DNA from: Sulfuricurvum sp.
Lineage (GTDB): Bacteria; Campylobacterota; Campylobacteria; Campylobacterales; Sulfurimonadaceae
Assembly: GCF_028712165.1 (NCBI RefSeq)
Contig: NZ_JAQTQR010000022.1
Span: 1 to 37,178 of the forward strand
DNA: 37,178 nt
Direction of reading: 5' to 3'
Position numbers and translations under genes: made by a program. The number at the start of each line of letters is the position of its first letter. Position 1 is the first letter of the stretch. This document shows, in pieces, positions 1 through 37,178 of the stretch. The notes beneath the pieces were generated by a model, which did not search any database, had not been told where the DNA came from, and saw only the letters and a list, made by a program, of their open reading frames with translations.

Positions 1-782
1 AGGGCTTTAGAACCGATTTGACGTTTGAGAATGGTTAATTTACCCTCTTTGAGCGTCGGTTTGAAGACGTAAAATTCATCCGGATTGACCCGTCCGCCGA
101 CAATATTTTCTCCCAATCCCCAAATCGAGTTGATAAGGATCAGATTATCCGAACCGTTTTCGGTATCGATCGTAAACATGACCCCGCTGCTGGCAATATC
201 GCTGCGTACCATTTTCTGAACTCCGACTGAGAGGGCAACCGCAAAATGATCGTATCCGCGGCTATGACGGTAGCTGATCGCGCGATCGGTAAAAAGCGAC
301 GCAAAACACCGCTTGATGTGTTCGACAAGCATCTCTTCACCGCGTACATTGAGATAGCTCTCCTGCTGTCCGGCGAAACTCGCATCCGGCAAATCTTCCG
401 CCGTGGCAGAAGAACGTACCGCGACATCGACCGATACGACACCGTACTCCGCTTCCATTTGTCGGTAATTCTCAGCGATTTCTGTTTTTAGCGCATCAGG
501 CATATCCCCTGAGAGCATCAAAGTTCGTATCGCTGATCCGCATTTGTTGAGCGCTTCGATATCGGTCAAATCAACACCGGCAAAAAACTGGCGGATTTTG
601 GACTCAAAACCGTTATGCGCTATAAAAAAACGATATCCGTCCGCTGTGATGGCAAACCCTTCCGGAACTTTAACCCCCAGAGTTTTCAACGAACCGATCA
701 TCTCTCCCAAAGAGGCATTTTTACCTCCGACCAAGGGGATGTCTTCTAATCTCAATGAATCCAGAGTGCGAATATACTTCAT
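1..782 (-). CDS. ppsA: Phosphoenolpyruvate synthase, N-terminal part (cut by window edge)
   Basis: The reverse strand reads open from an ATG at 782 to the window edge, giving about 260 residues without a stop. The product starts MKYIRTLDSLRLEDIPLVGG and contains KNASLGEM, VPEGFAIT, VAVRSSATAEDLPDASFAGQ and GVMFTIDTENG, the pattern of the PPDK_N/PEP synthase ATP-grasp domain that binds ATP. PEP synthase turns pyruvate, ATP and water into PEP, AMP and phosphate, a key gluconeogenic step in autotrophs. An AAAGGAG ribosome site sits 6 bases before the ATG. The phosphohistidine and PEP-binding domains lie outside the window. Pyruvate phosphate dikinase is the main alternative, but the opening LVGGKNASLGEM is typical of PEP synthase. 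Confidence 0.93.
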   Translation of the reverse strand, partial: MKYIRTLDSLRLEDIPLVGGKNASLGEMIGSLKTLGVKVPEGFAITADGYRFFIAHNGFESKIRQFFAGVDLTDIEALNKCGSAIRTLMLSGDMPDALKTEIAENYRQMEAEYGVVSVDVAVRSSATAEDLPDASFAGQQESYLNVRGEEMLVEHIKRCFASLFTDRAISYRHSRGYDHFAVALSVGVQKMVRSDIASSGVMFTIDTENGSDNLILINSIWGLGENIVGGRVNPDEFYVFKPTLKEGKLTILKRQIGSKA

Positions 783-852
783 AAATACTCCTTTAGAAAC
801 AACACATTTAGATAGAATACCATACTATTTTTAATATCGCATCGGAATTTTT

Positions 853-2352
853 ATGACCCCTATCGTGCTTACTACTCTCAATGCCCGTTACGCCCATACC
901 GCACTCGGTCTGCGTTACCTTTATGCCAATCTGCACGAGCTGCAAGCGATGGCAAAGATAGTCGAATTTACGATGAATGAGCAGATACAGAGTATCACGG
1001 AGGGGCTCTTGCTCCATTCTCCCCGCATCATCGGCATCGGAGTCTATATCTGGAATGCCGCGCAAAGTGCAGAGCTGATCCAGACCATTAAAAAGGTCTC
1101 ACCTGAGACGATCATTGTTCTTGGGGGACCGGAAGCAGGATATCTTCCCCACCGTGTCGATTTTTCAAAAGCCGACTACATCATCAGCGGTGAAGGTGAA
1201 GTGGCCTTTTATGAATTGTGTAAAAAAATCCTCTCTAACGATGTACCGCAAGAGCATTTCATTAAAGCCCCTCTCCCCGACCTTAAATCGATACATCTTC
1301 CCTACGCTGCCTACGACGATGAAGACGTAACACATCGCTACATCTACGTCGAAGCCTCACGCGGTTGTCCGTTCGAATGCGAATTTTGCCTCTCTTCCAT
1401 CGATGAAAAAGTACGTAATTTTCCTCTCGATCAGCTTCTCGAAGAGTTCGAAATTCTTTGGCAGCGTGGGGCACGGAGTTTTAAATTTATCGACCGGACG
1501 TTTAACCTCAATATGACGTTTGCTAACCGGATTTTGGACTTTTTCCTCTCTAAAGAACCACCCTACTTTGCCCATTTTGAAGTGATACCCGACCATTTTC
1601 CCGAAGTACTCAAGGAAAAAATTGCCCAGTTCCCTGCGGGATCGCTCCAACTCGAAATCGGGATCCAGACTCTCGATCCCGTGATCGCAAAAGGGATAAA
1701 CCGTCCCCTAAAACTCGAAAAAATCTATGATAATCTCCGCTTTTTGGAAAACGAAACAGCTGCACACATGCACCTCGATCTCATCGTCGGCCTTCCGGGA
1801 GAAACCTTAGAGGGATTCGGACGCAATCTCGACACACTCGTCTCCATTACCCACAGCGAAATCCAGATCGGCATCCTCAAAAACCTCTCAGGAACCACCC
1901 TTTCGCGACATGACCGAGAGCATGGTATGATCTACAGCGATATTCCTCCCTATGATATTCTTCAAAACAACCTGCTTAGTTTCGTACAAATCCAAAAAAT
2001 GAAACGATTTGCCCGCTTTTGGGATATTTTTTACAACAGCGGGAGTTTTAACAAAACCGTTCCGTTACTTTGGAATGAAGGGAAAGTATTTGAAGGTTTT
2101 TATGCTTTCAGCGAATGGATCTATGCCCAAACTCTCTCTACATGGAAAATATCGCTGGAACGTCAAATAGCCTTACTCCATACCTATCTGTGTGAACATC
2201 ACGAAAAAGAGATTGTAGAAGCGGCATTAACCCAAGATTTGGCAGAGCGGCCGGAAAAAACAATCCCGTTTTTCCTACGCCAATCAACTCAAGAGAAAAA
2301 AGAGAAAGAGTCCAAAGCGGTAACACCAAAACGTCAGGCTAAGCGTTCTTAG
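853..2352 (+). CDS. B12-binding-type radical SAM protein (DUF4080-like)
   Basis: A 499-residue protein. Residues about 1-130 form a Rossmann-like cobalamin-binding-type domain (IIVLGGPEAGYLP, YIISGEGEVAFYEL). A radical SAM core follows, with the cluster motif CPFECEFC placing Cys172, Cys176 and Cys179 in CxxxCxxC spacing, then IGIQTLDP and LIVGLPGET. The C-terminal region (about 370-460) resembles DUF4080, and the last 30 residues are a charged Lys/Glu-rich tail. Such proteins cleave S-adenosylmethionine to start radical chemistry; the substrate of this subfamily is unknown to me. It is divergent from ppsA with a 70-bp gap. The start ATG at 853 follows a weak GGAA. Confidence 0.85.
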   Translation: MTPIVLTTLNARYAHTALGLRYLYANLHELQAMAKIVEFTMNEQIQSITEGLLLHSPRIIGIGVYIWNAAQSAELIQTIKKVSPETIIVLGGPEAGYLPHRVDFSKADYIISGEGEVAFYELCKKILSNDVPQEHFIKAPLPDLKSIHLPYAAYDDEDVTHRYIYVEASRGCPFECEFCLSSIDEKVRNFPLDQLLEEFEILWQRGARSFKFIDRTFNLNMTFANRILDFFLSKEPPYFAHFEVIPDHFPEVLKEKIAQFPAGSLQLEIGIQTLDPVIAKGINRPLKLEKIYDNLRFLENETAAHMHLDLIVGLPGETLEGFGRNLDTLVSITHSEIQIGILKNLSGTTLSRHDREHGMIYSDIPPYDILQNNLLSFVQIQKMKRFARFWDIFYNSGSFNKTVPLLWNEGKVFEGFYAFSEWIYAQTLSTWKISLERQIALLHTYLCEHHEKEIVEAALTQDLAERPEKTIPFFLRQSTQEKKEKESKAVTPKRQAKRS

Positions 2353-2419
2353 CCTCTCTTAAAACATTCATTTAATCGCGATGCATTAATCCTATAGTAA
2401 TAATATTTAGCTATAAATA

Positions 2420-2434
2420 GTGATTAATAATCAC
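2420..2434. promoter_or_regulatory. 15-bp palindrome upstream of the YceI gene, candidate operator
   Basis: GTGATTA-A-TAATCAC is a perfect inverted repeat with 7-bp arms and a single central base. It starts 3 bp after a TATAAA hexamer at 2412-2417 that could be a -10 element, and ends 13 bp before the YceI ATG. The position suits a repressor site overlapping the transcription start. The binding protein is unknown. Confidence 0.4.
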
Positions 2435-2447
2435 AAAAAGGATATTT

Positions 2448-2999
2448 ATGAAAAAACTACTCTTGGCAGGGCTATTGATTGCCAGCAGCGCATTTGCCGA
2501 ATGTACCTACTACTCAGAAAATGCAAAAGTAACATGGAAGGCTTTCAAAACCTATGAAAAAATCGGGGTTGGAGGTACTTTCGATCATGTCGTATTTTCG
2601 CCAAGATCGGCCAAAACCTCCGAAGAGTTCTTAGTCGGAAGTAATATCACGATCAATACAGCAACCGTCAATTCCGGAAATGCCGGTCGCGATGCTACCC
2701 TCGTCGCCTCTTTTTTCAAAACTCAAAACGTCGATTCAATCACTGCAAAAATTCTTTCTGTCAAAGATTCAAAAGCTCAGGTTGAAATAACAATGAACGG
2801 AGTTAGCAAACAGATACCGATGAGTTATACGATTCATGATGGGAAAATTACGGGAAAAGGGGTGATTGATCTCAACGACTTTGCGATGTTAAAATCACTG
2901 CAATCAATTAATAAAACGTGTTTCGACCTGCATGGTGGAAAAACATGGCAAGATGTAGAAATCGGATTTGAAATCCCGGTAGCCAATAATTGCTACTAA
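2448..2999 (+). CDS. YceI family periplasmic protein
   Basis: A 183-residue protein with a clear signal peptide (MKKLLLAGLLIASSAFA, cleavage before ECTYYS). The mature part matches the YceI lipocalin-like barrel: VTWKAFKTYEKIGVGGTFDH near the start, then a run of amphipathic strands. YceI proteins bind polyisoprenoids or similar lipids in the periplasm and are often induced by stress or acid; ligand and role here are not known. There are Cys residues near both mature ends (ECTYY, NNCY), which could pair. An AAGGAT ribosome site lies just upstream. The gene appears to stand alone, with a palindrome in front and a hairpin behind. Confidence 0.88.
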   Translation: MKKLLLAGLLIASSAFAECTYYSENAKVTWKAFKTYEKIGVGGTFDHVVFSPRSAKTSEEFLVGSNITINTATVNSGNAGRDATLVASFFKTQNVDSITAKILSVKDSKAQVEITMNGVSKQIPMSYTIHDGKITGKGVIDLNDFAMLKSLQSINKTCFDLHGGKTWQDVEIGFEIPVANNCY

Positions 3000-3025
3000 G
3001 TATTTCTCTGTAATGAGAAATACTT
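2998..3025. terminator. Perfect 11-bp hairpin overlapping the YceI stop codon
   Basis: AAGTATTTCTC and GAGAAATACTT form a perfect 11-bp stem with a 6-base loop, starting inside the TAA stop. No T-run follows on either strand, so it may act as a 3'-end stabiliser or a weak bidirectional terminator between convergent genes. Confidence 0.45.
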
Positions 3026-3082
3026 ACCATTCGTCAATATCACTGGATTCATGCAAATAGCAAGTAAAATGATTACCGTCTA

Positions 3083-5506
3083 TTAAAAATAAAATTCTTT
3101 TTTTTCAAAAAGTTCTACGCAAGCATCAGCTACTGCAGCATCGTAAAGAGTCCCCCGCCCTTGTTTGATTTCATTCAAAGCAGCTTCGACTCCCAATGCC
3201 GCACGATAGGGACGGTGTGAAGACATTGCTTCGACGATGTCGGCGACGCAAATGATTTTTGCTTCCAACAAAATCTGATCGCCTTTCAGTCCCTGCGGAT
3301 ACCCAGAGCCGTCGATTTTTTCATGGTGCTGCAAAATTATGTCAGCAATCGGCCAAGGAAATTGAACATCTTTCAGAATATCGTATCCCTCCTGGGGATG
3401 AGATTGAATGAGCATAAATTCGATAGGGGTGAGCTTACCGGGCTTGGAAAGAATCTCAGCCGGTACGTGGATTTTTCCAAGATCATGGATGATGGATGCG
3501 AAATGTATACCTTGAACTTGCGTATCATTCAAGTTCATTTTCCGCGCAATGGCTGTTGCCAGCACACTAACCCGATTTTGATGGCCTGCCGTATAGGGAT
3601 CGCGTGCCTCTACAGTAGCAGCAATGGTCTCTATGGATTGTTCCATACTTTGGCGCAAGATCGCTGTATGCTGATCGTGTGCGACACGCTTGCGATGGGC
3701 TATGATACCGTAGGCAAGGTCGTTTGCCAATTCTTCAAGTAGTATAACTTCTTCTTCTTCTTCTGCGAATGCGTTTGCTTCCGATGCATAAATATTCAGT
3801 GCACCGAATACTGTGTCACCCTCCATGAGTGGAAGTGCAATGCTGGCCGTGTAGCCACGGGCCAAAGCGGCATCTCTCCATAATGGATATTCGCTCTCTG
3901 CGGTGATGTTGCGGGTGATGTGAGTTTTTGCGGAGCGTATCGCTTTGGAGAGAGGCATTTGGTTCGCTGCCGTTGCGTTCCAGCTGAGTTTCTCTATCCA
4001 ATGATGCTCATCTTCCGAACCGGACCATGCCATTGGAATAATGGTTTTTTCCGGATCGTCCTGAGCGTAATCGACCACTGCCAGACTATAGCCCCCTTCT
4101 TTTACAATGACCTCCACGACTCTCTTAAGCAGATTTTCTTCGCTCTGTGCCTGTACCAATGCCATATTGCCGGCCGAGAGCGTTTTAAGGGCACGGTTGG
4201 CACGATTGATTTCTTCTTCGGCTTTTTTGCGCTGAGAGATGTCACGGATGATACCGATAGCTTCCCATTTTCCTTCTCTCATGTTGGCTGAGAGCGACAG
4301 TTCTATAGGAAATTCCGTTCCGTCTTTTTTTAAAGCGGTCAGTTCCATAGTTTTTCCTATGGCAGGTCCTTCTCCCGTATGTATGAAATGGCTGAATCCT
4401 TTGTGGTGAGCTTCGTGAAACCGTTCAGGCGCCAAGAGGGGATGCAACGCTTTTCCGACAGTCTCTTCTTTTGTATATCCGAATATGTTTTCAGCCGCTT
4501 CGTTCCAATAGGCGATAAGCCCTTCATCGTTCATGATGAGAATCGCATCCTGGGCAGTAGTGGTTATGGTGCGAAATTTCTCCTCGCTCTCGTGCAGCAA
4601 TTGTTTGGATTTTATCTCTTCGGTGATATTTTCAAAGATATGGATACTGAAACTGTACTCTCCCTCATCGTCATAAACCGGGTAGGTACGTGATTTGAAT
4701 ATTCGGCCGTCCTCGAGGGCGAATTGTTCTTCTTCACCTTTTCCACTTCGGAAAGACTTTTCACAGGTATGCATCGGAGCATCAAGTTTCGGAAAGACCT
4801 GATAGTAGGGTTTTCCGATAATATCTTTGAACTTTTGTGCGCCGGAAAGTTCTTTGTATGCTTTGTTGACCCGTATCAGATTGTATTCCCTGTCATGGAG
4901 CATTACCCCGTCCTCGATACCGTCGAAAGCATCGGTCCACTCCCTCTGAGCTATGGCAATGATCTCTTTTAGTTTTTTATCTGCAGTGACATCATAAAGT
5001 ACACTGCGGTATATACCGTTTTGATGCTGCATGATAATCAACTGGGCCCAAAACACGGTTCCATCCGCTCGAATCATCCGCAATGTGCACATTTGCTGTT
5101 CGGAAGGCAATACTTCTTTCAAACGGCAGTGATAGTAGCTGTCCTGATCGTCTTTCCAAATGAACCGTGTTAGAGGGTAACCGATCAGATGGTTTCGACT
5201 CACCCCAAAGAGCGATGCCACTCTTAGATTGGCTTCAAGAACCAATCCTTCTTTAGAGAGGGTGATATACCCTACGGGTGCCAGATCGTACAGATCCACA
5301 TAGCGCTCTTGTTGGGCCTGAAGTTTTTGCTGGATTGTGCGAAGTTCTTCGTTTTGCAGCTCCAGTTCGATCTGATGTACCTGCAGTTCATGAAGAAGCG
5401 AAGCCGTCTCTTCGGGTGAGAGATTATGATGGTGCGGAGTTTTGGCTGCATTGGCTATGGCAATTTTTTCCGCCTGTTCACGGAGTGAGCTTTTCTCTCT
5501 ACTCAT
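3083..5506 (-). CDS. PAS-GAF sensor with HD-GYP c-di-GMP phosphodiesterase
   Basis: About 807 residues, third gene of the signalling operon. The start is taken at the ATG at 5506, which overlaps the previous gene's TGA (ATGA) and has AAGGAG 7 bases before it, rather than a start at 5536. Domains in order: LHELQVHQIELELQNEELR leader helix (about 35-55), three PAS domains (about 65-430; second and third with DGVMLHDREYN and GLIAYWNEAAENIFGYT), a GAF domain (about 450-605), and HD-GYP (about 630-800). The catalytic signature is complete: HDLGKIHVPAEIL and HHEKIDGSGYPQGL. HD-GYP enzymes hydrolyse c-di-GMP. No membrane segment is seen, so the protein is probably cytoplasmic. The PAS and GAF domains would sense a ligand or redox state that cannot be named. 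Confidence 0.92.
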   Translation of the reverse strand: MSREKSSLREQAEKIAIANAAKTPHHHNLSPEETASLLHELQVHQIELELQNEELRTIQQKLQAQQERYVDLYDLAPVGYITLSKEGLVLEANLRVASLFGVSRNHLIGYPLTRFIWKDDQDSYYHCRLKEVLPSEQQMCTLRMIRADGTVFWAQLIIMQHQNGIYRSVLYDVTADKKLKEIIAIAQREWTDAFDGIEDGVMLHDREYNLIRVNKAYKELSGAQKFKDIIGKPYYQVFPKLDAPMHTCEKSFRSGKGEEEQFALEDGRIFKSRTYPVYDDEGEYSFSIHIFENITEEIKSKQLLHESEEKFRTITTTAQDAILIMNDEGLIAYWNEAAENIFGYTKEETVGKALHPLLAPERFHEAHHKGFSHFIHTGEGPAIGKTMELTALKKDGTEFPIELSLSANMREGKWEAIGIIRDISQRKKAEEEINRANRALKTLSAGNMALVQAQSEENLLKRVVEVIVKEGGYSLAVVDYAQDDPEKTIIPMAWSGSEDEHHWIEKLSWNATAANQMPLSKAIRSAKTHITRNITAESEYPLWRDAALARGYTASIALPLMEGDTVFGALNIYASEANAFAEEEEEVILLEELANDLAYGIIAHRKRVAHDQHTAILRQSMEQSIETIAATVEARDPYTAGHQNRVSVLATAIARKMNLNDTQVQGIHFASIIHDLGKIHVPAEILSKPGKLTPIEFMLIQSHPQEGYDILKDVQFPWPIADIILQHHEKIDGSGYPQGLKGDQILLEAKIICVADIVEAMSSHRPYRAALGVEAALNEIKQGRGTLYDAAVADACVELFEKKEFYF

Positions 5507-7755
5507 GGTCGAACTCCTTTTTGTTGTCGTTTCCAATTGTCCAGTAAATAAATACTCAATGTATCAATATCCAAAGGATGACCAAACAGATATCCCTGAT
5601 AGGCATGACACCCATGGGCTTCTAAAAACTCAAATTGTTCCAGAGTTTCTATCCCCTCGGCAATCACATTCATTTCCAGTCCGATTCCCATGGTGATGAT
5701 AGTCCGTACGATCATCGCATCATTTTTATTTTCAGGCAGATTCCGTACAAAAGAACGGTCAATTTTGATCTGATTGAGCGGCAATTTAGCCAAATAAGAC
5801 AATGATGAATATCCGGTGCCAAAATCATCCATGGAAAAATGGACGCCAAGCCGATTGATCGCATCCATCTTCTCAATCGTATCTTGTACATTTTCCAGAA
5901 CCAGACTCTCAGTCAGTTCGAGCTTCAAGAGTTCCGGGTTTGCTCCGCTCATTTCAAGCGTTTTCTCCAAGAGTGTGACGAAGTCTTTTTGACGAAATTG
6001 CCGTGCACTTACATTGACCGAAATACGCAGATGGCGGGTATGTTCGTCTGCTTCCCATGCTTTGAGCTGAGCACAGGCACTTTGCAATACCCATTGACCC
6101 ATCGGTATTATAAAACCTGTCTCTTCTGAGAGGGGGATAAATTCATCAGGCAGTATCAAACCACGCTGTGGATGTTCCCAGCGAATAAGTGCTTCGACTC
6201 CTGTTACACGTTGCAAGTTGTCAATCTGAGGTTGATAATACAGACGAAATTGATTTGATTCGAGCGCCTGCTTTAGCTCATACTCCATTGTACTGCGCAG
6301 ATCAAGCGCATGCTGCATTTTCGGATCAAAGAAAAGAAGTTGATTGCCTCCGGATTTTTTGGCTTGATACATGGCAATATCCGCATGTTTGAAAATATCT
6401 TCCGCAGTATTATCTTTATTAAAAAGTTCAATGCCGATGCTGAGTTTGCAATAATATTCAAAATCTTTGAGTAAAAAAGGATCATTCATTTCCGTTAAAA
6501 GTTTATCGCCTATCTGCTTTGCCAAATAGGCCGTTTCTTGTATGTCTGTTTTTAAATTTTGCAGTAAAATGATAAATTCATCTCCACCTTGTCGTGCAAC
6601 GGTGTCTCCTTCACGAATCATTGTCCGGAGACGTTCGGCTACTTCGATCAGGAGTAAATCACCGGCATCGTGGCCTCTGGTGTCATTAAGACCTTTGAAA
6701 TTATCCAAATCAAGGAAAAAAATTGCTCCAAACAGTTGGCTTCGCTCAGTAGAAATGATAGCTTGATTGAGCCGTTCTTGAAACAAACGTCGATTCGGCA
6801 GTTTTGTAAGGGGATCATAATAGGCTAAACGGTGAATCACCGCTTCAGCTTCTTTATCCTTGGTGATGTCCGAAAAGTTGCCGATATAATGGGTAATCTT
6901 TTCATTAGCATCTGTGACAGCGGTTATTGTCAGCAATTCGGCATAAATCTGGCCATTTTTGCGTTTATTCCATATTTCGCCTTGCCACCTTTTAGACTCT
7001 TTTAATGTTTTCCACATTTGTTGATAAAAAAGTTTGTCATGACGACCTGATTTAAGAACCCTCATTGTCTGTCCAACGATCTCTTTTTGATCATAGTTGG
7101 TTAATCGGGTAAAAGCGGGGTTAATACGTAAAATAACCCCTTGTGCATCCGTTATCACCATCCCTGCTTGGGATTCAAACGCGATAGCAGCAATTCGTCG
7201 TTCTTCCTCTGCCTCTTTTCGTTCGGTTATATCATTGAGTATTAAACATATTGTATTGTTCCTCTGAGCTTTTTCCAATCGGTTGGCAGAGAGCTGCACC
7301 CAACAACAGGTCTGATTTTCTTTCATTAATCGCAGTTCGCAGGGTTTGAAAAAATGTTTTCTAAAAAAATAATAGATATCCTGATCTTCGCCAAAAATAA
7401 AATCCGTTATCTGGTGATGGATCAGTTTGTCCTGATCCGCACCCAGCAGTGAGGAAGCTGCACGGTTGGCTTGAAGAATCTCCCCTTCTTCATTCAACGT
7501 GCAATATCCGATGGGTGCTAAATTGTAGAGGTCAAAATAGTCTTCCCGCTCAGCATCAAGTTCACTTTGTATTTTTCGAAGCTCGTCGTTTTGCATCTCC
7601 AGTTCGATCTGATGAACTTGCAATTCGTGAAGTACACGAGATATCTCTTCGGGTGATAATGTATTCGTAGTCAGCAGTTCATTGCCACGTACTATCTCTT
7701 CTGCTTTATGGCGCAGTACTTGAGCATCATTGGCAGGAGAGAGATGTTTAGGCAT
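5503..7755 (-). CDS. PAS-PAS-GGDEF-EAL c-di-GMP turnover protein
   Basis: 750 residues, second gene of the operon. The start ATG shares one base with the upstream TAA (TAATG), and AGAGGAA lies just before it. The N-terminal 170 residues (LHELQVHQIELEMQNDELR, DLYNLAPIGYCTLNEEG) are clearly paralogous to the start of the downstream HD-GYP protein. A second PAS follows (AGMVITDAQGVILRINPAF). The GGDEF domain is intact (RQGGDEFIILL), with an RxxD product-inhibition site (REGD) five residues before it. The EAL domain is also intact: VEALIRWEHP, KLELTESL, MDDFGTGYSSLSYLA, IKIDRSFV, VIAEGIET. Both cyclase and phosphodiesterase activity are therefore possible; which one dominates cannot be told from sequence. 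Confidence 0.94.
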   Translation of the reverse strand: MPKHLSPANDAQVLRHKAEEIVRGNELLTTNTLSPEEISRVLHELQVHQIELEMQNDELRKIQSELDAEREDYFDLYNLAPIGYCTLNEEGEILQANRAASSLLGADQDKLIHHQITDFIFGEDQDIYYFFRKHFFKPCELRLMKENQTCCWVQLSANRLEKAQRNNTICLILNDITERKEAEEERRIAAIAFESQAGMVITDAQGVILRINPAFTRLTNYDQKEIVGQTMRVLKSGRHDKLFYQQMWKTLKESKRWQGEIWNKRKNGQIYAELLTITAVTDANEKITHYIGNFSDITKDKEAEAVIHRLAYYDPLTKLPNRRLFQERLNQAIISTERSQLFGAIFFLDLDNFKGLNDTRGHDAGDLLLIEVAERLRTMIREGDTVARQGGDEFIILLQNLKTDIQETAYLAKQIGDKLLTEMNDPFLLKDFEYYCKLSIGIELFNKDNTAEDIFKHADIAMYQAKKSGGNQLLFFDPKMQHALDLRSTMEYELKQALESNQFRLYYQPQIDNLQRVTGVEALIRWEHPQRGLILPDEFIPLSEETGFIIPMGQWVLQSACAQLKAWEADEHTRHLRISVNVSARQFRQKDFVTLLEKTLEMSGANPELLKLELTESLVLENVQDTIEKMDAINRLGVHFSMDDFGTGYSSLSYLAKLPLNQIKIDRSFVRNLPENKNDAMIVRTIITMGIGLEMNVIAEGIETLEQFEFLEAHGCHAYQGYLFGHPLDIDTLSIYLLDNWKRQQKGVRP

Positions 7756-10721
7756 TATTCCTCTTTTTTTGGAATCAATCGTTCCGTTGTTGCAATGGAA
7801 TATATTTCGCCGGCACTGTTGACCAACGCCGTTGCCGTTATCCGCACATCGGAGAGGGAACCGTCCTTGCAGAGGCGCTGCGAGGTGTACGGTTCGAGAA
7901 TCTCTGATCGGCTAAGATGCTTAATTTTGGAGATCTCTTCTCTTTGATCTGCCCCTGCGATCCGATCCCGTACATTCATACGCAAAGCCTCTTCTTCGCT
8001 CCAGCCATATATCGCTGCGGCACCGGGGTTCCAAGCCAGTATGTGTCCATCCAAATCCTGCACCGTGATTGCATCGACGGCGTCATGAACGACGATGGCC
8101 AATCGGCTCAATTCGTTGGCTTTATGGAGTGCTTCGCGCATCTGTACCATCTCGGAGATATCGATAAACGAAATGACCGCCCCTTCAATAACGTTTTCGA
8201 TAGTGCGATAGGGCTGGATACGCATCGAATACCATTTCCCCTCGCGTGTTTGTACCTCTATTTCTTTGGGGATCAAAGAATTTAACACCGACTGTATATC
8301 CTCAACAAAGGTGTCGTATCCGATGAGGTTGGAGACGATATGCCCCACGGATCGCCCTAAATCGGGGAGGATAAGATTGATGATTTTAGTGACGGCGGGG
8401 GTGAAACGGAGAATGCGTAGTTTGTGATCGACGAAAACCGTACCGATATTGGTACCCGCCAGCAGGTTGTTCATATCGTTGTTGGCACGTGAGAGATCGG
8501 TCACTTTGGTTTGAAGTTCGGCATTGACGGTCGATAACTCCTCATTGAGGGATTGAAGCTCTTCTTTGGAAGTTTCGAGCTCTTCGTTAGTCGATTGGAG
8601 CTCCTCATTGAGCGATTGCATCTCTTCGTTATAGGATTTGAGCTCTTCATTGGAGATTTCGAGTTTCTGATTGGCGATTTGGAGAAACGCCTCTTGATCA
8701 TAAAGCTCTTGCTGAAGCGCCGCGATACGTTTGCTTTGATCCGCTCCTAAAGCGGCAAAAACCGTCGCACTTTCAGAGTGAAGTGTATCGTCAGCAACTC
8801 CCTCAAAGATGACAAGGTATAACGCAGATTCCGACAAAGCCGTCGTCGGAACCGGCTGTACCGTCAGATTGAGCGTCGTAAAAGTATCGTTGTATTGAAT
8901 TCTCAAGAGCGGACAATGGGTACTCTCTTTGGACGATACTGCTTTATGCAGCGCCATCGTTAAGTCACGGCGCAGCCCCTCGCGTGCCATTTTTAGAATA
9001 TTGCTGATACCCACTTCACCCGATGGAAGTTCCAGATACATTCCGGTTCGGCCATGCAGATAGAGAATATCCCCCTGTTCATTCACTAGGGCACCGGACA
9101 GCGGCAGGTACCGCAACAGTGATTGTTCCATCAATTCACGCAACGGCTGTTTTTCGGGAACAGCAGGTTTTTCAACGGTACGTGAAGTGAATATGCGAGT
9201 TGGCACCGTAATAGGAAGGGTCCGATCTAATATCGTGCGCTGTTTAGTGCCGGTATCCTCTTTACGCTGAAAGAATTTCCATTTTTCATCCAATGCGTTA
9301 AAGAGATGTCTAAATTCTCCAATGCTCTCGGATGAGCCCAAAAACAAAATACCCTCAGGATTGAGTGCATAGTGAAACAAAGGGATGACCTTTTTTTGCA
9401 AGTCAGCATTCATGTAGATCAGAAGGTTACGGCAGCTGATAAAATCGAGTTTGGAAAATGGAGGGTCTTTAATGATGTTTTGTTCCGAAAAAATCAGCAT
9501 ATCTCGGATGCTTTTATGGATGCGGTAGCTGCCATCATGTTCAGCAACAAAAAAGCGGCCCAATCTCTGCGGCGACATATCTGCGGCGATGGCGGCGGGA
9601 TAAATACCGCTACGCGCCTTGGCTATGGCATTGGCATCAATATCCGTAGCAAAAATATGTACGGAAATGTTTTGTTGATACTCTTCTAAATACTCTTTTA
9701 TGAGAATGGCAATCGAATAGGCTTCTTCTCCGGTAGAACATCCGACACACCATATACGAAGTGTTTCTCTTTCGGATCTGAGGGCAAAAAGCTGGGGAAT
9801 TATTTGCTCTTGCAATACGCTAAACGCTTCCGGATCACGGAAAAAATTAGTGACACCGATCAGGAGATCATGAAACAATGCCTCCACTTCGGCAGGGTTT
9901 TGCTGGAGGTACTTGACGTATTCGTCAATCGTTTCGATCTGATGGATGGCGAGACGCCGCTCAATACGGCGCCCAATGGTACTGGGTTTGTATTGGGAAA
10001 AATCATGTCCTGTTTGGGAACGGAGAAGGATAAAAATTTTATCCAGCATGTTTTGGACTTTAGGGGTAGATACAAATTCTGGATAGCTGAGTTTTCCAAA
10101 AGAATATGCCGTATAAACGATAAGCTGTTTGGCCATCTCTGAGGGGGAGAGGACATAGTCGATAAGACCCGTCGCGATAGCACTGCGCGGCATACCGTCA
10201 TATTCTGTCGTTTCAGGGGATTGGACGATGGCCATTCCCCCTTCCTCTTTGATAGAGCGGATCCCCTGTGTACCGTCACTTCCCGTACCGGAGAGGATGA
10301 TACCGATGGCGTGCTCATGTTGATCCTGTGCCAGAGAATGAAAGAAAAAATCAATCGGTAAACGTTGGCCGTGTGCTGCTGTTGGTTCAAGCAGCTGAAG
10401 TGAACCGTTTAAAAATGCCATATTGCGTCCAGGAGGTATAATATAGACATGATTAATCTCTACTTTCATACCGTCTTGAACTTCTACAACTTTCATACGG
10501 GTATAACGCTGGACAAGCTCAGCCAACATGCTTGCATGATCGGGAGAGAGATGCTGAACGAGTACAAACGCCATATTCGGATCACAATCTAGAGGGATGC
10601 CTGAAAAAAACTCTTCAAATGCGGCAAGTCCGCCGGCGGATGCACCTATGCCAACAATAGGAAAAGCGGTAGATCGAGCAGACCCTTTATTTTTTATTTC
10701 AGTTGTTTGGCGCTTTGGCAT
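7755..10721 (-). CDS. CheB-CheR-PAS fusion protein
   Basis: 988 residues, first gene of the operon. A CheB methylesterase domain without a receiver domain (about 20-200) keeps the catalytic triad: Ser28 (GIGASAGG), His57 (VQHLSP) and Asp149 (GTGSDG). A CheR methyltransferase domain (about 220-480) has TNFFRDPEAF, WCVGCSTGEEAYS and FISCRNLLIYM. A linker with a divergent PAS-like stretch, a seven-heptad coiled coil (690-738) and two C-terminal PAS domains follow. In such fusions the CheB and CheR parts control methylation of proteins, and the coiled coil joins them to PAS sensing. There is no histidine kinase domain, so output probably passes to the two c-di-GMP proteins downstream. GGAAG precedes the ATG by 4 bases. 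Confidence 0.93.
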   Translation of the reverse strand: MPKRQTTEIKNKGSARSTAFPIVGIGASAGGLAAFEEFFSGIPLDCDPNMAFVLVQHLSPDHASMLAELVQRYTRMKVVEVQDGMKVEINHVYIIPPGRNMAFLNGSLQLLEPTAAHGQRLPIDFFFHSLAQDQHEHAIGIILSGTGSDGTQGIRSIKEEGGMAIVQSPETTEYDGMPRSAIATGLIDYVLSPSEMAKQLIVYTAYSFGKLSYPEFVSTPKVQNMLDKIFILLRSQTGHDFSQYKPSTIGRRIERRLAIHQIETIDEYVKYLQQNPAEVEALFHDLLIGVTNFFRDPEAFSVLQEQIIPQLFALRSERETLRIWCVGCSTGEEAYSIAILIKEYLEEYQQNISVHIFATDIDANAIAKARSGIYPAAIAADMSPQRLGRFFVAEHDGSYRIHKSIRDMLIFSEQNIIKDPPFSKLDFISCRNLLIYMNADLQKKVIPLFHYALNPEGILFLGSSESIGEFRHLFNALDEKWKFFQRKEDTGTKQRTILDRTLPITVPTRIFTSRTVEKPAVPEKQPLRELMEQSLLRYLPLSGALVNEQGDILYLHGRTGMYLELPSGEVGISNILKMAREGLRRDLTMALHKAVSSKESTHCPLLRIQYNDTFTTLNLTVQPVPTTALSESALYLVIFEGVADDTLHSESATVFAALGADQSKRIAALQQELYDQEAFLQIANQKLEISNEELKSYNEEMQSLNEELQSTNEELETSKEELQSLNEELSTVNAELQTKVTDLSRANNDMNNLLAGTNIGTVFVDHKLRILRFTPAVTKIINLILPDLGRSVGHIVSNLIGYDTFVEDIQSVLNSLIPKEIEVQTREGKWYSMRIQPYRTIENVIEGAVISFIDISEMVQMREALHKANELSRLAIVVHDAVDAITVQDLDGHILAWNPGAAAIYGWSEEEALRMNVRDRIAGADQREEISKIKHLSRSEILEPYTSQRLCKDGSLSDVRITATALVNSAGEIYSIATTERLIPKKEE
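8508..8654 (-). repeat. Seven tandem heptads encoding a coiled coil inside the CheB-CheR-PAS gene
   Basis: The reverse strand encodes SNEELKS, YNEEMQS, LNEELQS, TNEELET, SKEELQS, LNEELST and VNAELQT in unbroken register, visible in the DNA as 21-bp degenerate repeats. It is a protein-level heptad repeat (residues 690-738), expected to form a signalling helix between CheR and PAS domains. Confidence 0.75.
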
Positions 10722-10976
10722 AAATCTTCCATTCCGGTAAAAAACCTAATATAAATACTTAGAAAATTTGAATGCTTATTGTTAAAGAAGGTGATAAATA
10801 AGACTATATTTAATTATAACAATAATATACTTTTTATAGCTTACGTATGAAAGAAGAGGAGTTTTTATAGATTTTTGAAAAGCTCCATAGAAATAGAATT
10901 TATCTTAACAATAAGTATAAATCTATTTTCTCTAGAGACCTGTATAAATACCCTTTGCAAAAATACCTAAGGGCAC
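10722..10976. other. 255-bp intergenic region with inverted repeats
   Basis: This A/T-rich non-coding stretch lies between the end of the sulfur oxidation operon and the start of the signalling operon, both on the minus strand. It holds a perfect 11-bp inverted repeat (CTTATTGTTAA at 10775-10785 and TTAACAATAAG at 10905-10915). Between these arms is a smaller hairpin (10858-10866 with 10878-10886, nine pairs including one G-U). It should contain the promoter of the signalling operon, but no single -10/-35 pair stands out. I see no gene. Confidence 0.5.
10951..10973 (-). terminator. Weak hairpin after the sulfur oxidation operon
   Basis: CCCTT (10951-10955) and AAGGG (10969-10973) can pair a few bases after the last stop codon, with a 13-base loop. 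On the minus strand TATTTATAC follows. The stem is short, so this is only a weak candidate. Confidence 0.22.
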
Positions 10977-11390
10977 CTACCAGTTACGGATTCGAATGTG
11001 ACATGACGTACACTGCTTGAGTAGCTGTGTATAGTCCTCTAATGCATCATCCATCCGTCCTGCTTCGATTGATGTGACCATATCATCCGAATACAATCGG
11101 AGCATGCTCGCCGTTTTTTGGGCAAATTTATAGGCATATACTTGATCTTTCGGCAAAATCACTTTAACCTCGTCACCCTCTAATGATTTTAATGTCCCTT
11201 GAAGTTTTTTAACTCCCAATTTCATTTCATCCGTCGAACTGTATAAACCGCCGCGCTGAATCTGCTCCATAGCATCAAGCATGGTTCGCATGTCTTTCAT
11301 CAGTTCTAAACGAGGGTCTTTTTTCTCTGCCGCATTTGCAGAACTTGCTAAAAGCGAGGCAAGTGCTAAAACTGTTACTATTTTTTTCAT
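10977..11390 (-). CDS. Periplasmic c'-like monohaem cytochrome
   Basis: About 137 residues, last gene of the operon. The ATG at 11390 is preferred over 11396 because AAGGG lies 6 bases before it. A signal peptide (MKKIVTVLALASLLASSANA) is followed by a helical protein with one haem site, CTSCH, only a few residues from the C-terminus (QCTSCHIRIRNW). A C-terminal CxxCHxxxR in a four-helix protein is the pattern of the class II cytochrome c/c' group. It probably takes electrons from the flavoprotein, SoxYZ or Rieske proteins encoded upstream; this is inference from the operon. It is not a SoxD or FccA homologue by length or haem number. Confidence 0.78.
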   Translation of the reverse strand: MKKIVTVLALASLLASSANAAEKKDPRLELMKDMRTMLDAMEQIQRGGLYSSTDEMKLGVKKLQGTLKSLEGDEVKVILPKDQVYAYKFAQKTASMLRLYSDDMVTSIEAGRMDDALEDYTQLLKQCTSCHIRIRNW

Positions 11391-11400
11391 AGACATCCCT

Positions 11401-12129
11401 TTAGTACTGAATAATTTCTTTGGAATATTCGGTCAATTTAACCGTTTTGGCTGAAATCGATACCAGTTGTTTCCCTTGAGCAATCCCGTTATAAAACTCT
11501 TTTAACTCCGGTTTAAAGGCTCTGAAATAATCCTGAAATTTATCCGATCCCAAAACTCCGACTGCCCAGATCGTATCATCGTCCGCTACCGTAAGAACAA
11601 TTGCAGCAAGCGGTTGCGTTGCTGCTCCCCCTAGTACTTTTGCACCTGCGTGGGCATCGTATGCCGAGAGATGGGATGAACAAACGATGATACCGCTTTT
11701 ACTGTACGCCATGGTCGGTGTCGCTTTTGGGACATATTTGATAAAACTGTCTTTGGGCGTCGGATGAGTCAGCTGATGGGCACAAATAGCACTGTAGGCA
11801 ACAATTGTACGATCTTTACCTACACCATTTTTCCACACGTATTCTTCACCCGTGTCCGATTTCAAAGTAACTTCCTGCTCTGTGGGCTCAGGAAGATTGA
11901 TAATCATACATGGAGTAGACGCATACGGGTAGTTAAAAATATAAGTCACCTCTTTTTCCAAAGAAGAAGCCTTAATAGGAGTACCCGCACCGTCTACCAG
12001 CTGTACTTTTTCATACGCCATATAGAGACGCCCGTCATCCGCGTACAAAGTCCCGCGAATCAATGAAGGGTTCACCGCTACAATCGTAGCACCCGCCGCT
12101 ATAACTTTCAAAAATCCTCTACGTTCCAT
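11401..12129 (-). CDS. Tat-exported Rieske [2Fe-2S] protein of the Sox operon
   Basis: 242 residues from the ATG at 12129. The frame also has a TTG at 12150 overlapping the soxZ stop, but the ATG begins a proper twin-arginine signal (MERRGFLKV) and follows AGAGGGG. The Rieske ligands are visible as CAH (Cys116, His118) and CSSH (Cys150, His153), 31 residues apart, which is longer than in most ferredoxin-type Rieske domains and closer to respiratory Rieske insertions. The second box continues AYDAHAGAKVLGGAATQPLA, like the usual fold. It would carry electrons in the periplasm. No cytochrome b lies beside it, so it is unlikely to be the bc1 subunit. A role with SoxYZ is inferred from the operon. 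Confidence 0.8.
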   Translation of the reverse strand: MERRGFLKVIAAGATIVAVNPSLIRGTLYADDGRLYMAYEKVQLVDGAGTPIKASSLEKEVTYIFNYPYASTPCMIINLPEPTEQEVTLKSDTGEEYVWKNGVGKDRTIVAYSAICAHQLTHPTPKDSFIKYVPKATPTMAYSKSGIIVCSSHLSAYDAHAGAKVLGGAATQPLAAIVLTVADDDTIWAVGVLGSDKFQDYFRAFKPELKEFYNGIAQGKQLVSISAKTVKLTEYSKEIIQY

Positions 12130-12146
12130 TCTTCTTATCCCCTCTC

Positions 12147-12479
12147 TCAACCCGCAGGGGTGATGGCTACCGTTTTTTGAGCTTTTTCATTTTCTGAATT
12201 TACGAAATCAACAACCAATGTCCCAGGTCCGGTCACTTTCAACGGGAACTGAATCACCGGATTTTGGCTTGTTGCCACATCCAAATCGAAATGAGCTACT
12301 GTTGCACCGTTATAGGTAGCCGTAATCTCTTTCATGTAAAAGCGTGGAAATACTTTTCCAGATTCTTTATCTTTGGTAAACCCCGTATCCATTTTATGGA
12401 TAACAATGATTTTAGCTTTCACCACATCACCGACTTTATATGTCTGATCTAAAATTTTTACTACGCCTCTTAATTCCAT
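12147..12479 (-). CDS. soxZ: SoxZ sulfur carrier subunit
   Basis: 110 residues without a signal peptide, as usual for SoxZ, which is exported together with Tat-tagged SoxY. The fold matches SoxZ: VKAKIIVIHKMDTGF, then FPRFYMKEITATYNG and FPLKVTGPGTLVVDFVNSEN. SoxYZ is the periplasmic carrier that holds sulfur intermediates on a SoxY cysteine during thiosulfate or sulfide oxidation. A strong GGAGGAG ribosome site lies in the 12-bp gap after soxY. The TGA stop is just before the Rieske gene's ribosome site, so these genes are probably translated together. Confidence 0.93.
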   Translation of the reverse strand: MELRGVVKILDQTYKVGDVVKAKIIVIHKMDTGFTKDKESGKVFPRFYMKEITATYNGATVAHFDLDVATSQNPVIQFPLKVTGPGTLVVDFVNSENEKAQKTVAITPAG

Positions 12480-12491
12480 GTTATCTCCTCC

Positions 12492-12962
12492 TCAACCGCA
12501 TCCGCCGAGAGCGACCCGAACACTTTGTGATGCTTTAAAAATTTGTCCTTTATTGGTTTTTGCCAAAATAACGACATCTTGGGTTTGACCCATTTTGACA
12601 TTGACATACAAATAAGCGATACCGTTTGCCGGAGTTAAATCAAAAGAGATTGCTTTGTTCACTTTATTCTTGGTGGTCAATACCGTGATATTACTAATAT
12701 AATTATCCGCGGTCATCGGGTGATTAATAGTCACTTCAACCGGAACAACCGCGCCGTTTTCAGGAGCTTCCGGAATATTAAGACTCATGATTGAGCTGCC
12801 GTCTTCCGCTTTTTTCCCAGCAAGATAGTCATTTAATAAATCATTATAAGGTATTTCAATCGCCTCTTCCGCAGCACTCAACCCGTGCCGAAAAAGAATC
12901 GGATTGAGCAAGCCGATTGTTGCAAGGGCAAATGAGCCTTTTATGAAACTGCGTCTTTCCAT
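12492..12962 (-). CDS. soxY: SoxY sulfur carrier protein
   Basis: 156 residues. It begins with a twin-arginine signal (MERRSFIKG, hydrophobic ALATIGLLNPILF) and ends in VALGGCG, the flexible arm whose cysteine (Cys155) carries the sulfur intermediate; the family motif is GGCGG, here shortened by one glycine. The body has the SoxY immunoglobulin-like fold (VPVEVTINHPMTADNYISNI). GAGAGGAAAAT precedes the ATG. It follows the flavoprotein gene after a 108-bp gap holding two mutually exclusive stems. No soxXA, soxB or soxCD is present in the window, so this is a stand-alone soxYZ pair tied to a flavoprotein. Confidence 0.92.
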   Translation of the reverse strand: MERRSFIKGSFALATIGLLNPILFRHGLSAAEEAIEIPYNDLLNDYLAGKKAEDGSSIMSLNIPEAPENGAVVPVEVTINHPMTADNYISNITVLTTKNKVNKAISFDLTPANGIAYLYVNVKMGQTQDVVILAKTNKGQIFKASQSVRVALGGCG

Positions 12963-12997
12963 ATTTTCCTCTCTTTCAAAAAATCATCTTGTTTTAT

Positions 12998-13061
12998 TGC
13001 AAGACAAATCCAAACAATCCGTAATTGCTTGAATCTGTCTTGCACGGCAAACCCGTGCAAG
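12998..13061 (-). promoter_or_regulatory. Mutually exclusive RNA stems between the flavoprotein gene and soxY
   Basis: In the minus-strand transcript, CTTGCACGG (13061-13053) pairs perfectly with CCGTGCAAG (13047-13039) over 9 bp with a 5-base loop, 8 bases after the upstream stop codon. The overlapping segment TGCAAGACA (13044-13036) also pairs with TGTCTTGCA (13006-12998), extendable inward to 14 bp with two G-U pairs. The two stems share CUUGCA's partner, so only one can form. No T-run directly follows either stem. This looks like an attenuator, a processing site or a switch setting the flavoprotein:SoxYZ ratio; the function is inference. Confidence 0.5.
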
Positions 13062-13070
13062 GAGAATGGT

Positions 13071-14426
13071 TTAGTTAAAGAAGTCTCTGTAAAGACCATT
13101 ACCCCATTCGATAAGACCTTTACCTGCGGCAAGACCGTCGGCACTGTCCCATTTTTCCATTGTACTTGCATTTGCAAATCCGAATGATTTTTTGGTTTCA
13201 TCATACGCATATCCGGCATTAACGGAGATCGCGCGTAATGGATCTGATTCAACGGCCGAATAGCAGGTAGTGTGCGGAGATGTCCATGTTTTTTGGCTGA
13301 GTTCTTGACCGCCCATGTATTTGACGATGTTTGCCGCAACAACACGAGCTTCCGTATTCGCCGTATTAGCAGACTTACTAAAGCCCATCGGACGAACGTC
13401 ACCGGTACAGAATACGTTAAGATCTCCAATAACCTGATAGGTAAACGGATCGATATTCGCTTCTGCTTTATTAAATACGCTGTCTTTTGCCACACCCGCG
13501 ATTTCAAGTAATTTATTTCCGCGAACACGGCTGTAAAGTGCTGCATCCGTGAAATCAATCTCTTCACCGAGTTCCGTAACAATTTTTTGTTTATGCGGAT
13601 CGATACTTGTGATAGTACTACTTGGCATATAGGTGATGTAATCTTTATACAATTTTTCAAACGCCGAGTGGAAACCGTCCGCTTTAATCGTGATATTCGG
13701 ATTTTCATCCAAGATAACCACTTTCCCTTTGATCTTGTTGCGTTTCATATAATCCGCAATCAAACAGCTGCGCTCATACGGCCCAGGCAAACAACGGTAG
13801 TTTCCGCCAGGTACGGTTTGTACAAATACACCGCCTTCAAAGTTTTCGATTTTTGATTTCAAAGACAATGTTTCGCTTCCGGCGATAAATGCACCCGGGA
13901 ATTTTGTTTTCAATGTATTTTCTAGCTCAACATCACCGTTTGTCCATTTTGAATAGTCATAATCAATACCAGGAGCCAATACAAGTACATCGTATTTCAC
14001 GGTCCCTTCATTGGTATAAACAACTTTTGCCGTTCGGTCAATCTCATGTGCCGTTGCTTGCAAGAACGTATAGTTTCCGTTACGTGCACCTTCGAGGAAA
14101 TCGTGTGTAATAAATTCGAGAGGAAGAATACCTGTCGCTACCAAGTTACTGATAAACCCCGACATAAAGACGGATCGTTTATCCATCAATACTACGTCGA
14201 TATTCGGATTACCTTTTTTAACGTATTTAGCAATGGTCAAACCTGACGGTCCGGCACCTACGATAACAACACGCGGTCCTTTTGCCGCCGGAATCGGAGC
14301 CGGAGATAACAATACCCCTTTTGCTGCCGATTTAGGACTTTCGTTCCCTTTTGCATAACCGCTTGCTGCAGCCGTAACTGCCGCCAATCCGGTAAACTTC
14401 ATCGCGTCTCTTCTTGATAGCGCCAT
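13071..14426 (-). CDS. fccB: FCSD-type sulfide dehydrogenase flavoprotein
   Basis: 451 residues, first gene of the operon. A Tat signal (LSRRDAMKF, then AAVTAAASGYA) leads to a FAD-binding Rossmann motif (VVIVGAGPSGLTIA). The flavocytochrome c sulfide dehydrogenase pattern is present: YRCLPGPYERSC (Cys212) and HTTCYSAV (Cys388), matching the redox-active cysteine pair that binds sulfide, and NVFCTGDVRPMGFSKSANTA for the second FAD contact. Such proteins oxidise sulfide to sulfur or polysulfide and pass electrons to a c-type cytochrome. The usual dihaem partner FccA is absent; a monohaem cytochrome at the operon end may replace it. An extra Cys at 221 lies near Cys212. AAGGAG precedes the ATG by 6 bases. 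Confidence 0.88.
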   Translation of the reverse strand: MALSRRDAMKFTGLAAVTAAASGYAKGNESPKSAAKGVLLSPAPIPAAKGPRVVIVGAGPSGLTIAKYVKKGNPNIDVVLMDKRSVFMSGFISNLVATGILPLEFITHDFLEGARNGNYTFLQATAHEIDRTAKVVYTNEGTVKYDVLVLAPGIDYDYSKWTNGDVELENTLKTKFPGAFIAGSETLSLKSKIENFEGGVFVQTVPGGNYRCLPGPYERSCLIADYMKRNKIKGKVVILDENPNITIKADGFHSAFEKLYKDYITYMPSSTITSIDPHKQKIVTELGEEIDFTDAALYSRVRGNKLLEIAGVAKDSVFNKAEANIDPFTYQVIGDLNVFCTGDVRPMGFSKSANTANTEARVVAANIVKYMGGQELSQKTWTSPHTTCYSAVESDPLRAISVNAGYAYDETKKSFGFANASTMEKWDSADGLAAGKGLIEWGNGLYRDFFN

Positions 14427-14745
14427 CGTAAACTCCTTCGTTTAAGTATAAGATTTTTGTATCGGCCAGCAGTGTATCTACGCTAACCTTAATGATTTTT
14501 AAATATTAATAATACTTATCTTATGTGAATTATTAAGCCGAATTAAATCTCACATACTTATCACTAAAATAGCGTGAAAATAGCGAAAAAAGCATTGTTT
14601 GTCACATAATTAACACATAAAATTTAAATAGGTGGAGTATAAATTTACAGTTTTGCGTGATATAAATGTGATGCATAATTCGAAGTCACATTAAAGTACA
14701 AAATGCTATGATTAAGCAAACCATTTATATCAAGAAGGTGTGAGT
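14427..14745. promoter_or_regulatory. Intergenic region with five TCACAT/ATGTGA motifs
   Basis: This 319-bp A/T-rich gap separates the divergent sulfur oxidation operon and the chorismate-mutase-like gene, so it must hold promoters for both. TATGTGA (14522-14528) and TCACATA (14550-14556) face each other. A further TCACATA lies at 14602-14608. AATGTGA (14665-14671) and TCACATT (14686-14692) form a second inverted pair with a 14-bp spacer. A TGCTATGAT element at 14704-14712 resembles an extended -10 for the rightward gene. No open frame of note occurs. Confidence 0.4.
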
Positions 14746-15045
14746 ATGCAAATTAACGATTGCCAAAGCTTGGAAGAGGTACGTCATCATATTGACAACT
14801 TGGACGATCAAATCGTCGAACTGATTGCCGCTCGTAACGCATATGTAAAACAAGCCGCGAATTTCAAACATTCTATTGATGAGATAAAAGCAAATGAACG
14901 TATGGAAGCGGTCATGGATCGTGTAAGATCCCGTGCCATGGAGTTTGGAGTTTCTCCCAATCTTCTAACTAAACTCTATTCGATCATGATCGATGCCATG
15001 GTTGAAGCAGAGATCTCCGAATTCAGGAATGCAAAGTCGTTATAA
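14746..15045 (+). CDS. Chorismate mutase type II (PchB-like) protein
   Basis: 99 residues from the ATG at 14746; the GTG at 14740 is too close to the AGAAGG ribosome site. The all-helical chorismate mutase pattern is clear: LEEVRHHIDNLDDQIVELIA, then RNAYVKQAANFK, ERMEAVMDRVRSRAMEFG and KLYSIMIDAMVEAE. These enzymes rearrange chorismate to prephenate, or in PchB-type proteins also cleave isochorismate to salicylate and pyruvate. It is a free-standing single domain rather than a fusion with prephenate dehydratase. It shares a transcript with the 35-residue membrane protein 13 bp downstream. Which chorismate reaction it performs cannot be decided here. Confidence 0.85.
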   Translation: MQINDCQSLEEVRHHIDNLDDQIVELIAARNAYVKQAANFKHSIDEIKANERMEAVMDRVRSRAMEFGVSPNLLTKLYSIMIDAMVEAEISEFRNAKSL

Positions 15046-15058
15046 CAGGAGTGTCAAA

Positions 15059-15166
15059 ATGAATTTTTTAGATTTGGAAGACCCTTATATTCTACTGTAT
15101 TTTGTACCGATTATTTTTGCCGTTATCTATATAGCAGTCAGTTTTTTTGGAGAGCGTGGAGAATAA
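15059..15166 (+). CDS. 35-residue single-span membrane protein
   Basis: A short frame starting at the ATG at 15059, 13 bp after the chorismate mutase stop and preceded by ACAGGAG at a good distance (7 bases). It encodes MNFLDLEDPYI, a hydrophobic stretch (about residues 11-30, LLYFVPIIFAVIYIAVSFF) and a charged GERGE end. Composition and ribosome site support a real small membrane protein. I do not recognise a family. Acidic N-terminus and one membrane span suggest a regulatory or assembly partner of a larger membrane complex, but nothing in the sequence names it. Confidence 0.6.
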   Translation: MNFLDLEDPYILLYFVPIIFAVIYIAVSFFGERGE

Positions 15167-15186
15167 TCCATTCTCCATTATGCTGT

Positions 15187-16404
15187 TTAAAATCGGGTTA
15201 CTTCGCCTCGGCAAAGAGCCATAATCACTTTCCCCTGCAATGTCTCATTTTTATAAAGACTATGATGGTGCATAACCTGTGTTGTTTGAGACGGATCAAA
15301 AAGAATCAGATCACTCGATGATCCTACACTGATCTCTCCTGATGCTATCCCAATCTGTTTTGCCGGAGCGTAAGAGGTGACTGCTACCAACTTAGACATA
15401 TCGATAACATTTGTTGAAATTAAATACGTATAGAGTAACGGAAGATACTCCGCAATAGAAGTTGTCCCTACATGTGCATCGTAGAATGTGATATCTTTAT
15501 GAATATCGGAGTTCGGCTGATGAAGGGATGTGAGTGAATGGATATCCCCTCGTCTCAATGCATCAATAAGCTCTAAGCGTTTCGCTTCATTTACCAACGG
15601 CGGATTGATTTTGGCATCGGTATCAAACCCTAAACATGCCGAATCGTTTTTAAAGAGATGATGGATAGCCACTTCACACTCCACACTGACCCCCAACGCC
15701 CGTGCTTCAGAGATCAACTCGATCGATCGGGGTTCAGTGATACTTTTGAATACAATCTTGATCCCGAAATGACGTGCAATTTCTATCATCGAAGCAACAT
15801 GAACCACTTCAGAAAGAGGTGATATCCCCGGTAATCCAAGCTGTGAGGCGATAGTCCCATCTGACATAACACCGCTCTCAGTCAGACTTTTCTCTTCCGC
15901 TTTGTAAAAGAGTGCTTTATTCGCCATTTTCAGATATTGGGCGATTCGGCTGATCAGATTATAATCGGCAAGAGTTGCAGTATGTACGGCAACAGAGCCT
16001 TTTTTGAGCATAATAGCAATATTGCTCAGCGCACCTGAATCATTCAATGCACTAACGGTACTCTCGATCGTTGCACCGTGGGATAAATGACGATGTTGTT
16101 GGACGAATTCGAGAGTTATTTCATTGTCGATACGCGGGTGGGTATCACTGGATAATACAGCGGTAGTCACTCCTCCGCTGAGAGCACGGGTTGAGAGCTT
16201 TTCGAGATTGGTACGGCTTAGCTGAGAATCTTTTAGCCGTACATCGGTATCCACAAGGCCTGGTATCAAATAACAGCCATCAGCTTTTAGTATTTCATCA
16301 CCGCTGAGATTTTCACCGATCTGGGTAATAACCCCCTCTTCGATTCTCACATCTCCTTTGCGCTGCCCTTGTGCATCACAGATAATGACGTCAGAAATGA
16401 CCAT
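15187..16404 (-). CDS. Dihydroorotase-like protein without metal ligands (PyrC homologue)
   Basis: 405 residues with the amidohydrolase layout of class I dihydroorotase: DGCYLIPGLVDTDVRLKD at the first strand, GGVTTAVLSSDTHP, then VECEVAIHHLF and SVGSSSDLILFDP at the C-terminal beta domain. The HxH metal motif (normally DxHxHxR) reads DTDVRLK, with Asp54 and Arg56 in place of both histidines; the TDHAPH box reads SLHQPN, losing the catalytic Asp. It is therefore predicted to be inactive in dihydroorotate formation. Inactive PyrC-like proteins are known to be structural partners of aspartate transcarbamoylase in some bacteria, a plausible role. No pyrB lies nearby. GGGAG precedes the ATG by 6 bases. 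Confidence 0.85.
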   Translation of the reverse strand: MVISDVIICDAQGQRKGDVRIEEGVITQIGENLSGDEILKADGCYLIPGLVDTDVRLKDSQLSRTNLEKLSTRALSGGVTTAVLSSDTHPRIDNEITLEFVQQHRHLSHGATIESTVSALNDSGALSNIAIMLKKGSVAVHTATLADYNLISRIAQYLKMANKALFYKAEEKSLTESGVMSDGTIASQLGLPGISPLSEVVHVASMIEIARHFGIKIVFKSITEPRSIELISEARALGVSVECEVAIHHLFKNDSACLGFDTDAKINPPLVNEAKRLELIDALRRGDIHSLTSLHQPNSDIHKDITFYDAHVGTTSIAEYLPLLYTYLISTNVIDMSKLVAVTSYAPAKQIGIASGEISVGSSSDLILFDPSQTTQVMHHHSLYKNETLQGKVIMALCRGEVTRF

Positions 16405-16467
16405 AATTAACTCCCGTTCGCTATAATTACGTCATTTTAATCTATGTAACGTTTAAAAAGGGTTAGA

Positions 16468-16830
16468 GTGCGCAAAATCATACTGTTGATATTTCCGATG
16501 ATTGCACTCATGGCTGCTCCTTCGGCGTATGAGCAAGGTAAGAAGCTCTATTTTTCAAAAGGGTGCAACGGCTGTCACGGCGTCTCGGCGACCGGCAGCG
16601 GTCAATATCCTTCTCTTGCATACCGCCGAAAAAATGTCCTCGTTGATAAACTCAAACGTCTCCGTAACAAACAAGGGAACACACAATTGGCTCAATTGAT
16701 GATTCCCATAGCTATGACACTTAACGACAAACAAATCGATGAAGTAGCCACTTTTTTGAGTGAATATCATGAAAACCAAAAACACACCTATGTCCCTGAT
16801 GATTCAATGACGGTTGGAGACGGATCATGA
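16468..16830 (+). CDS. Small periplasmic monohaem cytochrome c
   Basis: 120 residues starting at GTG (16468). A signal peptide (KIILLIFPMIALMAAPSA) precedes a class I cytochrome c domain: GKKLYFSKGCNGCHGVSATG gives the CxxCH haem site, and the Met in IPIAMTLNDKQIDEVATFL is the likely sixth ligand. It resembles small electron carriers of the c553/c5 type. Its TGA overlaps the lpxB ATG by four bases (ATGA), so the two are co-translated though their functions are unrelated. The electron partner is unknown. Confidence 0.85.
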   Translation: MRKIILLIFPMIALMAAPSAYEQGKKLYFSKGCNGCHGVSATGSGQYPSLAYRRKNVLVDKLKRLRNKQGNTQLAQLMIPIAMTLNDKQIDEVATFLSEYHENQKHTYVPDDSMTVGDGS

Positions 16831-17876
16831 AATTACTGGTAAGTGCGCTCGAACATTCCGCCAATGTTCATTTAAAATATCTTGTTAAAGAATTAGGTGA
16901 CGATGTATTCTTATCAGGAATTTTTGACGCATCTTTGGGAGAGAGTATCGTTGATTTGCGATCCACCTCAATTATGGGTTTTGTGGATGCGATTAAAAAA
17001 CTCCCTTTTTTCTTCCGTTTGAAAGATCAGATGGTGGAATTAGCTGAGAAAGCCGACAAAGTTCTTCTGATCGATTCATCAGGATTCAACCTCCCTTTGG
17101 CTAAAGCGATACGCAAACGCTATCCGGAAAAAGAGATCATTTACTATATCCTCCCTCAAGCCTGGGCTTGGAAGAAAAAACGGATTCCTGTACTTGAAAA
17201 AACGATTACCCGTCTGTGTTCCATTCTCCCCTTTGAGCCTTTCTATTACTCTCCTACAGCTCCCATAGAGTACGTAGGACATCCGCTTCTCGATGAGATT
17301 ACCATCCGAAAAGAGTCACTTGAGACTACCGGAAAAATCACGTTTATGCCGGGAAGCCGACCGGGAGAAATCAAACGTCTGATGCCTGTTTTTCAACAAT
17401 TGCGCCCTATGTTAGATACCCGCGCACTGCTTGTTATCCCTCCCCATTTTACGACGGAGCAGATCGCTGAGCTTTACGGTGATATTTCAACATTCGAAAT
17501 AACCCATGAAGCACACCAGAGTTTGGCGGACTCTGATTTTGCCTTTATCTGCAGCGGAACGGCAACGCTTGAAGCGGCTCTTATCGGTACCCCTTTTATC
17601 CTTACCTATATTGCTAAAAAGCTCGATTATGCGATTGCATCGAGACTGGTAAAGCTTGACTATCTCGGATTGGGAAATATTTTATTTTCATACGAATATC
17701 AGCGTCCGCTACATCCTGAATTCATCCAAAACGAAGTCACGGCACAAAATCTGTATAATGCCTATATTAAAATGGACAAAGAGACTTTTTTTAACGATGC
17801 CGGACATCTTCGGGGTCTGCTGGAACACGGCAGTGCGGTACGCGTAAGTCAGATTATTAAGGAATACAATGTTTAG
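16827..17876 (+). CDS. lpxB: Lipid-A-disaccharide synthase
   Basis: 349 residues, somewhat shorter than the E. coli enzyme. It joins UDP-2,3-diacylglucosamine and lipid X to form the lipid A disaccharide at the inner membrane face. Family motifs are visible: LIDSSGFNLPLAKAIRK, YYILPQAWAWKKKR, YVGHPLLDE, FMPGSRPGEIKRLMPVF and FICSGTATLEAAL. The start overlaps the cytochrome stop (ATGA), and its own stop overlaps the start of the next gene (ATGTTTAG). It therefore sits in the middle of a three-gene translational block. Confidence 0.94.
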   Translation: MKLLVSALEHSANVHLKYLVKELGDDVFLSGIFDASLGESIVDLRSTSIMGFVDAIKKLPFFFRLKDQMVELAEKADKVLLIDSSGFNLPLAKAIRKRYPEKEIIYYILPQAWAWKKKRIPVLEKTITRLCSILPFEPFYYSPTAPIEYVGHPLLDEITIRKESLETTGKITFMPGSRPGEIKRLMPVFQQLRPMLDTRALLVIPPHFTTEQIAELYGDISTFEITHEAHQSLADSDFAFICSGTATLEAALIGTPFILTYIAKKLDYAIASRLVKLDYLGLGNILFSYEYQRPLHPEFIQNEVTAQNLYNAYIKMDKETFFNDAGHLRGLLEHGSAVRVSQIIKEYNV

Positions 17877-18396
17877 AATTTTTTCATGGTTCAAAACCAA
17901 AATACGCACCTTTACCGATGAGAAGATCATCCCTTATGTTTTTACTCTCAGTGATGGTCCGATGCTCTTTAGAGATTTGCTCAAAACCAATAAAATGTAT
18001 CAAGACGGATTAAAACTGGAAGGAAAAATTCCGGGTTTCCGACTCAGTACAGGAAGAAGTTTCCTAGTTTTTATCGGACTATGGAATCTGATTATTTTGC
18101 CTATAGCTATCGCTTTTCATCCGCTTTTAGCAAAAATCGACTGCCATTTGCTCATTATTATGGCAATCTTGTTTACCGGGATGTTTTTTGCAACCTATGC
18201 TCTGTATAAAGAATATTTGATCGATACGGTTGCACTGAAGATCATCAAAAGTGCATGGGAAAACCATTTTCCCCATTTTGATTATGATCTTCATGCCAAA
18301 GAAGTGGCGAAAATTTATTCGGAAGCGTTAGACAAAGAGATACCGCATAAAAATATGCAGCTTTATATTTTAGATAAATTGGTCGAAAACAAATAA
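17869..18396 (+). CDS. Membrane protein of unknown function, coupled to lpxB
   Basis: 175 residues, start overlapping the lpxB stop by 8 bp. Two hydrophobic segments (about 64-82, FLVFIGLWNLIILPIAIAF, and 90-112) are joined by a short loop, with soluble N- and C-terminal parts rich in Lys and His. The C-terminal part (residues 120-175) is predicted to be helical and cytoplasmic. I do not recognise the family. Tight coupling to lpxB suggests a link with the envelope, but it may only be operon hitch-hiking. Confidence 0.75.
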   Translation: MFRIFSWFKTKIRTFTDEKIIPYVFTLSDGPMLFRDLLKTNKMYQDGLKLEGKIPGFRLSTGRSFLVFIGLWNLIILPIAIAFHPLLAKIDCHLLIIMAILFTGMFFATYALYKEYLIDTVALKIIKSAWENHFPHFDYDLHAKEVAKIYSEALDKEIPHKNMQLYILDKLVENK

Positions 18397-18400
18397 GTGT

Positions 18401-18784
18401 TTAGCGGCTTAGGGTAATCACCCGAGCCAAATCACTGTCCATATTGAGCAAATGATTGCGAAACCAATCCCCCAGCCGATCTTTCACGTACGCTTTGGCA
18501 AACATCAGCTTGCCGCTTGATACTTTCTCTCTGAAATAATTCATCTCATCCAGTGCTTTTTGATGTTCCGCATAATGTTCGGTTTTATTCGGATAAAGGA
18601 TCCGTTCCATATCCGCCTCTTCTTCGGCAAAATGAGCTTTCGTATGGAGTATAACGGCGTCAAAAGCGTCTAAAAACTCGCTATCGGCGGTATTTTTAAG
18701 TGTTTCGTACAGAACATAGAACTCTTCATGTCTTTTATCGATAGAGTCTACACCGACTTTTAGGGCATCTGGCAAAGGTGACAT
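18401..18784 (-). CDS. Bacteriohemerythrin
   Basis: 127 residues forming a four-helix hemerythrin domain with all seven di-iron ligands: His19 (DKRHEEF), His51 and Glu55 (HFAEEE; His47 lies just before), His70 and His74 (EHYAEH), His111 and Asp116 (HLLNMD). Hemerythrins bind O2 reversibly and serve oxygen sensing, delivery or scavenging, fitting a microaerophile. It is a single-domain, cytoplasmic form. The ribosome site (AAAAAAGG) lies inside a weak A/T hairpin (18791-18806, CCTTTT/AAAAGG), which could lower translation. It converges on the membrane protein to its left with a 4-bp gap. Confidence 0.92.
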   Translation of the reverse strand: MSPLPDALKVGVDSIDKRHEEFYVLYETLKNTADSEFLDAFDAVILHTKAHFAEEEADMERILYPNKTEHYAEHQKALDEMNYFREKVSSGKLMFAKAYVKDRLGDWFRNHLLNMDSDLARVITLSR

Positions 18785-18824
18785 TGAGAGCCTTTTTTAT
18801 AAAAGGTATTCAATTATTGTTCTA

Positions 18825-19091
18825 TTATTGCTTCCACTCATTCTGATTGAAAATACCTAAGATTACAATATCATCTTCTTCGATAATATAAGGGATTGTA
18901 TATCCCTTATAGACGAGTTCCCGACTCTCATTTTTAGTCATTCGCCCTTTTCTCGGATTGTCAATCAAACTCTCTATGATCGTTTGTAAATCACGATTGA
19001 ATTTTTTTGCCGCAGAGCGCTTATCTTTAGCAATAAATGTAACAATAGCCTTCAGTTCATCTTTGAATCGATCACTTCGTATCGTTTTCAA
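18825..19091 (-). CDS. RelE/ParE family toxin
   Basis: 88 residues, the RelE/ParE fold pattern: FKDELKAIVTFIAKDKRSAA, then LIDNPRKGRMTKNESRELVY and GYTIPYIIEEDDIVILGIF. It opens with TTG at 19091, only 2 bp after the antitoxin stop, with no good ribosome site, so translation probably depends on reading through from the antitoxin gene. Toxins of this fold cut mRNA on the ribosome or inhibit gyrase; the subtype cannot be set. The strand order antitoxin then toxin is typical. Confidence 0.82.
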   Translation of the reverse strand: MKTIRSDRFKDELKAIVTFIAKDKRSAAKKFNRDLQTIIESLIDNPRKGRMTKNESRELVYKGYTIPYIIEEDDIVILGIFNQNEWKQ

Positions 19092-19093
19092 AT

Positions 19094-19312
19094 TTACGCC
19101 ACTGTATCGATAAAATCGTCCATCTCATCCCAAAAAGCTTGATCGAGAGGAGCAGTTTCCATTTTTCCTGATTTATAATCTTCGATACGTCGCTCTACTT
19201 CATCAGCATACCACGGAGTTTTTGCTTCTTCGATTCTAACAGCTTCTTTTGGAAGGGTTTTTAAAAAGGCTATGACTTGATCGCTGAAACTGTCATTGAT
19301 AGTAACTGTCAT
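19094..19312 (-). CDS. Antitoxin of the RelE/ParE-type pair
   Basis: 72 residues starting at the ATG at 19312, 5 bases after GGAG; a GTG at 19318 overlaps the ribosome site and is rejected. The N-terminus (MTVTINDSFSDQVIAFLKTL) looks like a short DNA-binding dimerisation strand-helix, and the acidic C-terminus (LDQAFWDEMDDFID) would wrap the toxin. It is expected to bind the toxin and repress their shared promoter. A 16-bp palindrome lies 22 bp upstream. Confidence 0.78.
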   Translation of the reverse strand: MTVTINDSFSDQVIAFLKTLPKEAVRIEEAKTPWYADEVERRIEDYKSGKMETAPLDQAFWDEMDDFIDTVA

Positions 19313-19334
19313 GAGCACTCCTTTTTACTTGATA

Positions 19335-19350
19335 GAGTATTGTACTACTC
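19335..19350 (-). promoter_or_regulatory. Palindrome upstream of the toxin-antitoxin pair, candidate operator
   Basis: GAGTA-TTGTAC-TACTC is an inverted repeat with 5-bp arms lying 22 bp before the antitoxin ATG. On the minus strand its centre reads TACAAT, a plausible -10. A site overlapping the promoter is what autoregulation by a toxin-antitoxin complex needs. Confidence 0.4.
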
Positions 19351-19437
19351 AATTAAACAAAATCGACTAAAGCTTGAAAACTAAAGAATCAAAGTATTTA
19401 TTCATTTTATTTCATTCTATCACTTTTTTTCTTTTAT

Positions 19438-20082
19438 TTATATTTCAAATCCTTCCTTTTTTAATTCATCTTGCAAATAAGTAATTACATCTTCAGTCAA
19501 TGGTAAAAGAGAAAAACCACGTGGGTGATTAATAAGATTATTCTCAATATCTTGTATAAAAAAAGCTGCCTGTTGTTCTAAATTTTGATTTCTATAATAT
19601 TCTATAGCAAATGCAATTGACTGCAACCGAGTAATAATATTCATGACTTTACCAGCAGAATCTTGAGAAAAAAAATAAAATAAATCCTTAGAATCAAGTT
19701 TATCGGCAAAAATTATTGAATCTTTGCTCATTTGTTCTAATGCTACATCAGAATATTGATGTAACTTTCCACGATTATCTAAAATAGATGAAAAAGTCAT
19801 CTTTATTTTTATTAAATGATGTAATGCATAATTGAACTCAGTATTTTTCTGCTTTATTTTATTTAGTTCATTTTGTTTATTCGCATTTTCCATTGTCAAT
19901 GCTGAAGATGTTGTTGCCATCAAAGCAGAAATGATAACACCAATAGATGCCCATAATGGAAAATTATCCTTATCAATATTAAACTTTTTGTTAAAATTAT
20001 CTATACCTATCAAATGAGATATTATAACAATCAAAATTAAAATTGCTAAAATTATTAAAAGTCTTAATGCAAATTTTTTCAT
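19438..20082 (-). CDS. Two-span membrane protein of unknown function, A/T-rich
   Basis: 214 residues taking the ATG at 20082 (MKKFALRLLIILAILI), which has AAGGA 6 bases before it; a longer frame to 20184 has no such site and no hydrophobic sense. Two membrane spans (residues about 5-25 and 45-66) are followed by a helical cytoplasmic part of about 140 residues with KQNELNKIKQKNTEF, probably coiled coil. I do not recognise a specific family; it resembles single-copy accessory membrane proteins. The codons are much richer in A/T than those of the neighbours, suggesting horizontal gain together with the toxin-antitoxin pair. Confidence 0.65.
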   Translation of the reverse strand: MKKFALRLLIILAILILIVIISHLIGIDNFNKKFNIDKDNFPLWASIGVIISALMATTSSALTMENANKQNELNKIKQKNTEFNYALHHLIKIKMTFSSILDNRGKLHQYSDVALEQMSKDSIIFADKLDSKDLFYFFSQDSAGKVMNIITRLQSIAFAIEYYRNQNLEQQAAFFIQDIENNLINHPRGFSLLPLTEDVITYLQDELKKEGFEI

Positions 20083-20178
20083 GTTTTTCCTTATCTCTTT
20101 AAAATTTATAGAGGAAGCTTGCATCTTGTTGTTTAATGAAACTAATATCAGATTTTTGAAAGAGTGACAAGTTATGTT

Positions 20179-20197
20179 CCTCACCGTTAAAGTGAGG
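20179..20197 (-). terminator. 6-bp hairpin after the DsbD/thioredoxin operon
   Basis: CCTCAC and GTGAGG form a perfect stem with a 7-base loop, 23 bp after the thioredoxin-like gene's stop on the minus strand. The T-tract is poor (AACATAAC follows), so this is a moderate terminator candidate. Confidence 0.35.
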
Positions 20198-20220
20198 ATA
20201 TTATAGCGGAATCGATAAGT

Positions 20221-20604
20221 TTACTTTTTGTATTTTCCCAAGATTCCCATAAAATTAGGGACATTTGCAGCACCGTCATAACGACCGATTTTTTTGCCGG
20301 TTGCATCGAGAAAGTGGAACGTCGGTGTTCCAATATACCCCAATCCTTCCGGTATAAAATCGTTGTGAACATCCAAATGTACCGGAACATACGATTTTGC
20401 TACATCAGACATCACCATTTTCTCTTCAAAAACTACGTCGGTCATATAGTCACACGCCGGACACCCTTCTTTGGAGAGCATCACCATGACGTTTTTATGC
20501 TCTTTTTTCGCTTGTGCCAATGCAGCGTCATACGACGGCGCCCATTTAAGTTCGGCAAGCGCACAGCTCGCCAGCAATGAAAGTGCTAAGATTATTTTTC
20601 CCAT
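20221..20604 (-). CDS. Exported thioredoxin-like protein (CPAC)
   Basis: 127 residues with a signal peptide (MGKIILALSLLASCALA) and a thioredoxin fold: YDAALAQAKKEHKNVMVMLS, active site GCPAC (Cys48, Cys51), GTPTFHFLDATGKKIGRYDG with the cis-proline TP. It follows dsbD by 2 bp, so it is presumably kept reduced by DsbD and reduces periplasmic substrates such as apocytochromes or Sox proteins. This partner assignment is inference. A Cys at 14 within the leader could make it a lipoprotein, but the lipobox is poor. Confidence 0.85.
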   Translation of the reverse strand: MGKIILALSLLASCALAELKWAPSYDAALAQAKKEHKNVMVMLSKEGCPACDYMTDVVFEEKMVMSDVAKSYVPVHLDVHNDFIPEGLGYIGTPTFHFLDATGKKIGRYDGAANVPNFMGILGKYKK

Positions 20605-20606
20605 AA

Positions 20607-22454
20607 TTATTGTCCTAAGTGTTTGATAAATTCTTGAGGTTCTTTAAATCCGACGATATCGGCATCTTTCTGATGCACTCCGTTTTCATCAAAAAACAAG
20701 ATTGCCGGAGGGCCGAAAATACCGAATTTGCTGCTGATCTCTTTTGCCTTATCGTCGTTGGCAGTCAAATTGACTTGTACAAGCACATATTTGTCCATTG
20801 CCGTTTTAACGCTTTCGTCGCTAAACGTTTTGGATTCATACTCTTTACACGCTGTACACCAATCGGCATAAAAATCGACCATCACTTTTTTACCTTTGTT
20901 TTGAGCCAAAATAGCATCCAACTCTTGAAGAGAGGTTATTTTTTCAAAACTTTTGTGTTGAGGCTGATTCACACTGGCTGATGCTTGATTCGGGAGAAAA
21001 GGATTTAACGGATGCAACGGATTGGTCGCACCTGCCATACCGCCCAAAAGCAATGACATACCGTAGAGGAAAATAATAATCCCAAGCGCTTTTTTATTGG
21101 CCCGTTGGCAACGGATACAACGTCCACGAATCGGTTCCAATGCTCCCATATTCACGGCTACAAATACCGCCAACGCTCCCCAAAGCATCAGTGAAATATT
21201 TTCATCGAGGATACGGCTGATCATCCAAATCGAAATTCCGATCAGCATGACCCCAAAAATCGATTTGATGTTATCCATCCATACACCGGGGCGAGGCATA
21301 AATTTGCCGGCACTGGTTCCGATAGCAATGAGAGGAACCCCCATACCGATACTCAGTGAAAAAAGAGCTGTTCCGCCCAACAGGGCATCTCCTGTCTGAC
21401 CGATATAGATCAATGCTCCTGCAAGCGGTGCGGCAACGCACGGACCCACAATCAAAGCCGATAAGAATCCCATAATCGCGATTCCGATGACTCCACTTTG
21501 TGATCCGCTGATCTTAGTGATTTTAGACTGGATTACATTGGGAATTTGCAGTTCGAACAGATCGAACATCGACATTGCCAATACGACAAAAATCAGGGAG
21601 AACAGAGTAATAATCCATGGCGTTTGAAATGCCGCCTGCAGATTTGCTCCGAATAATCCGGCCAAAATACCGGCAATCGTATACGCGACTGCCATAGATA
21701 GGACATACACGACCGAAAGCCAAAATGCCCGCTTTGTCCCTATTCCAGCACCCTGGGCCATAATAACCGAAGAAATAATCGGAATCATCGGGAAGACACA
21801 CGGTGTCAATGCCAATAAAAGTCCGAATCCGAAGAAACTCAAAATAATAAACCAAAGGCTTCCCCCTTTGATCACTCCGGCGATTTGATCGGTTTCAGAC
21901 CCTTTTGCGGCTGCTTTAGGCTCAGAGTTTACTTCTGTTTTTACTGCCGTTTCCGTTTGAGGAAGCGGAGCAGGTTCAATCGATTTGGTCACTGCAACAG
22001 GGGCTTTTTCAACAGAAGAAGCTAATGATTGCTTCAACGGAATCGTATCTGCATTCAGCGTTACTTCCAGCGTTTTTTCGATCGGTTCATAACACAACCC
22101 TGCCGATGAACATCCCTGATAGGAAATCTTTACCTTCACCTTTTTTTCGCCGCTCAGCTCTTTTGTTTTTTCCAAAGCGATGCGTATTGCAGGTGAGACT
22201 TCATATACACTCTCACCATCAAGTTGGGTCGGTTTAGCCATCGTGATTGCTTTAAAATCGATACCGTCATTCTTATCAGTATCTTCCACTTTTAATTTAT
22301 CGGAATAAATGTGGATTTGATCCCCCATGATCAGCTCAACACCAAGCGTTTTTGGGTCAATCATCTTGGCCGAGGGTTTAAATGCCTCATCCGGCTGTAA
22401 AAAACCGACTCCAAAAACATTTAAAGAAATAAGTAAAAACAATAGCCAACGCAT
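20607..22454 (-). CDS. dsbD: Thiol:disulfide interchange protein DsbD
   Basis: 615 residues with all three DsbD parts. A signal peptide and N-terminal immunoglobulin-like domain carry Cys115 and Cys121 (YQGCSSAGLCYEP). The central membrane domain has about eight spans with TPCVFPMIPIISSV and GPCVAAPLAGALIYIG, whose cysteines pass electrons through the membrane. The C-terminal thioredoxin domain has FYADWCTACKEYE and FGPPAILFFDENG. It moves electrons from cytoplasmic thioredoxin to periplasmic thiols. Between the first two parts lies a Pro/Glu/Lys-rich linker of about 50 residues. It heads an operon with the thioredoxin-like gene. Confidence 0.96.
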   Translation of the reverse strand: MRWLLFLLISLNVFGVGFLQPDEAFKPSAKMIDPKTLGVELIMGDQIHIYSDKLKVEDTDKNDGIDFKAITMAKPTQLDGESVYEVSPAIRIALEKTKELSGEKKVKVKISYQGCSSAGLCYEPIEKTLEVTLNADTIPLKQSLASSVEKAPVAVTKSIEPAPLPQTETAVKTEVNSEPKAAAKGSETDQIAGVIKGGSLWFIILSFFGFGLLLALTPCVFPMIPIISSVIMAQGAGIGTKRAFWLSVVYVLSMAVAYTIAGILAGLFGANLQAAFQTPWIITLFSLIFVVLAMSMFDLFELQIPNVIQSKITKISGSQSGVIGIAIMGFLSALIVGPCVAAPLAGALIYIGQTGDALLGGTALFSLSIGMGVPLIAIGTSAGKFMPRPGVWMDNIKSIFGVMLIGISIWMISRILDENISLMLWGALAVFVAVNMGALEPIRGRCIRCQRANKKALGIIIFLYGMSLLLGGMAGATNPLHPLNPFLPNQASASVNQPQHKSFEKITSLQELDAILAQNKGKKVMVDFYADWCTACKEYESKTFSDESVKTAMDKYVLVQVNLTANDDKAKEISSKFGIFGPPAILFFDENGVHQKDADIVGFKEPQEFIKHLGQ

Positions 22455-22602
22455 ATAAAAACCTTATCTAAATTTCTACTCTATTTTACCGCATTTAACT
22501 GTTACCTTCCTCATAGAGAAACATTGTTAATATTTTTCAGCTTTGTTATAGCCTCAGATGCTACACTACAGCCATTGTTACAAATCGTCAAAGGAACAAA
22601 CC

Positions 22603-24519
22603 ATGTCCAACCGCCTAGCTCTTGAAGATTCCCCATATTTACAACAGCACAAAGACAACCCGCTCAATTGGTATCCGTGGTGTGATGAAGCCTTTGAACG
22701 CGCACGCAATGAGCACAAAGCGATTTTCATCTCTATCGGATACAGCAGTTGTCACTGGTGCCATGTAATGGAGCATGAGGTGTTTGAAAACAATGAAATC
22801 GCCGAATTTGTCAATCAGCATTTTATCTGTATCAAAGTGGATCGTGAAGAGCGCCCCGACATTGACAAACACTATCAGGAACTGCATACCCTCCTGAACC
22901 GCCGAAGCGGCGGATGGCCTCTGTCGATATTTTGTACTCCGCAGAACAAACCTTTTTATGCCGCTACCTATATCCCGCCGTACAATCGTGAACGGATGAT
23001 GGGATTCAGTGAACTCACCGCTATCATTGCCGAAAAAGTGGCGGCAAATGACGAAAAACTGTTCCAAAATGCAGATGAAATCACAACCTTTCTCCAACCT
23101 AAAAAAGAACCGGTTCAGGCAACGGCACTGAACGAAAAGATAATCCTGCAATTCACGCTTCAGGCACAACACAACTACGATAGTGACAACGGCGGATTTT
23201 CAAAATCACCGAAATTTCCTCATGTTTCAACCCTGCGCACATTGATGAATATCGACCGGATCGCCCCGAATGACGAGATAAGAACGACCCTTACCCATAC
23301 CCTTGATTCAATGGTGCTGGGAGGAATGTATGACCATATCGACGGTGGATTTTGCCGCTACAGTACCGATGATATATGGCTGGTACCGCATTTTGAAAAA
23401 ATGACCTATGACAATGCCCTCCTATGCGGTTTGTATGCAGAAGCGGGAATCTTTTATGAGAATGACAATTATCTGCGCATCGCTCGTGAAAGTGCCGATT
23501 TTATGCTCCGTTTCATGATGGAGGACAATCTGTTTTACAGCGCGAGTGATGCGGACAGTGACGGTGAAGAAGGAAAATATTTTGTCTATTCGTACGCTGA
23601 AATCATTGATGCGCTTGAAGCATGCGCTGTTTCAAATCCAAAAGAAGCAGCCAAACTGATTGGTGTGACACCGGAGGGAAATTTTGAGGGGCATTGTATC
23701 ATCCGATTCACATCCCATGAACGTCCCGAGTGGTTTGTATCTCTTCGTGCAGAGCTAAGTCATCTGCGCCAATCACGTACCTATCCGTTTATAGACCGCA
23801 AAGTGATTACCGCGTGGAATGCCATGATGATCAAAACATTATTTGTTTTGGGACGCGATACCCCCTCTTATCGTACTCAGGCGATCGCATGTTTGGAAAG
23901 ACTTACCGAAACAATGGTAATCGAAGAGCAATTAAAACACTCAGCTCTCATCCACAAAATACCAAAAATAGACGCTTTTTTAGAAGACTATGCCTATCTT
24001 TGTACTGCATTGATCGAAGCGTATCAATCAACCTTGGAAGAAACCTATCTCATACATGCTCAACGCTTTGCCAATAAAGCATTGGAACTCTATTATGAAG
24101 AAGGTAAATGGTTTTTCAGCCGCGGTGCATTTACCACGGTTGCTGAATTGGATGACGGTACTTACCCGAGTGCCATGGCGGTTATGGTCGATGTATTACT
24201 CAGTCTTGGAATTCTAGTCGATCCCAAATATCGCCATTTTGCGTACAAAAGCCTCGAATATGTTTCGATCAAACTTATGAAAACTCCGATCTATTATCCG
24301 ACTCTTACCGAGCAGACGATCCGTTATCTTAAAGAACAGCGGCTTATCAAAGGATCATCAGAAAATCTTTTAAACCTCTCCAAAACATTTGTCTATCCGT
24401 TCGTTCTTCTCAAAAATGATGAGACCTTAGAAGAACTAACTGTCTGTGGTGAAAATGCCTGTTTCGCCGCTACAAAAGACGGTTCCAAACTTGACGGATT
24501 AATCGCTTCAACGCTATAA
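22603..24519 (+). CDS. Thioredoxin-fold DUF255 protein (YyaL-like)
   Basis: 638 residues taking the ATG at 22603, which has AAAGGAAC before it; an in-frame ATG at 22558 is poorer. The N-terminal half shows the DUF255 thioredoxin-like domain (YLQQHKDNPLNWYPW, IGYSSCHWCHVMEHEVFEN with a CxxC-like CHWC, SGGWPLSIFCTP). The rest is an alpha/alpha toroid resembling glycosidase-like helices (SKSPKFPHV, CRYSTDDIWLVPHFEKM, ASDADSDGEEGKYF, ITAWNAMMIK). Family members are widespread, cytoplasmic and of unclear role. It is divergent from dsbD, and the pair may share a regulatory gap (22455-22602), though no clear motif is seen there. Confidence 0.92.
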   Translation: MSNRLALEDSPYLQQHKDNPLNWYPWCDEAFERARNEHKAIFISIGYSSCHWCHVMEHEVFENNEIAEFVNQHFICIKVDREERPDIDKHYQELHTLLNRRSGGWPLSIFCTPQNKPFYAATYIPPYNRERMMGFSELTAIIAEKVAANDEKLFQNADEITTFLQPKKEPVQATALNEKIILQFTLQAQHNYDSDNGGFSKSPKFPHVSTLRTLMNIDRIAPNDEIRTTLTHTLDSMVLGGMYDHIDGGFCRYSTDDIWLVPHFEKMTYDNALLCGLYAEAGIFYENDNYLRIARESADFMLRFMMEDNLFYSASDADSDGEEGKYFVYSYAEIIDALEACAVSNPKEAAKLIGVTPEGNFEGHCIIRFTSHERPEWFVSLRAELSHLRQSRTYPFIDRKVITAWNAMMIKTLFVLGRDTPSYRTQAIACLERLTETMVIEEQLKHSALIHKIPKIDAFLEDYAYLCTALIEAYQSTLEETYLIHAQRFANKALELYYEEGKWFFSRGAFTTVAELDDGTYPSAMAVMVDVLLSLGILVDPKYRHFAYKSLEYVSIKLMKTPIYYPTLTEQTIRYLKEQRLIKGSSENLLNLSKTFVYPFVLLKNDETLEELTVCGENACFAATKDGSKLDGLIASTL

Positions 24520-24541
24520 TCGAGAAATATAAGGAGTAAAT

Positions 24542-25462
24542 ATGGGCAGCAAACACTCTATGGCTACATCAGAAATCGCCGAAGCAGAAAAAATCGAAGA
24601 AGTGGTACACGAAGATCGCCGAAAAGATTCAGCACCTCCTTTAGATGAAAAACGCAAAAGAGGTACAAAAGAAGAACGTCTTCCGATTTGGGTCAAAAAA
24701 TCGGTATTGGAATACGAAGAAGAGCTCAAAAAACTCCAAATTGAACTCTTGAAACTCCAAAACCATGTTAAAGACAAGGGATTGAAAATTTTGATGATTT
24801 TCGAAGGGCGTGATGCTGCCGGCAAAGGGGGGACGATCAAACGGATTACCGAACATCTAAACCCGCGCGGTGCACGTATCGTAGCGCTTGAAAAACCTTC
24901 CGATGTCGAAAAAACCCAATGGTATTTCCAACGTTATATCGAACATCTTCCTAGCGGAGGAGAAATGGTCTTTTTCGACCGCAGTTGGTACAATAGGGGC
25001 GGTGTTGAGCCGGTTATGGGGTTTTGTACCGAAGAAGAGCACCAAGAATTTTTGAACCATGTCGCCGAATTTGAGCATATGCTCGTCAACTCAGGAATCA
25101 TTCTCTTTAAATTTTACTTTTCCGTCTCTAAGACAGAACAAGCTCGACGGTTTAAAGAACGAAAAACCGATCCTCTGAAACAATTCAAACTCTCTCCCGT
25201 CGATGCAAAATCTCAAGAGATGTGGGACAAATATACTGAAGCCAAACACTCCATGCTCCGCGCTTCCCACACCGGTAATGCACCATGGATCATTATCCGC
25301 TCCGATAATAAGAAAAAAGCTCGGCTGAACTGTATCAAATACATTTTATCCAGTGTCAAATACCCTACTAAAAATTCATTGGATTTAAAAACATCGAAGA
25401 AAATCCTGATTTGGGGAGAAGAAGAGATCAAGCTTTTGGAAATGGGGATAAAGCACGGCTAA
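24542..25462 (+). CDS. ppk2: Polyphosphate kinase 2
   Basis: 306 residues, class I single-domain PPK2. The Walker A-like loop is FEGRDAAGKGG (residues 88-97), the Walker B-like motif is MVFFDRSWYNR with Asp146, and the lid has RRFKERKTDPLKQFKLSP. The first 50 residues are charged and probably disordered. PPK2 uses polyphosphate to phosphorylate nucleoside mono- or diphosphates, saving ATP or GTP. AAGGAG precedes the ATG by 6 bases, 22 bp after the DUF255 stop, so the two are probably cotranscribed. Which nucleotide it prefers cannot be read from sequence. Confidence 0.95.
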   Translation: MGSKHSMATSEIAEAEKIEEVVHEDRRKDSAPPLDEKRKRGTKEERLPIWVKKSVLEYEEELKKLQIELLKLQNHVKDKGLKILMIFEGRDAAGKGGTIKRITEHLNPRGARIVALEKPSDVEKTQWYFQRYIEHLPSGGEMVFFDRSWYNRGGVEPVMGFCTEEEHQEFLNHVAEFEHMLVNSGIILFKFYFSVSKTEQARRFKERKTDPLKQFKLSPVDAKSQEMWDKYTEAKHSMLRASHTGNAPWIIIRSDNKKKARLNCIKYILSSVKYPTKNSLDLKTSKKILIWGEEEIKLLEMGIKHG

Positions 25463-25479
25463 CCCCAATTGGGGGTTAG
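25459..25479. terminator. Bidirectional hairpin spanning two stop codons
   Basis: CTAACCCC and GGGGTTAG form a perfect 8-bp stem with a 5-base loop. The TAA of the PPK2 gene (25460-25462) lies in one arm and the TAA of threonine synthase (25476-25478, minus) in the other. A T-rich stretch (CTCTTTTTC) follows on the plus strand about 15 bp later. It probably ends both convergent transcripts. Confidence 0.6.
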
Positions 25480-26945
25480 AGGAATGTTAAAATCTCTTTT
25501 TCAATATCCTCTTTTTCAATAACCGTCGGCTGCGCAATCGGTTTGTCAAACAAACCTTTGATCATATCCGGAATCGTCACTTTTGCCGTAGCGGCAATCG
25601 ATTTAAGAGCATCGATATCGTTCGTATCTTTCTCGCCCGTCAATGCATTAGCAATCGTCGGAGAGAACTTAGTCCACTCAGCTGTCGAATAAATAATCGT
25701 TTTAATCGGTTTTGTCGCACAACAATCGTATGCTTTAAAACAGGTTGCCGTATGCGGATCCATCAAATAACCGCGATCGAATGCCTCTTTAATATACCCT
25801 TTTCCTTCCGCACCGTTACAATAATCAGCGGCAAATACGGCTTGGAGTTTCATCGTCTCATCATCATTCAAGGCATAAAAACGTTCCGTTTCTAATGCAG
25901 CCATTAGCTCTTTTGTACGTTCATGACCGAACAGATCAAACAAAACACGCTCGACATTGCTGGAAATTAAGATATCCATAGCAGGAGATGTCGTCGCAAT
26001 AACATGTTCGCCGCGTAAATCGTATCGCCCGGTATTGATTAAACGGGTAAGAACATTGTTCTCATTGGAAGCAATAATGATTTTCTCAACCGGAAGTCCC
26101 ATTTTAAAGGCGTAATATCCTCCAAGAGCATTTCCGAAATTTCCGCTTGGAACGTTGAGATACACTTTATCGCCCATTGCGATCACATTTTGACGTACCA
26201 ATTCCAAGTAGCTGTGGATGTGATAAATAATCTGGAAAATAATCCGTCCGAAATTGACTGAATTCGCTGCAGAAAGGGAGATGTTTTTAGCTTTTAACGC
26301 ATTTTTAAAGGTTTGAGAGCCAAGCAAACGTTTCAGTGCGCTTTGTGCATCATCAAAATCCCCTTTGATTCCGATCACTTTCAGATTAGCGGCATCTTCC
26401 GTCACCATTTGCAGACGCTGCACATCGGAAGTTCCCCCGTCAGGATAGAGACATGCCACACGAACATTCGGACGATTTTTAAATGTCTCTAATGCGGCAG
26501 GACCGGTATCACCGCTGGTTGCTGCCAAAATCAGATACTCTTCGCCCCGTTTTTGAGCGATCGATGAAAGGACAACACCGAAAGGCTGCAACGCCATATC
26601 TTTAAACGCTCTTGTCGGCCCGTGATAGAGTTCACTGACATACAAATCATCACGAACCTTTACAACCGGAACGGGATTGGTGGGATCATCAAATTTATCA
26701 TAAAGAGAAAGAGCTTCATCAATCACCGATTCATCAATATCAATCGCAAGTGTTGACAATAAATCTTTTGCAAGCGCTTTATAACTTGAAGTCAAATGTT
26801 TAGAAAGGAACGCTTCACCCAAATCAGGCAATTCGCTCGGAACATACAATCCGCCAAACGATGCAATCGGACTTAAAATTGCCTCGGAAAAGGTAACTTG
26901 CTGTGGATGGATTCCGTCATTTCCGCGTGTTTCAATAAATTTCAT
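25476..26945 (-). CDS. thrC: Threonine synthase
   Basis: 489 residues, the long type II threonine synthase. It converts O-phosphohomoserine to threonine using PLP. The N-terminus (FIETRGNDGIHPQQVTFSEA, FGGLYVPSELP) is typical. The PLP lysine is Lys115 in TRAFKDMALQPFG. Further motifs are LAATSGDTGPAALE, NSVNFGRIIFQI and VPSGNFGNALGGYYA. It stands alone on the minus strand, convergent with ppk2 and divergent from the DEAD-box helicase gene. Confidence 0.97.
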   Translation of the reverse strand: MKFIETRGNDGIHPQQVTFSEAILSPIASFGGLYVPSELPDLGEAFLSKHLTSSYKALAKDLLSTLAIDIDESVIDEALSLYDKFDDPTNPVPVVKVRDDLYVSELYHGPTRAFKDMALQPFGVVLSSIAQKRGEEYLILAATSGDTGPAALETFKNRPNVRVACLYPDGGTSDVQRLQMVTEDAANLKVIGIKGDFDDAQSALKRLLGSQTFKNALKAKNISLSAANSVNFGRIIFQIIYHIHSYLELVRQNVIAMGDKVYLNVPSGNFGNALGGYYAFKMGLPVEKIIIASNENNVLTRLINTGRYDLRGEHVIATTSPAMDILISSNVERVLFDLFGHERTKELMAALETERFYALNDDETMKLQAVFAADYCNGAEGKGYIKEAFDRGYLMDPHTATCFKAYDCCATKPIKTIIYSTAEWTKFSPTIANALTGEKDTNDIDALKSIAATAKVTIPDMIKGLFDKPIAQPTVIEKEDIEKEILTFL

Positions 26946-26991
26946 TAGATCCGCTTTATAAAATTTTCGTGATTATAACAAAGAGGCCATC

Positions 26992-27051
26992 ATGAAAGCC
27001 TTAGAAAAGAAAAAGTTAGCTCAAACCTCCTATAAAGCCCAAATTACCTAA
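26992..27051 (+). CDS. Possible 19-residue leader peptide before the DEAD-box gene
   Basis: A short frame (MKALEKKKLAQTSYKAQIT) opens at an ATG at 26992 with AGAGG 5 bases before it, following a possible -10 (TATAAC at 26974-26979). It ends 31 bp before the helicase ATG. It is Lys-rich and could be a leader or only chance. I would not call it a gene without expression data. Confidence 0.2.
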   Translation: MKALEKKKLAQTSYKAQIT

Positions 27052-27082
27052 AATACGATCAATAAATGCGAGGACTCATTAA

Positions 27083-28324
27083 ATGCCATTTTCTACACTC
27101 GGACTTTCATCCCCTATACAACGTGCACTTAAAGAGAGCGGTTTCACTCTCCCAACACCGATTCAAGAAAAGGTAATCCCTCTCGTACTATCCGGTCATG
27201 ACGTTATGGCACGGGCACAGACGGGGAGCGGGAAGAGTGCGAGCTTTATTTTGCCGATTTTGGAACTCTGGTCTTCGCGCGTCGGCGAGGGAAAAGCAAA
27301 GATCAAAGCACTTATCCTCACTCCGACGCGGGAGCTGACTCTTCAAGTCGCCGAAGCATTTGAGACATTTGGAGCATTTTTACCGAAAAAGCCTAAAGTG
27401 GTAAGTGTCATCGGAGGAGAGAGTATCGGCGATCAACTCTATGCAATCCAACAAGGATGTGATATCCTCATAGCCACATCAGGACGATTGCTAGATGTCG
27501 TAAAGAAAAAGCAGATGAACCTCTCCCATCTCGAATTTTTCGTCCTTGATGAAGCGGACAAAATGCTCGATCTCGGATTTGCAGAAGAGTTGGAACTTAT
27601 CCTAAAAGAGATACCTTCACAGCGTCAAAATCTCCTTTTTTCAGCCACCTACCCACCGAAAATGGTGGCAATTGCCTCTAAAATTACCCAAAATCCTGTA
27701 GAGGTAACACTCGAATACGAAGAACCCACCGTCATGAGTATCACTCAGAGGGTTATCGAAGTCAATCACGAAAATCGAGGTCCATTGCTACGGCATCTCC
27801 TTAATACCGAAAAATGGGAGCAGGTACTCGTTTTTATGGCCAACAAACGAGCCGCTGACAACATCGCAATGAAATTCAAAAAATACGGGTTTCTGGCTGA
27901 CTCGTTTCACGGTGACCTCATCCAAGAAGATCGTACCTACACCCTCAATCAATTTAAAGCCAAAAAAATCCGTATCCTCTTTGCCACCGATATTGCAGCC
28001 CGCGGACTTGATATCGATGATATCACCTGCGTCGTCAACTTCGACCTCCCACGATCCCCTGCGGACTATATCCACCGTATCGGACGTACTGCCAGAGCCG
28101 GCAAAGAAGGAATAGCCGTCTCCTTCATCTCCTATGAAGATATGGATCATTTTAAGCTGATCGAAAAACGGAGCAACATCAAACTGAATCGGGAACAAAT
28201 AGAAGGCTTTGAATTGAGAGGAACCCCTCCGCCAAAAGTGCGCGGTCCAGAACCGGTCAAAGGAAAAGGGAAAAGCAAAAAAGACAAACTACGGGAACAA
28301 GCATCAAAAAACAATGGTGCATAA
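27083..28324 (+). CDS. DEAD-box RNA helicase (RhlE-like)
   Basis: 413 residues with all helicase motifs: Q motif FTLPTPIQEKVIP, motif I AQTGSGKS, Ia PTRELTLQ, II VLDEADKML, III FSAT, IV region VLVFMANKR, V ATDIAARGLDI and VI HRIGRTARAG. The C-terminal 40 residues are Lys/Pro-rich (PVKGKGKSKKDKLREQ), an RNA-binding tail as in RhlE-type proteins. It unwinds RNA in ribosome assembly or mRNA decay, often during cold. GAGGA lies 8 bases before the ATG. Confidence 0.95.
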   Translation: MPFSTLGLSSPIQRALKESGFTLPTPIQEKVIPLVLSGHDVMARAQTGSGKSASFILPILELWSSRVGEGKAKIKALILTPTRELTLQVAEAFETFGAFLPKKPKVVSVIGGESIGDQLYAIQQGCDILIATSGRLLDVVKKKQMNLSHLEFFVLDEADKMLDLGFAEELELILKEIPSQRQNLLFSATYPPKMVAIASKITQNPVEVTLEYEEPTVMSITQRVIEVNHENRGPLLRHLLNTEKWEQVLVFMANKRAADNIAMKFKKYGFLADSFHGDLIQEDRTYTLNQFKAKKIRILFATDIAARGLDIDDITCVVNFDLPRSPADYIHRIGRTARAGKEGIAVSFISYEDMDHFKLIEKRSNIKLNREQIEGFELRGTPPPKVRGPEPVKGKGKSKKDKLREQASKNNGA

Positions 28325-28355
28325 AACCGATTTATAACTTAATTTTTTTAATATA

Positions 28356-28407
28356 TTCACACTAACTTCACACTTTTAAGCGTATACTGGAATCGATTTT
28401 CTATAAT
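28356..28407 (+). promoter_or_regulatory. Direct repeat and putative promoter of the Cyc2-like gene
   Basis: TTCACACT occurs twice (28356-28363 and 28367-28374) with an 11-bp period, one helical turn, as in sites for OmpR/PhoB-type regulators. A CTATAATT element at 28401-28408 is a good -10 candidate, lying 27 bp after the repeat and about 50 bp before the gene start. No strong -35 is seen, consistent with an activator-dependent promoter. The regulator is unknown. Confidence 0.4.
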
Positions 28408-28457
28408 TTTTTTTTATAGTAATCTAATACGCGAACACTCGCACTAGAGGAAAGTAC

Positions 28458-29783
28458 ATGAAGAAAAATCAGATAAAATATCTACTCGGAGGAATATTTT
28501 TCCTTAGTTTAGGAGTAGAACAAGCATATGCGATCCCCAGTTTTGCCCGTCAAACAGGCTTTAATTGTGCCGTCTGCCATACTGTTTTCCCGGAATTAAC
28601 CCAAACAGGTCGGGAATTCAAGTTACACGGCTATACGATGAACAACAGTGAAAAAAACAAAATGTTTATTCCGTTATCAGCAATGGTAATGGCAGATATA
28701 ACCAAATCTTCGGATAGAACCGATATGCCCAAAGACGGCAAAATAGTTATCCCTCAAGTCAGCTTGTTTTATGGTGGAAAAATCACCGATAAATCCGGTG
28801 CATTTGTTCAATTGACGTATGACGGGACTGAGCTTTTGGGTAAAACCGATATTGCGCACCACATCGGTATGGATAATATGGATATCCGATATGCTGATGC
28901 GACAACTTTGGCAAATAAAGAGTTGGTGTATGGAATCACCGTCAATAATAATCCGACTGTATCCGATCTATGGAATAGCGTACCGGCATGGGGGTTCCCG
29001 TATGCGTCATCTGCAATCGCCAATACCCCAAGCGCCGGTGTAATGGCTGACGGCGGTTTAGGCCAAGCGGTTGGAGGCATCGGTGCATACGCATTATGGA
29101 ATGATTTGCTTTACGCTGAAATGGCCGTATACCGCAGTGCAAAACCCGGCGGTATTATGGGGATATTCGGTTGGAAAAATCAAGATTTGAAAGGAGATGC
29201 TTCTCTTGTTCAAGGAACTACACCTTACATCCGGATTGCATTGCAGCACTCCTATGACAACAGCTATATCATGCTTGGCGGTTATACCTTGAGAACGGTC
29301 ATTAATCCAGCGGTCGTTTCTAATACCGACGGTTCACTTGATACCTATAATGACCGTGCTGTGGATGCAGAATATCAATATACAAACGGCAGCAACAGCA
29401 TAACGGCTACGGCTACAAAAATTTGGGAAAAACAAACACTTGATTACAGTGCCGCAAACGGAGAAGCCGATAATCTAAACAATTCCCTCTCAACAACAAA
29501 AGCCAAAGTAAGCTATTACTATGATCAAAAATATGGGGCGTCTTTAGGAACTTTTTCAACATCAGGCACAGCTGATGCCACTAAATACGGAACCTTTAAT
29601 GCTTCTCCAAACAGCAGAGGAGAAATTGCCGAAATCGACTATCTTCCATTGCAGAATATCAAATTGGCTTTGCAATACACCAAGTATGACAAATTTGACG
29701 GAGCGAGCAAAAATTACGACGGTGCAGGCCGGAATGCATCCGACAATAACAATCTTTACTTTCTTGCTTGGTTTATGTTCTAA
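28458..29783 (+). CDS. Cyc2-like fused outer-membrane cytochrome-porin
   Basis: 441 residues. A signal peptide ends AYA, and the mature protein begins at once with a haem segment IPSFARQTGFNCAVCH (Cys37, Cys40, His41), then FPELTQTGREFKLHGYTM. That opening is close to the consensus of Cyc2, the fused monohaem cytochrome-porin of iron oxidisers. The remaining 360 residues show alternating amphipathic strands (VSLFYGGKI, GAFVQLTYDG, PYIRIALQHSYD, IKLALQYTKYDKF) and end in the barrel-type signature LYFLAWFMF. It should sit in the outer membrane and carry electrons inward or outward. Substrate is not set: iron oxidation, reduced sulfur or another donor. AGAGGAAAGTAC precedes the ATG. Confidence 0.75.
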   Translation: MKKNQIKYLLGGIFFLSLGVEQAYAIPSFARQTGFNCAVCHTVFPELTQTGREFKLHGYTMNNSEKNKMFIPLSAMVMADITKSSDRTDMPKDGKIVIPQVSLFYGGKITDKSGAFVQLTYDGTELLGKTDIAHHIGMDNMDIRYADATTLANKELVYGITVNNNPTVSDLWNSVPAWGFPYASSAIANTPSAGVMADGGLGQAVGGIGAYALWNDLLYAEMAVYRSAKPGGIMGIFGWKNQDLKGDASLVQGTTPYIRIALQHSYDNSYIMLGGYTLRTVINPAVVSNTDGSLDTYNDRAVDAEYQYTNGSNSITATATKIWEKQTLDYSAANGEADNLNNSLSTTKAKVSYYYDQKYGASLGTFSTSGTADATKYGTFNASPNSRGEIAEIDYLPLQNIKLALQYTKYDKFDGASKNYDGAGRNASDNNNLYFLAWFMF

Positions 29784-29794
29784 CCATATTCACC

Positions 29795-29808
29795 CCCCTC
29801 TTGAGGGG
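29795..29808 (+). terminator. Terminator-like hairpin after the cytochrome-porin gene
   Basis: CCCCT and AGGGG pair with a 4-base loop (29795-29799 with 29804-29808), 12 bp after the stop codon. TTAAACTGCTTATAAAT follows. Short but G/C-rich. Confidence 0.5.
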
Positions 29809-29839
29809 TTAAACTGCTTATAAATATCAACCACTTAAA

Positions 29840-30217
29840 TCACCACTTAAATTCCCATTCCCAGCCCAAAGCATTTAAACACGATTGAAATGCTTTTTTC
29901 CGGTTTGCTTCATTGTAATCTTCCGGTAGAATGTAGGGGGGAGGATAATAACGTCCTCTGCCAAAATAACCGAAACCATAAGGGTAATATCCTGTCGGAC
30001 TCGATGTATAACCGGCTTGAAACGGAGTATATAAAATCAATGGCGGATAGAGGGTGGCTGATTCTTTTTCACATTTATATTTATCGACTGCAAAATCTTT
30101 TTCATTTTTAAGCGGATGTTCCCATTTCGATGCACATCCGCCTAATATTATGGCTACTGTTAAGAGATGTATAATCGGTAAAGCAAAACAGATTTTGGAG
30201 GTTTTAATTTGACTCAT
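29840..30217 (-). CDS. Small Tyr/Pro-rich lipoprotein
   Basis: 125 residues. The signal sequence ends in a lipobox (AIILGGC, Cys28), so the protein should be lipid-anchored in the outer or inner membrane. The mature part is short, with a low-complexity Gly/Tyr/Pro middle (GYYPYGFGYFGRGRYYPPPY) and single Cys residues near each end (YKCEKES, FQSCLNAL) that could pair. AAGGG lies 8 bases before the ATG. It follows the PLDc_N-SHOCT gene by 23 bp on the same strand. I do not recognise the family. Confidence 0.75.
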   Translation of the reverse strand: MSQIKTSKICFALPIIHLLTVAIILGGCASKWEHPLKNEKDFAVDKYKCEKESATLYPPLILYTPFQAGYTSSPTGYYPYGFGYFGRGRYYPPPYILPEDYNEANRKKAFQSCLNALGWEWEFKW

Positions 30218-30240
30218 GACTACACCCTTCGCATCTTGGG

Positions 30241-30573
30241 TTAGCTGTTTAATATTTTTTGCTTTTCAGCTTCAAATTCTGCTTCAGAAATGATGCCGTC
30301 GTCTAACAACGCTTTAACTCTTGCCAGTAAATCATATTTATTGGTCGGGTCATCTTCCTTCGGTTTCGGTATTAATTTCATTGCCCGACCGATTAATAGA
30401 TAGAGCAAAACGCCGATAAAAGGCAAGAAAAAAACAACCAGAAGCCAAACGACCTGCATTAAGTCCTCTTGAAATTTTGAGGTGATAATGTCCATCAACG
30501 CCCACACCCAAATAATAAAAAAACCGACGACAATAAAAATTAAAAACAATTCCATACCTATTAACATTTCCAT
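30241..30573 (-). CDS. PLDc_N-SHOCT membrane protein
   Basis: 110 residues. Two membrane spans (about 8-26 and 42-62) with the PLDc_N pattern (WLLVVFFLPFIGVLLYLLIG) are followed by a linker (IPKPKEDDP) and a SHOCT-like C-terminal helix pair (RVKALLDDGIISEAEFEAEKQ). SHOCT domains are short oligomerisation modules found at protein ends. AAAGGA precedes the ATG by 7 bases. Probably cotranscribed with the lipoprotein downstream. The function is unknown. Confidence 0.82.
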   Translation of the reverse strand: MEMLIGMELFLIFIVVGFFIIWVWALMDIITSKFQEDLMQVVWLLVVFFLPFIGVLLYLLIGRAMKLIPKPKEDDPTNKYDLLARVKALLDDGIISEAEFEAEKQKILNS

Positions 30574-30827
30574 ATCACGTTCCTTTCACTTATTTTACAA
30601 AGTATACTCATGAATTTGTTTACTTCACATTTAATTCTTCTTGATTTCTATACATATAAAAAAGCAATTCCTTGAATGTACCGATGAAGAAAGCAGGAGT
30701 TTTTACCGCATTATCGGTATGATTTTTGCTTGTACATCATAACATATTCGAAACTTTAAATGTCAAAAGATGGAGCTTGTAAGATTTTTGAATTTCCCAT
30801 ATGTCTTAAATTTTCAAAGGAGATTCC
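30574..30827. other. Intergenic region with possible alternative hairpins
   Basis: This 254-bp divergent gap is A/T-rich. TACCG (30704-30708) can pair with CGGTA (30715-30719), followed by TGATTTTTG, a weak terminator-like form on the plus strand. A second segment TACCGAT (30679-30685) can pair with ATCGGTA (30713-30719) instead. Promoters for both flanking genes must lie here but are not clear. No gene is seen. Confidence 0.35.
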
Positions 30828-31355
30828 ATGACGATTAATAGCGGATCTGTTTGGGCAACCCCCTCACAGTCTTATTCCGGTAACAACGTCCAAAGTCAAA
30901 GCAGTGCTAGTGGCATGGCTCCAACCGATTACAGTGCTGTAATGCAGCAGGCGGGAAATACTCTGATTGCGGCATTGGATACGGATAAAAGCGGTACAAT
31001 CGATAAAACTGAGTTTTCCCAGGCTGCCCAAGCACTTTCTCAAAAAACAGGCAATACCTACAATGCCGACAGTGCGTTCAGTGCTATCGACAAAAACAGT
31101 GACGGCTCTCTCAGTGTTGATGAACTTCTAAATGCCTTGAAACAGGCACGTTCACAGAACAGCCATCATCACGGACTTCATAAAACAGATGCAACCTCTT
31201 CTGCAGAGCAAACTGCAAGTTCGACAAGCGAGACTGCATCGGCTGCCGATACAAGCGGTTCTTCAAAACTGCAATCTATTTTGATGCAGAAAATACTCTC
31301 CGCTTATACCGGGAACGGTGATACAACCGGTTCTAAAACACTTGCTATGGCATAA
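30828..31355 (+). CDS. EF-hand calcium-binding protein
   Basis: 175 residues with two canonical EF-hand loops: DTDKSGTIDKTE (51-62) and DKNSDGSLSVDE (88-99), each with Asp/Asn/Ser ligands at 1, 3, 5 and Glu at 12, so both should bind Ca2+. The N-terminal 45 residues (Ser/Gln-rich) and the region after residue 108 (HHHG, then Ser/Thr/Ala-rich) are low-complexity. No signal peptide is seen. The C-terminal LQSILMQKILSAYT is a possible amphipathic helix. AAAGGAG precedes the ATG. The ApbE-like gene starts 11 bp after it. Confidence 0.88.
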   Translation: MTINSGSVWATPSQSYSGNNVQSQSSASGMAPTDYSAVMQQAGNTLIAALDTDKSGTIDKTEFSQAAQALSQKTGNTYNADSAFSAIDKNSDGSLSVDELLNALKQARSQNSHHHGLHKTDATSSAEQTASSTSETASAADTSGSSKLQSILMQKILSAYTGNGDTTGSKTLAMA

Positions 31356-31366
31356 CAAGCAGAGCG

Positions 31367-32200
31367 GTGTATTACTATCAGTTTGAAGCTTTTAGCGCAC
31401 CGTGTGAACTGCATATCGATGCATTATCTGCATCGATAGCCGATACTGCGGCAAAAGTCGTTTTCGAAAATGCTAAACGGTTAGAACAGCGATATAGTTT
31501 TTTCCGAAACGATTCTGAGCTACATACACTAAATACCCGTTCTTCTAATATCTGTCTGCTAAGCGATGAGCTGTCAGGGTTAATCCAGCTCTCACTTTTT
31601 TATAGGGATAAAACTTTAGGAGCTTTTGATATTGCAATGGCAGGCACACTTAAAGAGAGTTCCAATGCATCTTCAACTCTTGAATATCATGCCAAAAGAA
31701 AAACCCTACTCCCCTTTGCTTCCTCATCACATTTGTCTTTGGAAGGCAACTGTTTAACATTTACTAATCCAATCACAAAAATCGATTTGGGAGGTTTGGT
31801 CAAAGAGTATGCGGTGGATCAAAGTATCTTGCAGTTGCAGTCTATGGAAATCACGTCAGGACTGGTCAATTTCGGCGGAGATATTGCCGCTTTCGGAACC
31901 TGTCACGATCATTCGTGGCGAGTCGGAATACAAAATCCGCAAAATCCGGAAACAAATCTGGCAGAAATCGAGCTTAATACTGCATCATTATGCACTTCAG
32001 GGCACTCTAAACGCTACAGTATTATCCAATTCGAGAAGATCTCACATATCATTGGGCCAATCGACGCACCCTCTTCCTATTCTCAGGTCAGCATTCTTGC
32101 ACCGACAACCGTCGATGCAGGAATTTGGAGTACAGCCATGCTCGTTAATCCCGATCTAACCCTTCCGAATCATATCAAAATGGTTCATTCGATCCCATAG
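31367..32200 (+). CDS. apbE: Divergent ApbE-like FAD:protein FMN transferase
   Basis: 277 residues starting at GTG, with a weak ribosome site. ApbE features are present: GAFDIAMAG, IDLGGLVKEYAVD (139-151), SGLVNFGGDIAAFG, LCTSGHSKRY and HIIGP. ApbE proteins link FMN to Thr or Ser in flavoproteins such as the Nqr and Rnf complexes. Oddities: it has no signal or lipobox; it is 40-60 residues shorter than usual; the Mg2+-binding Asp of the ADALSTA box is Gly252 (DAGIWSTA); and HIIDP reads HIIGP. It may be a degenerate or specialised form, so activity is uncertain. It is convergent with argB with a 3-bp gap. Confidence 0.72.
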   Translation: MYYYQFEAFSAPCELHIDALSASIADTAAKVVFENAKRLEQRYSFFRNDSELHTLNTRSSNICLLSDELSGLIQLSLFYRDKTLGAFDIAMAGTLKESSNASSTLEYHAKRKTLLPFASSSHLSLEGNCLTFTNPITKIDLGGLVKEYAVDQSILQLQSMEITSGLVNFGGDIAAFGTCHDHSWRVGIQNPQNPETNLAEIELNTASLCTSGHSKRYSIIQFEKISHIIGPIDAPSSYSQVSILAPTTVDAGIWSTAMLVNPDLTLPNHIKMVHSIP

Positions 32201-32203
32201 AAA

Positions 32204-33055
32204 TTAGAGAGTAATTTGCGTCCCTACACCCTCTGAGGTAAAGAGTTCCAGTAAGATAGCGTGTTCGATGCGCCCGTCGATAATATGGGCTTTATGAACA
32301 CCGGCATCCACTGCTTCGAGACATGAATCTACTTTCGGCACCATTCCGCCGATAATCGTTCCATCGGCTTTTAACGCTTCTACTTGCGCTTCGCTTAGCG
32401 TTGAGAGAAGTTCTTTTTCTTTATTCAACACACCCGGAGTGTCAGTCATAAAGATCACTTTGCATGCACCGATAGCTGCTGCAACCGCCGATGCAGCAAG
32501 GTCGGCGTTGATGTTGTAACCCGGATGTCCAACGATAGGATCAGCACCGATAGGGGCGATGACCGGGATAAAACCTTCGCGCAACAGATTATGAATCACT
32601 TCGGATTTTACATTTTCTACTCGCCCAGTAAGACCGAATTTCGCTTCGTCTTTCGGTTTTGCCATAAGAAAATGGGCGTCTTTCCCGCTGATTCCGATTG
32701 CTTTGGCTCCATAAGAATTCAGGAGGGATGTAATCTCTTTGTTGATCTCACCGCTAAGCACCATTTCAACGATCCGCATAACTTCCGGAGTACTGACACG
32801 TTCACCGTCGATGAATTCGGTCGGGATTTTCAAATCACCGAGCAACTGACTGATACGACTCCCGCCGCCGTGTACAATGACCACTTTGACTCCGACAAGA
32901 TGAAGCAATACGATGTCTTGTGCAAATTTGGCTTTAAGTTCATCCGAACTTTGTGCCGAACCGCCGTATTTGATCACAACGATTTCATCACGAAACTCTT
33001 TGATGAACGGCATAGCGTCCATCAGAGTTTTTACGGTATCAATCTTTTTTTGCAT
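32204..33055 (-). CDS. argB: Acetylglutamate kinase
   Basis: 283 residues of the amino-acid kinase fold. It phosphorylates N-acetylglutamate in arginine synthesis. Motifs: VVIKYGGSAQ, VVIVHGGGSRISQLL, NINADLAASAVA and GGMVPKVDSCLEAV, with IFMTDTPGVL. The N-terminal helix MQKKIDTVKTLMDAMPF is typical of arginine-sensitive hexameric enzymes. The gene overlaps the 3' end of lpxK by 17 bp, so it is translated from within the lpxK end. Confidence 0.96.
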   Translation of the reverse strand: MQKKIDTVKTLMDAMPFIKEFRDEIVVIKYGGSAQSSDELKAKFAQDIVLLHLVGVKVVIVHGGGSRISQLLGDLKIPTEFIDGERVSTPEVMRIVEMVLSGEINKEITSLLNSYGAKAIGISGKDAHFLMAKPKDEAKFGLTGRVENVKSEVIHNLLREGFIPVIAPIGADPIVGHPGYNINADLAASAVAAAIGACKVIFMTDTPGVLNKEKELLSTLSEAQVEALKADGTIIGGMVPKVDSCLEAVDAGVHKAHIIDGRIEHAILLELFTSEGVGTQITL

Positions 33056-33953
33056 CGGTATATTCCTTGACTGTGGTTATCAACGTTTCATCCAACTCTA
33101 TGCTGAGTTCCAGACATGAGAGGTTGAGATTAAAGGACGACATTTTAACAAAGTCTTTCTGAGTTACCAAGAGACTCGTTGCTCCGGTTCGCTCCAAAAT
33201 CGCTTCGAGTTCGCCTTGTGTAAACATATGGTGATCTTCAAAATAGACTTTTTCGATCACTTCGGGTAAATAGTTATTCAAACGCTCCGGTCGTGCAATT
33301 GCCGTTACCAGTACCATTTTATCGGTGGGATTAGAAACACTGACGGATCGTGTAAACGATTTTCCCTCATACAGCATTACAACACACTTATCTCCCCATA
33401 ACCGTTCCCGATAAGCACCGGAAGGGAGGCAAAAACGATTCGGAGTTTCTACGTCTATCACCAAATCAAGTTTCTGGATGGAATGTTTACCGTATCCGTC
33501 ATCTAAAAATACCACCTCACACCCCATAGCCTTGGCTTCGGCGATTCCGCGTTCTCTAATTTCACTGACAATGACCGTAGCATTGGGGAGATTTTTAGCA
33601 TACAGCATCGCCTCATCCCCACTTTTTATCACATCACAGAGTATGGTCGATTTGTCTTTGACCACAACCATCCCGCGGCTTTTACGCCCGTATCCCCGTA
33701 AAACAATCGCAGGTTTTTCATACTGTTTTGCCAATTCGCTGACAACAGGAGTTTTACCGCTCCCGCCGACGGTCAGGTTCCCGACACTTACGACCGGAAT
33801 TCCCATCGCTCTCGGACGACTGCGACGATACCGTACATAGGCAACCAAACAATAGATCCAACTCAACGGTAAAAGTAAAAAAGAGAGGATTTTTTGGATC
33901 AGCGAGGGGTGATATAAATACCCTTCACCCCATTGGACCCAAAAACGTTTCAA
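33039..33953 (-). CDS. lpxK: Tetraacyldisaccharide 4'-kinase
   Basis: 304 residues. It phosphorylates the 4' position of the lipid A disaccharide at the inner membrane, the step after LpxB. An N-terminal hydrophobic anchor (KILSFLLLPLSWIYCLVAYV) precedes the P-loop VGNLTVGGSGKTP (57-69), then VLRGYGRKSRG, GDEAMLYA and VVFLDDGYGKH. The start overlaps the DegT-like stop (ATGA), and the stop overlaps argB by 17 bp. lpxB and lpxK are both in this window but in separate operons. Confidence 0.96.
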   Translation of the reverse strand: MKRFWVQWGEGYLYHPSLIQKILSFLLLPLSWIYCLVAYVRYRRSRPRAMGIPVVSVGNLTVGGSGKTPVVSELAKQYEKPAIVLRGYGRKSRGMVVVKDKSTILCDVIKSGDEAMLYAKNLPNATVIVSEIRERGIAEAKAMGCEVVFLDDGYGKHSIQKLDLVIDVETPNRFCLPSGAYRERLWGDKCVVMLYEGKSFTRSVSVSNPTDKMVLVTAIARPERLNNYLPEVIEKVYFEDHHMFTQGELEAILERTGATSLLVTQKDFVKMSSFNLNLSCLELSIELDETLITTVKEYTDAKKD

Positions 33954-35068
33954 ACGCGTGTTGCAGCTACATCCAAGATTGCGTCACAGATCTCTTCAAC
34001 CTCATCATCGCTGAGTGCAGCATAATTAGGGATGGAAAGAACCTGCTGAAAATTACGAAGCGCAATTGGAAAATCATTAACGCGAAGTGAATATTTAGCC
34101 TTGTAATAACTCAATAAATGCAGAGGAATGTAATGCAGACCGCATTCGATTCCTCGAGCTACCAATTCACGTGCAAAAGAGTCGCGGTTTTTATCCACTT
34201 TGATGATGTAAAGAGAATAAGCGTGCTCTTCATTCGCGACTGGAAGCTTGATGTGAGGAGCTTCGCTGAGACGTTCATTGAACATTTCTGCGATTGCTCG
34301 TTGACGTTCGATATTCTCATCTTGTTTCTCTAGCTGAACTAGGATAGTCGCCGCATCCAAAGGGCTCATCATATATTGGCTTCCGATATCGGTAACATCG
34401 TAAATGTATCCCAACGATTCATCATCGATTACCATCGCATGATTTCGCAGCAATTTCGCCCGTTCCATGATCTCTTCATCGTCACAAACCAGCATTCCGC
34501 CGTTACATACATTACGACGCAAGTGAGGGCTAAAATCAAAACAGGTGATATCCGCACCCGTAGCACCGATCTTTTGAGAGTTATACGTAGCACCCAATGC
34601 ATCCGAAGCATCTTCAATGATTTTAACATCATAGAGTTTTGCAATACCGTATAAACGATCCAGCTCAACACTCTGTCCCGCAACATGCGATACGATTACC
34701 GCTTTGAGTTTTTTGGATTTGTTTTCACTCAAATACGCTTCAAGTTTATCCAAATCAATCGTAAAGGTATCCGGATTGATATCGATAAAGATCGGTTCCG
34801 CATCGAAATGACGAACCACTTCAGGGACAGATGGGTACGCGTTAATCGAGCACAGTACTTTGTCTCCGCGCTTAAGATCAATCGCCAACATCGCCAAATG
34901 CAAAGCGGCAGTTCCATCTGATGTGGCCAATGCATAAGAGGCACCGATATACGATTCAAATGCCGATTCTAAATCTGCAATAATATTTGGAGCTTCGCCG
35001 TCAAATACTTCATCGATTTTTTCTCTCTCATCGCCACCTACTTCTACACGATAAAACGGGATACTCAT
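33950..35068 (-). CDS. DegT/DnrJ/EryC1-fold protein lacking the PLP lysine
   Basis: 372 residues with the DegT fold: ALATSDGTAALHLAM, IFIDINPDTFTID, IIEDASDALGA with Asp153 that should face the PLP ring nitrogen, and LHYIPLHLLSYYK. The Schiff-base lysine normally in FxPTKNLTTGEGG is absent: the segment reads FDFSPHLRRNVCNGG, with Leu183 at the lysine position and His182 beside it. Loss of this lysine to His is known in sugar 3-dehydratases such as ColD, but here Leu replaces it. It may therefore be a PLP-binding dehydratase-like enzyme, a nucleotide-sugar binder or a structural protein. AAAGGA precedes the ATG. It sits between nadE and lpxK. Confidence 0.85.
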   Translation of the reverse strand: MSIPFYRVEVGGDEREKIDEVFDGEAPNIIADLESAFESYIGASYALATSDGTAALHLAMLAIDLKRGDKVLCSINAYPSVPEVVRHFDAEPIFIDINPDTFTIDLDKLEAYLSENKSKKLKAVIVSHVAGQSVELDRLYGIAKLYDVKIIEDASDALGATYNSQKIGATGADITCFDFSPHLRRNVCNGGMLVCDDEEIMERAKLLRNHAMVIDDESLGYIYDVTDIGSQYMMSPLDAATILVQLEKQDENIERQRAIAEMFNERLSEAPHIKLPVANEEHAYSLYIIKVDKNRDSFARELVARGIECGLHYIPLHLLSYYKAKYSLRVNDFPIALRNFQQVLSIPNYAALSDDEVEEICDAILDVAATRV

Positions 35069-35078
35069 TTTTTTTCCT

Positions 35079-35879
35079 TTATAAGGTTATATCTCTTGGG
35101 TAATTAAAATCATGATTGACGGTTCGTGACGTCAACTTTGCTATTACAGGCATTTTACGTTTGAACTGATTCTTGTAAATTCTCGTTATTATCATATCGA
35201 CTAATTGAGAATTTTCTCCATCCGCAATCATCTCATCACGAGTATGACGCTCTTCAACGTAACGTTTTAGTACACGGTCCAAATCGGCATACGGATAACC
35301 GATCTCTTCTTCATCGCTTTGTCCAGCCCACAGGTCTGCAGAAGGGGGCTTATCAATGATCGAGCTTGGAACTCCTAAGTATCGTGCCAACTCAAATACC
35401 TCAGTCTTATACAAATCTCCGATAGGATTGAGTGCACTGGCCAAATCCCCGTACAACGTTCCGTATCCAAGCATCAGTTCGCTTTTGTTACTGGTTCCCA
35501 GCACCAAAGCACCTTCGCGTGCAGAAATATCAAAAAGTGTCACCATACGCAACCGAGCCGAAAGATTACCTACCCGAAGCGGTGACATATCGGGAGTTTC
35601 GTATGCTCGCAGCATTGGCTCAATACTGCGGGTTTCTGAGCGGAGAGAAAAACGTGTGCACAACTCGTCTGCATCATCGAGTGAACTTTGGGATGAATAG
35701 TGTGACGGCATTTTGACGCAAAGAAGATCATCACCGAATGCACGGTGCGCCAACACCGCAACAACTGCGGAATCGATCCCTCCACTCAAACCTACAACCA
35801 CTTTTTGCAATCCGGTTTTAAGTACTTCCTGACTTAAAAATTCGCTCAAATACCGGCTTATCAGCTCGTATTTATCCAC
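35079..35879 (-). CDS. nadE: NH3-dependent NAD+ synthetase
   Basis: 266 residues starting at GTG (35879), with AAGG 7 bases before it. The ATP-pyrophosphatase loop LSGGIDS (31-37) and LVLGTSNKSELMLGYGTLYGD mark NadE, which amidates nicotinic acid adenine dinucleotide. There is no glutaminase domain, so ammonia is the likely nitrogen source. It heads the nadE-degT-lpxK-argB operon; the 172-bp gap upstream (35880-36051) holds no recognisable gene. Confidence 0.96.
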   Translation of the reverse strand: MDKYELISRYLSEFLSQEVLKTGLQKVVVGLSGGIDSAVVAVLAHRAFGDDLLCVKMPSHYSSQSSLDDADELCTRFSLRSETRSIEPMLRAYETPDMSPLRVGNLSARLRMVTLFDISAREGALVLGTSNKSELMLGYGTLYGDLASALNPIGDLYKTEVFELARYLGVPSSIIDKPPSADLWAGQSDEEEIGYPYADLDRVLKRYVEERHTRDEMIADGENSQLVDMIITRIYKNQFKRKMPVIAKLTSRTVNHDFNYPRDITL

Positions 35880-36051
35880 CGCATAACCTTATTTTAGTAT
35901 TAACAATTTGCATTATAACTAATTTTGGCAACGAAGTTATTAACAGTATACTAATGTTCCTCGCGAGTCTTTATTGAAGCCTTCGAATTTCTAAAAGTCT
36001 GTTTAAATTTAAGAGATGTATCGAGTTGGAATGGGAAGAGTGTCAGTAGAT

Positions 36052-36903
36052 TTATTTAAAATTATATTCAAATCCCAAAAGTGATGAAAAATATTTGTAT
36101 TCCATTGTAGACGGATACGAAGCGATAGTGGAACCATTAACACGATAGTTCATAGTATCAGTGTCCTTAAATCTTTCATATTTTACTAATGCTTTCAAAG
36201 ATGCATTATCATTAATTACGTACTTATAGCCCAACTCTACTTCATATCCTAATCCATGATTATGTGTCGTTGTCTCTAAATTTCTAACAATATGTTCATC
36301 TCTTGAAACAATATCATAATAATTGATCCACCCTTTGTAGAGTAGATTAGAAGATTCTTTATTGGATAATAACGACAATCCTATTTTTTGTATCTTCTGG
36401 GAGTAACGCAATGTCTCGCCTAGTAAAATAGTAGAGGTATCGGTCGTATAATTATATTGATGTGTATCCGTCCATTTAAAATTTAACTTTTTTTGAGAAA
36501 CTCTTAGCGTTATAGTGTTTATAACATCCAAATCAACATCCATGCTAGACTCTAAAAAAAATGTTTGATTTTTAGTAATAAAATTATTTGAAAAGGAATA
36601 CACCGTTAGGTCATAATTTTTCCAATCAAAATCTTCACCATGTTGTGTTTGTTGTGTATCTCTAATCTGATCTTCAAAACCTATATTGAAGCGATATTTA
36701 TTAATATTTTCGTGAAATTCCAAGCCTATAATATGTGATTTTATTGGAAAAATCAACTTAGACTCTAAAAAATTGGCTGAGGCATTATTGACATAATAAT
36801 TGCTTTCACCCTTTTGCTCACCTAAATAAACATTCAAACCTTCATTCGCAAACAAATAATTTGTAGCCAATAAAATGACTACAAAATATTTATTAATATA
36901 CAT
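36052..36903 (-). CDS. Exported, probably outer-membrane beta-barrel protein
   Basis: 283 residues taking the ATG at 36903, which opens a signal peptide (MYINKYFVVILLATNYLFA) and has GGGAAAGAG before it; the in-frame start at 36933 adds ten hydrophilic residues. The mature part is rich in alternating polar and aromatic strands (YRFNIGFEDQI, TFFLESSMDVDLD, HNHGLGYEVELGYKYVI, ALVKYERFKD) and ends in LLGFEYNFK, a near-terminal aromatic as in outer-membrane barrels. I do not recognise the family. It overlaps the upstream gene by 11 bp. The region is A/T-rich relative to the rest of the window. Confidence 0.68.
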   Translation of the reverse strand: MYINKYFVVILLATNYLFANEGLNVYLGEQKGESNYYVNNASANFLESKLIFPIKSHIIGLEFHENINKYRFNIGFEDQIRDTQQTQHGEDFDWKNYDLTVYSFSNNFITKNQTFFLESSMDVDLDVINTITLRVSQKKLNFKWTDTHQYNYTTDTSTILLGETLRYSQKIQKIGLSLLSNKESSNLLYKGWINYYDIVSRDEHIVRNLETTTHNHGLGYEVELGYKYVINDNASLKALVKYERFKDTDTMNYRVNGSTIASYPSTMEYKYFSSLLGFEYNFK

Positions 36904-37178
36904 ACTCTTTCCCTGATTCAAATGTTCCGTCACCTTCAGGATCTATAGCTAACATGAGTCTATTATTTTCAACATACATTTTAATTTTTGAATTATTCGC
37001 GCCGATAAAACGGCATTCGCCACTTATATACATTCCGCTGGAATCAGTAATAAAGGGTGTAGTGGTACAGTCATAACTTGGATCTATCGAAACGTATTTT
37101 GATAATTGATCAAAATAGATACTGCCTGAAACATAATCCATACTGTTTTGAGTGTTCGCTAGTTCTTTAAAATCTGCA
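36893..37178 (-). CDS. C-terminal part of an unidentified, possibly pilin-like protein (cut by window edge)
   Basis: The frame is open from the right edge to a TAA at 36893-36895; an internal ATG at 37141 is not needed as a start because codons before it continue without a stop (ADFKELANTQNS). The visible 94 residues hold a Cys pair (YDCTTTPF, GECRFIG) and several short strands, ending LAIDPEGDGTFESGKEYVY. The layout, with a helix tail and a Cys-closed strand domain, resembles small pilin or pseudopilin C-termini of Campylobacterota, but this is a guess. The N-terminal prepilin helix that would settle it lies outside. Confidence 0.5.
   Translation of the reverse strand, partial: ADFKELANTQNSMDYVSGSIYFDQLSKYVSIDPSYDCTTTPFITDSSGMYISGECRFIGANNSKIKMYVENNRLMLAIDPEGDGTFESGKEYVY

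Follow-up and report, generated by a model that had tools for sequence, protein, structure and literature searches.

The window, by which we mean the whole stretch of 37,178 nucleotides of Sulfuricurvum DNA that was analysed, contains a gene whose product is almost certainly Cyc2, and sequence comparison indicates that this protein belongs to Cluster 2 of the family and not to Cluster 1 or 3. The best explanation for its presence, to which we give a probability of roughly 60%, is that it serves as an accessory electron-uptake route from dissolved Fe(II) beside sulfur oxidation. The Cyc2 family itself is known. In the literature as far as it was searched, with supplementary trees outside the search, we found no report of a Cluster 2 Cyc2 for Campylobacterota, Sulfuricurvum, Sulfurospirillum, Sulfurimonas or Epsilonproteobacteria.

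The gene and its product

A Cyc2 is expected to have a signal peptide, the motif AxPxFAR[QK][TY], one CxxCH with PxL after it, a length of at least 365 residues and a 16-strand porin (Keffer et al, 2021; PMC8406198). Judged from the sequence, every one of the published features that could be tested is present. The N-terminus looks by eye like a signal peptide (MKKNQIKYLLGGIFFLSLGVEQAYA) and forms a helix at residues 3-18 in the predicted model. It is followed by IPSFARQTGFNCAVCHTVFPELTQTGREFKLHGYTM and, at the C-terminus, by WFMF. The segment AIPSFARQT fits the first motif and ends three residues ahead of C37, CAVCH at 37-41 is the sole CxxCH of the protein, TVFPEL after the haem site fits the PxL motif and the length of 441 residues is also as expected. 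The sequence-only reading had proposed a Cyc2-type fused cytochrome-porin with the haem motif 11 residues past the cleavage site, and with cleavage inferred at AYA/IPS the distance from I26 to C37 is indeed 11. The TGREFKLHGYT after the haem motif and the aromatic C-terminal end that it had described are both seen; FARQTGFNCAVCH and TGREFKLHGYT are both found in the protein, which finishes with ...LAWFMF. The identification as a Cyc2-type protein is backed by the motif, by the 16-strand model and by the phylogeny.

Neither Pfam nor NCBIfam has a family for the protein, so that its name must come from direct comparison, and Pfam has none for any of 76 relatives. Searching the PDB with the sequence gave nothing real (a nanobody, E 0.67). 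Relatives that match over the full length occur in hundreds of genomes, with 429 confirmed loci, the best 80 of the 429 having identities of ~40-76%; the open reading frame is therefore not a chance one. Compared with a 96%-identical orthologue the dN/dS is 0.018/0.38, or ~0.05, and the GC content of the gene (0.426) matches that of the window (0.423), which does not suggest a recent import. Together these values point to an intact, resident gene under purifying selection. The gene is apparently monocistronic, with a DEAD-box helicase gene upstream (+) and a small, convergent lipoprotein-like gene (-). Promoter and terminator scans gave no more than chance.

Table 1. Features of the cyc2 gene, its product and other genes of interest (positions in the window; residue numbers refer to the protein).
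Feature	Position	Strand	Details
cyc2-type gene	28458-29783	+	441 aa, ATG start
Ribosome-binding site agaggaaag, purine-rich	28446..28454	+	Ends 3 bases 5' of the ATG; from sequence
Predicted signal peptide MKKNQIKYLLGGIFFLSLGVEQAYA	28458..28532	+	Putative cleavage AYA/IPS; from sequence, by eye
Cyc2 signature AIPSFARQTGFNCAVCH, A25-H41	28530..28580	+	Motif as defined in PMC8406198
Single haem-binding CxxCH, C37-H41	28566-28580	+	Within AIPSFARQTGFNCAVCH
PxL motif, P45-E46-L47	28590..28598	+	P is the 4th residue past the haem His; from sequence, motif of PMC8406198
16-strand beta-barrel, residues 73-440	28674..29777	+	Predicted model
Stretch with conserved charged barrel residues	28872..29429	+	D139, D142, R144, D170, R259, D299, D303, E324; alignment
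Model strands 1-8			73-84, 96-108, 113-122, 135-151, 154-163, 205-214, 218-227, 255-266
Model strands 9-16			269-282, 295-310, 313-328, 341-355, 359-370, 386-398, 401-413, 432-440
Small mono-haem cytochrome c, Pfam Cytochrom_C	16468..16830	+	Best own-genome match to the Caballeronia di-haem partner, E 2.6e-5
EF-hand protein	30828-31355	+	~1 kb from cyc2
ApbE flavin transferase	31367-32200	+	Near cyc2, beside the EF-hand gene

The predicted structure

The window protein was aligned with loci from the genome collection, 76 sequences in all, and the AlphaFold2 model built from them reaches a mean pLDDT of 87.2 and a pTM of 0.85, with exactly 16 barrel strands. Solved 16-strand porins resemble it with Z scores of ~20-21 over ~300 residues (OmpF, OmpC, PorB, OprO). 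OprO (4rjw), which is among the porins on which Cyc2-PV1 was modelled (PMC8406198), superposes with a Z of 20.5 and an rmsd of 3.7 over 306 residues. The sequence-only reading had made its proposal depend on a closed barrel, and a 16-strand porin is what the model predicts. Though OmpF/OmpC and OprO are the best solved matches to the barrel (Z 20-21), they are without the haem segment and have only ~10% sequence identity to the window protein.

In 102 aligned Cluster 2 sequences P27, F29, Q32, C37, C40, H41, L47, G51, F54 and K55 are invariant. The charged residues listed in Table 1 are 94-100% conserved in the same alignment and identical in the Cyc2 of a rusticyanin (rus) operon, and all of them apart from D170 sit in predicted strands. 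This arrangement would suit a charged lumen through which Fe(II) could pass or in which it could be bound; alternatively, their role could be structural.

Placement among the Cyc2 clusters

Cyc2 proteins are split into Clusters 1, 2 and 3 (PMC7029218), and Cyc2 from Campylobacterota has already been placed in the first of these, where it is nested among the Zetaproteobacteria (PMC12442345). The window protein was compared with two yardsticks. The first comprises the Cyc2 copies of genomes sampled evenly across the phylum Pseudomonadota, among which every fourth genome is small and has one or two Cyc2 types; given this sampling pattern, and published work in which Zetaproteobacteria have Cluster 1 throughout and Cluster 3 in part, we infer that the small genomes are from that class. 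The second is the Cyc2 of genome G1092, encoded ~7 kb upstream of a rusticyanin-like gene whose match to its family (E 1e-39) is strong but slightly below the curated cut-off. This genome was chosen because the one with the best rusticyanin match (G1038) has no Cyc2 match. The order of genes in G1092 is cyc2, unnamed, COX2, COX1, unnamed, CtaA, UbiA (ctaB) and the rusticyanin-like copper protein, and it agrees with the published order of the Acidihalobacter rus operon except for the absent cyc1 (PMC10654088). On the strength of this order, with cyc1 missing, we assigned its Cyc2 to a rus operon. G1092 has, besides this rusticyanin/cytochrome-oxidase operon (L208) with cyc2 and without cyc1, another Cyc2 copy at a separate locus (L203).

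In BLAST comparisons the window protein aligns over its full length with the 76 Cluster 2 proteins (216-402 bits) and with the rus-operon Cyc2 (228 bits), whereas the matches to the Cluster 1 type (44-65 bits) cover only the N-terminal ~100 residues and those to the Cluster 3 type (49-54 bits) only ~44 residues at the N-terminus. Pairwise identity is 37-52% to Cluster 2 and 24-30% to the Cluster 1 type. Two trees were made, a quick one of 93 rows and a bootstrapped one of 58 rows. The Cluster 2 group, holding the window protein and the rus-operon Cyc2, has a support of 96 SH-aLRT in the former and 95/96 in the latter; the corresponding values are 99 and 100/99 for zeta type 1 with Campylobacterota group B, and 100 and 100/100 for zeta type 3. 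Group B acts as an internal control, since it reproduces the published presence of Campylobacterota in Cluster 1. The phylogeny that the sequence-only reading had called for therefore puts the window protein inside Cyc2 and not outside it with periplasmic relatives.

The 12 Campylobacterota sequences within Cluster 2 come together as a single group with weak support (81; 62/73). A tree in which this group is joined to Cluster 1 is not rejected by an AU test (p 0.14), so that its exact place at the base of Cluster 2 is provisional. That the window protein is itself a Cluster 1 Cyc2, the type of the neutrophilic iron oxidisers, would accord with the Cluster 1 members published for the same phylum (PMC12442345), with the N-terminal motif in common and with this AU result, but we rejected it as very improbable, with the AU value as a caveat, given that its full-length similarity is to Cluster 2 alone, that the identities divide in the same way, that both trees give Cluster 2 and that the AU result bears on where the Campylobacterota clade branches at the Cluster 2 base.

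Several Sulfurimonadaceae genomes (G282, G398, G373; L026, L029, L035, L036) carry Cluster 1-like Cyc2 genes as tandem pairs. There is also a third, very divergent Campylobacterota family (L009, L032, L033) of ~380-460 residues with the motif FAR(Q/E)Y..(D/N/A)C..CH...P.LN..G..FLRNG, which groups with the Cluster 3 type through long branches.

Host and distribution

The host is a Sulfuricurvum (Campylobacterota) with a 2.72-Mb genome that is 99.9% complete, the window being contig 59. The suggestion from the sequence alone that this is a sulfur-type genome agrees with a row of genes in the window at 12147-14426 (-) for SoxZ, SoxY and a Tat-signal flavoprotein resembling flavocytochrome-c sulfide dehydrogenase (FCSD); they adjoin a gene at 11401-12150 without a Pfam family. 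Elsewhere in the window, at 3083-10721 (-), three large signalling genes lie next to one another; their products are a CheB-CheR-PAS fusion of 988 aa, a PAS-GGDEF-EAL protein of 750 aa and an 817-aa PAS protein with similarity to HD-type phosphodiesterases.

Of 39 genomes of the genus Sulfuricurvum that were searched with the protein, five carry it: the host, G035 with 96% identity to the window protein, and G005, G008 and G009 with 73-77%. Their loci differ, as the window and G035 have a common threonine-synthase/helicase/argB site, G005 and G008 have other sites and in G009 the helicase and argB are directly adjacent with cyc2 elsewhere. More Sulfurimonadaceae genomes have full-length members, as does Sulfurospirillum diekertiae JPD-1. 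Of the six named Campylobacterota loci of Cluster 2 type, three come from metagenomes of Lake Pavin, a ferruginous lake, which is suggestive of a link to iron, with sampling bias as a possible cause. Cyc2 in sulfur oxidisers is not new as such, with Sideroxydans and Sulfuriferula as examples.

Outside the phylum, Acidithiobacillus ferrooxidans YQ-N3 (L117) and Acidiphilium multivorum (L122, annotated as two pieces) have Cluster 2 Cyc2 genes on plasmids, with a c-type cytochrome gene near and transposases beside them. Such plasmid copies are a possible route of horizontal spread.

Neighbouring genes and candidate partners

At 49 of the 71 loci outside Campylobacterota with enough flanking sequence, a c-type cytochrome gene on the same strand adjoins cyc2, which indicates an electron-transfer chain; in 33 of the 49 this gene lies directly downstream of cyc2 and its product is a di-haem protein, in most cases 200-260 residues long. 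None of the 12 Campylobacterota copies (11 loci and the window) has an adjacent c-type cytochrome gene. Under independence the difference between 49/71 and 0/12 would arise by chance at ~6e-6, although the loci are related and this figure is hence not a probability. Searching the host genome with the di-haem partner of the Caballeronia copy gave weak matches only and no clear Cyc1 orthologue. The best of these matches, the small cytochrome c in Table 1, is by its sequence a weak candidate for the periplasmic electron acceptor.

The EF-hand and ApbE genes near cyc2 were considered as Cyc2 partners and not adopted, as they come and go near cyc2 and are present without it too. A similar pair adjoins cyc2 in G008 and lies 5 kb off in G009, G035 and G005 have ApbE remnants, and a close ApbE homologue is present in only about five of the 36 non-carriers. 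The association may reflect shared ancestry rather than function.

Proposed function

We suggest that the protein is secreted to the outer membrane, where its N-terminal mono-haem segment (~residues 26-60) is fused to the 16-strand porin barrel. Fe(II), as the most likely small dissolved reductant, would enter the charged lumen from outside and pass one electron to the haem. From there the electron would go to a soluble c-type cytochrome of the periplasm, whose gene would lie at another place in the genome, and on to the respiratory chain. This would give Sulfuricurvum an accessory electron uptake alongside sulfur oxidation, kept in a minority of species. On balance we favour Fe(II) as the main substrate by a little. 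The charged barrel residues common to the window protein and the rus-operon Cyc2 support uptake from Fe(II), while the lack of an adjacent partner in all 12 copies and of a clear Cyc1 orthologue in the genome weakens it. Sulfurospirillum diekertiae is known for organohalide respiration and is not known for iron oxidation, and its copy thus counts against the iron reading, as does the caution of Keffer et al that distant Cyc2 homologues may differ in function (PMC8406198). The sequence-only reading had also raised contact with mineral sulfides. This finds no support and is disfavoured, since the published Cyc2 model, in which the single haem faces the periplasm, is taken to mean that Fe2+ is used in dissolved form only (PMC8406198).

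The most serious alternative is a true Cyc2-type cytochrome-porin whose donor is not iron but, for example, a dissolved sulfur species, a humic or flavin shuttle, or the surface of a cell or electrode, or which disposes of electrons outwards. We regard this as unlikely, though well short of negligible. The sulfur-oxidiser host, with soxY, soxZ and the FCSD-like flavoprotein in the window, and the missing Cyc1 partner would both suit it. Relatives are also found in many organisms, such as Caballeronia, Paraburkholderia and Polymorphobacter, that are not known as iron oxidisers. The Cyc2 of 'Tenderia electrophaga' has been tied to extracellular electron transfer in the literature. Against this, each of the three Cyc2 clusters has one member that was tested and oxidises Fe(II) (PMC8406198), and the window protein retains the charged residues seen in the barrel of the rus-operon Cyc2. 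It is improbable that the protein is in essence a porin, its short haem segment serving assembly, sensing or detoxification (such as scavenging of Fe(II) or NO at the cell surface) and not respiration: the stand-alone gene without redox neighbours and the patchy spread within the genus would fit, but across phyla no part of the alignment is better conserved than the haem segment, and the relatives outside the phylum mostly adjoin a c-type cytochrome gene.

Returning to uptake from dissolved Fe(II), a more tentative extension, which we think rather doubtful, is that the Campylobacterota have a separate stand-alone branch of Cluster 2, uncoupled from Cyc1 and rusticyanin, in which iron- or shuttle-driven uptake would use a periplasmic partner of its own in sulfur oxidisers and Sulfurospirillum.

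Comparison with known systems

The rus-operon Cyc2 (Cluster 2; Acidithiobacillus, Acidihalobacter, Acidiferrobacter type) has the same fused N-terminal mono-haem segment and barrel, and that of G1092 is homologous over the full length, at 39% pairwise identity, with the same charged barrel residues. Unlike in the rus operon, the window cyc2 is not flanked by genes for rusticyanin, cytochrome oxidase or Cyc1, and whereas the rus-operon hosts are acidophilic iron oxidisers the window host is presumably a neutrophilic sulfur oxidiser. The Cluster 1 Cyc2 of Mariprofundus ferrooxydans PV-1, shown by experiment to be an iron oxidase, is alike in layout, N-terminal motif and predicted fold. The comparison was made through the Cluster 1-type yardsticks (putative Zetaproteobacteria), and not with PV-1 itself; only the first ~100 residues align well, with CHFQxFP..FGR.FK in the Cluster 1 type and CHTVFPELT..GR.FKL.GYTM in the window protein. 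Cyt572 of Leptospirillum, in Cluster 3, has a similar short N-terminal FAR..C..CH segment and then a barrel; in the Cluster 3-type yardsticks that stand in for it the motif is FARKYG..C.SCHTMFPKL, and ~44 residues align with the window protein. The MtrAB, MtoAB and PioAB systems are alike in outline, with an outer-membrane barrel and c-type haem, but they have separate decahaem proteins and a 26-strand barrel (PMC8406198), whereas the window protein has one haem and 16 strands in one polypeptide.

Iron-oxidising bacteria use proteins of the Cyc2 family to obtain electrons from dissolved iron, and Cyc2 serves as the main genetic marker of this metabolism. The literature has raised the question whether sulfur oxidisers that carry it also oxidise iron (PMC12442345, PMC8406198). 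The partnerless Cluster 2 copies in Sulfuricurvum and in the cultured Sulfurospirillum are ones in which marker and metabolism could be separated by experiment. Sulfur bacteria with an outer-membrane haem pore of this kind may also take electrons from outside the cell.
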